A stretch of 64,000 bases of DNA, taken from NCBI GenBank assembly GCA_031286615.1, contig JAITUA010000015.1:62001-126000 (forward strand), in the 5' to 3' direction. Position numbers and translations under genes: made by a program. The DNA comes from Chryseobacterium sp. Its GTDB lineage: Bacteria > Bacteroidota > Bacteroidia > Flavobacteriales > Weeksellaceae. Below are positions 1-64,000 of the stretch, piece after piece (the first letter of the stretch is position 1; every line of letters begins with the position of its first letter). The notes beneath the pieces are model-generated. The model was not told the DNA's origin. It was given only the letters and a program-made list of their open reading frames with translations, and made no database searches.

Positions 1-2
1 GG

Positions 3-1169
3 GGATTTTACAATGCGGGAGTGATTCTGGGATCTGCAACCCCTTCTGTCGAAAGCTACTACAGAGCCAGAAAAGATAAAATGAAATATATTTTCCTGAA
101 TGAAAGATTCGGGAATGTGAATCTGCCGGAATATGAACTGATCAATTTCAAAGAAGCATTGGATTCTAAAAAAGTTTCCGGAAATTTCTCCCTGAAACTT
201 GTTGAAGAGATTAAAAAGACGGTGGATGAAAAAAAACAGGCGATTGTACTGCACAACCGTCGTGGCTATTCCAATGTAATAGAATGTGAGAGCTGTGGTT
301 ATGTCAATTATTGCTCCAATTGTGATGTGGTGATGACCTATCACAAGGCTGCCAATGAAATGAAATGCCATTACTGCGGACAAAGAGCTTCAAAACCGAA
401 AACCTGCCCGAAATGCAATTCTGAAAAGCTGAACGAAAGAGGAGTAGGTGTAGAGCAGATTCATGAAGAAGTCTCCAAATTGTTTCCGGAAAATGAAGTA
501 GACAGAATGGATGTGGATTCTATGCGTAAGAAGTTTGCCTATGAAAAGCTGTATGAAAAGATTGAAGACGGAGAAACAGACATCATCGTAGGAACTCAGA
601 TGATTTCAAAAGGACTGGATTTTGATCATATCGAACTTGTTACTATTCCCAAAGCGGATTCCTTATTATATGTACAGGATTTCAGAGCAGAAGAAAGGGC
701 TTATCAGTTGATTACACAAGTTTCAGGAAGAGCCGGAAGGGTTTCCGGAAAAGGAAAAATCCTTATTCAGACCTTTAACCCCGATCATTCTGTATTCCAG
801 CTGATCAAGATGAACAACCCTGCGAAGATCTATAAATACATCCTTACTGAACGCCAGAAATTCCATTATCCGCCGTTTACGAAGCTGATTATGATTGAAA
901 TGAAACACAGAAAGGAAGATAAAGTAGACCGGGCTTCCCAGTTTCTGGGTTCCATTCTTAGAAAATACCTTCCGGAAGATTGTGTTTTAGGGCCTGAAAG
1001 AGCTCAGATTGCAAGGCTGAATAATCTGTATCAATTCCAGATTATGCTCAAGCTTCCCCGTGGGAAAAACTATGAGAAATTCAAAAATCTGGTTTTGATA
1101 AGTTTGAAAGAATTTGATGAAATCACTGCATATCAAAGCATTAAAAAAGACATTTTTGTTGATTTTTAA
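3..1169 (+). CDS. priA: Primosomal protein N' (PriA helicase), 3' part only
   Basis: This is the C-terminal 388 residues of PriA, the superfamily 2 helicase that restarts stalled replication forks. The reading frame is already open at base 3, so the true start lies outside the window. Visible parts in order are the helicase motif LGSATPS, a zinc-binding region with four CxxC pairs (CESC, CSNC, CHYC, CPKC), the motif GTQMISKGLDF, and the arginine-finger motif QVSGRAGR. The C-terminal domain is complete and ends in a normal stop. The zinc knuckles and helicase motifs together are diagnostic of PriA. Confidence 0.95.
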   Translation, partial: GFYNAGVILGSATPSVESYYRARKDKMKYIFLNERFGNVNLPEYELINFKEALDSKKVSGNFSLKLVEEIKKTVDEKKQAIVLHNRRGYSNVIECESCGYVNYCSNCDVVMTYHKAANEMKCHYCGQRASKPKTCPKCNSEKLNERGVGVEQIHEEVSKLFPENEVDRMDVDSMRKKFAYEKLYEKIEDGETDIIVGTQMISKGLDFDHIELVTIPKADSLLYVQDFRAEERAYQLITQVSGRAGRVSGKGKILIQTFNPDHSVFQLIKMNNPAKIYKYILTERQKFHYPPFTKLIMIEMKHRKEDKVDRASQFLGSILRKYLPEDCVLGPERAQIARLNNLYQFQIMLKLPRGKNYEKFKNLVLISLKEFDEITAYQSIKKDIFVDF

Positions 1170-1212
1170 CAATTTTTAACAAACTTTACACTCTTTTATA
1201 ACGGGTCAGTGG

Positions 1213-1242
1213 TCTGTTATATGACAATAATTTCTACTTTTG
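1213..1242 (+). promoter_or_regulatory. Possible promoter for the PBP4-type gene
   Basis: TACTTTTG at 1235-1242 fits the Bacteroidota -7 consensus TAnnTTTG. An imperfect -33 element TCTG lies 18 bases upstream. It sits in the 161-base gap before the dacB-type gene. The -33 match is weak. Confidence 0.35.
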
Positions 1243-1330
1243 GACGTTGATTAAGTGTTTGGCTCTTTAATTGAATGATTTAACCTGTCATTTTTTATAG
1301 CGTCAAAACTATAGAACAAAAAGAAGATAG

Positions 1331-2800
1331 ATGGTAAATTTCAGAAAATATATTTCAAGTGCGGCGGTGTTGGCTTCTGGTCTTTTCCTGGCTCAATCTA
1401 CCGTTTCTACCGTTCTTTATTCTCAGAATTATGACAGTCAGAAAAGCAGTTTAAACCTGCCTTCACCCGTTAGTACGATGGTGGAGAAAACTGTTTTGTC
1501 AGCAAAAGAACTTGTAGATATTAATGTGAACACAATGATGGCGGATCCTGTGCTGAAAAATGCAAGCTGGGGATTCGTAGTGTACGATCCGAAAACGAAG
1601 AAAGTAATCTCTTCGTACAATGAAAATACTCCCTTAGTACCTGCTTCTACTACAAAGCTGCTTACAACGGAAACGGCATTAAACCTAATGGGTGAAAACT
1701 ACCGTTGGATGACTCAGCTGGAGTATTCAGGAACTATAGATGAAAATGGAGTTTTGAATGGAAATCTTTATGTCATAGGAAGCGGTGATCCTTCTTTGGG
1801 AACAAACAAAGCAGGCGCATCATCTTATAGAGATATTATTTCAGATTTCGTAGGTGGGGTTTCAAGAGAGGGAATTAAAAAGGTAAATGGTGATATTATC
1901 ATTCAGACAGCGCTTTTCAAAGGCAATATTTCAGTGCTTCCGGAAAATGTTGTATGGTTGGAAAACAATAATTATTATCTGCCTGCAGGAAGTACCCGTG
2001 ATATTAACCCGGCTAACGAAAAACTGATTGTTAAAAAAGGAAGTTTCTCAACAGATAAGAAATTTTTCTATGTCTCTCCTTACAATCATCAGATGGTATA
2101 TGCTGATAAATATGAAGGAAACGGGGCTTTAACAACCAAACTTCCTGATGCTCCGGCATACCTTGCCAATTCTTTCAGAACAACTTTGGTAAAAAGCGGA
2201 ATTCCTGTTACCGGAAAAGTAAGTCCGAAAATGACAGATGCAGCACCGGAAGGAAGAAAAATGCTTTCAGCTTATAAATCCCCGACTTTAGGTGATATTA
2301 TTTATTATACCAATCAACACAGTGATAATTCATTGGCTGAAGCTCTGTTAAGAACAGTTGGTTATCAGAAAATGGGTGATTTGACTTCAGAATCAGGAAG
2401 AATTGTGGTAACAGACCACCTGAAAGATGCCGGTTTTGATATGATTGGCCTTAATTATATAGATGGAAGCGGACTTTCAAGAAGTAACAACGTAACTCCA
2501 ATTTCGCAGGTGAAGTTTCTTACTTCTTTGATGGATCAAAAATATTATAGATCTTACCTGACTTCTTTACCAATCGGAGGACAATCCGGAACTTTAAAAA
2601 GAATGTTCATTGGAGAAGGTAACGGACAGGTTTTTGCAAAAACGGGAACACTGAATAAAGTAAAAACATTAGCAGGATATCTGAAAACGAATTCCGGGAA
2701 AACATTAGTGTTTTCTTTAATGGTGAATAACTATTCCGGGTCGGTAGATATGGTGAAAAAGAGAATGGAAAAAATTCTTGAACCAGCACTGGATCTTTAA
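1331..2800 (+). CDS. dacB: D-alanyl-D-alanine carboxypeptidase/endopeptidase, PBP4 (DacB) family
   Basis: This is a 489-residue periplasmic peptidoglycan hydrolase of the S13 (PBP4) family that trims or cuts peptide cross-links. An N-terminal hydrophobic signal segment spans about residues 8-32. The three penicilloyl-serine transferase motifs are intact: SxxK at S106-K109 (STTK), SDN at 331-333 and KTG at 437-439. The long insert between the first and second motif is typical of PBP4 enzymes. The gene stands alone between priA and an M1 peptidase and is followed by a strong hairpin terminator. Confidence 0.93.
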   Translation: MVNFRKYISSAAVLASGLFLAQSTVSTVLYSQNYDSQKSSLNLPSPVSTMVEKTVLSAKELVDINVNTMMADPVLKNASWGFVVYDPKTKKVISSYNENTPLVPASTTKLLTTETALNLMGENYRWMTQLEYSGTIDENGVLNGNLYVIGSGDPSLGTNKAGASSYRDIISDFVGGVSREGIKKVNGDIIIQTALFKGNISVLPENVVWLENNNYYLPAGSTRDINPANEKLIVKKGSFSTDKKFFYVSPYNHQMVYADKYEGNGALTTKLPDAPAYLANSFRTTLVKSGIPVTGKVSPKMTDAAPEGRKMLSAYKSPTLGDIIYYTNQHSDNSLAEALLRTVGYQKMGDLTSESGRIVVTDHLKDAGFDMIGLNYIDGSGLSRSNNVTPISQVKFLTSLMDQKYYRSYLTSLPIGGQSGTLKRMFIGEGNGQVFAKTGTLNKVKTLAGYLKTNSGKTLVFSLMVNNYSGSVDMVKKRMEKILEPALDL

Positions 2801-2828
2801 AAATTTTTTATTTTATATATTATAACAG

Positions 2829-2859
2829 CCTTTTAATCATTGATTAAAAGGTTTTTTTT
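2829..2859 (+). terminator. Intrinsic terminator after dacB
   Basis: An inverted repeat of about 10 bp (arms CCTTTTAATC and GATTAAAAGG) is followed by a run of eight T. The T-tract runs directly into TATATTTG (2859-2866), a good -7 element for the next gene. Confidence 0.85.
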
Positions 2860-2866
2860 ATATTTG
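2859..2866 (+). promoter_or_regulatory. Candidate -7 promoter element for the M1 peptidase gene
   Basis: TATATTTG matches TAnnTTTG exactly and lies 17 bases before the ATG at 2884. The -33 region would fall inside the preceding terminator hairpin, where only a TTG (2840-2842, spacing 16) is seen. Confidence 0.4.
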
Positions 2867-2883
2867 ATTAAATTTTTCTAAAC

Positions 2884-4812
2884 ATGACAAAATTGTACCT
2901 TTTGGTGTTGGGATTTTTATTTTCTCAGCAGTTCTATGGCCAGAAGCATGAGCAAAACATCGATATGAAAGGGTTGATCGAAAAAGAGAAAAAATCCTTT
3001 ACGCAAAAAATGAATATTGGGAATACGAATCCCAATACTCTGAATTACGATTTACAGTATCAAAGAATGGATGTTGCACTCAATCCGGCTTCCAATAATA
3101 TTTCGGGATCGGTAACTTCTCATTTTAAGCCTACTCAGAGTATGGGAAGTATTTATTTTGACCTGACCACTTCTTTAACGGTTTCTCAGGTTAAATATCA
3201 TGGTAACAATCTTGTATTTCAACAGCTTCCTTCCAACGAAGTGAAAATTGATTTTCAAACTCCAATAGCTGCCAATACGCTGGATTCTCTGACGATTCAT
3301 TATTCAGGAATGCCTCCTAGTACCAATGGAGCCTTTACAACAGCTACCCAAGGCGGAGTTCCGATACTTTCTACTTTAAATGAACCCTATGGAGCACAGG
3401 ACTGGTTTCCGACAAAACAAAGTTTGAATGATAAAATTGAAAGATTTGATTTCAAAATTACAACGCCATCCAATTACAGTGTTGCTGCCAACGGAAAATT
3501 AATGTCCGAAACTTTTCCTACAGGATCAACGAAACTTACTTTCTGGAGAACGATGTATCCTACACCGGCTTATCTTATCGCGTTGTCAATTACCAACTTT
3601 GTCAAGCTTACTGATACCATCGGAAATCCTCCATTTCCTTTTGTCAACTATATTTATCCATCCACTAATTCAAATCAAACCAGTCTGAATAATATTCAAT
3701 GGACGAAACTGGCTATGGATACTTTTGAGACGTATTTTGGGACTTATCCTTTCCGTAATGAAAAATACGGACATATGGAATTTATGTACGGTGGTGGTAT
3801 GGAACATCAGACGATGTCTTCTATGGGAGCCTGGAATAAACAGCTTATTGCCCATGAACTTGCCCATCAGTGGTTTGGTGATAAGGTAACCTGCGGTGCT
3901 TGGAATGATATCTGGCTGAATGAAGGTTTTGCTACTTTCGGGGAACATGTTGCCAATGAAAAATTACTGATGACTAATACCGAATTTCTTAATTATCTGC
4001 AAAGTCAATCCAATTATATTACAGCAAGTACAACGGGAACGGTATATGTACCAGATAGCGGACTTTCCAGTATCGGGAGAATATTCGACAGCAGACTGAC
4101 ATATTCTAAAGGAGGCTATATCCTGAGAATGTTGAAGTGGATTTTAGGTGATGCTGTTTTTTATCAGGCACTCAAAGACTATCACGCAAGACCAAACCTG
4201 GCCTACAGTTATGTGCGTACCGCGGATTTTAATGCTTCTCTGCTTCAGTCTACCGGTAAAGATTTTACAGAATTTTTTAATGACTGGGTGTATGGGGAAG
4301 GATATCCTACGTATACTATAAAATGGATGCAGGGCGGTAATCAGGCTTTGTTTAAGGTTTCTCAGACACAAAGCAGCGCTAACGTAAGCTTTTTTGAAAT
4401 GCCTTTACCTATAAAAGTTACCGGAACTTCAGGACAAACTGCTTATCTGGTTCTTAACAATACTTCAAATAACCAAAGTTTTTTAGAATCTGTAACATTC
4501 CCTATTGCAAGTGTTCAGTTCAATTATGAGTACCAGATTCTGGAGAAAAACTCTACCGTTACTCAGGATAATACCTTAAGTGTTTCTTCTGTTGAGAAGG
4601 AAAACTTCGGACTCTATCCAAATCCTGCAAAAAATGAAATTAATCTGAAAGGTATCAGCAGAGCTGCAGATTTTACGATTCATGCTGTAGATGGAAAACT
4701 GGTTACAAAAGGAACTTACCAGCCGGGTAAAGCGATTGGAATTTCAGAATTGGTTCCAGGGACTTACTTTATTACGATTGATGAAAAAAGTATCAAATTT
4801 ATCAAACATTAA
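2884..4812 (+). CDS. M1 family metallopeptidase (aminopeptidase N-like) with T9SS type A sorting domain
   Basis: This is a 642-residue secreted zinc aminopeptidase. A signal peptide covers about residues 1-19 (ending FYGQ). The substrate-end motif GGGMEH resembles the GAMEN loop. The zinc site is H324-E-L-A-H328 with E347 in NEGFATFGE, the exact HExxH-18-E spacing of M1 enzymes. The last 75 residues form a T9SS type A tail starting FGLYPNPAKNEINLKG and ending in KFIKH. The protein should therefore cross the outer membrane by the type IX system and be released or anchored outside. It is probably a nutrient-scavenging peptidase. It is monocistronic. Confidence 0.93.
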   Translation: MTKLYLLVLGFLFSQQFYGQKHEQNIDMKGLIEKEKKSFTQKMNIGNTNPNTLNYDLQYQRMDVALNPASNNISGSVTSHFKPTQSMGSIYFDLTTSLTVSQVKYHGNNLVFQQLPSNEVKIDFQTPIAANTLDSLTIHYSGMPPSTNGAFTTATQGGVPILSTLNEPYGAQDWFPTKQSLNDKIERFDFKITTPSNYSVAANGKLMSETFPTGSTKLTFWRTMYPTPAYLIALSITNFVKLTDTIGNPPFPFVNYIYPSTNSNQTSLNNIQWTKLAMDTFETYFGTYPFRNEKYGHMEFMYGGGMEHQTMSSMGAWNKQLIAHELAHQWFGDKVTCGAWNDIWLNEGFATFGEHVANEKLLMTNTEFLNYLQSQSNYITASTTGTVYVPDSGLSSIGRIFDSRLTYSKGGYILRMLKWILGDAVFYQALKDYHARPNLAYSYVRTADFNASLLQSTGKDFTEFFNDWVYGEGYPTYTIKWMQGGNQALFKVSQTQSSANVSFFEMPLPIKVTGTSGQTAYLVLNNTSNNQSFLESVTFPIASVQFNYEYQILEKNSTVTQDNTLSVSSVEKENFGLYPNPAKNEINLKGISRAADFTIHAVDGKLVTKGTYQPGKAIGISELVPGTYFITIDEKSIKFIKH

Positions 4813-4871
4813 AATTTAAGACTGTAGAATATCAATAGGTATTTTACTTACTATTGACGATACAATAATAG

Positions 4872-4895
4872 GAAGCTTTCAGATCTGAAAGCTTC
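4872..4895 (+). terminator. Intrinsic terminator overlapping a convergent stop codon
   Basis: A perfect 24-bp palindrome (arms GAAGCTTTCAGA and TCTGAAAGCTTC) is followed on the plus strand by TTTGTTTTC. It terminates the M1 peptidase transcript, and its right half lies inside the last codons of the convergent JmjC-like gene (stop at 4879). Confidence 0.8.
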
Positions 4896-5757
4896 TTTGT
4901 TTTCTGGCTGCTTTGGCTCCTCTCTTCCGGGCTATTTTTACTTTATACCCAAACCATCTTTCTTTAAATAGTTTACGCATGAGATTGTCAAAATGTCTTG
5001 TGATAACCAGGTTTTTAAAGCCTCTCCATTTTTCAAGAGGACTTGATGGTAAAGCTCTCACAGAAATGGAATAACCTTCTGTATCATACTGGATATAATG
5101 CCACCATCCGGAAGGAATATAAAGTGTTTCACCAGGATGAATTACTGCTTCATAACCATTTAAATAGAGTAGCGCAGGATATTTTCTGTAGTCAGGGTTT
5201 TTTATTTGGGCAAGACTGTGGAAATTATAAGGAAGCTTATACATGATATCAGACTGTTCCCAGGGAAAAAGCCAGATTCTTTTGATTCCCTGAAACTGGG
5301 TAATGAAAACATGTGACATATCAATGTCAATATGATTTCTTGTCACGGAACCTTCACCTCCAAAAAACATAAAAGGCAGCCATTTTAAAATTTTACCATT
5401 CGTAACATCATTGTAGATAAGATCATTTTTCAGTTCGGGTTTTATTTTTAATAAATTAAACAAAAAAAGGCGGTGTTCAGTAGGAACGGACTGTATAAGA
5501 TCGAGATATTCTGAAAATGTGCTTTGTGTTATAGGATCACTTGCTACTCTGTCAAGGGAATCAAGTTCACTGCCGTAAATATTTACTCTATGATCTCCCG
5601 CAATTTCTTTGAAATACTCATAATTCCATTTTTTGAAGGCAGGGCTTTCGGGATGTATAAAATCTTCAATAATAATTGGAATTCTCGGCTTCATATGGTC
5701 TTTAATAAAGGTTTCCGAATTGATTGTCTTTATTTTTTGTACCGGCTGTAATCTCAT
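4879..5757 (-). CDS. Cupin-like / JmjC-type Fe(II) 2-oxoglutarate oxygenase
   Basis: This 292-residue protein belongs to the cupin_8/JmjC-like family, which usually hydroxylates protein or small-molecule substrates using iron and 2-oxoglutarate. The iron facial triad is visible as H142-x-D144 (RNHIDID) and H220 (YIPSGWWHY), with the typical PGETLYIPSGWWH turn before the second histidine. A Lys/Arg-rich tail (KARKRGAKAARKQRS) ends the protein. The substrate is unknown. It is monocistronic. Its promoter carries a 22-bp element shared with the Rrf2/TauE promoter at 13.6 kb. Confidence 0.85.
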   Translation of the reverse strand: MRLQPVQKIKTINSETFIKDHMKPRIPIIIEDFIHPESPAFKKWNYEYFKEIAGDHRVNIYGSELDSLDRVASDPITQSTFSEYLDLIQSVPTEHRLFLFNLLKIKPELKNDLIYNDVTNGKILKWLPFMFFGGEGSVTRNHIDIDMSHVFITQFQGIKRIWLFPWEQSDIMYKLPYNFHSLAQIKNPDYRKYPALLYLNGYEAVIHPGETLYIPSGWWHYIQYDTEGYSISVRALPSSPLEKWRGFKNLVITRHFDNLMRKLFKERWFGYKVKIARKRGAKAARKQRSFQI

Positions 5758-5773
5758 GCTCTCAAATTTTAAA

Positions 5774-5809
5774 CAAATATAAATATTATCCTACTAAATT
5801 TATAGACTA
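5774..5809 (-). promoter_or_regulatory. Promoter and operator-like motif upstream of the JmjC-like gene
   Basis: Read on the minus strand, TAGTCTA-N8-GTAGGAT (5809 down to 5788) is followed by AA, then six bases later by TATATTTG (5781-5774), an exact TAnnTTTG -7 element. The same bipartite motif with identical 8-base spacing stands at 13611-13632. Confidence 0.5.
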
Positions 5810-5915
5810 ATAGTGTTAAAACTGAAACCTGAATTGATTTTTTAGAATTAAACATATAAAAGGTTTTATTTTACTGCCTTTTTAGTAAATTAGCACATCT
5901 AAAAAATTACCAAAA

Positions 5916-7112
5916 ATGATCTCTGAAAAATACCTTCAGCATTTACAGAACGAACTTCAGAATATTGAGAATGACGGACTTTACAAAAGAGAAAGAATCA
6001 TCACTTCTCAGCAAAGTGCAGAAATAGAAGCTAACGGAAAAAAGCTTTTGAACTTCTGTGCGAATAATTATCTGGGATTATCCAATCATCCGGAAGTAAT
6101 GAAAGCGTCTCAGGAAATGATTCAATCTCATGGTTATGGGATGTCATCGGTACGTTTCATCTGCGGAACACAGGATATTCACAAGGATTTGGAGAAAAAA
6201 ATCGCTGACTTTTTAGGTCTTGAAGATACGATCCTTTATGCGGCAGCATTTGACGCAAACGGTGGAGTTTTTGAACCATTGTTTACAGAAGAAGATGCTA
6301 TTATTTCAGATGAACTGAATCACGCTTCTATTATTGACGGTGTTCGTCTTTGTAAAGCAGCGAGATACAGATATAAAAACAATAATATGGCGGATTTGGA
6401 AGCTCAGTTAATTGCTGCTTCTGAAAAGAACCACCGTTTCAAAATTATCGTTACTGACGGAGTATTCTCAATGGACGGTATTGTTGCAGACCTGAAAGGA
6501 GTGTGTGACCTTGCTGATAAATATGATGCTTTGGTAATGGTAGATGATTCTCACGCAACAGGTTTCATCGGGAAAACCGGCCGTGGAACTCACGAAGCTA
6601 ATGAAGTAATGGGTAGAGTAGATATCATCACTTCTACTTTAGGAAAAGCATTAGGAGGTGCTTTAGGAGGTTTTACTTCCGGTAAAAAAGAGATCATTGA
6701 TATGCTGAGACAGCGTTCAAGACCTTATTTATTTTCCAATTCTTTAGCACCTGGAATTGTAGGAGCTGCTTTGAAAGTATTGGATATGATTTCTGATAAT
6801 ACCTCTCTTCGTGATCAGGTAATGGAAAATGCAGACTACTTCAGAACGGAAATGAAAGCGAAAGGCTTTGATATTCCTGACGGAGATGCTGCCATTGTTC
6901 CGGTAATGCTTTACGATGCGCCTCTTTCTCAGAAAATGGCAGAAAAGCTTATGGATGAAGGAATTTACGTAATCGGATTCTTCTATCCTGTAGTACCGAA
7001 AGGAAAAGCGAGAATCAGAGTACAGTTATCTGCTGCTCATACCAGAGAACATTTGGATAAAGCGATTGCTGCTTTTGAAAAAGTTGGAAAAGAATTAGGA
7101 GTGATTTCTTAA
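5916..7112 (+). CDS. kbl: Glycine C-acetyltransferase (2-amino-3-ketobutyrate CoA ligase)
   Basis: This is a 398-residue PLP enzyme of the alpha-oxoamine synthase family. It interconverts 2-amino-3-oxobutyrate plus CoA with glycine plus acetyl-CoA in threonine breakdown. Visible motifs are [19 protein letters not shown] (PLP Asp and His) and the Schiff-base lysine K244 in [10 protein letters not shown]. The full length matches E. coli Kbl. 8-Amino-7-oxononanoate synthase is a relative, but the VDDSHATG and GRGTHE segments fit Kbl better. No threonine dehydrogenase gene is adjacent. Confidence 0.93.
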
Positions 7113-7145
7113 TTATTGAGTTGATTAAAACAATGGAAATATAAT

Positions 7146-7188
7146 GTTCGGCTCGGGCAGCTTTGCTGCCCCGAGCCGAACTATTTTT
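7146..7188 (+). terminator. GC-rich intrinsic terminator after kbl
   Basis: The 15-bp left arm (GTTCGGCTCGGGCAG) and the matching right arm (one bulged C) enclose a CTTTG loop, followed by TATTTTTTAT. It is unusually GC-rich for this AT-rich genome. Confidence 0.9.
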
Positions 7189-7236
7189 TATATAAAACTG
7201 TTTTTACTTATATTTTCCTGATCAAAAGAAATTTAT

Positions 7237-7267
7237 TTTTAACAATTATATAATAAGCTTATCTTTG
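7237..7267 (+). promoter_or_regulatory. Likely promoter of hemJ
   Basis: TTTT at 7237-7240, exactly 19 bases, then TATCTTTG at 7260-7267. The -7 element matches TAnnTTTG exactly, and the -33 element differs by one base from TTTG. Confidence 0.5.
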
Positions 7268-7284
7268 CTGTTAATTTTTTCTGA

Positions 7285-7836
7285 ATGCTTTATACAATAA
7301 TCAAAGCGCTGCACATTATTTTTATGGTAAGCTACTTTGCGGGGATTTTTTATCTCGTGAGGATTTTCGTTTACTATAAGGATACTGATGAATTTCCTGA
7401 AGAGAAAAAGAAAATTCTGAGAGAGCAGTACACTTTTATGGCAAGAAGACTGTGGAATATTATTACTGTCCCTGCAGGAGTAATCATGGCAGTATGCGGA
7501 TTGGTCATGATCTTTTTAAATCCGGGACTGATGAAAATGGGGTGGTTTCATTTAAAACTGACCTTCCTTATCGGACTAGCCATTTACCATTACTGGTGCT
7601 GGAAAAAAGTACTTCATTTGAAGGCGTTGAATGGAAATACACTGCCAACTGCCAATATCAAGCTGAGACAGGCCAATGAAATTGCCACATTCATTCTGTT
7701 TCTGGTAGTATTTACCGTTATTTTAAAATCGATGGCAATTGAATACTGGTGGCAATTAATCGCAGGATTTTTCGTTCTTGTATTTCTGATCATGATGACC
7801 GTAAAATTGGTTAATAAAAATAAAAAAAATAAATAA
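7285..7836 (+). CDS. hemJ: Protoporphyrinogen IX oxidase HemJ (CopD-like membrane protein)
   Basis: This is a 183-residue integral membrane protein with about five hydrophobic helices. HemJ oxidises protoporphyrinogen IX to protoporphyrin IX, the penultimate step of heme synthesis. The family signature histidine is at residue 10 (KALHIIF), and the conserved GWFHLKL segment holds K91. The motif LWNIITVPAGVIM and the late helix ATFILFLVVFTVI also match. The start is the only ATG that fits the N-terminal histidine. It lies 59 bases upstream of gldF. Confidence 0.85.
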   Translation: MLYTIIKALHIIFMVSYFAGIFYLVRIFVYYKDTDEFPEEKKKILREQYTFMARRLWNIITVPAGVIMAVCGLVMIFLNPGLMKMGWFHLKLTFLIGLAIYHYWCWKKVLHLKALNGNTLPTANIKLRQANEIATFILFLVVFTVILKSMAIEYWWQLIAGFFVLVFLIMMTVKLVNKNKKNK

Positions 7837-7895
7837 TTGTGGAGTAGGGCGTATGTCTGAGAACATGCATCCTTTTTACATCTTACAAAAAAACT

Positions 7896-8624
7896 ATGAT
7901 TGCAATTTTAAAGAAAGAACTTTGGAGTTACTTTGGAAACTGGAGTGCATGGGTGATCATTGCCGCTTTCAGTTTGATAGCAACTCTTTTCCTGTTCTTT
8001 TTCGACAACGATTCTAATATTTTTGAGATCGGAATGGCCTCGCTTCAGAGTTATTTCGTATTGGTTCCATGGCTGCTGATGTTTATCATTCCGGCCCTTT
8101 CTATGAAAACTTTTGCTGAAGAACAGCAAACGGGAACATTAAACTGGCTTTTTTCACAGCCGTTAAAGGTTTCTGAGCTCGTAACCGGAAAATTTCTTTC
8201 CGTATGGATTGTTGGGGTTTTATGCCTTATTCCTTCACTCATTTACCTTTATACAGTTTATGTGCTGGGAGTTCCTGCGGGAAATATTGATCTGGGAATG
8301 ACCTTTGGGAGCTACTTTGGACTGATTATTTTAATTGCGGCATTTGCTGCCGTGGGAATTTTAGCTTCTTCATTGTCACAGAATCAGATTATGGCTTATC
8401 TGTTAGGCGTTTTCATGTGCTTTATTATGTATTTCGGAATCGAGCAATTAGCAAGTTATAAACTTTTGGGAGGGGCAGATTTTATCCTTCAGAATATAGG
8501 TTTCTATCAGCATTTCTTAGGCTTTACAAGAGGGCTTATTGATTTTAAAGATGTAGCGTATTTTGTTCTTGTCATTGGTGCTTCACTAGTATTGTCCAAT
8601 CATTTTATAAACAAAAAGAAGTAG
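7896..8624 (+). CDS. gldF: Gliding-motility-associated ABC transporter permease GldF
   Basis: This is a 242-residue ABC-2 type permease with six predicted membrane segments. The N-terminus ILKKELWSYFGNW and the cytoplasmic MKTFAEEQQTGTLNWLFSQPLKVSELVTGKF are characteristic of GldF and related exporters. In Flavobacterium GldF, GldG and the ATPase GldA form a transporter needed for gliding. GldA is not in this window. gldG follows after 4 bases, so the two are co-transcribed. Confidence 0.9.
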   Translation: MIAILKKELWSYFGNWSAWVIIAAFSLIATLFLFFFDNDSNIFEIGMASLQSYFVLVPWLLMFIIPALSMKTFAEEQQTGTLNWLFSQPLKVSELVTGKFLSVWIVGVLCLIPSLIYLYTVYVLGVPAGNIDLGMTFGSYFGLIILIAAFAAVGILASSLSQNQIMAYLLGVFMCFIMYFGIEQLASYKLLGGADFILQNIGFYQHFLGFTRGLIDFKDVAYFVLVIGASLVLSNHFINKKK

Positions 8625-8628
8625 AATT

Positions 8629-10299
8629 ATGAAGAAGATCAATGCTAAATCTCCACTGGGAATTTTCTTAATTGTGATTGTTCCTTTGGTTATTATCCTG
8701 ACGTATTCGGGAATCAGATTAGACTTAACAAAAGAAAAAAGATATACACTTTCAGATAACACCATCAAAGTATTGGAGTCCGTTAAAAAGCCTCTGACCG
8801 TTGAAGTGTATCTGGAAGGAGATTTTCCGGCAAGTTTCAAACAGCTTCAGAGCGAAACGAAATTCATGCTGGAAGAATTCAGAAAAATAAATCCGAAGAT
8901 CGATTTTAAATTCATCGATCCGATTAAAACAAAAATGTCTCAGGACACGCTGATGGCTATGGGAATGCAGCCGTCTATTCTTCCGGATGTAAAAGATGGA
9001 AAGATCTCACAGATCACCCTTTTCCCATACGCTGTAATCAAACATGGAAATGATGGTGTTTCTATACCGTTGGTAGTACAACAGGCAGGAATTGATGCCG
9101 ACCAGCAGTTAACAAGATCTATTGAAGGACTGGAATATAACCTTGTTTCCAACATTAAAAATATTACAGCCGCAAAAAGAAAGAAAATCGGAATTCTGGT
9201 TAATCATGATGAATTGAACCCGGATGAATTCCAGGGATTTGTACAGCTGGCTATGGAAAACTATGATGCTGGACCCATTATTCCTAAAAACCAGACTGAA
9301 CTTTCATTAGAAGATATTCCTTTATTAAAGCAAATGAGTGCTTTAGTGATTGCAAAACCCAGAAAAGCTTTTACGGATAATGAAAAAGTAATTCTCGATC
9401 AGTACATCATGAATGGAGGGAAAACACTTTGGATGATTGATGCGGTAAATGCTGAGATGGATACTTTAACAAGATCCAAAAAAGTAATGCCTTTCCCTGT
9501 TGATATTAATATGACAGACTTCTTTTTCAATTATGGATTGAGAATTAATCCGGCTTTGGTAAAAGACGTTAAAAAGTTTGCCCTGTTAAGACTGGTTACA
9601 GGAGAAGTGAGTGGAAATCCACAATACACAAGCCTGCCTTGGCCGTATTATCCGCTTGGAATTGCTGAAAATAATAACCCGGTCACAAAGAATATTAACC
9701 CTGTAAAATTTGAATTCCCGACTTCTATTGATACTTTAGGAGGAAGAAAGAATATCAAAACAAAAGTTCTTTTTGAATCCAGTGAAAGAACATTGTTGAA
9801 ACAGGTTCCGAATTATGTTGATCTGAAAGAAATTGCAAGCGTAGACAGTCTTGGACAAATGGAAAAACCAAGTACACCGAAGATCTTCGCTGTAGCATTG
9901 GAAGGAAAATTTAATTCTGCCTATGCATCCAGAATTGAAAGAAAATCTTACCCCGGATTCAAAACTTCAAGCCCGGAAAATAAAATGATCGTTATTGCAG
10001 ACGGTGATGTGGGAAGAAATAAGGTGATCAAAGGCAAACCACTTCCATTAGGAGTAGATCTGTTGACGAATGAGCAATTTGGAAACGAACAGTTCCTTAG
10101 AAATGCCCTGGATTATCTGTTGGATGACAGCAACCTGATGGAACTGAGAAACAGAAACATTGAAGAAAGACTTCTGGACAGACAAAGAATTACTGAAGAG
10201 AAATCCACATGGCAGTGGCTGAACTTACTGCTCCCATTGGTGATTATCGGTCTTATCGGAGGATTATTCTTCTGGTTGAGGAAAAAGAAATTTGGATAA
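8629..10299 (+). CDS. gldG: Gliding motility ABC transporter auxiliary protein GldG
   Basis: This is a 556-residue protein with an N-terminal membrane helix (about residues 11-30), a large extracytoplasmic part of the GldG/ABC-type_uncharacterised family (RLDLTKEKRYTLSDNT near the start), and a C-terminal membrane helix (LNLLLPLVIIGLIGGLFFWL) followed by a short Lys-rich tail. It sits directly behind gldF. It is thought to be the extracytoplasmic component of the GldAFG transporter. Many non-gliding Chryseobacterium strains keep these genes. Confidence 0.92.
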   Translation: MKKINAKSPLGIFLIVIVPLVIILTYSGIRLDLTKEKRYTLSDNTIKVLESVKKPLTVEVYLEGDFPASFKQLQSETKFMLEEFRKINPKIDFKFIDPIKTKMSQDTLMAMGMQPSILPDVKDGKISQITLFPYAVIKHGNDGVSIPLVVQQAGIDADQQLTRSIEGLEYNLVSNIKNITAAKRKKIGILVNHDELNPDEFQGFVQLAMENYDAGPIIPKNQTELSLEDIPLLKQMSALVIAKPRKAFTDNEKVILDQYIMNGGKTLWMIDAVNAEMDTLTRSKKVMPFPVDINMTDFFFNYGLRINPALVKDVKKFALLRLVTGEVSGNPQYTSLPWPYYPLGIAENNNPVTKNINPVKFEFPTSIDTLGGRKNIKTKVLFESSERTLLKQVPNYVDLKEIASVDSLGQMEKPSTPKIFAVALEGKFNSAYASRIERKSYPGFKTSSPENKMIVIADGDVGRNKVIKGKPLPLGVDLLTNEQFGNEQFLRNALDYLLDDSNLMELRNRNIEERLLDRQRITEEKSTWQWLNLLLPLVIIGLIGGLFFWLRKKKFG

Positions 10300-10306
10300 A
10301 AAATAA

Positions 10307-10339
10307 AAAGGTCCGGAAGAAAGTATCTTCCGGACCTTT
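10307..10339. terminator. Bidirectional terminator between gldG and a convergent gene
   Basis: A 14-bp inverted repeat (core AGGTCCGGAAGA / TCTTCCGGACCT, loop AAGTA) has A-rich sequence on the left and TTTTTAT on the right. It can serve both gldG and the convergent serine hydrolase gene. Confidence 0.88.
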
Positions 10340-10350
10340 TTATATCTGGC

Positions 10351-11583
10351 TTATAGTTTCAATTGATATTTCTCCAATACATTCCAGATCCCATAAAAGG
10401 CATCATTTCCCTTCTTATCTGAGAAATTGGTATTAAAGATCATAATCCTTCCCAGATTATTTTTAGGGTCAAAAAACAGCATAGACATTACTCCCGGATC
10501 ACCTCCGGTATGGCCAATATAACCCGTATAGCCAAAACCCATAAAGATTCCTGTATTATAAGATTCGCTGTAAGGATTTTTGTCGTTTCTTTCCTCGAAA
10601 TTGGACTCGGTAAGCTGTGGCATAAAATATTCTTTATAGCTTTTCTGAGTCAGAATTGTTCCTTTTCCATTATAGCCTTTGATAAGTTCGGTTAAATACT
10701 TGCTCAGGTCATTGATACTCGTAATAAAGCCTCCATCCGGATATGTTGCAGATTGATAATAGGGAAGAGGAGTGTCTGGGTTTTCATACAGCCTGGAAAA
10801 TTGTGAAAATTTTACTTCATCAAATGACCAGCCTGAATCTTTCATCTGTAAAGGTTTCAGGATATATTCTTTTGTGAAATTGTTAAATGTTTTTCCGGTA
10901 GCTTTTTCAATAATAAAGGCTGCCAGAGCAGTTCCTACATTTGAATATTCATAGATTGATCCCGGTTTATGGGTAGAGAAACTGTTTTTATTCCATTTTC
11001 CGTTTTCTGCCAGCACATTTTCTAAAAATACAGACATTGGAATTATAGAATCTGCAGGATTGAATATCTGCTCATCGTCAAAATTGAGTTTTACACCATT
11101 CAGATTCTGATCAGGTTTCAGAAAATAATTTTTAGATAAATAAAATTCATTGTCCAGAATAGATGAAGTATGAGTTGCAAGTTGACGAATGGTAATCAGT
11201 GTTTGAGGAAAATTAGGATTGGCTGTTTTAAAAGGTACATATTTTTGAACAGGATCATCCAGATTCAATTTTCCCAGTTCCTGGGCTTTAAGAAGAGCAA
11301 TTCCAACAAATGTTTTGGAAACGGATGCTATATTTTGTATTGTATTTTCAGTATAAAATTTCTTTGCTTTTACATCTGAAAAACCAAATCCCTTTTGATA
11401 CAAAGTCGACTTTTCATTTACAATTGAAACCGCAAACCCGTTGAATAAGCCTTGCCGGTATATTTTGTTGACATCCGCATTCAAAGAATCTCTGACACCA
11501 TGATTAGTATGATGAACAGCTCTCATTGAGTGGCATGATATCAATATCCATGAAATTACCATTAATAATAAAACCCTTCCCAT
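10351..11583 (-). CDS. Serine hydrolase lipoprotein, class C beta-lactamase-like fold
   Basis: This is a 410-residue protein of the beta-lactamase (PF00144) family. It has a lipoprotein signal ending LISC (C17), so it is probably anchored in a periplasmic or outer-membrane leaflet. The nucleophile motif SxxK is S87-V-S-K90, a YSN motif lies in SIYEYSNVGTALAAF, and a HTGG motif (GHTGGDPGVMS) occupies the KTG position. These enzymes are mostly D-amino-acid peptidases or esterases. True beta-lactamase activity is not implied. It is monocistronic, with the terminator shared with gldG. Confidence 0.85.
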   Translation of the reverse strand: MGRVLLLMVISWILISCHSMRAVHHTNHGVRDSLNADVNKIYRQGLFNGFAVSIVNEKSTLYQKGFGFSDVKAKKFYTENTIQNIASVSKTFVGIALLKAQELGKLNLDDPVQKYVPFKTANPNFPQTLITIRQLATHTSSILDNEFYLSKNYFLKPDQNLNGVKLNFDDEQIFNPADSIIPMSVFLENVLAENGKWNKNSFSTHKPGSIYEYSNVGTALAAFIIEKATGKTFNNFTKEYILKPLQMKDSGWSFDEVKFSQFSRLYENPDTPLPYYQSATYPDGGFITSINDLSKYLTELIKGYNGKGTILTQKSYKEYFMPQLTESNFEERNDKNPYSESYNTGIFMGFGYTGYIGHTGGDPGVMSMLFFDPKNNLGRIMIFNTNFSDKKGNDAFYGIWNVLEKYQLKL

Positions 11584-11648
11584 ATGTTTTTAATAATAAG
11601 ACACTTGGTAAGGTTATTTTGTTACAACTGGAAGTGTTTAAAAAAAAA

Positions 11649-11674
11649 AGACTGTCCCAATTCTGGAACAGTCT
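11649..11674 (-). terminator. Terminator for the hypothetical gene at 11827-12465
   Basis: The stem AGACTGT / ACAGTCT (with one internal mismatch) is followed on the minus strand by a run of nine T. It lies about 150 bases downstream of the minus-strand stop at 11827. The rest of the 243-base gap holds nothing I recognise. Confidence 0.7.
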
Positions 11675-11826
11675 CTATTTTATTTTTTCTGAGATTCAAT
11701 TTGTAAAGTACTGACAGCAATCTCCAAAATAATTTGTAAGATCTCTAAATTCCGGTTTCAGTTATAAAAAATTGAGTTCACATTTATATTCAATAATATT
11801 TGAGATTGGTACAAAAAAACTATAGA

Positions 11827-12465
11827 TTACTTTTGATAGGCTTCTTTCGGAAGTAAAGCAGCAGTTCTGTAATAACTGATGTCAGTAGAAATCTGTGCCT
11901 GAAGATCCTGAAAGGTGTCATAATCATAATGAACCCAATTTTCTTCATGGTCGGGATCTGGAGTCTTGTCTACAGCCAGTTCAAGCTTTCCGTCTTCCTG
12001 ATAGCTGCATTCTATAGCGGCATATTTTTCACCACTTTCATCCTGGGTGTACCAGCATTTTATGGTTCTTTCAAGCTGTGGTTCATGGGTTTCGTTATCG
12101 ATGACCTGAGAACAGATAAAATTTTCAGGATCGTCCGTTTTGAAAACGGTTTTAGAAATTAGAGGCAAATCATCTACGGATAAGGAATACAATTTATTGG
12201 TAGAAATAATAAAACCTTCGGCAGTTTCTTTTTTTTCAATATCAAAAAAGTCAGATTTTTCCTTAAGATATTCTACTACATTCGCCTCGTCCTCTTCGTC
12301 ACTTAAAAAATAATTGATGTTGTAAACACTGTCTTCGTTGATGAATTCAATTTCTTTTAGGAAATCGGAACCCTCCACATAATAATACAGATGATATTCG
12401 TTTAGCTTCACAGCTTTACTTTTAGAGATGATTTCTCCAAAAATGTTTTTGTACACTTTTCTCAT
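11827..12465 (-). CDS. Hypothetical protein, acidic, 212 residues
   Basis: I do not recognise this protein. It has no signal peptide or membrane segment and is strongly acidic, with many Glu and Asp residues (for example SDEEDEANVV and DPDHEENW), and is therefore likely cytoplasmic. Its acidic, soluble, orphan nature resembles immunity or SMI1-type proteins, but no motif proves this. The ATG at 12465 is the natural start. It has its own terminator at 11649-11674 and a 111-base gap from the DUF4268 gene upstream. Confidence 0.65.
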   Translation of the reverse strand: MRKVYKNIFGEIISKSKAVKLNEYHLYYYVEGSDFLKEIEFINEDSVYNINYFLSDEEDEANVVEYLKEKSDFFDIEKKETAEGFIISTNKLYSLSVDDLPLISKTVFKTDDPENFICSQVIDNETHEPQLERTIKCWYTQDESGEKYAAIECSYQEDGKLELAVDKTPDPDHEENWVHYDYDTFQDLQAQISTDISYYRTAALLPKEAYQK

Positions 12466-12576
12466 TTTTAATCACGTTATTTAGTTTCATCTATTAGTTT
12501 AAGTGGTATCGCAAAGATAAGTTTTCTTTTTTTATCTAAGCCTGAAGTGTAAAATAGTATTTATTTCGTAAGTATT

Positions 12577-13005
12577 CTATATATCCTTTATAAAATCCTC
12601 ATATTCATAGTAAAACCTTTCGAAACCGTCCATTTTGTCCACAAAAAATTCAAAAATTTCTTGCCAGGTATTTTTGTTGAAAATAGAAACATTATGCTTT
12701 TCTATCCATATTCTACTGATAATCTTTCCGTTATCAAGCGTAAAATATTCTTCTTTATGAAAATCTCCGGTGTAATCTTTTAAGATATCTTCCAATGACC
12801 AGATCTTTTCATAATAGGCGTTTCTGAAAATTTCGTCCTTCATTTCGATATCCAGAGAAACTTCTGCTTTTTTATTGTCGGCAGAAAATTTAAATGCCAT
12901 ATCCTTGATTTTGGTATCATAAAGAATCCATTTTCTGGGAAATGATCTTCCAAAAGCTGTCCAAAATTCCTTTTTTAACTGCTGTGCCTCTTGTTTACTG
13001 AACAT
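12577..13005 (-). CDS. DUF4268 domain-containing protein
   Basis: This 142-residue protein begins MFSKQEAQQLKKEFWTAFG and contains the pattern of DUF4268: FPRKWILYDTKIKDMAFKF, AEVSLDIEMKD, ENGK/ISRIW-like strand and a C-terminal FFVDKMDGFERFYYEYEDFIKD helix. The function is unknown, although DUF4268 domains also occur in nuclease-like proteins. A longer reading frame extends to 13110, but the extra 35 residues are hydrophobic and not family-like, so I chose the ATG at 13005. Confidence 0.75.
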   Translation of the reverse strand: MFSKQEAQQLKKEFWTAFGRSFPRKWILYDTKIKDMAFKFSADNKKAEVSLDIEMKDEIFRNAYYEKIWSLEDILKDYTGDFHKEEYFTLDNGKIISRIWIEKHNVSIFNKNTWQEIFEFFVDKMDGFERFYYEYEDFIKDI

Positions 13006-13179
13006 ATGGCAAACATAATGATTTAATAGGAGAAAGGCAAAAATGTGGTACTGAAACCGTAAAATTACGGATAAGCCGGATAAGCAAAAATACGTAAAAG
13101 CAGAGCTCAAATTTGCACATTCATCTGTTCACCATCTCCTCTTTTTCAAATGTTAAACAATTTTCTTATTTTTGCTGTA

Positions 13180-13587
13180 ATGCTTTCAAAAAAATCTCAA
13201 TATGCGTTTAAGGCGCTTTCATATCTTGTAGAAAAAAGAAATGAAGGGCCAATACTTATTTCTGAAATTGCGGAACACAAAAAGATTCCTTTAAAGTTTT
13301 TGGAAAATATTCTGCTTGAACTTAAAAAAGCGGAAATTCTTGACAGTAAAAAAGGAAAGGGTGGAGGATATTTTCTGAAGGAAAAACCTGAAAATGTAAA
13401 ACTGGCAAAAATCATTCGTTTGGTAAATGGCCCTATTGCCATGCTTCCTTGCGTAAGTCTGAATTTTTATGAAAAATGTGACGACTGCAATGAAGATCAC
13501 TGTGGACTTCACGATGTTCTGATAGAAGTCCGGGATGCTTCGCTGAATATTCTGGAGAAAAAAACTTTAATGGATCTGGTCGACTGA
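13180..13587 (+). CDS. Rrf2 family transcriptional regulator with four cysteines
   Basis: This is a 135-residue winged-helix regulator. The N-terminus MLSKKSQYAFKALSYLV and the recognition region IPLKFLENILLELKKAEILDSKKG are typical of Rrf2 proteins (IscR, NsrR, CymR). C91, C100, C103 and C108 (C-x8-C-x2-C-x4-C) could bind an iron-sulfur cluster, so it may sense iron-sulfur status, NO or sulfur supply. The start at 13180 removes ten atypical residues from a longer frame. The next genes, a small ORF and a TauE/SafE exporter, and the operator-like motif 24 bases after its stop suggest it controls sulfur transport. Confidence 0.88.
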   Translation: MLSKKSQYAFKALSYLVEKRNEGPILISEIAEHKKIPLKFLENILLELKKAEILDSKKGKGGGYFLKEKPENVKLAKIIRLVNGPIAMLPCVSLNFYEKCDDCNEDHCGLHDVLIEVRDASLNILEKKTLMDLVD

Positions 13588-13610
13588 CCTGATCCTTTTT
13601 TTTGAATTAA

Positions 13611-13653
13611 TAGTCTACTTTTTTTGTAGGATAAATATTTTATCAGATATTTG
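13611..13653 (+). promoter_or_regulatory. Operator-like motif and promoter before the small ORF and TauE/SafE gene
   Basis: TAGTCTA-N8-GTAGGAT at 13611-13632 contains an inner inverted repeat (CTAC-N7-GTAG). It is followed after 13 bases by GATATTTG (13646-13653), one base off the -7 consensus. A TTTG at 13623-13626 may act as -33. The same motif occurs upstream of the JmjC-like gene (5788-5809). It is a plausible binding site for the adjacent Rrf2 regulator. Confidence 0.5.
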
Positions 13654-13675
13654 CAGTACTTCAAATGAATAAACT

Positions 13676-13867
13676 ATGATTTCAAAAGAAGAGGCAAACC
13701 AATTACAAAAGCTTACACTCACCATGACTGCAGTGCATTCTGATGCTGCATATCGTATATCTGATAATATTTCCTTGTACAGAAGTGCAGAAAACATACG
13801 ATCGTTAAATGTCTTTATTCTCAATGTGACAGATAATCAGGAAGTACAGACTAAAACGGGTTTTTAA
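13676..13867 (+). CDS. Small hypothetical protein between Rrf2 and TauE/SafE genes
   Basis: This 63-residue reading frame starts with ATG shortly after the operator-like motif and stops one base before the TauE/SafE start codon, an operon-like arrangement. The product (MISKEEANQLQKLTLTMTAV...) is hydrophilic with no signal peptide. I recognise no family. The close spacing supports it as a real gene, but it could be a translated leader. Confidence 0.5.
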   Translation: MISKEEANQLQKLTLTMTAVHSDAAYRISDNISLYRSAENIRSLNVFILNVTDNQEVQTKTGF

Positions 13868-13868
13868 T

Positions 13869-14756
13869 ATGGTGATTTCAAGAAAAATTCAGGTAAGACT
13901 TAATATCCTTTTTGTGACAGCAGTCATTATATCTATTGCTGTTTTTTCAATGTATGAGCTGGGATATCTGGAAGAACTGCAGACCATTCTGGCAAAAGAT
14001 AATTATATTTTTTACTGGATGCTTCTGGTAGGGGTTTTTGCCGAAATTGTGGCAGGATCAATGGGAATGGGATATGGAGTGATCTGTACTACCACACTTT
14101 TGCTTTTGAATATTCCACCGCATATTGTAAGCGCAAGTATCCATTCAGCAGAAAGTTTTACAACAGCAGCGGGAAGTCTCAGCCATATCAAACTGAAAAA
14201 TGTCAGCAAAAGTTTAGTGAAGAAACTTGCAGTGCCGGCAGTTATCGGGGCTGTTATTGGTGCGGTAAGTCTTACTTACCTTGGAGAATATTATGCAAAG
14301 ATCACCAAAACACTGATCGCTTTTTATACTTTATATCTCGGGATTCAGATTTTATCGAATGCTTTCAAAGAAAAACAAAGTAAAGCATTGAAAAGGAAAA
14401 CCAATCTTACCAGACTGGGAGTGATAGGAGGTTTTATAGACTCTTTCGCCGGAGGTGGATGGGGCCCTCTGGTAACCGGAACGTTGATTAAAAATGCTTT
14501 CACCCCAAGATTTGCCGTAGGAAGTTCTACCGTAGCCAAATTTATCCTTACCCTAACGGCCGCCGTTACCTTTTTCTTTACCCTGGGAATCCAGCACTGG
14601 AATATCATTCTTGGCCTTTTGATCGGCGGAATTATTACCGCTCCTTTTTCAGCTATGCTTACGGCAAAGCTTCCTGTGAAGAAAATGTTTGTGATTATCG
14701 GAACATTGGTGATTGTGATGAGTTCTATAACTATTTATAAATCAGTTTTTAATTAA
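13869..14756 (+). CDS. Sulfite exporter TauE/SafE (TSUP) family protein
   Basis: This 295-residue membrane protein has about eight hydrophobic segments and the duplicated TSUP pattern: an N-terminal block GVFAEIVAGSMGMGYG and a second block GVIGGFIDSFAGGGWGPLVTG. TSUP proteins move sulfite, sulfonates or other small sulfur-containing anions across the inner membrane. Its link to an Rrf2 regulator supports a sulfur-related substrate, though the direction and substrate are not visible in the sequence. Confidence 0.88.
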   Translation: MVISRKIQVRLNILFVTAVIISIAVFSMYELGYLEELQTILAKDNYIFYWMLLVGVFAEIVAGSMGMGYGVICTTTLLLLNIPPHIVSASIHSAESFTTAAGSLSHIKLKNVSKSLVKKLAVPAVIGAVIGAVSLTYLGEYYAKITKTLIAFYTLYLGIQILSNAFKEKQSKALKRKTNLTRLGVIGGFIDSFAGGGWGPLVTGTLIKNAFTPRFAVGSSTVAKFILTLTAAVTFFFTLGIQHWNIILGLLIGGIITAPFSAMLTAKLPVKKMFVIIGTLVIVMSSITIYKSVFN

Positions 14757-14844
14757 AAATTATGCTTTATATTGAAAAATAAAGGGCGTAAAAAGATATT
14801 CGGTTTTGAAAATATTTTACTTTTACATCACTAAATATTAGAAC

Positions 14845-15135
14845 ATGAATTTACATATCATTGCACTTTTTAAGTTTAATGAAAATTATTTGATGGATGC
14901 GGTAGAGCTGTTTCAGAACCTTGTGAAAGAAACAAGAAAAGAAGAAGGCTGCCTGCAGTATGACCTTATTGAGGATAAAGATAATAAAGGGACTTTCTTC
15001 CTGATCGAGCTTTGGGAAAGTGTAGAGCATCACAACAGACATAATGGTCAGGATCACCTTTTGGATTTCCGTAAAGATGCTTCCAAAATCATGGAGAGCT
15101 CTGCAGAAGTTTATAAAGGATTTAAGATATATTAA
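14845..15135 (+). CDS. Antibiotic biosynthesis monooxygenase (ABM) domain protein
   Basis: This 96-residue single-domain ABM protein resembles YgiN-type quinol monooxygenases. It shows the family core EGCLQYDLIEDKDNKGTFFLIELWES, the following HHNRHNGQDHLLDF helix and a final strand (VYKGFKIY). These small dimeric ferredoxin-like proteins oxidise quinols or bind heme. The exact substrate is unknown. It is monocistronic, with a terminator at 15207-15240. The segment 15136-15200 holds only a short imperfect AT-rich direct repeat. Confidence 0.85.
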   Translation: MNLHIIALFKFNENYLMDAVELFQNLVKETRKEEGCLQYDLIEDKDNKGTFFLIELWESVEHHNRHNGQDHLLDFRKDASKIMESSAEVYKGFKIY

Positions 15136-15206
15136 TTTAAAGAATTAAGAAATTATGAGATTAAGAAATTTTAGGCTTAAAGATTTTCCCAATTTCCTTA
15201 CAGAAT

Positions 15207-15240
15207 AAAAGGCGGTTTCAATAGGTTGAAACCGCCTTTT
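15207..15240. terminator. Bidirectional terminator between the ABM gene and the heme locus
   Basis: A 14-bp inverted repeat (core AGGCGGTTTCA / TGAAACCGCCT, loop ATAGGT) has A-rich sequence on the left and a T-tract on the right, between two convergent genes. Confidence 0.88.
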
Positions 15241-15274
15241 TATTAGAAAAAATAGAAAGTATTAAAATAAAAGT

Positions 15275-16567
15275 TTATTTTACGATTAGCTTTTTCGTCT
15301 CCGAATGACCACCGTAAGTAATTTTTACAAGGTAATTTCCTGATGTAAGTGTAGAAAGGTTCAGATCCTGCTTGTAGAATCCTGCCTGATTGCTGAGTTC
15401 AGCAGAATATACCTTTTTACCGGTAAGATCATAGACCTCTACATTTCCTTTGTTGCTTGCTTTTTCTTTAACATCAAAAAGAACCGTTACTTTTTTATCT
15501 GCTGGTGCAGGGTTAGGATAGATACCAAAAGAAGCTTTTTTTCCAACTTCAGTAATTCCTAGTGTTTCCGTAATTTTTTTGTATTTGAAATACATATTTC
15601 CTGTACTTGCTCCACCATTAGTCGTGAAGTACATTCTGTAGTAGTCGTTTCCTTTTTTCACATAGTATACCACATCACTTTTTACCGTTCCGATGCCTTT
15701 CCATGAGTGTCCCACAGTTGTAATAGCTGATGAGAAACTTGCATTGGCAGGGATTGTATAAGCTGTTGTAGCCTGTGTTTCCGGCTGCGTCATTGCTACT
15801 TTGATATTAGGGCTTTGGATGGCTCCGGAAAGCGGATACATCTGCACGCCCATATAGAATGTGTAATATTTTGTGAATACGAAATCCCATGCAGTTCTTG
15901 ACGGCTCAAGACTAGGAACTTTTGCACCGCTATCAAATGAGAAATAATTAAAATAAGAATCATCCGTTCCGTTAGCGAGTGTTCTTGTTTCTGTAGCGCC
16001 CCATGAAGTGCCATTCCATTTTGAATATTTAAAAGTATATCCTGCAAAGGCATCTTCAATAGCAAATTTGATGTACGTTCCTGAAGGGTATTTTAAAACA
16101 AAAATAGCTTTCCCCTGGATATGGTGATTCACCGGATTGTAAACTCCCCATCCTGTTGAAGGAATATTAGGGTTTGGAGAAGTCACAGGTCCCTGTTCAA
16201 AAGCTCCCTGACTCCAGTCAGTGGTCTGGTCCGGGTTATAAAGAGGGTCTCCCCATGACGCTTCATTGCTGATGCTGATATTATCCCAGTCTGCTAAATT
16301 GGTTGAAGCGGTGAATACTTCAATATCCTTCGCATCATTTATTCTTGATCCAAATGCATAGTTTGAATTTCTATAAAAAGCAACATCCCAGGTATTGGCA
16401 GGCTGAGAAACCATATTACCATCTGCAAGGTCTACAAATACTCTGTTTTGATATCCGCTCCCCATTGTCATATTTACCTGTGAGTATCCCAATGCATCAG
16501 TTTGTGCCAAAACAGTCTGCTGAACAGACATAGCCAATACTGAAGCCAATAATAGTTTTGTTTTCAT
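15275..16567 (-). CDS. T9SS-secreted protein with two HmuY-like domains (putative hemophore)
   Basis: This is a 430-residue secreted protein with a signal peptide at residues 1-21 (ending VLAQ) and a T9SS type A tail from about residue 345 (FGIYPNPAPADKKVTV...KKLIVK). Between them I see two HmuY-like units. Each starts with a strand plus a WDxxF motif (VFVDLADG...WDVAFYRN and FSFDSG...AWDFVFTKY) and ends with a Y/F-rich strand pair (GKAIFVLKYPSGTYIKFAI...YTFKYSKW and VVYYVKKGNDYYRMYF...MYFKYKKI). HmuY binds heme at the cell surface. The gene lies beside a heme-uptake operon and has a Fur-like promoter block at 16586-16639. Confidence 0.75.
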   Translation of the reverse strand: MKTKLLLASVLAMSVQQTVLAQTDALGYSQVNMTMGSGYQNRVFVDLADGNMVSQPANTWDVAFYRNSNYAFGSRINDAKDIEVFTASTNLADWDNISISNEASWGDPLYNPDQTTDWSQGAFEQGPVTSPNPNIPSTGWGVYNPVNHHIQGKAIFVLKYPSGTYIKFAIEDAFAGYTFKYSKWNGTSWGATETRTLANGTDDSYFNYFSFDSGAKVPSLEPSRTAWDFVFTKYYTFYMGVQMYPLSGAIQSPNIKVAMTQPETQATTAYTIPANASFSSAITTVGHSWKGIGTVKSDVVYYVKKGNDYYRMYFTTNGGASTGNMYFKYKKITETLGITEVGKKASFGIYPNPAPADKKVTVLFDVKEKASNKGNVEVYDLTGKKVYSAELSNQAGFYKQDLNLSTLTSGNYLVKITYGGHSETKKLIVK

Positions 16568-16585
16568 AACTTATTTTTTAAATCC

Positions 16586-16639
16586 TTATTTAGAATGATT
16601 CCACAAAAATATATAATTATTTTTAATGATTCTAAATAA
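16586..16639 (-). promoter_or_regulatory. Fur-like promoter block, copy 1
   Basis: Inverted arms TTATTTAGAAT (16586-16596) and ATTCTAAATAA (16629-16639) flank a minus-strand -7 element TATTTTTG (16611-16604) for the T9SS HmuY-like gene. About 54 of these bases differ from the block at 17580-17633 at only three positions. The location in a heme locus suggests iron control by Fur, which is inference. Confidence 0.6.
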
Positions 16640-16704
16640 AAACATGATTTTTATCGTGTTTTTATATTAATTGTCCTTTTGTTTACATAAAATATGGACA
16701 CAGA

Positions 16705-16734
16705 AAAGCCGGAAGGAATGATCCCGCCGGCTTT
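16705..16734 (-). terminator. Terminator after the second T9SS cargo gene
   Basis: An 8-bp GC-rich stem AAAGCCGG / CCGGCTTT with a 14-base loop lies 29 bases beyond the minus-strand stop at 16763. The T-tract is short, so termination may be partial. Confidence 0.6.
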
Positions 16735-16762
16735 AAAAAGGCAAATAATAGTCTAATAAACC

Positions 16763-17569
16763 TTATTTTTTGATGAATTTTGTCTGAATCGTTTTTCCTT
16801 CAGAAGTTTCAATATTCATATAATAAACTCCTGTCTGAAGAGTACTGATATCAAAATTTTGTCCGTTTGGTTTTCCTTCCGTTGCTTTTTGTCCGGCAGC
16901 AGAGTAAATACTAATGTTTTTAAGATCTTTCTTTGATTTAAACTCTAAAGCTGTTTGATCAGAATTTAATGCAAATCTTATATTTTCCGTCACTTTATTG
17001 TTATCATTTACTCCTAAAGATGCTGTCGTGTTATACACTACATTATCAACCTGGATTGCAACGTGCGTTGCTGTAGGCGTAAATTTAAATACAATATATG
17101 AACCTGTAGATGCCGGAATATTTACACTGATATTCTGAACTGTGCCAATAACCGATACATTGATAGGACTTCCGACAGGAACAAATGTTGACATATCCGC
17201 AGGATTGGATGCTACCCCAATCTGAATACTTCCCGGACCGGGAGATGGAGATACTAAAGTTGTATCAAAAGTTAATGTTTTATTTCCGGTTGGAGCTTCA
17301 ATTTGTGGAGAAATCAGATATGAAGATCCTGTCGCATTATTTCCTGCATAAGATTGAACGAATCTGTTAGAATCACCTGCTACAATCATTCTCGGAGGTA
17401 CAGGAGGGAACTCTCCGGTAATTGGTGCAACAATGGCAGACCATCCAAACTGAGGGAAAGTTGTATTCCCTGCTGTAAAATTATTGAAATTTTCATTGAT
17501 GTTAGATACCTGAGCATTCGCTGTTAAGGCTGTAAACATCAGAGTTCCTAAAAGTAATTTTAATTTCAT
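16763..17569 (-). CDS. T9SS type A sorting domain-containing secreted protein
   Basis: This is a 268-residue exported protein with a signal peptide at residues 1-19 (ending ANAQ). A beta-rich domain of the choice-of-anchor or jelly-roll type covers about residues 20-180 (FNNFTAGNTTFPQFGWSA...YIVFKFTPTATHVAIQVDNV). A T9SS tail runs from about residue 190 (NIRFALNSDQTALEFKSKKDLKNISIYS) to TKFIKK. I cannot assign a function. It shares an almost identical promoter block with the HmuY-like T9SS gene and is divergent from the heme receptor gene, so a surface role in heme or iron capture is likely but inferred. Confidence 0.8.
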   Translation of the reverse strand: MKLKLLLGTLMFTALTANAQVSNINENFNNFTAGNTTFPQFGWSAIVAPITGEFPPVPPRMIVAGDSNRFVQSYAGNNATGSSYLISPQIEAPTGNKTLTFDTTLVSPSPGPGSIQIGVASNPADMSTFVPVGSPINVSVIGTVQNISVNIPASTGSYIVFKFTPTATHVAIQVDNVVYNTTASLGVNDNNKVTENIRFALNSDQTALEFKSKKDLKNISIYSAAGQKATEGKPNGQNFDISTLQTGVYYMNIETSEGKTIQTKFIKK

Positions 17570-17579
17570 GAGATTATCT

Positions 17580-17646
17580 TTATTTAGAATTATTCCACAA
17601 AAATATACAATTATTTTTAATGAGTCTAAATAAAGTTTTATATTTG
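17580..17646. promoter_or_regulatory. Fur-like divergent promoter block, copy 2
   Basis: Inverted arms TTATTTAGAAT (17580-17590) and AGTCTAAATAA (17623-17633) flank a minus-strand -7 element TATTTTTG (17605-17598) for the T9SS gene. The plus-strand -7 element TATATTTG (17639-17646) for the heme receptor lies just right of the second arm, so one bound repressor could silence both directions. The right arm overlaps a spurious upstream start at 17620. Confidence 0.62.
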
Positions 17647-17664
17647 TCGAAAATTTGTACCCTT

Positions 17665-19770
17665 ATGAAGAAGAAAGTGCTTTCCGTTCTATCATTATCC
17701 GTAGCCTTATGGATGAATGCACAAGAAAAGGATTCTCTTAATCAAAAGAAAATTGAAGAAGTTGTTATTACAGGACAGTACATGCAGAAGTCCATTAACA
17801 AATCTATCTATAAGGTTGATGTTATTGATGCAGAACAGATTAAAAATATGGCAGCCACTAATGTTGCCGAGGTTTTAAATCAAAGTCTTAACATACAGAT
17901 CACTCCGGATACCCGTTCAGGAAATTCAACTGCCAATATTATGGGACTCAATGGTGATTATGTAAAAATCCTTATAGACAATATTCCGGTAGTAGGAGAT
18001 ACAGGATTGGGAAGCAATATTGACCTTACCAAAATTACCTTGAGCAATATCGAAAGAATTGAAATTGTAAAAGGAAGTATGGGTGTTGAATATGGAAATG
18101 GAGCTGTTGCCGGGGTAATCAATATTATTACAAAGAAAACCAGTACAAAAAAAGTAAGTGTAAGAGGCTCGGTACAGGAAGAAACGGTAAGGGATAACTA
18201 CGATCTTAAGAAAAAAGGGAACGGAAGACATATTCAGAACCTGAATATAGATTATAATATCAATAATGAATGGTTTGCCAGCATCAATTTCAACCATAAC
18301 CAGTTTATGGGATATGAAGGAGAGAGCAAAGGTTACAAATATTTCGGACAGGACAATCAGAGAGGGTATGAATGGAACCCGAAAGACCAATATGATGCCT
18401 CTGCATTGTTAAGATATACAAAAAACAAAACAACATTCTTCTACAAACTGTCTTATCTTAATGAGAAATTTAACTTCTATAATCCGGAAGTAAGCAGAAA
18501 TCCGCTGAATGACGGAGTAGGTGGAGTTTCTTATGAGAGTAGAGACAGAAAGTACAATACAGACCGATGGGTACACCAGTTTAACATTCAAACCAATCTG
18601 GGACATATCCGATACATGGGAGATTTCTCCTATCAGAATCAGGACAGAAAATACTACGACTACAATTATGACATTCCGAACAGAGCGATAAAGAGTCGTC
18701 AGGATGAAAAATCTTACTATAAGACTGATGTCATTTACTCAAGAGGGATGTTCAGTAATTTCCTTGACAGTAAAGTTTTTGATTTCCAGTTAGGATACGA
18801 GTTAGACTATACCAATGGATATGCTGCACTGATTGCCGGAGATTTCTTTGGAGAAGCGGTAAAAAGAAAAATATTTACCTATTCCAATTTCCTTTCCGCA
18901 GAATGGAATGTTTCAGATAAATTTTCATTGAGACCGGGAGTAAGACTTTCCCTTAGTGAGAACTTTAATAATCAGTACAACTATTCCTTATCAGCAAGAT
19001 ATAAAACTTCTGAGAATTCAAACTTTAGAGCGATCGTAGGATCTGCAAACCGTTTCCCTAAATATGATGAACTGTACACGTATTTTGTAAACCTTAACCA
19101 TGATGTACAGGGAAACCCTGATTTAAATCCTGAAAAGGGATTCTCTGCAGGACTTTTCTGGAATCAGAACTTTTCAGTGGATAATGGCTGGAAGATCGCT
19201 TATGGAGTAGATGCGTTATACCTGGATGTACGTGACAGGATTGAAATGGTAGTGGTAAAACAACCTTCTACCTACAAATACATGAACCTTAATACCTATA
19301 GAAATCTATTATTCTCAGCCAATGTAGATTTTAGAAAAGATCAGTTTGCCTTGTCTTTAAGAGGATCTGTAAACGGAACATCGGTATCCATGAATGACTT
19401 AACATCCTCTTCCCCTACAGACTTCCAGTATTTGGTACAGGCAGGAACTTCCGCAACTTACAAACTGAAAAATACCGATACCAATTTTGCCCTTTACTAC
19501 AAATTTACAGGTCCGGACAGAATTTATGTGTCTGATGGAGCAAGTGGTTTCCGCCTTGGAAAAGTAGATAGCTTCCATACGATGGATTTTATCGTAAGCC
19601 AGCCTTTCTGGAATAAGCATTTTGAAATTTCTGCGGGAGTGAAAAATATATTTGATGTAACAAGATTAAACTCTACTGCAGTTGCCGGTTCTGCCCACAC
19701 AGCAGCGAGTGGTTCTGTTAATTTATACTATGGCAGAAGCTATTTTGCCAGATTAATGTTTCAATTTTAA
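17665..19770 (+). CDS. hmuR: TonB-dependent outer-membrane heme receptor (HmuR-like)
   Basis: This 701-residue outer-membrane receptor has a signal peptide MKKKVLSVLSLSVALWMNAQ. The plug domain follows (VVITGQYMQKSINK, IMGLNGDYVKILIDNIPVVGDTG, ERIEIVKGSMGVEYGNGAVAGVINIITKK), then a beta-barrel ending with the aromatic terminus FARLMFQF. I chose ATG 17665 because the longer frame from 17620 would begin inside the promoter arm. The heme substrate is inferred from the downstream HmuY-like, HmuTUV and HemS genes. It is the first gene of a seven-gene operon. Confidence 0.88.
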   Translation: MKKKVLSVLSLSVALWMNAQEKDSLNQKKIEEVVITGQYMQKSINKSIYKVDVIDAEQIKNMAATNVAEVLNQSLNIQITPDTRSGNSTANIMGLNGDYVKILIDNIPVVGDTGLGSNIDLTKITLSNIERIEIVKGSMGVEYGNGAVAGVINIITKKTSTKKVSVRGSVQEETVRDNYDLKKKGNGRHIQNLNIDYNINNEWFASINFNHNQFMGYEGESKGYKYFGQDNQRGYEWNPKDQYDASALLRYTKNKTTFFYKLSYLNEKFNFYNPEVSRNPLNDGVGGVSYESRDRKYNTDRWVHQFNIQTNLGHIRYMGDFSYQNQDRKYYDYNYDIPNRAIKSRQDEKSYYKTDVIYSRGMFSNFLDSKVFDFQLGYELDYTNGYAALIAGDFFGEAVKRKIFTYSNFLSAEWNVSDKFSLRPGVRLSLSENFNNQYNYSLSARYKTSENSNFRAIVGSANRFPKYDELYTYFVNLNHDVQGNPDLNPEKGFSAGLFWNQNFSVDNGWKIAYGVDALYLDVRDRIEMVVVKQPSTYKYMNLNTYRNLLFSANVDFRKDQFALSLRGSVNGTSVSMNDLTSSSPTDFQYLVQAGTSATYKLKNTDTNFALYYKFTGPDRIYVSDGASGFRLGKVDSFHTMDFIVSQPFWNKHFEISAGVKNIFDVTRLNSTAVAGSAHTAASGSVNLYYGRSYFARLMFQF

Positions 19771-19786
19771 ATAATAAGTTACTGTT

Positions 19787-20902
19787 ATGAAATATTTAAA
19801 AATATTTTCTATTTTTTCCATCATGATGGCCACACAGTCTTGCCTTTCTGCAGATGAAGATCCGGTTCCGGTTCCTCCCATGACTGGTTCAGAAGTCAAT
19901 GTAAAAGTTGGTGGTCCTACAGAACCTAATCAGGTTTGGATTGATCTGAGTGATTACACCAATCCGGCTGTCAACAGCAGAACAGATTGGGATCTTGGTT
20001 TTTATACAGGAGATGAGTTTCGTGTGATTATGAACGGATCTCTTGCTATGACAGTTATTAAAATACCAGATGCTACAGATATCGGTAAAGTAAAAGATGC
20101 TGATGTTGAAAGTTTGAAAGAAATTGCTCAGGTGGGTACATTTGATGCTGCCAATATGAAATATATCGACAATCCTAATGGTAATTTTCTGACTCAGACT
20201 TCCGGAATTGATGCCATCAAAGAAAATGATACTGATAATCCTGTTTACCTTATCAATCTGGGAAGAGAAATACCTTCTGCAGCCAATATCGGGGCAGGTT
20301 CCGTTTCATTATCCGGTGATCCGAGAGGATGGAAGAAAATTCAGATCCTGAGAGCTCAGAACGGATACAAAATTCGCTATGCTGATTTGAATGCAACAGG
20401 AACAGAGATCAAAGAATATATCATTACGAAAGATACTGAATACAACTTTTCGTTCTTCAATCTGAAGACGGGTACACCTGTAAAAATTCAGCCTAAGAAA
20501 AAAAGCTGGGATTTAGCCTTCACAACGTTTACCAATGAGGTATTCATGGGGCCTACAACCAGTGCGGGAAGCTACTTCTATGCAGATTTTGTAACCACCA
20601 ATACCTTGAATGGAGTAGGTGCTTACCAGGTAAGTGTTACCGGAAGTCTGGATCAGGCTTATACAGCATTCAAACTGAAAGACGTTGAGTCGGCCAAATT
20701 TGTTTTTAATGATCATAGAGCCATTGGTGATAAGTGGAGAACAACAACAGGGACGGCAGCGAATCCGGTTCCTTTTGTCTACTCAGACCGTTTCTTTGTA
20801 TTGAAAGATGCTGAAGGTTTCTACTTTAAGCTGAGATTCAACAAAATGAAAGACGAAAACGGAAACCGTGGATACACCAATTTTGAATTTGAACCTTTAT
20901 AA
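19787..20902 (+). CDS. HmuY-like heme-binding lipoprotein, two domains
   Basis: This 371-residue protein has a lipoprotein signal (MATQSC, Cys at residue 19) and is probably exposed on the outer membrane. It carries two HmuY-type halves: VWIDLSDYTNPAV...TDWDLGFYTGDEF early, and KKSWDLAFTTFTNEVFMG with the closing strands FFVLKDAEGFYFKLRFNKM...GYTNFEFEPL late. In Porphyromonas HmuY hands heme to HmuR. Here the gene follows the receptor by 16 bases. The family match is by pattern only. Heme-ligand residues of HmuY (two His) are not obviously conserved. Confidence 0.8.
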   Translation: MKYLKIFSIFSIMMATQSCLSADEDPVPVPPMTGSEVNVKVGGPTEPNQVWIDLSDYTNPAVNSRTDWDLGFYTGDEFRVIMNGSLAMTVIKIPDATDIGKVKDADVESLKEIAQVGTFDAANMKYIDNPNGNFLTQTSGIDAIKENDTDNPVYLINLGREIPSAANIGAGSVSLSGDPRGWKKIQILRAQNGYKIRYADLNATGTEIKEYIITKDTEYNFSFFNLKTGTPVKIQPKKKSWDLAFTTFTNEVFMGPTTSAGSYFYADFVTTNTLNGVGAYQVSVTGSLDQAYTAFKLKDVESAKFVFNDHRAIGDKWRTTTGTAANPVPFVYSDRFFVLKDAEGFYFKLRFNKMKDENGNRGYTNFEFEPL

Positions 20903-20924
20903 AATAATCAAATAATAGTATATC

Positions 20925-21803
20925 ATGAAAAAATTCATCCTTGCAGCTTCTGTACTTGTAGCAGTGTATTCTTGCAAAAAGGCAGAAGGATCAGCAAAAG
21001 AAAATACAACAGAAGCTACTTCTGAAGCACCAAAAACCAACAATAAAATAGTAACATTAAACGGAGGAATTACTGAAATAGTAGCTGCCTTGGGTCACGA
21101 AAAAGAAATTGTAGGAACAGATGTTACAAGTACTTATCCTGCATCTTTAAAAGCTACGGCTAAAGATTTAGGTCACATGAGATCAATGACCATTGAACCG
21201 ATCATGGCAGTGTCTCCGACATTAATTTTAGCTTCTGATAAAGATATCAACCCGGAATTAATGGGGAAAATCAAAGCTTCCGGAATTAAAACTGAAGTAT
21301 TCAAACAGGAATATACAGTAGATGGAACTAAAAAGTTAATCGAATCTGTGGCAAAAGCTATCGGAAATACAGATTACCAGAAATTAAATGACAAGATTGA
21401 TGCTGATCTTAAACAAGTACAGCCCATTGCTAAAAAACCAAAAGTATTGTTCATCTACGCCAGAGGAAATATGCTGATGGTGAGTGGTAAAAATACACCA
21501 ATGGCTTCATTGATTACTCTTGCAGGAGGTGAAAATGCTGTAACTGATTTTGAAGACTTCAAACCATTGACCCCTGAAGCCGTTGTAAAAGCTAATCCTG
21601 ATGTTCTGTTCTTCTTTGAAACAGGTTTACAGGGAGCAGGAGGAAACGAAGGCGCTCTTAAAATGCCGGGCGTTTCCCAAACCAATGCAGGAAAGAATAA
21701 GAAGATCATCGCAATGGATGGAGGTTTAGTATCAGGTTTCGGACCGAGACTAGGAGAAGCAGCAGTAGGATTAAACAAACTTTTAATTGAAAACACAAAG
21801 TAA
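20925..21803 (+). CDS. hmuT: Heme ABC transporter substrate-binding lipoprotein (HmuT-like)
   Basis: This 292-residue periplasmic binding protein of the class III (BtuF/FepB-like) family has a lipobox VYSC (Cys 17). The N-lobe contains VTLNGGITEIVAALGHEKEIVGTDVTS, followed by MRSMTIEPIMAVSPTLILAS, a long linker helix, and a C-lobe with VLFIYARGNMLMVSGKNTPMASLI. These resemble HmuT/PhuT heme-binding proteins. It lies 22 bases after the HmuY-like gene and overlaps the permease gene. Confidence 0.88.
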   Translation: MKKFILAASVLVAVYSCKKAEGSAKENTTEATSEAPKTNNKIVTLNGGITEIVAALGHEKEIVGTDVTSTYPASLKATAKDLGHMRSMTIEPIMAVSPTLILASDKDINPELMGKIKASGIKTEVFKQEYTVDGTKKLIESVAKAIGNTDYQKLNDKIDADLKQVQPIAKKPKVLFIYARGNMLMVSGKNTPMASLITLAGGENAVTDFEDFKPLTPEAVVKANPDVLFFFETGLQGAGGNEGALKMPGVSQTNAGKNKKIIAMDGGLVSGFGPRLGEAAVGLNKLLIENTK

Positions 21804-22827
21804 ACTATACTTTTATCTTATTATAAGTACAGTACTGCTAGTCATTATAGCAGTACTGTCACTTAATACAGGAGTTTATGATTTCGGAGAAAATTCTCCG
21901 TTCAGGGCACTGTGGCAATTTATAAAAGGAGATCCGTCTTTGTCCTTAAGTGATAAATATGTGATTTGGGACGTAAGAGCAGCCAGAATTGTTATGGCGA
22001 TTTTAATAGGAGGAATGCTTTCCGTCTCGGGAACCAGCCTTCAGGGACTTTTTAAAAATCCGCTGGCAACAGGTGATTTGATTGGCCTTACATCCGGAGC
22101 AACCCTGCTGGCGGCAATTGCGATTGTTTTAGGAGGACATTTCAAAGAATATCTTCCTGAGGTTGTACAATTTTCATTGGTAGGAATTGCTGCTTTTGTA
22201 GGATCATTCTTATCTATGATGCTGGTATACAGGATTTCAACAAGCGGAGGAAAAACAAATGTAGTGATGATGCTGCTTACCGGAGTTGCAATAACGGCAA
22301 TAGGTTTTTCAATTACCGGGTTCCTGATCTATATTTCAAAAGATGAACAGCTTAGAGATTTAACCTTCTGGAATCTTGGAAGTCTGGCAGCCGCTACATG
22401 GACAAAGAATATCATTCTGGCCGTTGTAATGACGATAGCTTACATCATTTTATTACCAAAGGGAAAAGCTTTGAATGCTATGATGTTGGGAGAAAAAGAT
22501 GCACAGCACCTGGGAATCAATGTAGAAAAACTGAAAAAACAGATCATCATCACTGTTGCATTAATGGTAGGAACATGTGTAGCATTTTCAGGGACAATTG
22601 GTTTTGTAGGTCTTATTGTGCCTTATATTTTAAGACTTTTATTCAAATCCAATAATACCTTTATCCTGCCTTTATCAGCCATGTGTGGGAGTATTTTGCT
22701 GCTGACGGCAGATACATTCAGCAGAAGTATTGTAGCGCCGTCTGAACTTCCGATAGGAATTCTGACTGCACTGATGGGAGGACCTATCTTTATTGCTATT
22801 TTGGTTAAATTTAAAAAATCACTGTAA
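21787..22827 (+). CDS. hmuU: Heme ABC transporter permease, FecCD family (HmuU-like)
   Basis: This 346-residue inner-membrane permease has about ten helices. FecCD hallmarks are RAARIVMAILIGGMLSVSGTSLQGLFKNPLATGDLIGLTSGA near the start and SGTIGFVGLIVPYILRLLF near the C-terminus. The apparent start is a TTG codon at 21787, giving a 17-base overlap with hmuT. No ATG in frame would keep the first membrane helix, so a TTG start with translational coupling is likely. It stops one base into the ATG of hmuV. Confidence 0.88.
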   Translation: MKTQSKLYFYLIISTVLLVIIAVLSLNTGVYDFGENSPFRALWQFIKGDPSLSLSDKYVIWDVRAARIVMAILIGGMLSVSGTSLQGLFKNPLATGDLIGLTSGATLLAAIAIVLGGHFKEYLPEVVQFSLVGIAAFVGSFLSMMLVYRISTSGGKTNVVMMLLTGVAITAIGFSITGFLIYISKDEQLRDLTFWNLGSLAAATWTKNIILAVVMTIAYIILLPKGKALNAMMLGEKDAQHLGINVEKLKKQIIITVALMVGTCVAFSGTIGFVGLIVPYILRLLFKSNNTFILPLSAMCGSILLLTADTFSRSIVAPSELPIGILTALMGGPIFIAILVKFKKSL

Positions 22828-23600
22828 TGATCAAGGCACACCAGATTAATTATAAACATAAAGAATTCCGTATTCTGGATGGAATAGATGTCTCTCTGGA
22901 ATATGGTGAATTTTTAGCCATTGTAGGTCCGAACGGAGCAGGAAAATCAAGCCTTCTGAGTGTTTTGGCAGATGAAGTGAAATCCGGAAAACAAAAAGTA
23001 TTATTTAAAGATAAACTTATTTATGAGTGGAATGTGAAAGAGCTTTCCAGACATAAAGCAAAATTTTCTCAGCACAACAGTAATGATATTCCGCTTGAAG
23101 TAAAAGATGTAGTCATGATGGGCAGATATCCTTATTTTGATGCCCAGCCCGGTAAAGAAGATTTGGAAGCCATGAATAATATGATGTACGAAACCGATAT
23201 TTTTCATCTTAAAGACAGAGATTATAATACCCTGTCCGGAGGAGAAAAGCAAAGGGTACATCTGTCAAGAGTAATGGCACAACTACAGAATGAAATTACC
23301 CATAAACTGGTTTTTCTGGACGAACCTTTGAACAATTTAGATATAAAACATCAGTATAAGGCATTGGAAATTATCAAAAACTTCACAAAAAAAGCCAACA
23401 GTGCCATTGTTGTTTTACATGATCTGAACCTTGCCGCACAATTTGCAGACAAGATTTTATTGATGAAATCAGGAAAAGTTTCCGCCTTTGGAACTCCACA
23501 GGAAGTTTTCACGGCAGAAAACATCAGCAAAGCCTATAATTTTCCCTGTACCATCTGCGGACACCCTATTACAAATAACCCAATGATCATTTTTGGATAA
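22827..23600 (+). CDS. hmuV: Heme ABC transporter ATP-binding protein (HmuV-like)
   Basis: This 257-residue ABC ATPase has Walker A GPNGAGKSS, Q-loop near KFSQHNS, signature LSGGEKQRVHLSR and Walker B LVFLDEP, followed by the H-loop in VVLHDLNLA. The NIKHQ-like DIKHQYKALEI segment fits heme and siderophore importers. It starts within a TAATG overlap with hmuU, so the two are translationally coupled. Confidence 0.92.
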   Translation: MIKAHQINYKHKEFRILDGIDVSLEYGEFLAIVGPNGAGKSSLLSVLADEVKSGKQKVLFKDKLIYEWNVKELSRHKAKFSQHNSNDIPLEVKDVVMMGRYPYFDAQPGKEDLEAMNNMMYETDIFHLKDRDYNTLSGGEKQRVHLSRVMAQLQNEITHKLVFLDEPLNNLDIKHQYKALEIIKNFTKKANSAIVVLHDLNLAAQFADKILLMKSGKVSAFGTPQEVFTAENISKAYNFPCTICGHPITNNPMIIFG

Positions 23601-23602
23601 CC

Positions 23603-24253
23603 ATGGAAAAAGAAGAACTTAAAATCCTTGCACAGAATCTTGCCAATCCTCAGGGAGAAAAAGGCATCGAGATTGGTGAAATGATGAATGCCACTAACAT
23701 CGGTATGACGTTAGAAAGTATCAAAACACTTGTGATAGATGACGGTCAGCATATCCTTGAAATAGGACACGGCAATGCCGGGCACCTGAAAAGTATCATG
23801 AGCCTTGCCAAAAATCTCAGATATACAGGAATTGATATTTCTGAAACTATGCATAATGAAGCCAGAAAACTCAATAAAGAATTTGAAAACCAGGCAGACT
23901 TTGTTTTGTACGAAGGTAAGAAACTTCCTTTTCAGGACAGGACTTTCAACAAAATATTTACAGTAAATACTGTCTATTTCTGGGAAAATCCGGTAGAATT
24001 TTTAAACGAGATCTACAGGGTTTTAAAAGATGACGGAACATTCGTTCTTACATTCGGGCAAAGAGATTTCATGGAAAAGCTACCATTTACAGAGTATGAT
24101 TTCACACTCTACAACAACAATGAAATGGAAGAACTGATCTCCAAGAGTCATTTTAAAAGAATGAAAACTTCTGAAAAAGAAGAGCAGATAAAAAGTAAAA
24201 CAGGAGAAGAAACAATACAAAGAATTTATACAATTTTAACCATAAAAAAATAA
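23603..24253 (+). CDS. Class I SAM-dependent methyltransferase of the heme operon
   Basis: This 216-residue Rossmann-fold methyltransferase has motif I ILEIGHGNAGHL (usual ExGxGxG, here E-I-G-H-G-N-A-G), motif II YTGIDIS, and post-motif VNTVYFWENPVEFLNEIYRVLKDDG, typical of the UbiE/MenG-like group. The start codon lies 2 bases after hmuV and hmuS follows 4 bases later, so it is tightly built into the heme operon. Its substrate is unknown. Methylation of a heme-breakdown product or of a small molecule is possible but not shown. Confidence 0.85.
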   Translation: MEKEELKILAQNLANPQGEKGIEIGEMMNATNIGMTLESIKTLVIDDGQHILEIGHGNAGHLKSIMSLAKNLRYTGIDISETMHNEARKLNKEFENQADFVLYEGKKLPFQDRTFNKIFTVNTVYFWENPVEFLNEIYRVLKDDGTFVLTFGQRDFMEKLPFTEYDFTLYNNNEMEELISKSHFKRMKTSEKEEQIKSKTGEETIQRIYTILTIKK

Positions 24254-24257
24254 AATA

Positions 24258-25286
24258 ATGAGCACATTAGTTAATGATTTAAAGGAAAAATGGGAAGCTC
24301 TGAAAGCAGAAAATCCACATATAAGAATAAGAAATGCCGCTGCACAGCTAGGTGTAAGTGAAGCAGAACTATTATTGACCAGTGTAGGAGAAGAGGTAAC
24401 TGTTTTAAACGCAGATTTTCCGGGAATTCTTACAGAAGCTGAGCAGTTGGGAAAAGTAATGGCTCTTACCCGTAATGATGAATGTGTTCACGAAAGAAAA
24501 GGAATCTATCAGAACAGTGATTTCAGCAGCCCGCACGCACAGCTTTTTGTTGGAGAAGATATTGACCTTAGAATTTTCCTTAACCACTGGAAGTTTGCTT
24601 TTGCAGTAGTGGAAGGAGATAAGAAGAGTCTTCAGTTTTTCGGAAAGGATGGTCTGGCATTGCATAAGATCTACCTGACAAAAAACAGCAACGAAGAAGC
24701 TTTCGATGCCTTGGTTGAAAAATTTAAAGCTGAAGATCAGAATCAGGCTTTTGTATTTGAAGCAGTAGCTCCAAAACAGGCTGAGAAAGCAGATTCAGAT
24801 ATTGATGTGGAAGGCTTCAAAAAAGCATGGACAGAATTGAAAGATACTCATGATTTCTTCATGATGACAAGAAAATATGGGGTAAGCAGAACACAGGCAT
24901 TAAGATTGGCACCGGAAGGATTTGCTAAGAAAATCGACAATGCTAAGGTGGTAAACATCCTTGAAGATGCTTCTGAAAAAAATACACCAATCATGGTTTT
25001 CGTAGGAAACAGAGGAATCATCCAGATCCACACCGGAAACGTAAAGAAAACGCTTTGGCACCAGCAGTGGTTCAACGTAATGGACCCGGACTTCAACTTA
25101 CATTTGGATGTAACGAAAATTGCAGAAGCCTGGATCGTTAAAAAACCAACTGAAGACGGAGAAGTAACGGCTATCGAAGTATTCAACAAAGAAGGAGACT
25201 TTATTGTTCAGTTCTTTGGAAAAAGGAAACCTGGAGTTCCTGAGCTTCAGGAGTGGAAGGACCTTGTAGCAGCTTTAGAAAAGTAA
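24258..25286 (+). CDS. hmuS: Hemin-degrading factor, HemS/ChuS/HmuS family
   Basis: This 342-residue cytoplasmic protein is made of two repeats of the HemS fold. The second repeat contains the family motif KDTHDFF, whose H198 matches the proximal heme ligand of ChuS/HemS, followed by RTQALRLAPEGFA. The first repeat shows HAQLFVGEDIDLRIFLNHW, and the second IIQIHTGNVKKTLWHQQWFNVMD. These proteins hold or degrade imported heme. It is the last gene of the operon and is followed by a terminator. Confidence 0.92.
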   Translation: MSTLVNDLKEKWEALKAENPHIRIRNAAAQLGVSEAELLLTSVGEEVTVLNADFPGILTEAEQLGKVMALTRNDECVHERKGIYQNSDFSSPHAQLFVGEDIDLRIFLNHWKFAFAVVEGDKKSLQFFGKDGLALHKIYLTKNSNEEAFDALVEKFKAEDQNQAFVFEAVAPKQAEKADSDIDVEGFKKAWTELKDTHDFFMMTRKYGVSRTQALRLAPEGFAKKIDNAKVVNILEDASEKNTPIMVFVGNRGIIQIHTGNVKKTLWHQQWFNVMDPDFNLHLDVTKIAEAWIVKKPTEDGEVTAIEVFNKEGDFIVQFFGKRKPGVPELQEWKDLVAALEK

Positions 25287-25305
25287 TAATTAGATGATTT
25301 GAATG

Positions 25306-25345
25306 AGACCGTTTTGTTTGTAAAATTCAAAGCGGTCTTTTTTAT
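25306..25345 (+). terminator. Terminator of the heme operon
   Basis: The stem AGACCG / CGGTCT, partly extended by TTTTG / CAAAG, is followed by TTTTTTAT. It lies 20 bases after the hmuS stop. Confidence 0.78.
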
Positions 25346-25464
25346 TCGGATTTTGGCGAAGAATAATCAAAGACTTTAAGGGTAGATTTACAGATAAGTG
25401 AATTTGAAATAATAGTACAATGAGTGCCAAAATATTTGTGTAATTTGTGGTTAAATATAAAAAA

Positions 25465-26337
25465 ATGAAAAATATTTTCATAGCGATACTGCTTGCCGGT
25501 TTCTGTTCTTTGAAGGCGCAGGAACTTAAAGCTTTCCAGTTTTATGATAAAAAAGGAAAAGAAGTAAAGACGGAAAAACTGGTGAAAGAACTGGCAGATT
25601 ATGATGTGGTCTTTTTTGGTGAAAACCATAACAGTTCTATCAATCACTGGCTTCAGCTTAAAATTACAGAAGCTCTGTTTGCAAAAAAGAACGGACAGCT
25701 TATTTTAGGAGCTGAAATGTTTGAAAGAGACAATCAGACTCAGCTGAACCAATATCTGAACGGAAAATTTGATGCTAAAACATTCAAAGACTCCGCACGT
25801 TTATGGAACAACTATGCAACGGATTACAAATCTTTGGTAGATTTTGCTAAAAATAAAAAACTGAATTTTATTGCCACCAATATCCCCAGGAAATATGCCT
25901 CTCAAACTGCGAAAGAAGGTTTGGAATCCCTGAATAAATTAACTGAAAAAGAGAAAACATATATTGCTCAGTTACCGATAAAAGTTACATTAGACACTCC
26001 GGGATATCCGGAAATGAAAGCAATGATGGGAGATCATGCAGAAGGAACAAAAGTGATGAATTTTATTTCAGCCCAGGCAACGAAAGATGCTACAATGGCA
26101 GAATCTATCCTGAAAAACTTCCAGGCCGGAAAAACATTTATCCATTACAACGGAAACTATCACAGCAAAGAATTTGGCGGAATCTATTGGTATATCAAAC
26201 AGAAAAATCCTAACCTGAAAATGGCCGTAATCTCTGTTTTTGAATCAGAGGACCCTGAATTGAAAGTTCCTGCTAAAGAGTATATTCCAACAGATTTTAA
26301 TCTGATTATCCCTGCGGATATGACCAAGACTTTTTAA
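25465..26337 (+). CDS. ChaN-like (iron-regulated, heme-binding) exported protein
   Basis: This 290-residue protein has a signal peptide (MKNIFIAILLAGFCSLKAQ) and the ChaN/DUF399 pattern: DYDVVFFGENHNSSINHWLQLKI, ILGAEMFERDNQ, TNIPRKYA, GDHAEGT and FIHYNGNYHSKEFGGIYWYI. ChaN lipoproteins bind heme pairs and occur in iron-regulated loci. The heme-iron locus directly upstream supports that role. I chose ATG 25465 over an upstream one at 25447 because it gives a normal signal peptide. Here the export signal ends AQ rather than a lipobox. Confidence 0.85.
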   Translation: MKNIFIAILLAGFCSLKAQELKAFQFYDKKGKEVKTEKLVKELADYDVVFFGENHNSSINHWLQLKITEALFAKKNGQLILGAEMFERDNQTQLNQYLNGKFDAKTFKDSARLWNNYATDYKSLVDFAKNKKLNFIATNIPRKYASQTAKEGLESLNKLTEKEKTYIAQLPIKVTLDTPGYPEMKAMMGDHAEGTKVMNFISAQATKDATMAESILKNFQAGKTFIHYNGNYHSKEFGGIYWYIKQKNPNLKMAVISVFESEDPELKVPAKEYIPTDFNLIIPADMTKTF

Positions 26338-26348
26338 TCTTGCAAAAA

Positions 26349-26428
26349 TGTCATTCTGGCGATGGAAGAATCACACTGTTAATTTATTATAAGATTCTTC
26401 ACTACATTGCATTCCTTTCAGAATGACA
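26349..26428. repeat. Dispersed palindromic element
   Basis: A nested inverted repeat: outer arms TGTCATTCTG (26349-26358) and CAGAATGACA (26419-26428), inner arms GAAGAATC (26365-26372) and GATTCTTC (26393-26400). It resembles REP-like elements common between Bacteroidota genes. It fills much of the 243-base gap. Confidence 0.6.
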
Positions 26429-26456
26429 AAAATTAAACTTACATTGAATTCAATAG

Positions 26457-26481
26457 GGTCGGGCTTTAGCCCGGCCATTTT
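26457..26481 (+). terminator. Hairpin with T-tract, possible terminator
   Basis: An 8-bp GC-rich stem GGTCGGGC / GGCCGGGC-complement (right arm GCCCGGCC) with loop TTTA is followed by ATTTTTAT. It may end the ChaN-like transcript. Confidence 0.6.
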
Positions 26482-26580
26482 TATATAAAAGCTTCAACGG
26501 CTTTAGCCAAAACATAAAATTCACTTATAAATAATCATTTTTATTCTACAATATTTACCTTTGTACCACATTCAAAAAAC

Positions 26581-27216
26581 ATGAAGAAATTACCCATCCT
26601 GCTGATCTTTTTTATCGGGCTGTTGAACGCCCAGAAACTCACTTCCAATGAGATTTCAATCATCAATCAGGGAGATATAAATACAGCATTACCGATTTAT
26701 CAGACAACGGATGCCAGCCAGCATAAAACATTGCTGAGTATTTCTTCAGAAGCAGATCCTCTTGATCCGAATACAGCTGTTCTGGTAAAAAGAATGAAAG
26801 AATCTCTTCTTTCTACTGATGGTGGAGTAGGAATTGCAGCCCCACAGGTGGGAATCAACAGAAAGATCATCTGGGTACAGCGTTTTGACAAAGAAGGAAC
26901 TCCTCTGGAATATTTTATCAATCCTGTCATTGTTTGGCATTCCGATTTGCAGAATCTTGGTCCTGAAGGAGATTTGTCAATTCCGGATTTCAGGGATCAG
27001 TTTTACAGAAGCAAAGTGATTCAACTGGAGTATGTGGATTTGAAAGGACAGAAATATTCAGAAATTGTAGAAGGTTTCACGGCCGTTATTTTCCAGCATG
27101 AAATTGACCATCTTTTCGGCATTCTGATCTCCGATAAAAAAGAAAAAGAGAAAAATAATTCTTATAGAAAAGTAGATGCCTATCAGAAAAGTGATGTAAT
27201 GAAAGACAGGAGGTAA
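26581..27216 (+). CDS. Secreted peptide deformylase-like protein with altered metal ligand
   Basis: This 211-residue protein of the peptide deformylase family removes, in classical members, the formyl group from nascent proteins. Motif 1 is GGVGIAAPQVGINRK (from residue 81) and motif 3 is HEIDH at residues 173-177. Motif 2 reads EGDLS instead of EGCLS: the metal-binding Cys is Asp131 (codon GAT at 26971). The N-terminus (MKKLPILLIFFIGLLNAQ) is a signal peptide, so the protein is probably periplasmic. It is unlikely to be the housekeeping Def. Its function is uncertain. Confidence 0.85.
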   Translation: MKKLPILLIFFIGLLNAQKLTSNEISIINQGDINTALPIYQTTDASQHKTLLSISSEADPLDPNTAVLVKRMKESLLSTDGGVGIAAPQVGINRKIIWVQRFDKEGTPLEYFINPVIVWHSDLQNLGPEGDLSIPDFRDQFYRSKVIQLEYVDLKGQKYSEIVEGFTAVIFQHEIDHLFGILISDKKEKEKNNSYRKVDAYQKSDVMKDRR

Positions 27217-27219
27217 TGA

Positions 27220-27240
27220 TGAATTATGAATTATGAGTTA
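27220..27240. repeat. Short heptanucleotide tandem repeat
   Basis: TGAATTA, TGAATTA and TGAGTTA follow the deformylase-like stop codon. It is one of at least four period-7 tracts in gaps of this window. Confidence 0.5.
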
Positions 27241-27261
27241 GGTCAGTGCGCTATAATTTGT

Positions 27262-27696
27262 TTACCTATATTTCAAAATAAAATCTTCTCCATCTTCATA
27301 ATCTGCGGGATCAACGTGTGAAATCACTCCAATATCAGATTGTAAAATACTTTTGAGCTGGTCGAAATACATTTTTTCAGTTTCCTTGGTACCATTTAAG
27401 GTTAGGCTCATAATAAGTTTGTCGTCATCAGTAATATCTGCACCTACCATGATTTTGTTGGGATTATCATGATATTTATTCCAATAAAAAGTCTGAGTGA
27501 TAGAAGGTGTTTCAATGAAATAACCAATCATTTCATCTTCTGTTTTGAAAATGTAATTTTTGTCATGCCTTGGATAGGTATAATCCAGATTTAATTTTTT
27601 GTAGCCCGGAAGAAATGTATTTAATACTAAATTGATTGTCTTCCTTGACTTTTGCCCCGCATACACCTGACAAACAATATTTATAATGATGTCCAT
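27262..27696 (-). CDS. Hypothetical protein, 144 residues
   Basis: I do not recognise this protein. It has no clear signal peptide or membrane helix, and it contains many Asp, Tyr and Lys residues (NLDYTYPRHDKNYIFKTEDEM, DPADYEDGEDFILKYR). The general look is of a small cytoplasmic orphan or immunity-like protein. The ATG at 27696 is the only good start. It is convergent with the deformylase-like gene and stands alone. Confidence 0.6.
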   Translation of the reverse strand: MDIIINIVCQVYAGQKSRKTINLVLNTFLPGYKKLNLDYTYPRHDKNYIFKTEDEMIGYFIETPSITQTFYWNKYHDNPNKIMVGADITDDDKLIMSLTLNGTKETEKMYFDQLKSILQSDIGVISHVDPADYEDGEDFILKYR

Positions 27697-27784
27697 TAAA
27701 CAAAATTACTTTATTTCTAAGAGAATAAATAGTAAATTTAATCTTTTAAAATATCCTTAATCATCTTACTTAAAGATAAAATAA

Positions 27785-27816
27785 AAAGGAGCTGTTTCCA
27801 TGGAAACAGCTCCTTT
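27785..27816 (-). terminator. Terminator of the nitroreductase-ohrR-ohr operon
   Basis: A perfect 32-bp palindrome (arms AAAGGAGCTGTTTCCA and TGGAAACAGCTCCTTT) is followed on the minus strand by TTTAT. It lies 29 bases beyond the ohr stop at 27845. Confidence 0.88.
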
Positions 27817-27844
27817 CGTTATAACTATGCTTAAAAAAATTGGA

Positions 27845-28270
27845 TTAATCGTTGTTGGTTACTGATAATTTCACCTCCATATTATTTCTGGTTGCATTAG
27901 AATAAGGGCAGATTTGGTGTGCCTTTTCTGTCAATTCCTGTGCTTCCTCAATAGAAACTCCAGGGATGTTGACATCAAGTTCTGCCGCCAATCCGAAACC
28001 ACCATTCTCAAGTTGGCCAATGCTCACTTGTGCGGTAACAGCCGTTTCTCCGGTTTTTACTTTAGAAAGACTGATGACTCTGTTCAGGGCACTGTCGAAA
28101 CATGCAGAATATCCGGCTGCAAAAAGCATTTCAGGGTTGGCAAAATCTTCATTGGCTCCTCCTAATGCTTTCGGCATTCTTACATCAAAATCCAATACTC
28201 CGTTTTCACTTTTTACATGTCCGTTTCTGCCTCCCTGAGCAGTTACCTGAGTTGTATATAACGTTTTCAT
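27845..28270 (-). CDS. ohr: Organic hydroperoxide resistance protein Ohr
   Basis: This 141-residue Ohr/OsmC peroxidase reduces organic hydroperoxides with a lipoyl- or thiol-based donor. The two catalytic cysteines are C57 (AAGYSACFDSAL) and C121 (HQICPYSNATR), and the N-terminal YTTQVTAQGGRNGHV is typical of Ohr rather than OsmC. Its ATG overlaps the TGA of ohrR (ATGA), so the two are co-translated. A perfect palindromic terminator follows. Confidence 0.95.
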   Translation of the reverse strand: MKTLYTTQVTAQGGRNGHVKSENGVLDFDVRMPKALGGANEDFANPEMLFAAGYSACFDSALNRVISLSKVKTGETAVTAQVSIGQLENGGFGLAAELDVNIPGVSIEEAQELTEKAHQICPYSNATRNNMEVKLSVTNND

Positions 28271-28704
28271 TTATTTTCAATTTTGTTTAATATTTTTAGA
28301 ACTGTGTCTTTAAGGTGCAGCAGTTCTTCCGGCTGTATACCCAGTCTTTCCTGAATTTTTCCCGGAATTTCACATGCTTTTTTCTGAAGCTGTTTTCCGG
28401 CTTCGTCTAAAAATACTTCAACCACTCTTTCGTCTTCTTTTTTTCTTTTTCTGATGATAAATCCTTTGGTTTCCAATCTTTTAAGAAGAGGTGTCAAAGT
28501 GCCGCTATCGAGAAACAGTTTTTCCCCTATGTGGGTTACTGTAAGTCCGTCACCTTCCCATAATACCATCATAACAAGGTACTGCGGATACGTCATGTCC
28601 AGCTCATCGAGGAAAGGACGGTAAAGTCCTGTGATCTCTTTGGCGATAACATACAGCGGGAAGCAAATCTGGTTTTCTAGTTTGGGTGTTTTCGGATTTT
28701 CCAT
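28267..28704 (-). CDS. ohrR: Organic peroxide-sensing MarR-family repressor OhrR
   Basis: This 145-residue winged-helix repressor of the OhrR subgroup has [16 protein letters not shown] at the N-terminus, containing the peroxide-sensing C14. The DNA-binding wing region is [36 protein letters not shown]. Oxidation of the cysteine releases DNA and derepresses ohr. The gene lies between a nitroreductase and ohr in one operon, and a matching operator is seen at 29460-29487. Confidence 0.93.
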
Positions 28705-28735
28705 AAGTTTGAGTACGAAAGATTCGATGAAGGTA

Positions 28736-29368
28736 TTACTTTTTTATGATAAATTCATCCATTGGAATTCTGACTTTTTTCATAGAAGACAGCCAGTCAT
28801 TGGCTTCGTCACGATATCCAAGGTATAAAAGGCTTACACTTTTTAATCCTAATTCTTTTAATCCCAATACTTCATCCACTACAGCATTGCTGAATCCTTC
28901 TGCCGGAGTACTGTCGATTTTAAGTTCTGCAGCCTGAGCCAGGGCAATTCCTAAGGCAATATAAGTCTGGCGGGCCGTGTGTGCAAAATGTTCTTCAGGA
29001 GTCTGTGCTCCATACATTTCTTTGATTTTATCGGTATAGCTTCCGAAACGACCTCTTGGAAGGTCTCTTACATCCGTATGATAATCGTAAACTTTGTCAA
29101 TTTTTTCATTAGAATAGCTGTCCCATGCTGCAAAGACCAAAACGTGAGAAGAATCTCTCATTACTTCAGGGTTTAAAGCGCCTGCTACCATTTTTTCCTT
29201 CAGTTCCTGATTTTCTACCACAATGATTCTGAATGGTTGTAATCCGGATGAAGTAGGAGCCAGTCTTGCTGATTCTAAAATAGTATTAAGATCTTCCTGT
29301 GAAATTTTTTTGTTTGGGTCATAAGCTTTTACAGCATGTCTCCAGTTTAGGTTTTCTATTAATGACAT
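28736..29368 (-). CDS. NAD(P)H-dependent nitroreductase-family oxidoreductase
   Basis: This 210-residue FMN-binding nitroreductase (NfsB/YfkO-like) opens with LNWRHAVKAYDPNKKIS (FMN phosphate contact RHAV) and shows APTSSGLQPFRIIVVEN, QTYIALGIALAQAAEL and the late GLKSVSLLYLGYRDE. Such enzymes reduce quinones, nitro compounds or aldehydes. It is the first gene of the ohrR-ohr operon (31-base gap to ohrR). This suggests a role in organic peroxide or electrophile stress, which is inference. Confidence 0.9.
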   Translation of the reverse strand: MSLIENLNWRHAVKAYDPNKKISQEDLNTILESARLAPTSSGLQPFRIIVVENQELKEKMVAGALNPEVMRDSSHVLVFAAWDSYSNEKIDKVYDYHTDVRDLPRGRFGSYTDKIKEMYGAQTPEEHFAHTARQTYIALGIALAQAAELKIDSTPAEGFSNAVVDEVLGLKELGLKSVSLLYLGYRDEANDWLSSMKKVRIPMDEFIIKK

Positions 29369-29447
29369 TTTTTATTGTTTTTTAAATTAAACTACTTGGC
29401 GGCTATTGCACTTCATGTTTTTTTTGAATTGAAGTAAAACAACATTG

Positions 29448-29487
29448 CAAATGTACAAGCAATTCAATTGTGTGCAATTTAATTTTG
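29448..29487 (-). promoter_or_regulatory. Promoter of the ohr operon overlapped by an OhrR-type operator
   Basis: On the minus strand TTG (29477-29475), 19 bases, then TACATTTG (29455-29448) is a full-consensus Bacteroidota promoter. Overlapping the -33 side are CAATTCAATTG (29460-29470) and CAATTTAATTTTG (29475-29487), which resemble the paired TACAATTnAATTGTA boxes bound by OhrR proteins. The remaining part of the 261-base gap to the SDR gene shows no other structure. Confidence 0.7.
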
Positions 29488-29629
29488 AAAGATTTTATTG
29501 ATGACGATTATTGATGAATTAAAATAAATAGAAATTAAGTAGTTTGCTTTTAGCTCATTTTCGCATGATTCGGATTTTTTAAGATTCTTTCTATTCCAAT
29601 CTTTGTAGAAGAATTTTAAACCAAAAACA

Positions 29630-30382
29630 ATGCAGAGATTTAAAAACAAAACGGCTTTAATTACCGGAGGAACAAATGGAATGGGTCTGGCTACCGCTCA
29701 GAAATTCATTGAAGAAGGAGGAACAGTTATTATTACGGGAAGAAGTGAAGATACTGTGAATATTGCCCTGGAAAAACTTGGAGAAAAGGCTTTTGGAATT
29801 GTATCCAATGCCGGAAATATAAAAGCCCTGATGAACCTGCAGCGGGAAGTCAGAAAATACACCGAAAATATTGACCTGGTCTTTGCCAATGCTGGATACG
29901 GAAGATTTGCACCTCTAGAATATGTGGATGAAAATCAGTTCGACGAACTTTTTAATCTTCTTGTAAAAGGACCATTTTTTACAGTGCAGCAAATTTTGCC
30001 ATTGATGAATAGCGGAAGTTCAGTTATTTTTAATACTTCTGTGGCGACGGATATTGCGATGCATAATTTTTCCGTGTATTCTGCGGCGAAATCAGCAGTA
30101 CAGTCTTTCATCAAAACATTTGCGGTAGAGCTTACAGAGCGCGGTATCCGTGTCAACGGAGTGAGTCCCGGACATATTAAGACCAATATTTTTAATAATA
30201 CAGGCTTAACAGGGGAACAAATTGAAAATGCCATTGAGGATATTATTCCTACCATTCCTTTTAAAAGACAAGGAGAACCGTCAGAAATAGCCAATGTAGT
30301 TCTGTTTCTTGCTTCAGAAGAAGCCTCCTATATCCATGGGGCTGAAGTAAAAGTAGATGCCGGGATTTCTGTGATCAGATAA
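29630..30382 (+). CDS. Short-chain dehydrogenase/reductase (SDR)
   Basis: This 250-residue classical SDR has the NAD(P) motif TGGTNGMG (residues 12-19), the NAG motif (FANAGYG), the catalytic Ser in IFNTSVATD, YSAAK as the YxxxK pair, and the following PGHIKT. The C-terminal GAEVKVDAG is typical of the family. The substrate is unknown. It is divergent from the ohr operon and might share the OhrR operator, though its own -7 element is only approximate (AATCTTTG around 29598). Confidence 0.9.
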   Translation: MQRFKNKTALITGGTNGMGLATAQKFIEEGGTVIITGRSEDTVNIALEKLGEKAFGIVSNAGNIKALMNLQREVRKYTENIDLVFANAGYGRFAPLEYVDENQFDELFNLLVKGPFFTVQQILPLMNSGSSVIFNTSVATDIAMHNFSVYSAAKSAVQSFIKTFAVELTERGIRVNGVSPGHIKTNIFNNTGLTGEQIENAIEDIIPTIPFKRQGEPSEIANVVLFLASEEASYIHGAEVKVDAGISVIR

Positions 30383-30410
30383 GGGCAGACTATTTCAGAA
30401 CAATTAAAGG

Positions 30411-30722
30411 TTATTTGACCTCTTTAATTTCCTTAATGATATTGGTTTTATTTTCAATACCAATATTATAGGTTTTATTTTTCTTAAAGCTTTGGGTTGC
30501 CTTTTCTATAAGAGTTTTGTACTCCGGTGATTTTTTTGAAATATAAAAAACCTGAGCACTGATTCCAATGGCAACACGCACCATTTCATTTGGTTTATCC
30601 GGATCTTCGGTGATATCTGAAATAGTAGCATTATTATACCAGGTTAAGTTCTGTGAACTGGAATTACCGGAACAGGATGTAATCATAATAAAAAGTAATA
30701 ATAAATAGGACCAGGCTTTCAT
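30411..30722 (-). CDS. Small lipoprotein resembling the protein-glutaminase pro-domain
   Basis: This 103-residue protein has a lipoprotein signal ending ITSC (C17). Its C-terminal half (MVRVAIGISAQVFYISKKSP...YKTLIEKATQ...) aligns by eye with the pro-region of the adjacent protein-glutaminase (FKISFMVTAQPYYIKDTKE...YISMIRQAVE), with shared (S/T)AQ-x-(F/Y)YI and the following IxxA helix. It could be a free-standing inhibitor or membrane-held chaperone of the enzyme. It lies downstream of that gene, separated by a terminator. The family likeness is my reading, not a database result. Confidence 0.7.
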   Translation of the reverse strand: MKAWSYLLLLFIMITSCSGNSSSQNLTWYNNATISDITEDPDKPNEMVRVAIGISAQVFYISKKSPEYKTLIEKATQSFKKNKTYNIGIENKTNIIKEIKEVK

Positions 30723-30743
30723 AGCAAAAAGTATTAAGTAAAA

Positions 30744-30778
30744 AGCTCCTGCAATGTATCAAAATAAATGCAGGAGCT
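30744..30778 (-). terminator. Terminator between protein-glutaminase and the small lipoprotein
   Basis: A 10-bp stem AGCTCCTGCA / TGCAGGAGCT with a 15-base loop is followed on the minus strand by TTTTTAC. Read-through or a separate promoter would be needed for the downstream lipoprotein. The sequence ATACTTTTTG just before its ATG is only an approximate -7 element. Confidence 0.8.
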
Positions 30779-30791
30779 CTATATAAATTAG

Positions 30792-31751
30792 TTAAAATCC
30801 ACAGCTTCCTACGCTAGGTGCAGGAGAAGGAGAACATCCTGAAAGGGATGAGAAGATATTCAATACACAATTGGTATTTACATAGTTGTTATCATACAAT
30901 AAAGATCCTGCCGGACTTCTGTAGTATACATTTCCTGCTGTATTGGCAAATGAAGATACGGAAGCAGATCCACAGCTTGTGTTGGTACATGCAGCTCTCC
31001 ATGCAGCATCAGTTACCGGCCCGCTGGAGAATAATGATGGATCAATGATTCTTTTTTCAACAATTCCGGAAGCATTTTTAAAGCTTACCAATATTGCTAC
31101 GTGATATACCCACGATACACAGCAAGTTCCTGTAGAAGCTCTCAGGTTACCATATACGAATTGCTTTTCACAGTCGTATCCTGCATTCAATAGTATTTGT
31201 CTCATTTTGTGGGCTCTTGCATAGCATCCGTCAACAGGATATCTGAATGTGATGCACGGAGACGAAGCTGTAGAAGTTCCGCAAGCCTGATTTTTTATCT
31301 GAGCAAACAGACTGTTTAAAGTGGCAAGGTTAGGAATAACGCTTACTGCTTTTCGGTTTTCTTCTTTTACTTCTTTAGTAAGAATAGATTTGAAATAACG
31401 GATATCTTCAGCGGTAGCTTTGTCTACTTTTGCGATTTCGCTGGTATTGGCTTTAAGGAAAATCTGAACAGGAGTTTCGTTTTCAACAGCCTGCCTGATC
31501 ATGGAAATATAACCTGCATTTTCTTTAGTGTCTTTGATGTAGTAGGGTTGGGCAGTAACCATAAATGAGATTTTAAATTTCCCATCTTCTTTGTCAATCC
31601 CTACCGGAACAGTTTTACCGAAATCTTTCATTGCGATTTCGTTTGACTCTTTAGCAACAAGATTAGGATCCTGGCTGGCAGCTGAATCTGAGCAGGAATT
31701 AAATGACAGTACCGTCACGAATACCATCATGGATAACAGAAATTTTTTCAT
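30792..31751 (-). CDS. Protein-glutamine glutaminase preproprotein
   Basis: This 319-residue secreted enzyme deamidates glutamine side chains in intact proteins, as in Chryseobacterium proteolyticum. The signal region covers residues 1-20 and the pro-region about 21-134. The mature enzyme is about 185 residues, from AVSVIPNLATL to the C-terminal GSCGF. The catalytic triad is complete in the expected places: C176 (PVDGCYARAH), H217 (WVYHVAI) and D237 (RIIDPSL), equal to Cys42, His83 and Asp103 of the mature protein. The many mature cysteines suggest disulfides. The signal ends FNSC and could be a weak lipobox. Confidence 0.93.
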   Translation of the reverse strand: MKKFLLSMMVFVTVLSFNSCSDSAASQDPNLVAKESNEIAMKDFGKTVPVGIDKEDGKFKISFMVTAQPYYIKDTKENAGYISMIRQAVENETPVQIFLKANTSEIAKVDKATAEDIRYFKSILTKEVKEENRKAVSVIPNLATLNSLFAQIKNQACGTSTASSPCITFRYPVDGCYARAHKMRQILLNAGYDCEKQFVYGNLRASTGTCCVSWVYHVAILVSFKNASGIVEKRIIDPSLFSSGPVTDAAWRAACTNTSCGSASVSSFANTAGNVYYRSPAGSLLYDNNYVNTNCVLNIFSSLSGCSPSPAPSVGSCGF

Positions 31752-31780
31752 AGTTTTTAATATTTTGGTGGTTAATTTTC

Positions 31781-31809
31781 AGTGAACATTTCAATTGCAA
31801 TAGTTCACT
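31781..31809. promoter_or_regulatory. Dyad-symmetric site upstream of protein-glutaminase
   Basis: AGTGAAC (31781-31787) and GTTCACT (31803-31809) are perfect inverted arms around CAATTG (31792-31797), 30 bases before the protein-glutaminase ATG. It could be a repressor or activator site. No regulator gene is adjacent. Confidence 0.35.
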
Positions 31810-31992
31810 ATTTTGTGATATTAAAAGTAATAAAATTTAAAATATGGACAAGAATTTTTTCAAAAAAAATAAATTATTCTTTTGATTTATTGATTTTATG
31901 ATATTGGAAATGGTGAAAAACTAATGATTATAGTGGTGAATTTAAAGAAAATATTTTTTTTTAAATTGTAAATTTCTGGTTTTCATGGGTTG

Positions 31993-32059
31993 GATTCCTA
32001 CGGAATGGACAAACTGTGGGGTAAAACCTCGATTCCAATTGTGTCATTCCGTAGGAATC
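31993..32059. repeat. Long inverted repeat in the 497-base gap before lipB
   Basis: GATTCCTACGGAATG (31993-32007) and CATTCCGTAGGAATC (32045-32059) are perfect 15-bp inverted arms 37 bases apart. The gap 31752-32248 also holds a small palindrome at 32100-32116 and a terminator at 32189-32219. I see no coding region in it. Confidence 0.6.
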
Positions 32060-32188
32060 TGGCCAATTTCACAAATCAGCACTATTTTTCAACATCTATA
32101 AGGTTTTGAAAACCTTTGATTTCCAAATTATAGGTAAAAACAGTTTAGATTCCATAGAATTTAAATGTTCTGATAGTATTTAAACTAA

Positions 32189-32219
32189 AAAACCAGTTTC
32201 AACATCTGAAACTGGTTTT
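32189..32219 (-). terminator. Terminator of lipB
   Basis: A perfect 13-bp stem AAAACCAGTTTCA / TGAAACTGGTTTT with loop ACATC is followed on the minus strand by a T-tract (TTAGT). It is 30 bases beyond the lipB stop. Confidence 0.85.
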
Positions 32220-32248
32220 TATGAGTATTATATATTAATCTGTACTGA

Positions 32249-32977
32249 TTATTTATAGAGCAATTCTGCCTGGAAAACGTCTGCAAAATGTTTTCTGATC
32301 TTTGCTTTCAGTTCTTCCATTTCTTCCGGAGTAAGTTCTCTTTCAAGTTCTCTTTTCAGAGAAGTCACTTGCTTGTCTTTGATCCCACATGGAATAATGT
32401 ACTCAAAATAACGCATATCCGTATTCACATTCAATGCGAAGCCGTGAAGAGTAACCCATCTTGAAGCTTTCACTCCCATAGCACACATTTTTCTGGCGTA
32501 AGGTTTCCCTACATCCAGCCATACTCCTGTTTCTCCCGGAGAGCGCTCACCTTTAATGCCATACTCTGCAATAGTTCTGATGATTACTTCTTCCAGATTT
32601 CTCATATATAAATGAATGTCTGTAAAAAAGTTCTCAAGATCCAGGATAGGATAGCCTACAACCTGTCCGTAACCGTGATAAGTAATATCTCCGCCACGGT
32701 TTACCTTTACGAAAGTAGCATCAATCTCTTTCAGTTTATCAATGCCGGCAAGCATATTTTCCTCATGTCCGCTTTTTCCTAAAGTATATACATGAGGATG
32801 CTCTACAAAAAGAAGGTGGTTGGGAGTGGTGGTATGTTGTTCCGCAGGAAGATCTCTGTTTTTAATCTTGGTATCAATGATATTTTTCATCAGCTGCTCC
32901 TGATAATCCCAGGCTGGCTGATATTCTTTGACCCCTAAGTCTTCAAATTCTACTGATTTATTTTGATTTGTATTCAT
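32249..32977 (-). CDS. lipB: Lipoyl(octanoyl) transferase LipB
   Basis: This 242-residue enzyme transfers the octanoyl group from acyl carrier protein to lipoyl domains, the first step of lipoate synthesis. Key motifs are RGGDITYHGYGQVVGYPI, KMCAMGVKASRWVTLHGFALNV, and the active-site Cys in YIIPCGIKDK with the conserved Lys in GVKAS. Length and order of motifs fit LipB. It stands alone, 31 bases downstream of trpA, with its own terminator. Confidence 0.95.
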   Translation of the reverse strand: MNTNQNKSVEFEDLGVKEYQPAWDYQEQLMKNIIDTKIKNRDLPAEQHTTTPNHLLFVEHPHVYTLGKSGHEENMLAGIDKLKEIDATFVKVNRGGDITYHGYGQVVGYPILDLENFFTDIHLYMRNLEEVIIRTIAEYGIKGERSPGETGVWLDVGKPYARKMCAMGVKASRWVTLHGFALNVNTDMRYFEYIIPCGIKDKQVTSLKRELERELTPEEMEELKAKIRKHFADVFQAELLYK

Positions 32978-33008
32978 TTCAATTTTTGATATACAAATTT
33001 AGTGAATT

Positions 33009-33743
33009 TTACTCTTTGATGGAATGGATAAAATCTATAGCACTTTTCTTCCAGTCTTTATCCTGAAGCAAAATATTCACAAAAGCTGTTCCTATGATGC
33101 CGCCATCCGCTTTTTCTGTTACATTTTCAAAATCTTCTTTCGATTTAATTCCGAATCCGATCATCACAGGATTTTTGAGTGGGAGGGAAGCTACCCTGGA
33201 AAGGTAGTACTCATTTTTTAAAACTGCATTTTCATTTCCCGTTGTAGAGGAAGAGCTTACTGCATACAGAAAACCTGAACTTAAAGAATCAAGATACATC
33301 ATTCTTTCATCAGACGTTTCCGGAGTGACCAGAAAGGTAAAATTAAGATTGTACTGCTTTAAAACAGACTGATAGTTTTTCTCAAACTCAATAGGGGGAA
33401 GGTCAGGAAGAATCAACCCTGAAACACCGCTTTCGGAACATGCTGCACAGAATCTCTCAAATCCAAAGCTCAATACCGGATTGATATATCCCATCAGGAT
33501 AATCGGAATTCTGATTTCGTCTTTGATAGCTTTTAACTGAGATAACAGTTTTTCAATCGTCATTCCGTTTTGTAAAGCCAGTTCATGAGCTTTCTGAATC
33601 ACCGGACCATCAGCCACGGGATCAGAATAAGGCATTCCGATCTCAATCATATCTGCTCCGGAATCCTGAATCAGTTTTATAATATCAGCGGTGTCTTCCA
33701 GTTGTGGAATTCCTGCTGTGAAGTATATATTTAGTTTTTTCAT
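33009..33743 (-). CDS. trpA: Tryptophan synthase alpha chain
   Basis: This 244-residue TIM-barrel subunit cleaves indole-3-glycerol phosphate to indole. Visible motifs are ADMIEIGMPYSDPVADGP (containing the catalytic Glu and Asp) and the phosphate-binding GFGIKSKEDF. I start at ATG 33743 (MKKLNIYFTAG), because the longer frame adds 19 atypical residues. It is the last gene of the trp operon, 95 bases after trpB. Confidence 0.95.
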   Translation of the reverse strand: MKKLNIYFTAGIPQLEDTADIIKLIQDSGADMIEIGMPYSDPVADGPVIQKAHELALQNGMTIEKLLSQLKAIKDEIRIPIILMGYINPVLSFGFERFCAACSESGVSGLILPDLPPIEFEKNYQSVLKQYNLNFTFLVTPETSDERMMYLDSLSSGFLYAVSSSSTTGNENAVLKNEYYLSRVASLPLKNPVMIGFGIKSKEDFENVTEKADGGIIGTAFVNILLQDKDWKKSAIDFIHSIKE

Positions 33744-33838
33744 TTCTTTCTTTTTTGTATTGATGTATTCATGCAAAATGTATTTATGATTTGGTTTCAT
33801 ATAGTATAAGGTTATTTTACATGAATACTTTTTACATT

Positions 33839-35017
33839 TTACAGATTTTTCAAATACGTTTCCATATCCTTATCTCCACGGCCGCTCAGACAAATGACGA
33901 CAACATCATTTTCATTAAATTTCTTCTTGTCAAGAACAGCCAGCGCATGGGAACTTTCCAATGCCGGAATAATTCCTTCCAGTTTGGTCAGCTCGAAAGC
34001 ACATTGTAAAGCTTCATCATCATTAATACTGAAAAATTCAGCACGTTTTTCTTTAAATAAATGGGCGTGAAAAGGTCCGATCCCCGGATAATCCAGTCCT
34101 GCAGAGATAGAGTGGGGCTCTATAACCTGACCGTCTTCCGTCTGCATGACAAGGCTTTTACTTCCGTGAAGTACTCCAAGAGTTCCTAAAAATGTTGTAG
34201 CAGCAGATTTTCCTGAATCTACACCCAAACCTCCTGCTTCAGCAGCGATGATCTTTACATCCTGTTCTTCCACAAAATGATAGAAAGTCCCTGCAGCATT
34301 GCTTCCACCACCTACGCAGGCAATCACGTAATCCGGATTTTCTCTTCCGATTTTCTCTTTAAGCTGTTCTTTGATTTCTTTTGAAATAATACTTTGAAAT
34401 CTTGCTACAAGATCCGGGAATGGATGAGGACCTACCACGCTTCCAATCACATAATGAGTCGTCTGAGGATTGTTGATCCAGTCTCTTAATGCTTCATTTA
34501 CAGCATCTTTAAGTGTTTTTGATCCTGAAGTGGCTGGCACAACTTCCGCACCCAGCATTTTCATTCTTGCAACATTCGGAGCTTGTCTTTGGATATCAAT
34601 TTCTCCCATATAAACAATGCATTCCAAACCAAGCAAAGCACATGCTGTAGCGGTGGCAACACCATGTTGTCCGGCTCCGGTTTCAGCAATAATTCTGGTT
34701 TTTCCAAGACGTTTTGCCAATAGAACCTGTCCCAGAGCATTATTGATCTTATGAGCTCCGGTGTGGTTGAGGTCTTCCCGTTTTAAATAAATCTGAGTCT
34801 GGTATTTCTGACTTAGATTTTTAGCAAAATATAGCGGTGTGGCACGGCCTACATAGTTTTTCAGTAAATCCTGATACTCAGCCTGAAAATCTTCAGATTC
34901 TATAATTTCAAGATAGTTTTTTTGTAATTCTTCTACATTAGGATAGAGCATTTCGGGGATAAAAGCACCTCCAAACTCTCCATAATATCCGTTTTCATCG
35001 GGGTTTTTATAATTCAT
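33839..35017 (-). CDS. trpB: Tryptophan synthase beta chain
   Basis: This 392-residue PLP subunit condenses indole with serine. The Schiff-base lysine lies in [13 protein letters not shown] and the phosphate loop in GGGSNAAG, with ETGAGQHG also intact. It begins [22 protein letters not shown], normal for TrpB1. It is separated from the upstream GNAT gene by only 5 bases, so the two extra genes before it are part of the operon. Confidence 0.97.
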
Positions 35018-35022
35018 TTTTT

Positions 35023-35568
35023 TTATTCTTTAGTAATTAAATAAGCATTATTCTGTGAACTCAGCTGCCTGAGCAGTTCTTTTGTTTCCTTTGATGCATT
35101 AAAAATCAAAATATCATCGTCTTCAGAGTTAATCCATTCCGACCCGATACTTTCTTTGATCGTCTTGGCTTTGTCATGAAGAATTTCAATTGAGCACTTT
35201 TCATAAAAAGGACGGAGATCCGAATGGCAGAAACCAATAGTATCCAAATTTCTCTGAATGGCATTCTCTTTAAAATGACGGACTAAAGCGGCTCCATACC
35301 CTTTCTTTTTGTGAGCAGACACAAGGCCTACAGCTTCTGCAAAAGAATAATCAGTGCCGGCTATTTTTAAAGTAAAATCAAAATTGACACGCATCAATAC
35401 CAGAACATTTTCATTGGTATCCAGCATAAAATGAAATTCTGAGTCTTTGAAAAAAGTCCGGAAATAGGCAGTTTTCATGCTGTTCCAGGCAGAGATATCC
35501 CAAAGCTGTAAGATATGTTCTATCTCATTTTCCGTTAGATCTTTTGTTTCTTTTACTTGATATTTCAT
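35023..35568 (-). CDS. GNAT family N-acetyltransferase in the trp operon
   Basis: This 181-residue acetyltransferase has the acetyl-CoA loop pattern [23 protein letters not shown] (Q/RxxGxG/A equivalent KKKGYGAAL). The substrate is unknown. Its ATG overlaps the stop of the preceding hypothetical gene (ATGA) and trpB follows after 5 bases. It is therefore co-transcribed with tryptophan genes without an obvious pathway role. Confidence 0.85.
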
Positions 35569-36074
35569 GAGTTTAAGCTATTAATAAATGTGAGGTGGTA
35601 ATCATGTTGTTGTTTGGTAATCAGTTTTTTATAATGTAATAATTCTATTTTATGCATTAAATCAATTAAAGTTGCTTTATCTATTTTGGATTGATACATG
35701 GTAATTGCAATTTCCAGATTGTCAATCAGATAATAAGAATCAGCGTCTTCATACAACAGAAATATTTTAGCATAGATCAATCCTAAGTCATATTTTATAA
35801 CTGATCTTACATGGCTTTCCAGAAACTTATCCGAAATAATAACAAGATAATAGCTGTTCCACAAGCTGATTCTTTCAAAAAAATACTGGATATCGGTTTC
35901 CTGAAAATCTTTAATGATTTCAATGAACTCAGACAATAATCCGCCAACTTCCCAATGTTCTATATTGCTGTCATTTTCAGCAACAAAATGGTACAGGGCC
36001 TGGATTTTCTCATTCCCAAACTTAGGAGGAAATAAGGCTTTATAAAATGTCTTTTTTAGCAAATGTATGTTCAT
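35565..36074 (-). CDS. Hypothetical protein in the trp operon, 169 residues
   Basis: I do not recognise this helical, soluble protein (rich in Leu, Ile, Tyr; no signal peptide). Segments such as VGGLLSEFIEIIKDFQETDIQYFFERI and KIELLHYKKLITKQQHDYHL suggest an all-alpha fold. It lies between trpF (27-base gap) and the GNAT gene (4-base overlap). Confidence 0.7.
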   Translation of the reverse strand: MNIHLLKKTFYKALFPPKFGNEKIQALYHFVAENDSNIEHWEVGGLLSEFIEIIKDFQETDIQYFFERISLWNSYYLVIISDKFLESHVRSVIKYDLGLIYAKIFLLYEDADSYYLIDNLEIAITMYQSKIDKATLIDLMHKIELLHYKKLITKQQHDYHLTFINSLNS

Positions 36075-36101
36075 TGTTGTGTTTTTTAGGGGTTATATCT
36101 T

Positions 36102-36788
36102 TTATTGATATAGGTTTTTAAACTTTTTTATACGGTCAATATCTTTATTTCCAGGTTCGATTTCAAATTTTGAATTGATATCTAAAGCAAAAGGCTGCTG
36201 TTGTAAAGCTTCAATATCTCCAATATTTTCTTCTGAAATACCACCACTTAAAAAGTAGGGCAGTGGAATCTTAAGATCGTTCAGTAAAGTCCAGTCAAAC
36301 TGTTTCCCTGTTCCCCCGAATGCTTTTCCGTCTGTATCAAACAAATAATAGGTGATAGGTGACGGGTTGCAGGCCGCAGGTTGCTGACTGAAAGTTTGTA
36401 GTATTCCGTTTTTTGTTTCTGAATCATTGTTTCCTATCCTTATCACTTTAATGATCTTGACTTCCGGATCCAGTTTTTGTTTTAATTCAGCAATGAAACT
36501 ATCACTTTCGTCACCATGAAGCTGAACAAAATTCAATTTGGCTTTTTGAACAATCTGTAGAATATCATCTGCAGCTTCGTTCACAAAAACACCGGTTTTT
36601 CCCTGGTGATTTATAATAGAAATCTCTTCCAGGCTCAGGTGATTCAAAACATATCTCGGTGATTTTTCATAGAAGATAAAGCCGAGAAAATCTACGTTCA
36701 TGGAAATCAATTCCTGAATCTGTTCCTGTTTGGTAAGACCGCAGACTTTGAGTTTTGGATGTATAGTAGTGGAGTTCATTGTTGGCAT
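36102..36788 (-). CDS. trpF: Phosphoribosylanthranilate isomerase
   Basis: This roughly 228-residue TIM-barrel enzyme isomerises phosphoribosylanthranilate. KVCGLTKQEQI holds the catalytic Cys, VNEAADDI and VQLHGDES follow, and the late LFDTDGKAFGGTGKQFDW (catalytic Asp) and FLSGGISEENI bind phosphate. A TTG at 36794, an ATG at 36788 and an ATG at 36779 are possible starts. I chose 36788. It follows trpC after a few bases. The region YNLFDTDG-like insertion before it (ACNPSPITYYL) is slightly unusual. Confidence 0.93.
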   Translation of the reverse strand: MPTMNSTTIHPKLKVCGLTKQEQIQELISMNVDFLGFIFYEKSPRYVLNHLSLEEISIINHQGKTGVFVNEAADDILQIVQKAKLNFVQLHGDESDSFIAELKQKLDPEVKIIKVIRIGNNDSETKNGILQTFSQQPAACNPSPITYYLFDTDGKAFGGTGKQFDWTLLNDLKIPLPYFLSGGISEENIGDIEALQQQPFALDINSKFEIEPGNKDIDRIKKFKNLYQ

Positions 36789-36796
36789 TATCAATA

Positions 36797-37570
36797 TTAA
36801 ATTTTAGCAGCGAATTCTTCAAATGCTGTAGCGGGATTTGTATTTTTCATAAAATATTCTCCCATCAGGAAGCCGTCAAATCCCTTTTCTTTTAAAAACT
36901 GAAAATCTTCCAGGTTATAAATACCGCTTTCCGCTACAGATAAAACTTCTTTTGGAAGCAGGTTTTTCAGCTGAACAGAATGTTGCAGATCCACTTTGAA
37001 ATCCTTAAGGTTTCTATTGTTGATCCCCACAAGATCAATTTTTGAATTATAATGTTTCAGTTCATCTTCCGTATGAATTTCCAGTAAAACTTCCATGTTC
37101 AATTCATGAGCAAGATCTGTAAATTCTTCTACCTGAGCGGGTGAAAGACATGATGCAATCAGTAAAATGACATCAGCTCCAATACTTTTAGCTTCATAGA
37201 ACTGATATTCATCAATCATGAAATCTTTTCTCAGAATCGGAATATTAATATCATTTCTTACACTTACAATATCATTTAAGTTTCCACCGAAAAAGTCATG
37301 ATCAGTCAGGATAGAAATTCCGCTGGCTCCAAAGTTTTCGTATGCTGAAACCACTTCTAAAGGTTCTACACTATTGTTGATGATTCCTTTTGATGGAGAT
37401 TGTCTTTTAAATTCAGCGATAATTCCGCTTTTATTTTGGATGGATTCTTTCAGAGAATTGGTGTTTCTTCCAAAAAAGCCTGTGTTTTTTAACCGGTCAA
37501 GAGATATGCGTGATTTTGCTCCGGTAATCTCCAGTTTTTTTCGTTCAATAATTTTATCCAGTATAGTCAT
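36797..37570 (-). CDS. trpC: Indole-3-glycerol phosphate synthase
   Basis: This 257-residue TIM-barrel enzyme closes the indole ring. The N-terminal MTILDKIIERKKLEI, the catalytic IIAEFKRQSPSKGII (Lys), PILRKDFMIDEYQFYEA, EIHTEDEL, GINNRNLKDF and AESGIY motifs are all intact. In E. coli trpC is fused to trpF; here they are separate. A 167-base gap to trpD upstream holds only AT-rich sequence with repeated ATTAAGA-like words. Confidence 0.96.
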   Translation of the reverse strand: MTILDKIIERKKLEITGAKSRISLDRLKNTGFFGRNTNSLKESIQNKSGIIAEFKRQSPSKGIINNSVEPLEVVSAYENFGASGISILTDHDFFGGNLNDIVSVRNDINIPILRKDFMIDEYQFYEAKSIGADVILLIASCLSPAQVEEFTDLAHELNMEVLLEIHTEDELKHYNSKIDLVGINNRNLKDFKVDLQHSVQLKNLLPKEVLSVAESGIYNLEDFQFLKEKGFDGFLMGEYFMKNTNPATAFEEFAAKI

Positions 37571-37751
37571 TTGTTGCAGAATTTAATAAGATAATAAAAA
37601 TGATGAACCATTAAGGGATATTAAGATAATAAGATAAATTAAGCCATCAAAGATGGAGAATAAAGGATGTCGCTGAATAAATAGCTTTAGCTATTATCTT
37701 AACTATTCTTCATCACTTAAAAATTCTTAACGGTTAAAAAAAATAATAAGA

Positions 37752-38738
37752 CTAATTAATTAAAAGATTAAAACTGTTCAGTGCCTTTCCGCTTTGCAGG
37801 CTTTCCTTAGCTAAAAGAAGACAGTCGTCATACGTTCCGAAGCGGTGCGTGTTGTACAGTGCTACTGAAGCGTTGGCCAGAATCACAGAATTTTGTTGTT
37901 CCGTACCTTTTCCTTCCAGAATATTCATAAATATTTTTGCCGTTTCCTGAACGGTGCTTCCAGCCTTAATATCCTCCAGCGTTACCGGATTGAAACCTAA
38001 ATCTTCAGCAGAATAAATTTCTTCTCCGTTTTTTGTAATGATTTTGCTGTCGTCAGTAAGACTTATTTCATCATATCCGTCAAGGCCGTGTACCAGAATA
38101 AACTCACGTTCCTCTTTTTGAAGGAGGTACTGGTAAATTCTTGCTATTTCCAGGTTATACACCCCAATCATTGAATATTTGGGTTTTGCAGGATTAACTA
38201 ATGGCCCCAAAAGGTTAAAAAATGTTCTTAAACCTAAAGATTTTCTCAATAATCCAACAGATTGCAGCGCGGGATGAAAATAAGGAGCATGTAAAAAGCA
38301 AATATTGGCTCGCTCAAGGTCTTCATTCAATTGCTTCGAATTATTTTTAAACTGATAACCCAATTCTTCCAGTACATTGGATGAACCGGTGGTAGTGGAA
38401 GCTCCGTAATTTCCATGTTTGGTTACCTTCTGTCCGGCTCCGGTCACCACAAAACTGGCTAATGTTGAGATATTGATAGTGTCTTTTCCGTCACCTCCCG
38501 TTCCCACAATGTCAATAGCATCACTGGCATCTATATCTGCAGGAACAGCCATCTGTAGCAGCGCCTCTCTGAATCCTTCCACTTCCTTCAGAGTAATATT
38601 TCTCATCAGGAAAACACTGATAAATGCGGTGACTTCTGCAGTGTTGAACTTATTCTGTGCAATCTCAATCATGGTAGCCTTGGCTTCTGATTTTGAAAGC
38701 GTATTATGATTGAACAGGTATTGCAGTATTTCTTTCAT
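37752..38738 (-). CDS. trpD: Anthranilate phosphoribosyltransferase
   Basis: This 328-residue enzyme attaches phosphoribosyl to anthranilate. Motifs are DIVGTGGDGKDTINIST (PRPP loop), KHGNYGASTTTGSSNVLEELG, and the later FFNLLGPLVNPAKP. I start at ATG 38738 (MKEILQYLFNH), because the family begins there. A GTG at 38783 would give a GTGA overlap with trpG and 15 extra residues, so that start remains possible. Confidence 0.94.
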   Translation of the reverse strand: MKEILQYLFNHNTLSKSEAKATMIEIAQNKFNTAEVTAFISVFLMRNITLKEVEGFREALLQMAVPADIDASDAIDIVGTGGDGKDTINISTLASFVVTGAGQKVTKHGNYGASTTTGSSNVLEELGYQFKNNSKQLNEDLERANICFLHAPYFHPALQSVGLLRKSLGLRTFFNLLGPLVNPAKPKYSMIGVYNLEIARIYQYLLQKEEREFILVHGLDGYDEISLTDDSKIITKNGEEIYSAEDLGFNPVTLEDIKAGSTVQETAKIFMNILEGKGTEQQNSVILANASVALYNTHRFGTYDDCLLLAKESLQSGKALNSFNLLIN

Positions 38739-38779
38739 TTGTGGAGTTTTTATTGTTGTTGATGGGATTTCTAATGTTT

Positions 38780-39379
38780 TCACGATAAAAGAAAGTTTTT
38801 GATGATTACTTCTCCTTCGGGTGTTAAAATACTCTCAGGGTGGAACTGTACTCCGTGTACATCATAAGTTTTATGCTGTAAAGCCATGATCATTCCGTCT
38901 TTGTCTACAGCTGTGATCTCTAATTCTTCCGGGAAACCTTCCGGATTTACTGCCCAGCTGTGGTATCTGCCTACTTCCAGGCCTGAGCTTAGATCTTTGA
39001 AAAGTTTAGTATTTTCTTTTACCAGTTCAGTAGTGGTTGCTACTCCGTGGAAGATTTCAGTCAGATTGATCAGATTTCCTCCAAACGCTTCAGCAATAGC
39101 CTGCTGTCCGAGACATACTCCCAGAATGCTTTTTGTAGGAGCATATTCTTTAATAAGGTCTAATAAAATACCTGCTTCCTCAGGAATTCCAGGCCCTGGA
39201 GAGAGAATGATCTTATCATACTTTCCGATTTCTTCCAGGGTAATTTCATCATTTCTTACCACATCCACTCTTTGATTCAGAATTCTTTCAATAATCTGGA
39301 CCAGGTTATAAGTGAAGCTGTCATAGTTATCAAAAACGAGAACTTTAAGTGGCTGCTGAGTATTTATATTGTTGTTCAT
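38780..39379 (-). CDS. trpG: Anthranilate synthase glutamine amidotransferase component
   Basis: This 199-residue class I glutamine amidotransferase has the nucleophile Cys in LGVCLGQQAIAEAFGG, the oxyanion strand LSPGPGIPEEAG, and HPE in VQFHPESIL. It provides ammonia to TrpE and may also serve para-aminobenzoate synthesis, since a single TrpG/PabA often does both. It ends 60 bases downstream of trpE and overlaps trpD if the GTG start is used. Confidence 0.95.
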   Translation of the reverse strand: MNNNINTQQPLKVLVFDNYDSFTYNLVQIIERILNQRVDVVRNDEITLEEIGKYDKIILSPGPGIPEEAGILLDLIKEYAPTKSILGVCLGQQAIAEAFGGNLINLTEIFHGVATTTELVKENTKLFKDLSSGLEVGRYHSWAVNPEGFPEELEITAVDKDGMIMALQHKTYDVHGVQFHPESILTPEGEVIIKNFLLS

Positions 39380-39403
39380 TTCTTTTTTGTTAGGTTGTTC
39401 TTT

Positions 39404-39431
39404 TGCTGGTTGCTAGTTGCTGGTTACTAGG
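39404..39431. repeat. Heptanucleotide tandem repeat between trpE and trpG
   Basis: Four period-7 units: TGCTGGT, TGCTAGT, TGCTGGT, TACTAGG. Similar words (CTGGTTG, CTAGTTT) occur at 44147-44160. Confidence 0.6.
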
Positions 39432-39438
39432 GCTTATT

Positions 39439-40863
39439 TTATTTTTCAACTATTTTTTCTGCTTTTTCCACTGCTTTTTTCAATGCATTCAGTTTATTGT
39501 TGACTTCCTGCAGTTCATTTTCCGGAACTGATTTTGCCACAATACCGGCACCAGCCTGGTAAAAGAGTGTATTATTCTTACTTAAGAAAGTTCTGATCAT
39601 AATGGCCTGGTTGCAGGTTCCATTCAAACCGATAATTCCTATACAGCCGCCATAATATCCGCGGGAATCTTTTTCGTATTGATTAATAAGTTGAAGCGCT
39701 TTATGCTTCGGCGCGCCACTCAGAGTTCCCTGAGGGAAAGTTGCAGATACCATTTCAAGAGGGTTGATATCAGTGGCAACATCTGCTGTAACTTCGCTAA
39801 CCATATGGATTACGTGAGAGAACAACTGAATTTCTTTAAGCTTGGTCACCGTTACATTTTTTCCGAGTTTTCCAAGATCATTTCTTGCCAGGTCTACCAG
39901 CATGGTATGTTCTGCATTTTCTTTAGGATCAGCTTTTAATTCCTCAATAGCCTGAAGATCAGTCTCAAAGTTTCCCGTTCTTTTAGAGGTTCCGGCAATC
40001 GGGTGAATGATTGCTTTATGGTCTTTTATAATTAATTGGCTTTCAGGGCTTGATCCGAATAATTTGTAATTTCCATAATCAAAATAGAAAAGATATGGAG
40101 AAGGGTTGATATTTCTCAAGGCACGGTATACATTGAATTCATCTCCCTTGAATTTCTGTTCAAACCTTCTGCTCAGAACAAGTTGGAAGACATCGCCACG
40201 CATGCAGTGCTTTTGGGCTGTTTTTACTAATTCTCTATAGTCTTCATCAGTAATATTAGATGTTTCCTCATCAGTTTTTTCGAAAGGGTACACCGGAGTA
40301 TTCTGATTTTTAATAAGGTTTTCCAACAGGTGGAAGTCAGATTTTACCCCTTCAATAGAATTTTCAATAATATACATTTCATCATTAAAATGATTAATTG
40401 CAATTACGTATTGATATAATCTGTATCTGAGAACAGGAATTTCAACTTCCTTACTTTGTGCTTTAAGATTGATCTTTTCAAAAAACTGTACCGCTTCAAA
40501 ACTTGTATATCCAAAAAGACTCTGAGCCGTTTGTTCTATCGGATCGTTGGTTTCTTCACATTTAAAAATCTTCCTGAATTCTTCAAATATATCTGTGATA
40601 TTGCGTTCCATCATGAATTGCTTTACAGGAGCAGAAGCAGGAAGTTTGATTTCATATTCGTTGAGGTTCTTCACTTCAATTCCAGCAATGGCATTCACAG
40701 CGATGAAGGAAAAGTTGTTATCAATACTTTTTGAATCCGAGCTTTCCAGAAGAATGGTATCACGGAATTTATCTCTGATTTTAAGATAAATATTCATGGG
40801 CGTATGAAGATCTCCCAGCGTTTTTTTCGAAACAGTTTTTATTTTAATTGTGTCAGTATGCAT
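39439..40863 (-). CDS. trpE: Anthranilate synthase component I
   Basis: This 474-residue chorismate-using enzyme is the first committed step of tryptophan synthesis. The C-terminal chorismate-binding domain shows HPIAGTSKRTG, DLARNDLGKLG, HMVSEVTADV, FPQGTLSGAPKHKALQLI and YYGGCIGIIGLNG. The N-terminal domain carries the allosteric region (LLESSDSKS). I start at ATG 40863 (MHTDTIKIKT); the longer frame begins in the attenuator hairpin. It is the first gene of the trp operon. Confidence 0.96.
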   Translation of the reverse strand: MHTDTIKIKTVSKKTLGDLHTPMNIYLKIRDKFRDTILLESSDSKSIDNNFSFIAVNAIAGIEVKNLNEYEIKLPASAPVKQFMMERNITDIFEEFRKIFKCEETNDPIEQTAQSLFGYTSFEAVQFFEKINLKAQSKEVEIPVLRYRLYQYVIAINHFNDEMYIIENSIEGVKSDFHLLENLIKNQNTPVYPFEKTDEETSNITDEDYRELVKTAQKHCMRGDVFQLVLSRRFEQKFKGDEFNVYRALRNINPSPYLFYFDYGNYKLFGSSPESQLIIKDHKAIIHPIAGTSKRTGNFETDLQAIEELKADPKENAEHTMLVDLARNDLGKLGKNVTVTKLKEIQLFSHVIHMVSEVTADVATDINPLEMVSATFPQGTLSGAPKHKALQLINQYEKDSRGYYGGCIGIIGLNGTCNQAIMIRTFLSKNNTLFYQAGAGIVAKSVPENELQEVNNKLNALKKAVEKAEKIVEK

Positions 40864-40889
40864 TTTGTTTTTTTGTAAGATTAAAGAAT

Positions 40890-40922
40890 AAAAAAAGGCT
40901 TCAACGGTATCCGTCAAAGCCT
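40890..40922 (-). terminator. Attenuator terminator of the trp operon
   Basis: On the minus strand, stem AGGCTT-tg-ACGG / CCGT-tg-AAGCCT is followed by a run of seven T, 27 bases before the trpE ATG. It lies after the leader peptide stop. It is a transcription attenuator rather than an end-of-gene signal, because the leader peptide precedes it and trpE follows. Confidence 0.85.
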
Positions 40923-40955
40923 ATATATTGTTTTTTGATTATTTCTGCTGTATGA

Positions 40956-41024
40956 TTAGCAACATGACAATACCTTCAGACCCGACGAAGAGTTTGAAAG
41001 CCACCACCAAATATTGTTGCTCAT
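40956..41024 (-). CDS. trpL: trp operon leader peptide with three consecutive Trp codons
   Basis: This 22-residue reading frame begins ATG AGC AAC AAT ATT TGG TGG TGG and ends in TAA, giving MSNNIWWWLSNSSSGLKVL plus SCC. Three tandem Trp codons, a terminator hairpin 34 bases downstream and trpE next is the classic attenuation layout: scarce charged tRNA-Trp stalls the ribosome and prevents hairpin formation. An in-frame ATG at 41033 is probably upstream of the transcription start. An alternative antiterminator fold was not resolved. Confidence 0.85.
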   Translation of the reverse strand: MSNNIWWWLSNSSSGLKVLSCC

Positions 41025-41037
41025 TGTAAACATGGGA

Positions 41038-41064
41038 CAAATGTAGAAATTTTTTTAATACAAA
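41038..41064 (-). promoter_or_regulatory. Promoter of the trp operon
   Basis: Minus-strand TACATTTG (41045-41038) is an exact -7 element. TTTG (41064-41061) lies 15 bases upstream, closer than usual. The expected transcription start near 41030 would put the leader ATG almost at the 5' end of the RNA. Confidence 0.55.
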
Positions 41065-41109
41065 AACTAAAAAATAGTAAAAATTTAAAAAACTTAATAT
41101 AAGAATCTC

Positions 41110-41754
41110 CTATTTAAGCTGCTTCAGCTCAAGTTGTAATTCTTTTATTTTCTCTTTGTAAGATTCATCATCATAGTACTTTACATAGTCTTCCAATGCT
41201 GCAATATATTCTTCAATGAATTCCTTATTGGTTCTGTCTGCTTCATATTTGATTTTTGCTGAATTGATAGGAGCCAATTTTAAATACTTAAGATTAGCCT
41301 GTCCTTCATCAGACTGATTGTAGAGAATCACTATATTTTTTTCATATCCCGGAATGTATTTTACAGGAAAAGAAACTTCCGTTCGTGGAATTCTGATTGC
41401 ATTTTCAATCGGATAGATAGAAGCGGTTGTAGTAGAGAAAAACGTTGAAATATATTTTCCGTCCTGTTTCTTTACAATAGCCTCATAATCATGGATATAC
41501 ATTTCATTTAGGGTGGAGTTGGTTTCTACATCAGACGTGATGATTGCAGTGCTTTCCACTCCGTATTTGTTTAAAAACCATGCATTTAAAAATTGCCCTC
41601 CAATCCCGTTTAATATAGCCAAAGGAATAATTGGAATCAGAAACCATGCTTTTTTGGTCAGATAGGAAAGCCCTCCAAAGAATATCAGCAACAGAATCAC
41701 GGTATAAAAACCATGATGACTGGTGAAAAACAGAATTTTTGAAATTAAAACCAT
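41110..41754 (-). CDS. Hypothetical membrane protein, 214 residues
   Basis: Two N-terminal membrane helices (GFYTVILLLIFFGGLSYL and AWFLIPIIPLAILNGIGG) are followed by a soluble beta-rich domain (about residues 65-160) and a charged C-terminal coiled-coil-like tail (EEYIAALEDYVKYYDDESYKEKIKELQLELKQLK). I cannot assign a family. It may be a DUF3592-like membrane protein. It stands alone upstream of the trp attenuator region. Confidence 0.7.
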   Translation of the reverse strand: MVLISKILFFTSHHGFYTVILLLIFFGGLSYLTKKAWFLIPIIPLAILNGIGGQFLNAWFLNKYGVESTAIITSDVETNSTLNEMYIHDYEAIVKKQDGKYISTFFSTTTASIYPIENAIRIPRTEVSFPVKYIPGYEKNIVILYNQSDEGQANLKYLKLAPINSAKIKYEADRTNKEFIEEYIAALEDYVKYYDDESYKEKIKELQLELKQLK

Positions 41755-41824
41755 GCATTAAATATAATTATTTTATTTAAATGCTAAGATCGTAAGGATG
41801 TTATTAGATTATTATTTAATATGT

Positions 41825-41889
41825 GTTCGCAAAAGCGTTTCACTCAGCAAGGTTTGTCATCATTAGCTAAACGAAGTGCCTTTGCGAAC
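41825..41889. repeat. Imperfect inverted repeat, dispersed-element-like
   Basis: GTTCGCAAAAGC (41825-41836) and GCCTTTGCGAAC (41878-41889) pair with one mismatch. CTTTGCGAAC occurs again at 41922-41931. It resembles degenerate intergenic repeats of flavobacteria. No gene is supported in the 184-base gap. Confidence 0.5.
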
Positions 41890-41938
41890 AAAAAAAGAGT
41901 TTTATTTAATTACTTTGCGAACCTGGCGTTTAAAACAA

Positions 41939-42391
41939 CTATTTTACTGGTTCAGACAAAGGAATATCAGGCGTTCCACTGTAGAAAACAATTAGCGTTG
42001 CCCCTTTATCTCCGGTTTTTCCTCTGTGAGCAATGTTAACCATTTCAGGAAGAACCTGGCCTTTTCTTACCCATTGTGTTTTGCCGTCTTCCTTTCTTTC
42101 AATCTGGATTTCTCCTTTTTCTACATATGCTGCATTAATGACAGGGTGTTTATGCCAGTCCAGAGCTTTGTTGGGAGGTACGGCAATTTTCAGAACCGAT
42201 ATTTCAGGCTGTGTTGTGGGATAAGACGGATACACAGTTCCATCCCATGATTTTGTTGTTTTCAAAAGTGTTACAGATTCAATTTTATCAGTATATTCTG
42301 ATTGTGGCTCATTCGATGAATTATCACAGGAAAAAAGAAGGGAAGAGAGTAGAGTGAAGAAAGCTGTACCCAATAGATTTTTTTTAGTCAT
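41939..42391 (-). CDS. Cupin domain lipoprotein
   Basis: This 150-residue protein has a lipoprotein signal (MTKKNLLGTAFFTLLSSLLFSC). A single cupin domain follows, with the metal motif LDWHKHPVINAAYVEKGEIQI (two His, Glu) and a later NIAHRGKTGDKGATLIVFY (His). I chose ATG 42391, because the longer frame from 42430 adds residues that spoil the signal peptide. A sensor or small-molecule binding role is possible. The substrate is unknown. Confidence 0.8.
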   Translation of the reverse strand: MTKKNLLGTAFFTLLSSLLFSCDNSSNEPQSEYTDKIESVTLLKTTKSWDGTVYPSYPTTQPEISVLKIAVPPNKALDWHKHPVINAAYVEKGEIQIERKEDGKTQWVRKGQVLPEMVNIAHRGKTGDKGATLIVFYSGTPDIPLSEPVK

Positions 42392-42568
42392 AAACTTTTC
42401 AATTAATAGATTGATTTTGGTTCGGATCATCCGTGATACAAAAATAGTAAGCCTATTTAAATTTCCCCAGTGTTTGAATTATTTTTTTATTGATCTGATG
42501 ACAATTCAGCCTTTAAAAAATATTTATCAAAGAAAACATTTGTCATAAGTTTAAAACTTTATTTTTTA

Positions 42569-42576
42569 TATTTTTG
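42569..42576 (+). promoter_or_regulatory. Candidate -7 element for the small lipoprotein/cytochrome operon
   Basis: TATTTTTG matches TAnnTTTG and lies 18 bases before the ATG at 42595. A TTTG stands at 42539-42542, but the spacing of 26 is long. The rest of 42392-42594 shows nothing else. Confidence 0.4.
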
Positions 42577-42594
42577 CTTCCAAATTAGAAAAAA

Positions 42595-42813
42595 ATGAAA
42601 AAAGTATTAGCAATCGCATTTATCGGAGGTTTATTATTAGCAAGCTGCAAGAAAAAGCCAGATCACTCTTTACAGGATACCAACACTATGATGGAAGAGC
42701 CAGAAGCAACTACTGTTGTAGATTCTACAGCTAAAACTGCTGCTCCTGCTGCTGCAACTCCTGCTACAACTGCTCCTGAAGCTGCTAAAACAGATTCTAC
42801 AGCGAAGAAATAA
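42595..42813 (+). CDS. Small Ala/Thr-rich lipoprotein
   Basis: This 72-residue precursor has a lipobox LLASC (C18) and a low-complexity Ala, Thr, Pro and Lys rich mature part (AAPAAATPATTAPEAAKTDSTAKK). I recognise no domain. It overlaps the cytochrome gene by one base (TAATG), so the two are translated together, and it may be an envelope spacer or partner of the cytochrome. Confidence 0.8.
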   Translation: MKKVLAIAFIGGLLLASCKKKPDHSLQDTNTMMEEPEATTVVDSTAKTAAPAAATPATTAPEAAKTDSTAKK

Positions 42814-43187
42814 TGAAAAAAATACTTTTGGCAGGAACAATCGGTCTTCTGATTATTTCCTGTTCTAAAAAAGAAAATACAGCAGAAGTGGCACCTTCTT
42901 CTGAGACTGCAGTTGTTTCAGAACCGGCAGCATCTAATCTTTCAGGTGATCAGATCATGGAAACATTGGATTGCTCAGGATGTCACTCTGTGAATGAGAG
43001 AATGATAGGACCTTCTTATAAGGAAATTGCAGGGAAGTACTCTGAAAAGGATACAGAACTGCTTGCTTCCAAAATTATAGAAGGCGGAAGTGGAGTATGG
43101 GGAAGTGTGCCTATGGCTCCCCATCCACAGGTATCTAAAGAAGATGCAAAAAAAATGGTAGAATATATTTTAAGTCAGAAGAAATAA
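42813..43187 (+). CDS. Class I c-type cytochrome lipoprotein
   Basis: This 124-residue precursor has a lipobox LIISC (C17) and one heme site C54-S-G-C57-H58 with a C-terminal axial methionine M101 in GSVPMAPHPQ. The layout is that of cytochrome c551/c552-like small electron carriers. It is tethered to a membrane leaflet by the lipid and probably carries electrons to a terminal oxidase. Confidence 0.9.
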   Translation: MKKILLAGTIGLLIISCSKKENTAEVAPSSETAVVSEPAASNLSGDQIMETLDCSGCHSVNERMIGPSYKEIAGKYSEKDTELLASKIIEGGSGVWGSVPMAPHPQVSKEDAKKMVEYILSQKK

Positions 43188-43190
43188 AAT

Positions 43191-44120
43191 ATGTCTGCTG
43201 AAAAATCCAGTCTGCACACAAGAAATCTACATCGTAATCCCTATGATTTTGATGAACTTATTTCTTGTGTGCCGGAACTGAAACACTTTGTCTTCGTTAA
43301 TGCTTATCAGACGGTAACCATTAATTTCAGCATTCCAAAAGCGGTTAAACTGCTCAATAAAGCCTTACTCTTACATTTTTATCATATCAAAGGCTGGGAT
43401 ATTCCTGACACCAATCTTTGTCCTCCCATTCCCGGAAGAGCAGATTATGTACACTATATTGCCGATCTTTTAGCTGAACAGCTGAACGAAATTCCAACAG
43501 GAAATTCTATAAAAGGATTGGATATAGGAACAGGAGCCAATCTTGTATATCCTTTAATCAGCCACAAATCCTATGGCTGGGAAATGTTGGGTACAGATAT
43601 CAATCAGGATTCTTTGGTAAATGCTCAAAATATTCTGGGTCAAAATGAAAATCTTGCTTCTGTTATTCAGTTGAAAAGTCAGCCTGATGCTGATCATATC
43701 TTTACCAATATCATTAATCCTGATGACAGGTTTACGTTTACCATGTGTAATCCTCCTTTCCATGATTCTGAAGAGTCTGCAATGAAAGGAAATATCAGGA
43801 AAACAAAAAATCTTAATAAATCAAAGAAAACCAAACCTCTTCTTAACTTTAGCGGTCAGCAGTCTGAGCTTTGGTGTGAAGGAGGTGAACTGGCTTTTAT
43901 TACAAAGATGATTCATGAAAGTGTATTATTTTCATCACAGGTTCTTTGGTTCACGTGTCTGGTTTCCAAAAAAGACAATCTCAATAAACTCACTAATCTT
44001 TTAAAGAAAGTAAACGCTGTAGAGATGAAAACCATTGATATGGCACAGGGACAAAAAGTAAGCAGAATGCTGGCCTGGACGTTTATTCCTCAAAAAGACA
44101 GAAAGACCTGGTTTATTTAA
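43191..44120 (+). CDS. rlmF: 23S rRNA (adenine(1618)-N6)-methyltransferase RlmF
   Basis: This 309-residue methyltransferase modifies A1618 of 23S rRNA. SAM motif I is GLDIGTGANLVYPLI and the catalytic motif is NPPF (FTMCNPPFHDSEESA), with GWEMLGTDINQDSLVNAQ in between. The tail IDMAQGQKVSRMLAWTF is typical of RlmF. It is 3 bases after the cytochrome gene. Confidence 0.95.
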   Translation: MSAEKSSLHTRNLHRNPYDFDELISCVPELKHFVFVNAYQTVTINFSIPKAVKLLNKALLLHFYHIKGWDIPDTNLCPPIPGRADYVHYIADLLAEQLNEIPTGNSIKGLDIGTGANLVYPLISHKSYGWEMLGTDINQDSLVNAQNILGQNENLASVIQLKSQPDADHIFTNIINPDDRFTFTMCNPPFHDSEESAMKGNIRKTKNLNKSKKTKPLLNFSGQQSELWCEGGELAFITKMIHESVLFSSQVLWFTCLVSKKDNLNKLTNLLKKVNAVEMKTIDMAQGQKVSRMLAWTFIPQKDRKTWFI

Positions 44121-44160
44121 AGTTCAAAGTTTAAAGTTTAAAGTTTCTGGTTGCTAGTTT
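44119..44160. repeat. Heptanucleotide tandem repeat after rlmF
   Basis: Period-7 units AAAGTTC, then AAAGTTT three times, then CTGGTTG and CTAGTTT, start two bases before the rlmF stop ends. The 268-base gap to lysS otherwise holds a dispersed repeat at 44214-44248 and the lysS promoter. Confidence 0.6.
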
Positions 44161-44213
44161 TTTTTGTTGCTGTTTTTATTAGGTTATCATTATCTTGATT
44201 TTCCATGAAAACT

Positions 44214-44248
44214 CACCATTCACTTGCGAAGCAAAATTAACTATTGAC
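44214..44248. repeat. Dispersed intergenic repeat, copy 1
   Basis: A 35-base segment starting CACCATTCACTTGCGAAGCA matches 59848-59882 at 32 of 35 positions. Both copies lie just downstream of a period-7 tract. Confidence 0.55.
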
Positions 44249-44335
44249 AGCATCCCGAATCTTGTATCCCAATATCCTGTACTCCGAATCTCAACATCAT
44301 TCCTCTTCACTTTTTAAAATTTCTTAAAAAAGCCA

Positions 44336-44366
44336 TTGATGGTCATGTCAAAAATGCCTAAATTTG
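44336..44366 (+). promoter_or_regulatory. Promoter of lysS
   Basis: TTG (44336-44338), 20 bases, then TAAATTTG (44359-44366), a full-consensus Bacteroidota promoter, 22 bases before the ATG. Confidence 0.65.
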
Positions 44367-44388
44367 TACGCTTTTAGAAAAATAAGAA

Positions 44389-46086
44389 ATGCAATTATCA
44401 GAACAAGAAATCATTAGAAGAGAAAAGCTGAATAAGCTTACTGAAATGGGGATTAATGCGTTCCCTGCGGATGAGTATACCATTACAGATACTACAGAAT
44501 CTATAAAACAGGACTTTTCTGAAAGTAAACAGGTGAAGATCGCTGGTAGATTAATGTCCCGCAGAATTCAGGGGAAGGCTTCTTTCGCGGAATTGCAGGA
44601 TTCTAAAGGAAAAATTCAAGTTTACTTCAACAGAGACGAGATCTGTCCGGGTGAAGATAAAGAACTATATAATGAAGTATACAAACATCTTTTGGATATC
44701 GGTGATATTATCGGTATTGAAGGAGAATTGTTTACCACGCAGGTAGGAGAGATGACCGTTTTAGTAAAGAACTTTACACTTCTTACTAAGGCTTTACGCC
44801 CTCTTCCTCAGGCTAAAACAGACGAAAACGGTGTTGTACATGACGGATTTACAGATCCTGAATTAAGATACAGACAACGTTATGTAGATTTAACGGTGAA
44901 CCCTCAGGTTAAAGAAATTTTCGTGAAAAGAACAAAATTGTTCAATGCCATGAGAACATTCTTCAACGATGCAGGTTACTTTGAAGTAGAAACTCCTATT
45001 TTACAGTCAATTCCTGGTGGAGCTGCTGCAAAACCGTTTATCACACATCACAATGCATTAGATATTCCATTATATTTAAGAATTGCCAACGAATTATATC
45101 TGAAAAGATTGATCGTAGGTGGTTTTGACGGAGTATATGAGTTCTCTAAAAACTTCAGAAATGAAGGAATGGACAGAACGCATAATCCTGAGTTTACTGC
45201 TATGGAGATCTATGTAGCATACAAAGATTACAACTGGATGATGGATTTCACTGAGAAATTATTGGAATTCTGTGCCACTCAGGTGAATGGAAATTCAGAA
45301 TCTACTTTCGGTGAACACACAATCAACTGGAAAGCTCCTTATCCAAGAGTTTCCATGACAGAAGCAATCCTGAAATATACAGGATTTGATATCACAGGAA
45401 AAACTGAAAAGGAATTATACGATTTTGCCAAGTCTATCGGTATTGAAGTAAACGAGACGATGGGGAAAGGAAAATTAATTGATGAAATCTTCGGTGAGAA
45501 ATGTGAAGGAAACTTCATTCAACCGACATTCATTACAGATTATCCGATCGAAATGTCTCCACTGACAAAGAAACACAGAAGCAAAGAAGGCTTAACAGAA
45601 CGTTTTGAATTAATGGTGTGTGGTAAAGAAATTGCCAATGCGTATTCAGAGCTTAATGATCCTATCGATCAGAGAGAGCGTTTTGAAGCACAGATGACTT
45701 TATCTGAAAGAGGAGACGATGAGGCAATGTTCATCGATCAGGACTTTTTAAGAGCATTGGAATATGGAATGCCGCCAACTTCAGGGTTAGGAATCGGTAT
45801 GGACAGATTAATCATGTTCTTAACGAATAATCCATCAATCCAGGAAGTGTTGTTCTTCCCTCAGATGAGACCTGAAAAAGCGGTTCCACAGATTGAATTG
45901 GGAGAAGATGAAAAAGTAATCCTTGAAATCCTTAATTCTCAGGAAGAAGCAATGTCTTTAGCAGAAGTAAAAGAAAGAAGCCAGTTATCCGGTAAAAAAT
46001 GGGATAAAGCTTCCAAAACTCTGACAAAGAACAATATTGTGAAAGTAGAGAAGATTGACGAAAATCTTTTGATGAAATTGGCTTAA
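44389..46086 (+). CDS. lysS: Lysyl-tRNA synthetase, class II
   Basis: This 565-residue enzyme charges tRNA-Lys. It has an N-terminal OB-fold anticodon domain (VKIAGRLMSRRIQGKASFAELQDSKGKIQVYF) and the class II catalytic core with motif 2 FRNEGMDRTHNPEFT and motif 3 GLGIGMDRLIMFL. About 55 extra C-terminal residues (EDEKVILEILNSQEEAMSLAEVKERSQLSGK...) form a winged-helix-like extension beyond the usual end. It is monocistronic. Confidence 0.97.
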   Translation: MQLSEQEIIRREKLNKLTEMGINAFPADEYTITDTTESIKQDFSESKQVKIAGRLMSRRIQGKASFAELQDSKGKIQVYFNRDEICPGEDKELYNEVYKHLLDIGDIIGIEGELFTTQVGEMTVLVKNFTLLTKALRPLPQAKTDENGVVHDGFTDPELRYRQRYVDLTVNPQVKEIFVKRTKLFNAMRTFFNDAGYFEVETPILQSIPGGAAAKPFITHHNALDIPLYLRIANELYLKRLIVGGFDGVYEFSKNFRNEGMDRTHNPEFTAMEIYVAYKDYNWMMDFTEKLLEFCATQVNGNSESTFGEHTINWKAPYPRVSMTEAILKYTGFDITGKTEKELYDFAKSIGIEVNETMGKGKLIDEIFGEKCEGNFIQPTFITDYPIEMSPLTKKHRSKEGLTERFELMVCGKEIANAYSELNDPIDQRERFEAQMTLSERGDDEAMFIDQDFLRALEYGMPPTSGLGIGMDRLIMFLTNNPSIQEVLFFPQMRPEKAVPQIELGEDEKVILEILNSQEEAMSLAEVKERSQLSGKKWDKASKTLTKNNIVKVEKIDENLLMKLA

Positions 46087-46111
46087 GATTTCTAAAGAAG
46101 ATGTAAATATA

Positions 46112-46138
46112 AAAGGTACAGAGCTATTCTGTACCTTT
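46112..46138 (+). terminator. Terminator of lysS overlapping a convergent stop codon
   Basis: AAGGTACAGA / TCTGTACCTT stem (loop GCTAT) followed by TTTTTC. It ends inside the last codons of the convergent gene whose stop is at 46124. Confidence 0.85.
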
Positions 46139-46639
46139 TTCTTTTTTCCATTTCCGAAGCTGTGTTCTGAAGTTTTTAAACGGAGCCACGGTATTAATAT
46201 GAATCCACTTCCAGACTGGCCACTGAGCTGGTGTAGCTGCCCATTTTCTTTGTCCGGGAATGAATAATGTATCATCATTCAGGCTTTCTATCCATGCAAT
46301 AATTTCATTAACCTGATTTTTTAATAATGCTCTTTGCTCCTGTAAGCTATAAGATCCGTATTGATCATAAAATGACTGATATAATCCTTTAAGATTGTTC
46401 CATTTATATTCGGGAGTAGGTGTTTTAACATCAATTCCCTTTTTTTCATCAGATTCCCATTGCAAAAGCAGGTGAGTCCAGCCCAGTTGATAAGAAATGT
46501 TTTGTGATGGAGTTTTGTCAACTCCGGATTGCAGAAGATCTTTTTCGTCTTCTTTAATATCATCAAATTCCTGATTGTAAAGCTGGAATCTTTTCTTCAG
46601 TTCTTCAATAAGTTCTGTTTTATCCTTGTAATCCGGCAT
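46124..46639 (-). CDS. ClbS/DfsB family four-helix bundle protein
   Basis: This 171-residue DinB-superfamily-like protein matches the ClbS/DfsB pattern: KDKTELIEELKKRFQLYNQEF, ISYQLGWTHLLLQWESDEKKG, YKWNNLKGLYQSFYDQY and the C-terminal WKWIHINTVAPFKNFRTQLRKWKK. ClbS protects against the genotoxin colibactin, but most family members have no known role. It is transcribed towards lysS and lies 5 bases downstream of cydB, so it may be in that operon. Confidence 0.82.
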   Translation of the reverse strand: MPDYKDKTELIEELKKRFQLYNQEFDDIKEDEKDLLQSGVDKTPSQNISYQLGWTHLLLQWESDEKKGIDVKTPTPEYKWNNLKGLYQSFYDQYGSYSLQEQRALLKNQVNEIIAWIESLNDDTLFIPGQRKWAATPAQWPVWKWIHINTVAPFKNFRTQLRKWKKEKGTE

Positions 46640-46644
46640 ATTTA

Positions 46645-47649
46645 TTATTTTCTCAGTTTACTGAACGAAGCCATCAGATAAAATAAAAACGGAAGAATAA
46701 ATAAGGAGCCCAGCATCAAAGCCCATCCCAATGCGGCAATGGTTTTTTCGGGGGCCATATGTTCCAGTAATGAAAGATGTTGTCCGTTTCCTAATAAAAT
46801 AATATTCGGATTATGCTGATATGTTGCAGCCACTAAAATCATGACCATTTGAAATCCTGCCAATGCACGTACCGGAAGCAGTTTTTGTCGGTTCAACGCT
46901 CTTAGAATAAGCAATAATGCAATGGTAGCAAAAGCGATCGCCATAATTCCCAAAGGTTTTGAAAATACCCACATCAAAAGAGGAATATCTGAAATATAAG
47001 CTGTGAAAAATACTAATATTCCTGTAATGACCACAAAGATCATCGCTTGCTTGGATTTTCTTATCATCAGTAAAAGATCTGCTTTATCACGGGTCTCTCT
47101 TAATGAAAAGATAGAAGCAAGATAAGCGCACAATGCAACAGTGAATAGACCTACCGAAACTCCAAACCAGTTCAGCCAGCTAAAAATATATAAATCCACA
47201 AAACTTACCGCGTCAGGATTGATAGAGTGGGAAACCGTTGCCGCAGCAATTAACCCTAAAAAGAAAGGCGTTAAAAGGCTTGCATAATAGAAAATCTGGG
47301 TATATAAAACCTGCCAGTTATCTTTCACAGCATCATAGTGTCTGAAAGTAAATGCCGTTCCTCTTGCAATAATCCCTACCAGCATCAATACCAGAGGAAT
47401 ATGAAGATAGGTAGACATGGTGGTATAGATTTCGGGAAACCCTACAAAAAGAATCACAATTGCGATGATCAGCCACATATGATTGGCTTCCCATACAGGA
47501 GCAATAGACTCATACATAATTTCCTGAGTCTTATGTCTGGCTTTTTTATTGCTGAAAAGCTCTACAATACCAGCTCCGAAATCGGCCCCTCCCAGAATAA
47601 TATAAAGACAGATGGAAAGCCAGAGAAAACCTATAACAACGTAGATCAT
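46645..47649 (-). CDS. cydB: Cytochrome bd oxidase subunit II
   Basis: This 334-residue integral membrane protein has about eight helices. The N-terminus LWLSICLYIILGGADFGAGIVELF and the conserved WEANHMWLIIAIVILFVGFPEIY are characteristic of CydB. It pairs with CydA to form the quinol oxidase that reduces oxygen at low concentrations. Its ATG overlaps the cydA stop (ATGA). Confidence 0.96.
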   Translation of the reverse strand: MIYVVIGFLWLSICLYIILGGADFGAGIVELFSNKKARHKTQEIMYESIAPVWEANHMWLIIAIVILFVGFPEIYTTMSTYLHIPLVLMLVGIIARGTAFTFRHYDAVKDNWQVLYTQIFYYASLLTPFFLGLIAAATVSHSINPDAVSFVDLYIFSWLNWFGVSVGLFTVALCAYLASIFSLRETRDKADLLLMIRKSKQAMIFVVITGILVFFTAYISDIPLLMWVFSKPLGIMAIAFATIALLLILRALNRQKLLPVRALAGFQMVMILVAATYQHNPNIILLGNGQHLSLLEHMAPEKTIAALGWALMLGSLFILPFLFYLMASFSKLRK

Positions 47650-48989
47650 GATTTTTTGTTTTTATCGTTAAACTGAGGGTCGGTAGGATCGTAAAGTTTC
47701 GGTACCATTTGAATCTGTCTTCTTAAAAGGAAGATAAGAATCATCGATAATGATATGAAAATTGCAGTAAAGAAGTAGAATGAATACTGTATTCCAGGCA
47801 TTGGGGTAACAGCGTCTACTGTTCTCATAATTCCGTAGATAATCCACGGCTGTCTGCCCACTTCTGTGACTGTCCATCCCGCTTCCAGAGCAATATATCC
47901 AAAAGGGGTTGCTATTAAAAAGGTCTTTAACAGCCAGTTTTTACTCAGCCATTCCTTTCTGAAGAAAAAAGAATATAAATAAATAACTCCAATACCAATC
48001 ATCACTACCCCGAAAAAGATCATGATCTGAAAAGCATAATGAACAACCGCAATAGGAGGCCATTCATCTCTCGGAAAATCTTTAAGACCTTTTACTTCAG
48101 CATTAAAATCATTACTCACCAGGAAACTTAAAACTTTTGGAATCTTCACTGCATATTTCACTTCTTCTTTGTCTTCATCCGGAATTCCCCCGATGATAAA
48201 TGAAGCTCCTTTTTCAGTTTCAAAATGAGCTTCCATAGCTGCCAGTTTTATCGGTTGTCTTTCTGCTACCGATTTTGCGGCAACATCACCACTTAAAGGT
48301 GCTCCGAATGCTCCGATAAGAGCAAAACCTACGGCAATTCTAAATGCTTTAGTATGAAATTCAATATTTCTTTTTCGCATAATCATAAAGGCATGAACTC
48401 CGGCTACTGCAAACCCTGTCGCACAAAATGCAGCAACAGTCATATGAAGAGCCTGTGGAAACCATGCATCGTTGAACATTGCTTTAATAGGATCTATATT
48501 AAGATACTGCCCATTAATATAATCAAAACCCGTTGGAGAATTCATCCATGAGTTGGCTGCCACTACCAGAATTCCGGAAGCAAGTCCGCTTACTCCTACA
48601 AGAAATCCGCAGAACCAGTGAAACCATTTGTTGAATCTTTCCCACCCATATAAAAAGAATCCGATGGCAATAGCTTCAATGAAAAAAGCTGTTCCCTCCA
48701 GTGAAAAAGGCATTCCGAAAATAGGACCTGCATGTTTCATAAAACCTGGCCATAAAAGCCCCAGCTCAAAAGAAAGCATTGTTCCCGAAACAGCTCCGGT
48801 AGCAAAAAGGATGGCTACTCCTTTACTCCATGCTTTTGTAAGCCCTTTATATACTTCATTATTGGTTTTTAGGTACTTCCAATGGGCAAAAGCCATGAGA
48901 AAAGGCATCACCATACCCACACAGGAGAATATAATATGAAAGCCCAGAGAAAGTGCCATTTGGGCACGGGCAGCAATAAAATCATCCAT
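47646..48989 (-). CDS. cydA: Cytochrome bd oxidase subunit I
   Basis: This 447-residue heme-bearing subunit has the heme ligand His in SLGFHIIFSCVGM, the GWERFNKWFHWFCG and EVGRQPWIIYGIMRT motifs, and about nine helices. The quinol-binding Q-loop is the short form, making the protein shorter than the E. coli version. It transfers electrons from quinol through hemes b558, b595 and d to oxygen. It forms an operon with cydB. Confidence 0.97.
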   Translation of the reverse strand: MDDFIAARAQMALSLGFHIIFSCVGMVMPFLMAFAHWKYLKTNNEVYKGLTKAWSKGVAILFATGAVSGTMLSFELGLLWPGFMKHAGPIFGMPFSLEGTAFFIEAIAIGFFLYGWERFNKWFHWFCGFLVGVSGLASGILVVAANSWMNSPTGFDYINGQYLNIDPIKAMFNDAWFPQALHMTVAAFCATGFAVAGVHAFMIMRKRNIEFHTKAFRIAVGFALIGAFGAPLSGDVAAKSVAERQPIKLAAMEAHFETEKGASFIIGGIPDEDKEEVKYAVKIPKVLSFLVSNDFNAEVKGLKDFPRDEWPPIAVVHYAFQIMIFFGVVMIGIGVIYLYSFFFRKEWLSKNWLLKTFLIATPFGYIALEAGWTVTEVGRQPWIIYGIMRTVDAVTPMPGIQYSFYFFTAIFISLSMILIFLLRRQIQMVPKLYDPTDPQFNDKNKKS

Positions 48990-49153
48990 AATATCAACTT
49001 TTCAGTTAATAAATTTAAGCATAAATTATTGATGTTGAGTATGATTTAAAACAGTTGATATTTCAGGAATACAAATTAATTTTGATTCTTTTATGGATTA
49101 CAATTCCTTATGTTTTCAATAAGAAAACTCTACATTTTTTTGACACTTTTTAA

Positions 49154-51157
<2,004 letters not shown>

Positions 51158-51176
51158 ACGTTTTTAAAAATATAAT

Positions 51177-51211
51177 AAAAAAAGCTTCTAATTATTTAGA
51201 AGCTTTTTTTA
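51177..51211 (+). terminator. Terminator of gyrB merged with the next promoter element
   Basis: AAAGCTTCTAA / TTAGAAGCTTT stem with loop TTAT and an A-tract and T-tract on either side. Its T-tract runs into TATATTTG (51210-51217), a full -7 match for the gene at 51240. Confidence 0.85.
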
Positions 51212-51239
51212 TATTTGGATAAACCAAAAAAACAATAAT

Positions 51240-51662
51240 ATGTTAACTCTTTTACAAACAGACCCTTACAATGGGGCAGATGCAGTGTCTGGAGCAGCCG
51301 CTGCGGGATTAGGGATCGGAACAATGTTCTTCGGCTTACTATGCTATATCTTTTATGGATACTGCATGTACAAAATCTTTCAGAAAGCAGGAAGACAAGA
51401 TGCCTGGGCCGCTTTTATCCCGATTTATAATTCAATAGTATTGTTGGAGATCGTGAAAAAGCCAATATGGTGGATTATTCTATTCTTTATTCCGTTGGTA
51501 AATATCTATGCATGCTGGGTTGTATATGACAGACTAGCTAAAGGTTTTGGCAAAGAAACTCCTCTTTACACTATTCTGATCCTCCTTTTTGGATTTATCT
51601 TTATCCCTGTATTGGGGCTTGGCAGTGATCGTTTTGATAGTAAACTGGTTCCAAATGATTAA
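51240..51662 (+). CDS. DUF5684 domain membrane protein
   Basis: This 140-residue membrane protein has four hydrophobic segments. The conserved block YKIFQKAGRQDAWAAFIPIYNSIVLLEIVKKPIWWIILFFIPLVNIYACWVVYDRLAKGFGK is the DUF5684 signature. Its function is unknown. The start is directly behind the gyrB terminator with an overlapping -7 element. It has its own terminator. Confidence 0.85.
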   Translation: MLTLLQTDPYNGADAVSGAAAAGLGIGTMFFGLLCYIFYGYCMYKIFQKAGRQDAWAAFIPIYNSIVLLEIVKKPIWWIILFFIPLVNIYACWVVYDRLAKGFGKETPLYTILILLFGFIFIPVLGLGSDRFDSKLVPND

Positions 51663-51681
51663 AAAAGAAAATGAAAAACTT

Positions 51682-51709
51682 AAAGACTTCAGAAATGAGG
51701 TCTTTTTTT
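51682..51709 (+). terminator. Terminator of the DUF5684 gene
   Basis: Stem AAAGACTTC / GAGGTCTTT (one G-U pair), loop AGAAAT, followed by a run of eight T. Confidence 0.78.
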
Positions 51710-51726
51710 TATTAATGATTGTGGGT

Positions 51727-51766
51727 TGTAGAATTAATTGTACTTCTTCTTATTATTAATTCTACA
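51727..51766. repeat. Inverted repeat in the 495-base gap before the DUF3857 cluster
   Basis: TGTAGAATTAAT (51727-51738) and ATTAATTCTACA (51755-51766) are perfect 12-bp arms, followed by GTTTTTG. It is AT-rich, so it could be a weak bidirectional structure. Between 51767 and 51969 I see nothing I can name. Confidence 0.5.
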
Positions 51767-51969
51767 GTTTTTGAATTATATGAATCGTAATTTATTTTAA
51801 ATTTGAAACGCAGACAATATGAAGTTTTATCACTTCATGCACAGAATAGATATCTGGAATGAGTATAAATATTCTGTTTTAACTTTTCAGAATTTTAATA
51901 ATGAAAAGTTGATAATGTGTTCATATCCTTATAGGTACATCCAAAAAGTACTTTTTTAAGTATTAGGTT

Positions 51970-51997
51970 AAGGCTTCACAATGTTGAAGCCTTTTAT
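51970..51997 (+). terminator. Hairpin with T-tract before the DUF3857 cluster
   Basis: AAGGCTTCA / TGAAGCCTT perfect 9-bp stem with loop CAATGT, followed by TTATATTTT. It has no obvious gene immediately upstream, so it may mark the end of a lost gene or act in a leader. Confidence 0.65.
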
Positions 51998-52050
51998 ATT
52001 TTTTTTAACAGTTATTAAGATTTTCTTATTTTTGCTTAATTTTAATGACT

Positions 52051-52161
52051 ATGATGAAAATATTAGTTCTTGGGGCTTTCTCTATTGCCTCATTACATTT
52101 TGCACAAAGCTATCCTGCTTCTGCAATTCCTGAAAATTCCAAAAACAATAATATTCGATGA
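52051..52161 (+). pseudogene. Orphan 5' fragment of a DUF3857/transglutaminase gene
   Basis: This 36-residue reading frame (MMKILVLGAFSIASLHFAQS, then YPASAIPENSKNNNIR) repeats the signal peptide of the gene at 54124-56016. Bases 52072-52133 are identical to 54145-54206 over 62 bases. After that the similarity stops, and the stop codon overlaps the ATG of the next gene. It looks like a remnant of a tandem duplication, though it could still be translated as a leader. TATTTTTG at 52027-52034 is a -7-like element upstream. Confidence 0.75.
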
Positions 52162-54080
52162 AAATTAATACTAAACTTACTGTAGCAGTGAGCTGTCTTA
52201 TGTTTAATGTAATTTTTGCACAACATAAATTCCTATCGCCACCTGTCTTTGATGAATCGGATCTGAAAAAAACTAACTCATTGATAGAAAAGGATGCTCC
52301 TGCTGAGATTCTATATAATAGTGTTCGATATAATATCAGGAATGATAATTCTTTAGAAAAAGAATGCTATTCGAAAATTAAAATCTATGATAAAAAGCGC
52401 TCAGAAGATTGGCTTAATATAAGTATTCCTCTCCTTACCGATGAATCTCTGAGTAAATTTGAAGTTAGAATATATAACCTTTTCAATAATAAAGTTGAAA
52501 AAGTATTAATTGATAAAAAAGAGCAGCTAAAAGAGAGTTTTACAAAAGGTATAAATATCTATAAACTTGCTTTACCTAATATTTCAGATGGATCTGTAAT
52601 AGAATATAGCTATAAAGTGACGAGTAATAATATAGCCAATCCAGTATATTTTCTGGAGTATAATATTCCTGTTGTTTATCAGGAGTATAATTTGGAATAT
52701 CCTGATGAGCCTATTACTTATCTTTTCAACAGTACAGGAAGTGTTGTGAAACCCAAATACTATGTCACAACTACCGAAGATCGTTTAGGAGCTTTATATA
52801 ATGTTTTCAGATTTGGATATGAGAACATGAAATCTATTCAGAAAGAAAATTATGTAAAAGATTTAGATAGATTTAGGGGAAAAGTAAAACCTGAACTTAA
52901 AAGATTTGCAACTAAGCATTTTGCTTATAATGAGTTCAAAGATTGGAATAGTCTTGCAGACAAGCTTTATAGCTTTGACGACTTTGGAAGTTTCTTAAAA
53001 GGCAATGTGAAAGATATTCTTCCTGAGAATATTAAAACATATTATGATCCTTTAGGTAGAGCAGATAGAATTTTCAATTTTGTCAAAGAAAATTACAGGT
53101 GGAATGACAAGAAAGGAATAATGGCTTCTCAGAATTTAAGACAACTTATAAAAACAAAATCTGGGAATAGTGCAGATATAAATCTTCTTTTGATCATGCT
53201 TTTAAGAGATGCTGGAATTGATGCTAATCCTCTTCTGATTTCTACTGTTGATAATGGTATTTTAAATATTATTTCTCCTAACGTTAATAACTTGAATTTT
53301 GTATTGACGTCAGTTAAAATTAATAATCAAATTTATTTTTATGATGCAACATCCTTTAATTCTAAAGTAAATATGTTGCCGGAAAGGGATTGGAATGACT
53401 TCGGGATTTTATTGGAAGGAAAAACAGGAACATCTATTTCATTTTCTAATACCAATATAAGCAAAAAAGAAATGAATATTAATGCTAGCTTAGACCTGGA
53501 AAATTCTTTAGTAAAAGGAACTTTTACACAAAAAGATAATGGGATGTATGCAATTAATTCTTATGATGAGTTTGATGTAAATAAGGATAAATATAAACAA
53601 GTATTTCCATTACGATATAATATAGATGGAAAAAATGTGGAAGCAAAACTCTTGGTTAATGGTGATTTTGAAACCCAAATGACATTTTCTGATACTAATT
53701 TAATGGATGTAGTAGGAGACAAAATACTTATCAATCCAATCATGTTTTTGAATACTGAAAAAGAATTGTTTGATCAATCCCAGGAAAGAAAACATCAGAT
53801 TGATTTTATTTCGGCTTTTAATAAAGAAAAAAGAATAGAACTAGAAATTCCTGAAAATTATAAAGTTTCGAGTCTTCCGAAAGATAAAAAAATTGCTACA
53901 GATGACCAGGAAATCTCTTTTTTATACAAGGTTGAAACGATTGGTAACAAAATAGTAATTACTTCAAAATTAGGTGTTGCCAGCCAAAATTATCCTAAAG
54001 AATATTATCCATTTTTTAAGCAAATCTGGAAAACAATTTCTGAAACAGAAAATCAAGTGATTAGTTTGGTTAAAAAATGA
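52158..54080 (+). CDS. DUF3857 domain protein with degenerate transglutaminase domain
   Basis: This 640-residue exported protein has a signal peptide (ending IFAQ), a DUF3857 region in the first half (SEDWLNISIPLLTDESLSKF, SDGSVIEYSYKV), a transglutaminase-like middle and a C-terminal beta domain. The catalytic Cys position is Ser338 (SGNSADINLLLIMLLRDAGI) and the His position is Phe (NNLNFVLTSV), so it should not catalyse transglutamination or proteolysis. It is the closest relative of the gene at 56019. The coding sequence looks richer in A and T than its neighbours. Confidence 0.85.
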   Translation: MKINTKLTVAVSCLMFNVIFAQHKFLSPPVFDESDLKKTNSLIEKDAPAEILYNSVRYNIRNDNSLEKECYSKIKIYDKKRSEDWLNISIPLLTDESLSKFEVRIYNLFNNKVEKVLIDKKEQLKESFTKGINIYKLALPNISDGSVIEYSYKVTSNNIANPVYFLEYNIPVVYQEYNLEYPDEPITYLFNSTGSVVKPKYYVTTTEDRLGALYNVFRFGYENMKSIQKENYVKDLDRFRGKVKPELKRFATKHFAYNEFKDWNSLADKLYSFDDFGSFLKGNVKDILPENIKTYYDPLGRADRIFNFVKENYRWNDKKGIMASQNLRQLIKTKSGNSADINLLLIMLLRDAGIDANPLLISTVDNGILNIISPNVNNLNFVLTSVKINNQIYFYDATSFNSKVNMLPERDWNDFGILLEGKTGTSISFSNTNISKKEMNINASLDLENSLVKGTFTQKDNGMYAINSYDEFDVNKDKYKQVFPLRYNIDGKNVEAKLLVNGDFETQMTFSDTNLMDVVGDKILINPIMFLNTEKELFDQSQERKHQIDFISAFNKEKRIELEIPENYKVSSLPKDKKIATDDQEISFLYKVETIGNKIVITSKLGVASQNYPKEYYPFFKQIWKTISETENQVISLVKK

Positions 54081-54123
54081 TATAAAATTTTAATAATTTA
54101 ATTTTTATTTAAAATTAACAGTA

Positions 54124-56016
54124 ATGATGAAAATTTTAATTTTAGGGGCTTTCTCTATTGCCTCATTACATTTTGCACAAAGCTATCCTGCTTCTGCAAT
54201 TCCTGAGAATTTAAAGAAAAATGCTAATGTTGTTATACGAAGAGATTTTACAACAGCTCAGATCAATAAAGTTGATCAAATAAAATATCAGTATAATAAG
54301 GTTACTACAGTTTTAAACAAAGATGGTAATGATCAGGCGGCAGCCTATATTCCTTATGATAAGGCAAGACGTATTTCAAATGTAAAAGTAACCATTTACG
54401 ATGAAGCCGGAAAAAAGCTTAAAAGTGTTTCAAAGTCTGACTTTCAGGATATAGCGAATAACCCTCAGGGAATCTTTTATTCTGATAACAGAGTCTTGGT
54501 ATATTCTTATACCCCTGCTCAATATCCTTATACTGTTGACTTTTCTTATGAAACTGATGATGAAAATACAGTTTTCATTCCTGACTTTGTGCCATTTACT
54601 TCTATTAAAACATCCCTGGAAGAAGCTCAGTTTAGAATTACTAATACTTCAGGAATTGAACTTCGCACTAAGATATATCCGTCAAAATACAACTATGCTT
54701 CTGTAATAGAAAGTGGCAGTGCAAATGATAAAACCTATTCATATAAGAATGTACCTGCAATTGATGATGCTTTTATGATACCGCAGCCCGTTAAAATCTT
54801 GCCTTCAGTAAACTTTGCACTTGCAAAATTCAGTTTGGCAGGAAAGCAGGGAACTCTAAATAACTGGACAGATTTCGGAACCTGGATTTATAATGATCTT
54901 CTGATACCGGTTTCAGCTTCTACTCCTGCTATCAAGGCTGAAGTAGCATCTTTACAACTGCAGGGATCTGTGGAAGATAAGGTGAAGAAAATTTATCAGT
55001 ACATGCAGAACAAAAGCCGATATATTGCTGTTGCTTTAGGAATTGGCGGCTGGCAGCCTATGATGCCGGATGAGGTTCAGAAAAAAGGATACGGAGACTG
55101 CAAGGGACTTACGAATTATATGAAAGTTCTTTTGAATGAAGCAGGAATTCCTTCCAATTATTGCATCATTACTTCTGGCCGTTCGCAGGTTTCTTTTGAT
55201 CCTGAATTCCCTTCTATGGGTGGAAACCACGTTATTTTGATGGTACCAACTGAAAAAGGTAATATCTGGCTTGAAAATACCTCTCAGCAGATCGCATTTA
55301 ACCATTTAAGTTACAGTACTACTGATAGAAATGCACTGGCGGTGACCTCAAAAGGAATCGAACTTATCAATACACCTGTGTATAAAGCAGAACAAAATAA
55401 GGAAAGACAGGTGTTGAAAATTAACCTTAACGAGGATAACAGTATCGCGGGAACAGGAAATTTTTCTTACACGGGAAATCAATATGATTATAATTTAAGA
55501 TTCGTAAATCTAAATCCAAAAGAGAAAAATGACGCGGTAAAGGCAAATTTTGACATTTTAAACTTTGAAAAAGTGGAAATGAAAAACTTTACCAATGACA
55601 GAGATAATGCTGTTATTACGTACGACCTTGATTTTAAAACCAATAATTTCTCTAAAAAAGCAGGAAATAGCCTTTTATTCAGATCTGTACCTATTTTTTC
55701 TGATGTTGTTTATAAGACGGATGAGAATCGTGAACTTCCTTTTGAAGTCAATATGTCCTTTGAAGATGAATATGAAATTGCTTTTATTCTTCCTTTGGGT
55801 TATAAAATTGATGAAATTCCGGATAACTCAAACATCACTTCTGAATTTGGGTCATATAAGCTAAGCTTTGTTAAAAATGACAATCAGATAAAAGTGATCA
55901 GAAAAATGCAGATCAATAAAGGATTGTATCCAAAAGAAAAATATAATGATTACATAAGCTTCAGAAAAAAAATTCTGAACATGGATAATTCAAAAATTTT
56001 AATAACAAAAATATAA
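54124..56016 (+). CDS. DUF3857 and transglutaminase-like protein with intact catalytic residues
   Basis: This 630-residue exported protein has a signal peptide (ending HFAQ). A DUF3857 domain follows, then a transglutaminase-like core with C326 (GYGDCKGLTNYMKVLLNEAGI) and H369 (GGNHVILMV), and a C-terminal beta-rich domain. E384 or another acidic residue could complete a triad. It probably acts in the periplasm or on the outer surface. It is flanked by two paralogues that lack the Cys and His. Confidence 0.88.
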   Translation: MMKILILGAFSIASLHFAQSYPASAIPENLKKNANVVIRRDFTTAQINKVDQIKYQYNKVTTVLNKDGNDQAAAYIPYDKARRISNVKVTIYDEAGKKLKSVSKSDFQDIANNPQGIFYSDNRVLVYSYTPAQYPYTVDFSYETDDENTVFIPDFVPFTSIKTSLEEAQFRITNTSGIELRTKIYPSKYNYASVIESGSANDKTYSYKNVPAIDDAFMIPQPVKILPSVNFALAKFSLAGKQGTLNNWTDFGTWIYNDLLIPVSASTPAIKAEVASLQLQGSVEDKVKKIYQYMQNKSRYIAVALGIGGWQPMMPDEVQKKGYGDCKGLTNYMKVLLNEAGIPSNYCIITSGRSQVSFDPEFPSMGGNHVILMVPTEKGNIWLENTSQQIAFNHLSYSTTDRNALAVTSKGIELINTPVYKAEQNKERQVLKINLNEDNSIAGTGNFSYTGNQYDYNLRFVNLNPKEKNDAVKANFDILNFEKVEMKNFTNDRDNAVITYDLDFKTNNFSKKAGNSLLFRSVPIFSDVVYKTDENRELPFEVNMSFEDEYEIAFILPLGYKIDEIPDNSNITSEFGSYKLSFVKNDNQIKVIRKMQINKGLYPKEKYNDYISFRKKILNMDNSKILITKI

Positions 56017-56018
56017 CC

Positions 56019-57953
56019 ATGAAAAAACTAATAGTATTGGTCCTTTGCTCTGCCAATGCAATAATGATTAATGCTCAGAAGAAATACGAATTTCTGAACC
56101 CTCCGAAATTCAATGATGCAGATTTATCCAAAACCAAATCTTTATTGGATGAAAATGCCCCTGCTGAAATTTTGTATAAGTCTGCTTACTTTATGGTGGA
56201 TACAAACACGGGGAATCTGCATAAAAGATATTATTACAGAGTTAAGATTTATGATAAAGATAAAGCAGAAGACTGGCTGAATCTTGAAATCCCTATTTAT
56301 AATGTTGGAACCAACAGAGAATCACTGGGTAAATTCAAGGCTTTTACATACAATCTTGAAAACGGAATCACAGTTCCGCTGAAAGTAGAAAAAAGCTCAC
56401 AATATAAAAGTAAGGAAAATAAATATGTTACTCTGACAAAATTTGCTTTTCCTGGTGTGAAAAACGGATCAGTCTTAGAATATCAATATGAAATTGTATC
56501 TCCGTTCCGATTTATGATTCCAGAGGTATTGATAGAATCTGATACTCCTTCACTGAACACAGAATATGTTCTTGATACTCCTATCAATATGTCTTACAAT
56601 GTAAATTATACTGGTGGACTTTCGCCTAAATACAGGGAAATAGAGGAAAGAAACCTGTATGGCGCACAGTACAAGACATTTAGATTTGCTTTTGAGAACT
56701 TGAAAGGTTTTAAAACTGAAAAATTTGTAAGAAATGACAGAAATTTCAGAACGAAAATCAGTGCAGAATTGAATTCTACTAACTTTGGTGAGCTTAAACT
56801 GTATTCATCTTCATGGGATCAGATTGGGAAAAGACTTTACGAAAGTGACGATTTTGGGGGAGAACTGAAAAGAACAAAACTGGCAAAAGAAAACATGCCG
56901 GCAGGAGTTTCAGAAATGAAAAGCGATTTTGAAAAAGCAAACGCTATTTTTTCATATGTTCAGAAGACTTTTACCTGGAATAAAGATAAAGGAATCTATA
57001 CAGAAGATGGTATCAAAAAATTGTTGGAAACTAAGGTTGGTAATGCAGCAGAAATTAATCTTTTTCTGGTAATGATGCTTCGCGAAGCCGGGCTTAAGGC
57101 TGATCCGTTAGTAATTTCTACCGTGGAAAATGGATTGATTAATCTGGTTTCTCCCAATATTTCCAATATGAATTTTGTATTGGCTTCTATCAATATTGAT
57201 AAACAGCTGCATATTTATGATGCTACCTCTAAACAATCCTCTCTGGATGAAATACCTCTTAAAAACTGGAATCAATATGGGATTTTGGTCACTAAGGAAA
57301 AGACTCTGCAGATTCAAATGTCCAATATAAAATCAAGCAACACTTTCCTTACAGTCAATGGTAAGATCAATGATGACGGAAGTATTTCCGGAACCTATTC
57401 TGACAGAGACACAGGTGCCTATGCCATGTATGTGAAAGACAGCTATGATGACAATGCTGAAAAGTACAAAAAACAGTATAAGGAAAACTTTTCTATGGAC
57501 TTTACGGATATCAATTCAAAAGTTTTGGAAAACGGAGATTTTGAAAGCAGCATGAAATTTTCCTCTATGAACCTTATTGATAGAGTAGGAAAGAAAATGA
57601 TCATCAACCCGATGCTGTTTTTAAACAAAAACTCAAACGAGTTTGATCAGACGGAAGTAAGACAATATCCCATCGATTTTGGATCACCTGTCACCAAAGT
57701 GAAAAAGGTCGTTCTTGAGATCCCTGAAGGATATGTCATTGAAGAAATGCCTAAAGAAAAAAGAATCGTTACTGAAGATAAAGAAATAGCATATACCTAT
57801 TCTGTAGAACAAAAAGGAAATAAACTGGAAGTGACTACCACAACAAAAGTGAACAGTTCAGATTATCCGAAAGAATATTATCCTGCATTTAAGCAAATCT
57901 GGGGAGTAGCATCTAAGTTTGAAAATCAGGTAATAAGCCTTGTTAAAAAGTAA
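56019..57953 (+). CDS. DUF3857 domain protein with degenerate transglutaminase domain
   Basis: This 644-residue exported protein (signal peptide ending INAQ) shares the order of the first member: AEDWLNLEIPIYNVG, NGSVLEYQYEIVS, then KVGNAAEINLFLVMMLREAGL, where the catalytic Cys is Ala343, and ISNMNFVLASINI, where the His is Phe. Its ending KFENQVISLVKK is nearly the same as the ending of the 52158 gene (ETENQVISLVKK). It follows the intact gene after 2 bases, so all three are likely co-transcribed. A terminator lies at 58003-58031. Confidence 0.85.
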   Translation: MKKLIVLVLCSANAIMINAQKKYEFLNPPKFNDADLSKTKSLLDENAPAEILYKSAYFMVDTNTGNLHKRYYYRVKIYDKDKAEDWLNLEIPIYNVGTNRESLGKFKAFTYNLENGITVPLKVEKSSQYKSKENKYVTLTKFAFPGVKNGSVLEYQYEIVSPFRFMIPEVLIESDTPSLNTEYVLDTPINMSYNVNYTGGLSPKYREIEERNLYGAQYKTFRFAFENLKGFKTEKFVRNDRNFRTKISAELNSTNFGELKLYSSSWDQIGKRLYESDDFGGELKRTKLAKENMPAGVSEMKSDFEKANAIFSYVQKTFTWNKDKGIYTEDGIKKLLETKVGNAAEINLFLVMMLREAGLKADPLVISTVENGLINLVSPNISNMNFVLASINIDKQLHIYDATSKQSSLDEIPLKNWNQYGILVTKEKTLQIQMSNIKSSNTFLTVNGKINDDGSISGTYSDRDTGAYAMYVKDSYDDNAEKYKKQYKENFSMDFTDINSKVLENGDFESSMKFSSMNLIDRVGKKMIINPMLFLNKNSNEFDQTEVRQYPIDFGSPVTKVKKVVLEIPEGYVIEEMPKEKRIVTEDKEIAYTYSVEQKGNKLEVTTTTKVNSSDYPKEYYPAFKQIWGVASKFENQVISLVKK

Positions 57954-58002
57954 GATTTAAAGAAAACTTAAGCAGGATTTATAAAAAAAATAAAGTTTTT
58001 TC

Positions 58003-58031
58003 AAAAACCATTCATCTTTTGAATGGTTTTT
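58003..58031. terminator. Terminator of the DUF3857 cluster
   Basis: AAAAACCATTC / GAATGGTTTTT perfect 11-bp stem, loop ATCTTTT. It sits between the third DUF3857 gene and the RsiV-like gene, and its T-rich right arm leads into TGTATTTG. Confidence 0.82.
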
Positions 58032-58056
58032 GTATTTGATACCAAAAATCAGAATT

Positions 58057-58881
58057 ATGAAAAATACGATTGCTGTTATAGCATTATCTTCTTTCTTAGC
58101 AGTGACTGCCTGTAAAAAAAATGAAAAGGCAGAGCCAGTAGAAAAAACCGAAAATAAAACCACTGAAGCATTTGTAGTAGACTCTGTGAAAGTAAATGAC
58201 TCTACAAAGATCACAGATTCTTTAAAAGTGAGCTACACTTCAAAACTGTTGGTTTTTCCTTCAATAAAAGATAAAAAGTTATTAGACAGCATCTATTTCC
58301 AGAATGAAAAAATCAAAGACTTTTCCAAAGCAGGTCTTCAGGCTTACCTTGATAAAGAAAAGAATGATTATTTCAGCTCTATGAAAAATGATAATAAAGA
58401 TTGGGTTTCAGATGTTACCTATGCTCAGAATTGGTATTCAAGCTCACATATGAATTTGATGTCCAACACAAATGATTATATGCATATTCAGTATGTAGGA
58501 AGCGGATACGAAGGAGGAGCTCATGACAATTATGGTTTTTCAGAAAGAGTTTTTGATCTTAAAAACAGTAAAAAATTAGAATTGAAAGATATTACTTCAA
58601 TGCCTAAACATAAAATTGAAGCAATTCTGATGAAAAATATCAATAAAATCAACAGTGGAACGATGGATGGTGATGGAGAAGTAAAAAACTCAGAAATGCT
58701 GTTGGTTGAGAAAATTCCTGCATCCGATAACTTTTATTTTGATGATAAAAATCTGTATTTCCATTACAGTCCTTACGAAATTGCCGCTTTTGCAGCAGGA
58801 GATATCACAATTCCTGTCTCTTGGGAAGACCTGAAAGGCACATTAAATGCAGAATTTAAAGAAAGAATGAAAATTAAGTAA
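58057..58881 (+). CDS. DUF3298/RsiV-like lipoprotein
   Basis: This 274-residue precursor has a lipoprotein signal (MKNTIAVIALSSFLAVTAC). It then has a Lys/Thr/Ser-rich linker and a domain of the DUF3298/DUF4163 family: HMNLMSNTNDYMHIQYVGSGYEGGAHDNYGFSERVFDLKNSKKLELKDI and YFHYSPYEIAAFAAGDITIPVSWEDL. The related B. subtilis RsiV is an anti-sigma factor that binds lysozyme, but here only the extracellular-type domain is seen. I chose ATG 58057 because it gives the signal peptide. Confidence 0.82.
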   Translation: MKNTIAVIALSSFLAVTACKKNEKAEPVEKTENKTTEAFVVDSVKVNDSTKITDSLKVSYTSKLLVFPSIKDKKLLDSIYFQNEKIKDFSKAGLQAYLDKEKNDYFSSMKNDNKDWVSDVTYAQNWYSSSHMNLMSNTNDYMHIQYVGSGYEGGAHDNYGFSERVFDLKNSKKLELKDITSMPKHKIEAILMKNINKINSGTMDGDGEVKNSEMLLVEKIPASDNFYFDDKNLYFHYSPYEIAAFAAGDITIPVSWEDLKGTLNAEFKERMKIK

Positions 58882-58884
58882 ATT

Positions 58885-58912
58885 AATGCTTCCAGATCAG
58901 GAAGCATTTTTT
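58885..58912 (+). terminator. Terminator of the RsiV-like gene
   Basis: AATGCTTCC / GGAAGCATT stem, loop AGATCA, then a T-tract ending in TTTAATTTTG. The last part, TAATTTTG at 58912-58919, is a -7-like element for the lipid kinase gene. Confidence 0.8.
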
Positions 58913-58924
58913 AATTTTGCGTTA

Positions 58925-59776
58925 ATGGAAAAAGTAGCATTTATTATCAACCCTTTTTCGGCCAAAAAAAACTATCAGCCGTTTTTGAATGAACTTAAAA
59001 CAAAGGTTAACAACCCGTTGTATTATGTATCAGAATCTATTCCCGGAACCGATGAGTTTATCCAGTCTCATTTTGAAGAAGTGGATATTTTTGTAGCCAT
59101 AGGAGGAGACGGTACTATTTCTACCGTGGCCAAAAATCTGATTAATACGGACAAAATTCTGGCTATTTTCCCGGCAGGTTCAGGAAACGGATTTTCCAAT
59201 GAAACTCAGTTCAGTAAAAATCTGGATGAACTTTTAGAAAAAATAAAAGTCAAAAATTCCAGAAAGATTGATACTTTTACAGTAAATGACAGGCTTTCTA
59301 TCAATGTTTCAGGAACAGGATTTGATGGGAAAGTTGTTAAGGAATTTGAAAAAACAAGCCGTGGATTCAAAAACTATATCAAAGTTTCCTTAAAAACCTT
59401 TTTCAACTACAAACCTATTAAAGTGAAGTTTTTTGAAGAAGAATATCAGCAGTACAATGGAAGGTATCTGATGATGAATATTGCCAACACCCGCCAGTTT
59501 GGAAACAACGCTTACATTGCTCCGAAAGCTAGTAAAAGTGATGGTTTGGTGGATATGGTTTTGGTGAAAAAGTTTCCTTTGACCTATTCTGCGCTGTTTG
59601 CTTTCAGAATGTTTACCAAAAGACTGAAAGATGATGACTATGTCACTTACCTTCCAGTCTCTGAAATATCTTTTAAAGTCAATACCAAAAATTGGCATCT
59701 TGACGGTGAATTCAATAAAATCAAATCACCAATTCATGTTAAAGTACAGCCGTCAAGCTTAAGTATCTTGATTTAA
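58925..59776 (+). CDS. Diacylglycerol kinase family lipid kinase
   Basis: This 283-residue cytoplasmic enzyme has the DAG kinase catalytic pattern: FIINPFSAKKN near the start, then FVAIGGDGTISTVAKNLI, IFPAGSGNGFSNET, and later VSGTGFDGKVVKEFEKTSRG and KSDGLVDMVLVKKFP. Such enzymes phosphorylate lipids such as diacylglycerol or sphingosine. I start at ATG 58925, because an upstream ATG at 58886 lies in the terminator hairpin of the previous gene. Confidence 0.9.
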   Translation: MEKVAFIINPFSAKKNYQPFLNELKTKVNNPLYYVSESIPGTDEFIQSHFEEVDIFVAIGGDGTISTVAKNLINTDKILAIFPAGSGNGFSNETQFSKNLDELLEKIKVKNSRKIDTFTVNDRLSINVSGTGFDGKVVKEFEKTSRGFKNYIKVSLKTFFNYKPIKVKFFEEEYQQYNGRYLMMNIANTRQFGNNAYIAPKASKSDGLVDMVLVKKFPLTYSALFAFRMFTKRLKDDDYVTYLPVSEISFKVNTKNWHLDGEFNKIKSPIHVKVQPSSLSILI

Positions 59777-59792
59777 AGTTTAAGGCTTAAGC
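59772..59792. repeat. Short heptanucleotide tandem repeat
   Basis: TTAAAGT, TTAAGGC, TTAAGCT begin in the stop codon of the lipid kinase gene and continue into the gap. Further period-7 words CAGTTGC, CGGTTGT, TGGTCTC occur at about 59817-59837. Confidence 0.5.
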
Positions 59793-59847
59793 TACAGGGA
59801 AATAGTATAAAGTTATCAGTTGCCGGTTGTTGGTCTCTGATAAAATT

Positions 59848-59882
59848 CACCATTCACTTGCAAAGCAAAATTCATTATTGAC
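59848..59882. repeat. Dispersed intergenic repeat, copy 2
   Basis: Matches 44214-44248 at 32 of 35 positions. Apart from this and the heptamer tract, the 175-base gap holds nothing recognised. Confidence 0.55.
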
Positions 59883-59951
59883 CTTAATAAACTTCCACGG
59901 ATACTTCATAGAATACCTCCTGATACCTGCAGCCTATGATCTGCTACCTGC

Positions 59952-61232
59952 TTATACTTCCAGTTTTTTCTCAACTTCAGCCGGATGATCCAGGCAGTAT
60001 TGAAGCTGTTTTTTATCAAGCTGTTTTTCCCAGTTGGCAACCACTACCGTAGCTACAGAATTCCCGACTACATTCGTTAATGCTCTGCATTCACTCATAA
60101 ATTTATCTATCCCAAGGATTAATGTCATTCCCGCAATTGGAATTTCAGGAACTACTGCCAGTGTTGCTGCCAGTGTTACAAATCCGGCACCGGTAACTCC
60201 AGCAGCTCCTTTTGAACTCAACATGGCTACCAATAGAAGCATCAGTTGTTTTTCAATAGGAAGATGGATATTTAATGCCTGTGCGATAAACAGAGAGGCA
60301 AGGGTCATATAAATATTGGTCCCGTCGAGATTGAAGGAATATCCTGTAGGCACTACGAGACCAACAATAGCTCTGGAGCAGCCAGCTTTTTCAAGTTTTT
60401 CCATGATCCCCGGAAGTGCAGATTCTGAAGAGCTGGTTCCCAACACAAGAAGAAGTTCTTCTTTAAGGTAAAAAAGAAGCTTGAAAATGTTAAATCCGTT
60501 ATACCAGGCTACAGCTCCCAATACCAGAACTACAAAAAGGATAGAAGTGATATAAAATGTCCCAACAAGGAATATAAGGTTCAGTACAGAATGAAGTCCG
60601 TACTTACCGATAGTAAATGCCATAGCCCCAAATGCTCCGATAGGTGCCAGTTTCATAAGCATATGAACAATTTTAAATACCGGAGTTGATAGATCCTGTA
60701 GAAAATCAGTTACTTTATGGCTTTTTTCTTTTGTTAAAACCAAAGCCACTCCCATTAAAATAGCAACCAAAAGAACCTGAAGAATATTATCACCCACCAA
60801 AGGACTGAATAAAGTCTCCGGAATGATATTCATAATAAATCCTGTAAGCGTTGATTCATGAGCTTTTGCCTGATATTGTGAAACATCACCTGAAAGAGTA
60901 GCAGGATCAATATTTAAACCATGACCCGGCTGTAAGATATTTCCTACTAATAATCCGATGATAAGCGCCAGAGTTGAAAATGTAAAAAAATAGATCATTG
61001 CTTTTATGGCAATCCGGCCTACTTTTTTTAAATCGGTCATGTGAGCGATTCCCAGTGTAAGGGTAATAAAGATGACCGGGGCAATAATCATTTTTACTAA
61101 CTTGATGAATCCATCCCCCAGAGGTTTCATTTTTTCTCCCAATTCAGGATAGAATTTTCCAAGAAGAATACCGGCAACTATCGCTATAATCACCTGGAAA
61201 TAAAGCTGATTGTATATTTTTTTTGCTTTCAA
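59952..61232 (-). CDS. Dicarboxylate/amino acid:cation symporter (DctA-like)
   Basis: This 426-residue inner-membrane transporter of the DAACS family is most like DctA, which takes up succinate, malate or fumarate with Na+ or H+. Motifs are [36 protein letters not shown], the hairpin with serine-rich [20 protein letters not shown] and the substrate region [27 protein letters not shown], plus [17 protein letters not shown]. The start appears to be TTG at 61232, because no in-frame ATG would preserve the first helix. Confidence 0.9.
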
Positions 61233-61338
61233 AGAACAGTCGTTTTGTTTTTTTAAGGGCGAAAATTAAGAAAATTTATCTAAAAACATGACGAAAGTCA
61301 TTGAAAAGATCTGTAGCAGTGGATTGATTAATAAAAAA

Positions 61339-61388
61339 CTCCGGCTTCATTCGTAAAAGGCAAAAACCTTTTACGAATGAAGCCGGAG
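61339..61388 (-). terminator. Terminator of ggt with a 22-bp perfect stem
   Basis: The arm at 61339-61360 pairs perfectly with 61367-61388 around a six-base loop (CAAAAA on the plus strand). On the minus strand it is followed by TTTTTTATTAAT. Confidence 0.9.
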
Positions 61389-61415
61389 CTGTATTTAATT
61401 TTTTGACGGATACTA

Positions 61416-63104
61416 TTATTCCACTGCAACAGAATCATCTCCACGGCCGTCTGCCACTGCATGGATGCTTCCGTTTTCATCAAGAACAATCATTTCTGTT
61501 TTTCCGATGTATTTTGTTTTTTCAATCACATAATTTTTGCTTTTCAGATCCGAAATTGTACTTTCAGGAAAGTTATTTTCTACCGTAATCGTTTCCGGAA
61601 GCCATTGATGATGGAATTTTGGTGCATTCACTGACATATTGGCGTTCAGTTTAAAATCTACAACATTCACAATAGACTGATATACTGAAGTAGGGATTGT
61701 AGTTCCTCCGGGAGTTCCCACTACCATATAAGGTTTTCCATTCTTAAGGAGAATAGTTGGAGTCATGGAAGACAGCATTCTCTTATTCGGCTGGATAGAA
61801 TTGGCTTCTCCACCTACTGCTCCGAACATGTTGGGTACACCCGGTTTGATAGAGAAATCGTCCATTTCATTATTTAAAAAGAAACCGGCTCCTGAAACCA
61901 GTACTTTACTTCCGTAATAACCGTTAAGAGTTGTGGTTACAGAGGCAGCATTTCCATCCTTATCCAAAACGGAAATATGAGTAGTCTGCATAGATTCTTT
62001 AGGTTGTTCTATGATTTTACCGACTTCTGCACTTGGCGTGGCTTTATCAAAACTAAAACTCTTCCATCTTCCTTTCAGATAGTCGTCAGAGATCAGATAA
62101 GAAGTTTTATCCTGAATAAAATCCGGGTCACCCATGTATTCTGCTCTGTCTGCAAAGGCTCTTCTTTCCGCTTCAGTCATGATCTGAACTGCTTTTGTAG
62201 AGTTCTGCTGATATTTTTCAAGGTTTTCAAAACTTGCCATTCTTAGCATTTGTGCCAGAAGAACTCCACCGCTTGAAGGTAAAGGCATGGTTACCACATT
62301 GCTCCCTTTGTATTCAAATTCAAGAGCTTTTCTCTCCGCAACCTTATAATTCTTAAGATCTTCCAGTGTTATGATTCCGTTGCCTCTTTTCATCTCAGCA
62401 ACCAAAAGATCGGCTGTTTTTCCTTCATAAAAGCCTTTTGCTCCTAATTTCTGGATCAGTTTCAACGTTTCGGCCAGGTCTTTTTGAATTAATAAATCTC
62501 CGGCTTTCCATGGAGAATCTTTTACAAAAATGATAGAAGATTTATTATGTTTCTGGAATTTTTCCCTTTGGTTGTTCAGCATTTCTGCTTCCTTATCTGT
62601 AATAGCAAATCCTTTTTCCGCAAGGTCAATGGCAGGCTGAATAATCTTTTTCATAGGGAGTTTGCAGTATTTCAGAGTAGCAAAGAAACCTGCCACACTT
62701 CCGGGAATACCCACCGCCAGTCTTCCGTTTTGAGAAAGATCAGTATTTGCTTTTCCTTTTTTATCAATGTACATATCCCTGGAAGCTTTTTTCGGAGCAG
62801 TCTCTCTATAGTCCAGTGTGAATTTTTCCCCATTATTTTTTACACCTACTAAAAACCCACCACCCCCAATATTTCCTGCCTGAGGATATACTACAGCAAG
62901 GGCATACTGTGTTGCTGTAACAGCATCATAGGCATTTCCGCCCATCTTTAAAATTTTGGCTCCCGCTTCACTGGCTAGCGGATGAGCAGAGACTACAACA
63001 CCTTTCTTTTTGACCTGTACTTCTTTGATAATGTTGATATCTGTGAATTGCGCCCAGCTAAGTTGAGCTGCCAACAGCATCGAAGCAATTAAAATCTTCT
63101 TCAT
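61416..63104 (-). CDS. ggt: Gamma-glutamyltransferase
   Basis: This 562-residue periplasmic enzyme breaks down glutathione and other gamma-glutamyl compounds and processes itself into two subunits. The signal peptide is MKKILIASMLLAAQLSWAQF. The small-subunit nucleophile is T374 in SMQTTHISVLDKDGNAASVTTTLN, and the substrate-binding region GNIGGGGFLVGV and late NKRMLSSMTPTILLKNGKPYMVVGTPGGTTIPTSV are intact. The longer frame to 63161 adds 19 atypical residues. It is monocistronic. Confidence 0.95.
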   Translation of the reverse strand: MKKILIASMLLAAQLSWAQFTDINIIKEVQVKKKGVVVSAHPLASEAGAKILKMGGNAYDAVTATQYALAVVYPQAGNIGGGGFLVGVKNNGEKFTLDYRETAPKKASRDMYIDKKGKANTDLSQNGRLAVGIPGSVAGFFATLKYCKLPMKKIIQPAIDLAEKGFAITDKEAEMLNNQREKFQKHNKSSIIFVKDSPWKAGDLLIQKDLAETLKLIQKLGAKGFYEGKTADLLVAEMKRGNGIITLEDLKNYKVAERKALEFEYKGSNVVTMPLPSSGGVLLAQMLRMASFENLEKYQQNSTKAVQIMTEAERRAFADRAEYMGDPDFIQDKTSYLISDDYLKGRWKSFSFDKATPSAEVGKIIEQPKESMQTTHISVLDKDGNAASVTTTLNGYYGSKVLVSGAGFFLNNEMDDFSIKPGVPNMFGAVGGEANSIQPNKRMLSSMTPTILLKNGKPYMVVGTPGGTTIPTSVYQSIVNVVDFKLNANMSVNAPKFHHQWLPETITVENNFPESTISDLKSKNYVIEKTKYIGKTEMIVLDENGSIHAVADGRGDDSVAVE

Positions 63105-63227
63105 ATGATTGTTTTTTCTTGAAACAAAAGTATAGATTTTTTTCATGTAAATAATTGCCAATGATGAGTCTGAGAGGAATTTTCTGATATATTTTTATTT
63201 GTTAGTAAAATTTAAATTTAATTTACA

Positions 63228-63244
63228 ATTATTTAGTAAATAAT
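63228..63244. promoter_or_regulatory. Perfect 17-bp palindrome upstream of a TonB receptor
   Basis: ATTATTTAGTAAATAAT is perfectly symmetric around 63236 and shares TTATTTAG with the Fur-like arms at 16586 and 17580. It is in the divergent gap between ggt and the receptor gene. A role as an iron-responsive operator is possible. Confidence 0.4.
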
Positions 63245-63291
63245 GAATTTTATTGTATTGTTTTTAATTAATATTGATTTTTAATGATTTA

Positions 63292-63325
63292 TTTGTTTTT
63301 ATTTTTATTTTATTTGTTACATTTG
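63292..63325 (+). promoter_or_regulatory. Candidate promoter of the TonB receptor
   Basis: TTTG (63292-63295) and TACATTTG (63318-63325) are consensus elements with a spacing of 22, slightly long. The -7 element ends 12 bases before the ATG at 63338. Confidence 0.55.
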
Positions 63326-63337
63326 AAAAAAAAACCA

Positions 63338-64000
63338 ATGAGAAAAAAAAGCCAGAAAATTATTTCTTTGGGAGTCTTGTTTTTTGTTACTGTCAATGTA
63401 TATGGACAGACAAAAGATTCTGTAAATGTTAAAACAGTAGATGAAGTAAAGATCACGGTGGGTTCCAGAAATAAGAGCCGTGTTGCAACGGATACTCCAG
63501 TTCCTGTAGATGTTATTAATATAGGATCACAATCGGTACTAAGTCCTCAAACTGACCTTAACCAGATTTTGAACTATGCTGCACCTTCTTTTACTTCGAA
63601 TTCAACAACAGTAGCAGATGGAACGGATCATATTGACCCTGCACAACTGAGAGGACTGGGGCCGGATCAGGTTTTGGTTTTATTGAATGGGAAAAGAAGA
63701 CATACTTCATCCTTAGTTAATATTAATGGTTCTCCGGGAAGGGGCTCTGTAGGAACAGACCTTAATGCTATTCCCGCTTTTGCAATTGAAAGGCTGGAAG
63801 TTTTAAGGGATGGTGCCTCCGCACAATATGGTTCTGATGCAATTGCCGGGGTTATTAATGTAATCATGAAAAGAAGTACTAATACTTTTACATCGGCTAT
63901 TATGGCAGGAGGGTTTAATTCTAAAGGATCAAATGATCATTCCGGAGGATGGGATGGGGGAAAATACCAGTTGGACCTTAATTATGGTACTAGTATCGGA
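63338..64000 (+). CDS. TonB-dependent receptor, 5' part only
   Basis: The first 221 residues of an outer-membrane receptor, open to the window edge. The signal peptide ends NVYGQ. A TonB box-like stretch and plug domain follow: DEVKITVGSRNKSRVATDTPVPVDV, QTDLNQILNYAAPSFTSNSTT, LRGLGPDQVLVLLNGKRRHTS and ERLEVLRDGASAQYGSDAIAGVINVIMKRS. The substrate cannot be told from the part seen. The palindrome upstream suggests regulation, perhaps by iron. Confidence 0.88.
   Translation, partial: MRKKSQKIISLGVLFFVTVNVYGQTKDSVNVKTVDEVKITVGSRNKSRVATDTPVPVDVINIGSQSVLSPQTDLNQILNYAAPSFTSNSTTVADGTDHIDPAQLRGLGPDQVLVLLNGKRRHTSSLVNINGSPGRGSVGTDLNAIPAFAIERLEVLRDGASAQYGSDAIAGVINVIMKRSTNTFTSAIMAGGFNSKGSNDHSGGWDGGKYQLDLNYGTSIG

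Follow-up and report, generated by a model that had tools for sequence, protein, structure and literature searches.

A free-standing, pro-domain-like lipoprotein encoded beside protein-glutaminase in Chryseobacterium as a putative trans-acting inhibitor

Free-standing propeptide-like inhibitors of proteases are on record (PMC4089206, PMC3551606, PMC6993865). The parts of these sources that bear on the present case describe the I29 propeptide-like protease inhibitors CTLA-2alpha, crammer and BCPI (PMC4089206) and a propeptide-like inhibitor of the malaria subtilisin SUB1 (PMC6993865), each a free-standing homologue of an enzyme's propeptide. In bacteria, small inhibitor genes are described beside the genes of secreted cysteine enzymes, namely Spi beside SpeB, staphostatins beside staphopains and, in Bacteroides, Bfi and Bti proteins beside C10 proteases, with BtiA and BtiB predicted to be lipoproteins (PMC3462683). 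The lipoprotein gene considered here resembles the former set as a free-standing propeptide homologue and the latter as a small gene beside a secreted cysteine enzyme; unlike the I29 and SUB1 inhibitors, which are described as eukaryotic, it would act on its bacterial neighbour, and unlike in all of the systems so described, where the enzymes are proteases, its putative target is a deamidase. The nearest bacterial parallel would be Spi, if its described likeness to the propeptide of SpeB holds; staphostatin-type proteins are not known to be propeptide homologues.

The deamidase in question, protein-glutaminase (PG), is a commercial food enzyme that has been in the literature since about 2001. 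According to the available accounts, Chryseobacterium proteolyticum PG is synthesized as an inactive pro-protein (PMC13139226; pro-form activity also in PMC12791059), the pro-form of B. helcogenes PG has an activity approximately 17 times below that of the mature enzyme (PMC13139226; PMC12791059), the mature form of C. cucumeris PG begins after 134 residues (PMC9396377) and the propeptide, once cut, may remain with the mature enzyme (PMC13139226). Searches of the open-licence PMC literature returned neither a propeptide-type protein of the present kind for protein-glutaminase or any other deamidase nor a report tying this gene to the PG pro-region. An earlier record of the gene itself probably exists: ORF 3589 of C. 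proteolyticum QSH1265, a conserved hypothetical protein with a 22-aa signal followed by 80 aa, is probably the orthologue, judging by its size and by the promoter that it is predicted to have in common with PG, and the passages of the genome report that concern it describe it as conserved and perhaps secretion-related, with no link to the pro-region (PMC6132073). The best explanation of the data below, to which we assign a probability of roughly 0.62, is that a free-standing homologue of the PG pro-domain, the lipoprotein, inhibits the neighbouring enzyme in trans.

The window, a stretch of 64,000 nucleotides from a Chryseobacterium sp. contig, carries both genes on the minus strand, with the lipoprotein gene 69 bp downstream of the PG gene; the window's own genome has one clear copy of each. 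The extents, strand and lengths of the 2 open reading frames and the places of the 3 catalytic residues agree with those given in the original prediction. The features are as follows.

30792..31751, minus strand: pre-pro protein-glutaminase (PG) gene, 319 aa (NF040782.1, E 4.7e-143; PF18626, E 2.6e-27; 3a56, E 6.4e-152)
31350..31691, minus strand: PG pro-region, residues 21-134 (alignment with 3a54/3a56)
31536..31571, minus strand: plug segment of the pro-region, ISFMVTAQPYYI, residues 61-72 (A67 corresponds to residue 47 of pro-PG)
31224..31226, minus strand: catalytic Cys176 of PG, described as Cys156 in pro-form numbering (PMC4214742)
31101..31103, minus strand: catalytic His217 of PG, described as His197 in pro-form numbering (PMC4214742)
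31041..31043, minus strand: catalytic Asp237 of PG, described as Asp217 in pro-form numbering (PMC4214742)
30742..30780, minus strand: intergenic hairpin with a short T run after it (folding of 45 intergenic regions; pairing analysis on 24)
30411..30722, minus strand: free-standing pro-domain-like lipoprotein gene, 103 aa (open reading frame; clear copies beside PG in 100/173 genomes of the genus; dN/dS 0.106)
30672..30722, minus strand: signal peptide and lipobox, residues 1-17, MITS-C17 (motif judged by eye)
30414..30650, minus strand: pro-like domain, residues 25-103 (hhalign against pro-region and f18 profiles, f18 being a second family discussed below)
30540..30569, minus strand: putative plug segment of the lipoprotein, IGISAQVFYI, residues 52-61 (A56 stands opposite Ala47 of pro-PG in the alignment)

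Both the NF040782.1 model, over its full length, and the solved pro-enzyme 3a56 match the window PG. Judged by eye, the smaller protein has the signal peptide with a lipobox cysteine (MITS-C17) that defines bacterial lipoproteins, and in an alignment of 45 such lipoproteins C17 and S18 are invariant (45/45) and S16 is present in 44/45. The gene is under purifying selection, the median dN/dS, restricted to pairs with dS of 0.1-1.5, being 0.106 for the mature lipoprotein (380 pairs), 0.146 for the pro-region (402 pairs) and 0.063 for the mature enzyme (609 pairs); the low value marks a real, constrained gene without diversification of the arms-race type. Immunity genes of polymorphic toxins lie directly downstream of their effector genes, as this one does, and diversify fast relative to the effector, which this one does not (0.106 versus 0.063 for the mature enzyme); a fast-evolving toxin immunity protein was accordingly rejected. 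A role in a defence system was also rejected, padloc giving no match for the lipoprotein.

Profile comparisons confirmed, at the level of sequence, that the lipoprotein is a remote homologue of the PG pro-region. NF040782.1 matches it with an E value of 0.002, pairing residues 11-101 with model positions 14-111 in the same register as the by-eye alignment from which the original prediction started. An MG095 lipoprotein model scores slightly better on the lipoprotein (E 0.0012, residues 7-62), with a match that starts inside the signal peptide, and the mature parts were therefore compared alone, using 45 lipoproteins without their signal peptides and the pro-regions of 44 enzymes; the MG095 model was rejected as a relative. 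These 2 profiles, both shallow (Neff 1.8 and 2.3), align over 54 columns with a score of 26.45 (P 3.5e-4; HH-suite probability 37%), which 0/100 column-shuffled pro-regions attain (maximum score 17.1), and the control comparisons gave P 0.88 for the catalytic domain and P 0.68 for the reversed pro-region. The by-eye alignment hence exceeds chance, and the similarity to the pro-region that a profile search was proposed to look for is present. BLASTP between the window lipoprotein and the window PG was not significant (E 5.7), which means that only profiles reveal the similarity. In hhalign, the pro-like domain of the lipoprotein aligns with the PG pro-region (E 2.9e-4), with the free-standing protein of f18 (E 5.6e-6) and with the N-terminus of the f18 enzyme (E 2.7e-4), with 0/100 shuffles reaching the score in each case. 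Across all 4 groups, in cis and in trans, from Chryseobacterium and f18, 6 of the 6 profile comparisons share the same register (E 1e-7 to 2.9e-4; 0/100 shuffles each), with HH-suite probabilities of 40-53% in 4 comparisons and of 86% and 94% in the other 2, the f18 profiles being built from 4 sequences each.

Set against the PG pro-region (3a54/3a55/3a56; NF040782.1), the lipoprotein has a homologous domain in the same register, with the (S/T)-A-Q motif in most of its relatives. It differs in being encoded by a separate 103-aa open reading frame rather than in cis, with its own lipoprotein signal, in allowing A, P or Q at the plug and in lacking the C-terminal part of the pro-region together with its cleavage site, the alignment stopping before the pro-region's last part. 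A Pfam search of the lipoprotein detected no known propeptide-inhibitor domain (I29); its sole match, RMI1_C (E 0.055), was rejected as a relative, and RMI1, the only PDB match (E about 0.5), was disregarded. A tree of the cis and trans domains over 76 columns does not settle one origin for the free-standing forms.

The alignment pairs I52-GIS-A56-Q57-VFYI of the lipoprotein with F63-MVT-A67-Q68-PYYI of the pro-region. Residue 47 of the pro-PG chain is Gln in 3a54/3a55 and Ala in 3a56; Hashizume et al. in 2011 reportedly placed Ala47 at the catalytic cysteine in the pro-form, the Gln mutant mimicking bound substrate. In the lipoproteins, I52, G53, I54, S55, Q57, F59 and Y60 are invariant (45/45), and residue 56 is A in 29, P in 13 and Q in 3, giving S-A-Q or S-P-Q at the residue-47 position in 42/45 and S-Q-Q in 3; in the pro-regions, A67 and Q68 are invariant in 44/44 enzymes. 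The f18 proteins have S-A-R in trans (4/4) and S-P-(R/S/Q) in cis (4/4) at this position; the lipoprotein thus has the motif of the PG pro-domain family, (S/T)-(A/P)-(Q/R).

Scanning of GTDB genome contigs with the lipoprotein yielded 44 loci, all of which (44/44) have the enzyme directly upstream, in the same orientation and at a distance of 53-74 bp; at locus L021 (genome G129) the lipoprotein is intact and the enzyme frame broken. The lipoprotein profile matched 105 of 173 Chryseobacterium genomes at an E value of 0.01 or better. We counted 100 clear copies, having dropped the weak matches in G010, G060, G155 and G159 (E 2.9e-4 to 0.008) and a partial copy with stops in G126, kept G147, in which the lipoprotein frame is split, and disregarded second, weak matches in G099 and G125. 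The matches in G010, G155 and G159 rest mainly on the signal peptide and the stretch after it, and the one in G060 falls on a membrane protein of 239 aa that weakly resembles DUF3592 (E 0.011). The enzyme family, PF18626, is present in 105/173 genomes, and adjacency is near-obligate: 100/100 clear copies lie on the same contig and strand as the enzyme, 250-333 bp past the matched part of its catalytic domain, and a clear copy was found in 0/68 enzyme-less genomes (the 4 weak matches being dropped). Thus, the co-occurrence survey that had been suggested uncovered no clear lipoprotein without a PG-family gene. Fisher's test of co-occurrence gives 1e-42, a value not to be taken literally, since the genomes are related and the locus is apparently syntenic, so that the 100 genomes are not independent.

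The 5 enzyme genomes without a clear lipoprotein copy are of 2 sorts. G048, G157 and G126 have, by eye, a common gene order (lipB, hydrolase, PG, nitroreductase gene), with no remnant of the lipoprotein found in G048 and G157 and a remnant with stops in G126; G064 and G089 encode more divergent PG-family enzymes without the lipoprotein, G089 with 9 PF18626 matches. These genomes, together with G147 and with G204, a member of another genus in the window's family that has the enzyme and no detected partner, indicate that the lipoprotein is not essential for carrying the enzyme. The original prediction had interpreted the lipoprotein as a pro-domain homologue partnered with the enzyme, possibly as its immunity protein; homology and partnership are borne out at the level of sequence, and strict immunity is weakened by G048, G157, G126 and G147.

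Beyond the genus, a sample of 296 genomes of the window's family contained an adjacent pair in another genus (G194), with a diverged lipoprotein that has an extra Ig-like domain (PF20251, E 1e-6); a match in G211 (E 4.7e-4, residues 1-37) was disregarded. PF18626 was found in 12/395 sampled genomes of the phylum, 4 of which belong to one family, f18. We take f18 to be Chlorobiaceae (green sulfur bacteria), because the FMO antenna protein (PF02327) is present in 4/4 of its enzyme genomes; it is absent from 3 window-family genomes searched alongside. The f18 enzymes retain the DGCYARAH, WYHVAP and VIDP motifs, have no signal peptide by eye and carry an N-terminal pro-like domain (with, e.g., FNESPRIFEL at the plug). 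Downstream of each, at 35-297 bp and in the same orientation, comes an open reading frame of 81-98 aa without a visible signal peptide, on which the lipoprotein profile gives E values of 3e-5, 1.9e-4, 0.0058 and 0.46 (for 1000 sequences). Among 86 f18 genomes, a profile of these partners finds exactly the 4 enzyme genomes, with clear copies in 0/82 enzyme-less ones (weak matches in G597, G526 and G572, E 0.039 to 0.062 and with stop codons, being dropped), and its next matches in a whole-genome search are the N-termini of the 4 cognate enzymes (E 2.7e-5 to 3.3e-4); a PDB search with an f18 partner gave no match.

A joint profile of the trans forms had 7 matches in 390 genomes of the phylum, all in enzyme genomes. 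The other 5 enzyme genomes in the phylum sample, whose inclusion among the 390 is not certain in every case, are absent from these matches; in 3 of them the catalytic motif lies within approximately 75 residues of the start, which leaves no room for a pro-domain. In the remaining 2, G519 and G467, a frame scan gave no ATG frame. A plasmid search with 2 enzymes returned one divergent enzyme, from Sinorhizobium BG8, with no partner seen nearby, and none of the viral contigs searched had the enzyme or the trans profile. The pairing recurs in a second, distant lineage, and the lipoprotein is therefore probably a dedicated inhibitor of PG.

The course of events set out here, including the binding, inhibition, location, timing and expression ratio of the lipoprotein, is one that we infer. 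PG would exit the cytoplasm as an inactive pro-form, its active site blocked by the pro-region until a protease outside removes the latter. The lipoprotein would be tethered through its N-terminal cysteine, probably at the periplasmic face of an envelope membrane, and would bind PG that has matured too early or re-enters the envelope, covering the Cys-His-Asp site with its IGIS-(A/P/Q)-Q-(V/I)FY strand in the way that the pro-region does with its (T/S)-A-Q strand; the f18 pair would act in the cytoplasm. Several observations speak for inhibition, namely that the pro-region segment containing residue 47 is matched in the alignment by a strongly conserved part of the lipoprotein, that all 6 profile comparisons agree, and that adjacency, near-obligate in Chryseobacterium, recurs in G194 and f18. 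Others speak against it. A second inhibitor calls for a reason, since PG already has a pro-region of its own, and the 2 proteins may be spatially apart if PG exits the cell fast; there are enzymes without an intact lipoprotein and, in G129, a broken enzyme with an intact one; residue 56 varies between A, P and Q where the pro-region has Ala throughout; and BLASTP finds no significant similarity between the 2 window proteins, while the HH-suite probability is only 40-53% in 4 of the 6 comparisons and the f18 profiles have 4 sequences each.

Pro-regions often double as intramolecular chaperones, acting in cis in other secreted enzymes, and the main rival to inhibition is a folding or secretion helper, a free-standing pro-domain that templates PG folding in the periplasm or passes PG to export. 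The homology and adjacency data also fit such a helper, and the authors of the C. proteolyticum genome, in their remarks on the hypothetical protein that shares the PG promoter, guessed at a link to the secretion pathway (PMC6132073). We nonetheless consider it unlikely: the enzyme retains its own pro-region in 44/44 aligned sequences, the putative active-site plug motif shows strong conservation and, in accounts whose relevant sections do not mention this gene, B. subtilis has served to produce active PGs and E. coli to produce B. helcogenes pro-PG (PMC13139226, PMC12791059). That PG deamidates Gln57 of the lipoprotein, or Gln56 in some species, so as to report or relieve PG activity at the envelope would accord with the action of PG on protein-bound Gln, with the invariance of Q57 (45/45) and with the Gln at the plug position in 3/45; position 56, however, is Ala or Pro in 42/45, and the pro-region counterpart of Q57, Q68, is likewise invariant in the pro-form. 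We consider a substrate or sensor very unlikely.

A lipid anchor, the fact that pro-regions are protease targets and the reported possibility that the cleaved propeptide stays bound to PG (PMC13139226) would suit a decoy for the activating protease or a tether that keeps mature PG at the cell surface with its catalysis uninhibited, but the lipoprotein stops short of the cleavage site and the final part of the pro-region, where a protease would cut, and the f18 partner has, by eye, no signal peptide; we regard this role as highly improbable. Just as little credence is due to an unrelated small lipoprotein held beside PG by synteny and similar to the pro-region by chance or analogy. The apparent synteny of the Chryseobacterium locus, which robs its 100 genomes of independence, and the low Neff of the profiles would allow for it, but the combination of enzyme and pro-like reading frame recurs in f18 and, within the window's family, in a further genus, the profile comparisons agree in all cases and clear orphan copies are missing from the genomes surveyed.

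If the lipoprotein is a trans-acting pro-domain, it would be the first propeptide-type inhibitor of a deamidase rather than a protease within the open-licence PMC literature, would give PG production strains an off-switch that is genetically encoded, would suggest how PG producers escape self-deamidation and would point to green sulfur bacteria, whose PG-type enzymes show no signal peptide, as having an inhibitor pair that can be tested. More speculatively, and with odds that we consider long, the 2 genes could represent an old mode of deamidase control, combining a cis pro-domain with a trans copy that works in the envelope in Chryseobacterium and its kin and cytoplasmically in green sulfur bacteria; lipoproteins with Gln at the plug would then be deamidated by the enzyme that they inhibit and so serve as a self-relieving, timed brake.

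The expression ratio would be set by the hairpin between the genes. In a fold test that used no shuffles, 44/45 intergenic regions form folds of -15.8 kcal/mol or below, the exception being L041, and in 24 of the 45 regions 98.1% of cells are paired and 4/9 pairs have changed on both sides, beyond shuffled and slid controls. The T run after the hairpin is present in the window and not in all relatives. The original prediction took this element for a terminator that gives the lipoprotein an independent dosage: the hairpin is real and conserved, but approximately 20 bases from the stem to the lipoprotein ATG leave little room for a promoter. A separate promoter downstream of the hairpin is thus unlikely, and attenuated read-through fits better, with the hairpin as a putative attenuator that would let a minor part of the enzyme transcript extend into the lipoprotein gene; being leaky, it would keep the lipoprotein at a fraction of the enzyme level. 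The promoter prediction published for C. proteolyticum, in which a conserved hypothetical protein shares the promoter of PG, points the same way (PMC6132073). A promoter scan with a Bacteroidetes consensus gave an uninformative result, with matches upstream of the enzyme at 5/44 loci and upstream of the lipoprotein at 1/44.

The protein-glutaminase, described as secreted, may itself be a lipoprotein in its pro-form, as suggested by the alignment of its orthologues around the following feature of the window:

31689-31694, minus strand: residues 20-21 of the protein-glutaminase, beginning with Cys20

Cys20 is present in all 44 orthologues. N-(S/A) stands directly before it, and the second residue after it is Asp or Glu (44/44). 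The signal lengths printed in PMC6132073 and PMC9396377 are 21 and 16 residues.

In the alignment of the pro-domain-like lipoproteins, the residue corresponding to A56, the counterpart of the plug residue A67 of the enzyme pro-region, is naturally Gln in the proteins from loci L029, L040, and L045; the lipoprotein at L114 likewise has Gln there. The matching site is the one at which Gln replaces Ala in the pro-protein-glutaminase structures 3a54 and 3a55. At L114 (G148:C9:47000-55000, 2970-5698), the genes stand in tandem in the order enzyme, lipoprotein, second enzyme, and the pro-regions of both enzymes carry R-A-Q at the plug.

A single genome, G089, contains 9 matches to the protein-glutaminase family (loci L116, L117, and L118), 7 of them within approximately 13 kb of contig C2; some of these proteins have no recognizable pro-region, and no lipoprotein partner was found for the family genes at the 3 loci. 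Elsewhere, full-length lipoproteins (G085:C1:1705971-1706297 and G124:C111:874595-874921) adjoin short enzyme ORFs of 213 and 235 aa, which are perhaps further decaying enzymes.

A diverged lipoprotein from another genus (G194, L122:4437-5057) has a bacterial Ig-like domain (Big_14, E = 1e-6) in its C-terminal part. A 239-aa membrane protein from the enzyme-less genome G060 (L109:2729-3448) weakly matches the lipoprotein profile (E = 2.9e-4) and DUF3592 (E = 0.011), and is possibly a distant relative with the lipoprotein's fold.

The 370-aa enzyme of the protein-glutaminase family encoded on a Sinorhizobium BG8 plasmid (L165:2404-3516) may, tentatively, hold 2 tandem pro-like repeats at its N-terminus: support is weak, with P = 0.007 and 0.002 against the joint profile and no match to most single-group profiles or between the 2 halves. 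In G204 (L123:2128-6036), where no partner was found, the enzyme gene is flanked by 2 genes that resemble, by eye, those for subunits of ribonucleotide reductase; a single small ORF also lies between these 2 genes, and the plug of this enzyme reads S-H-R.
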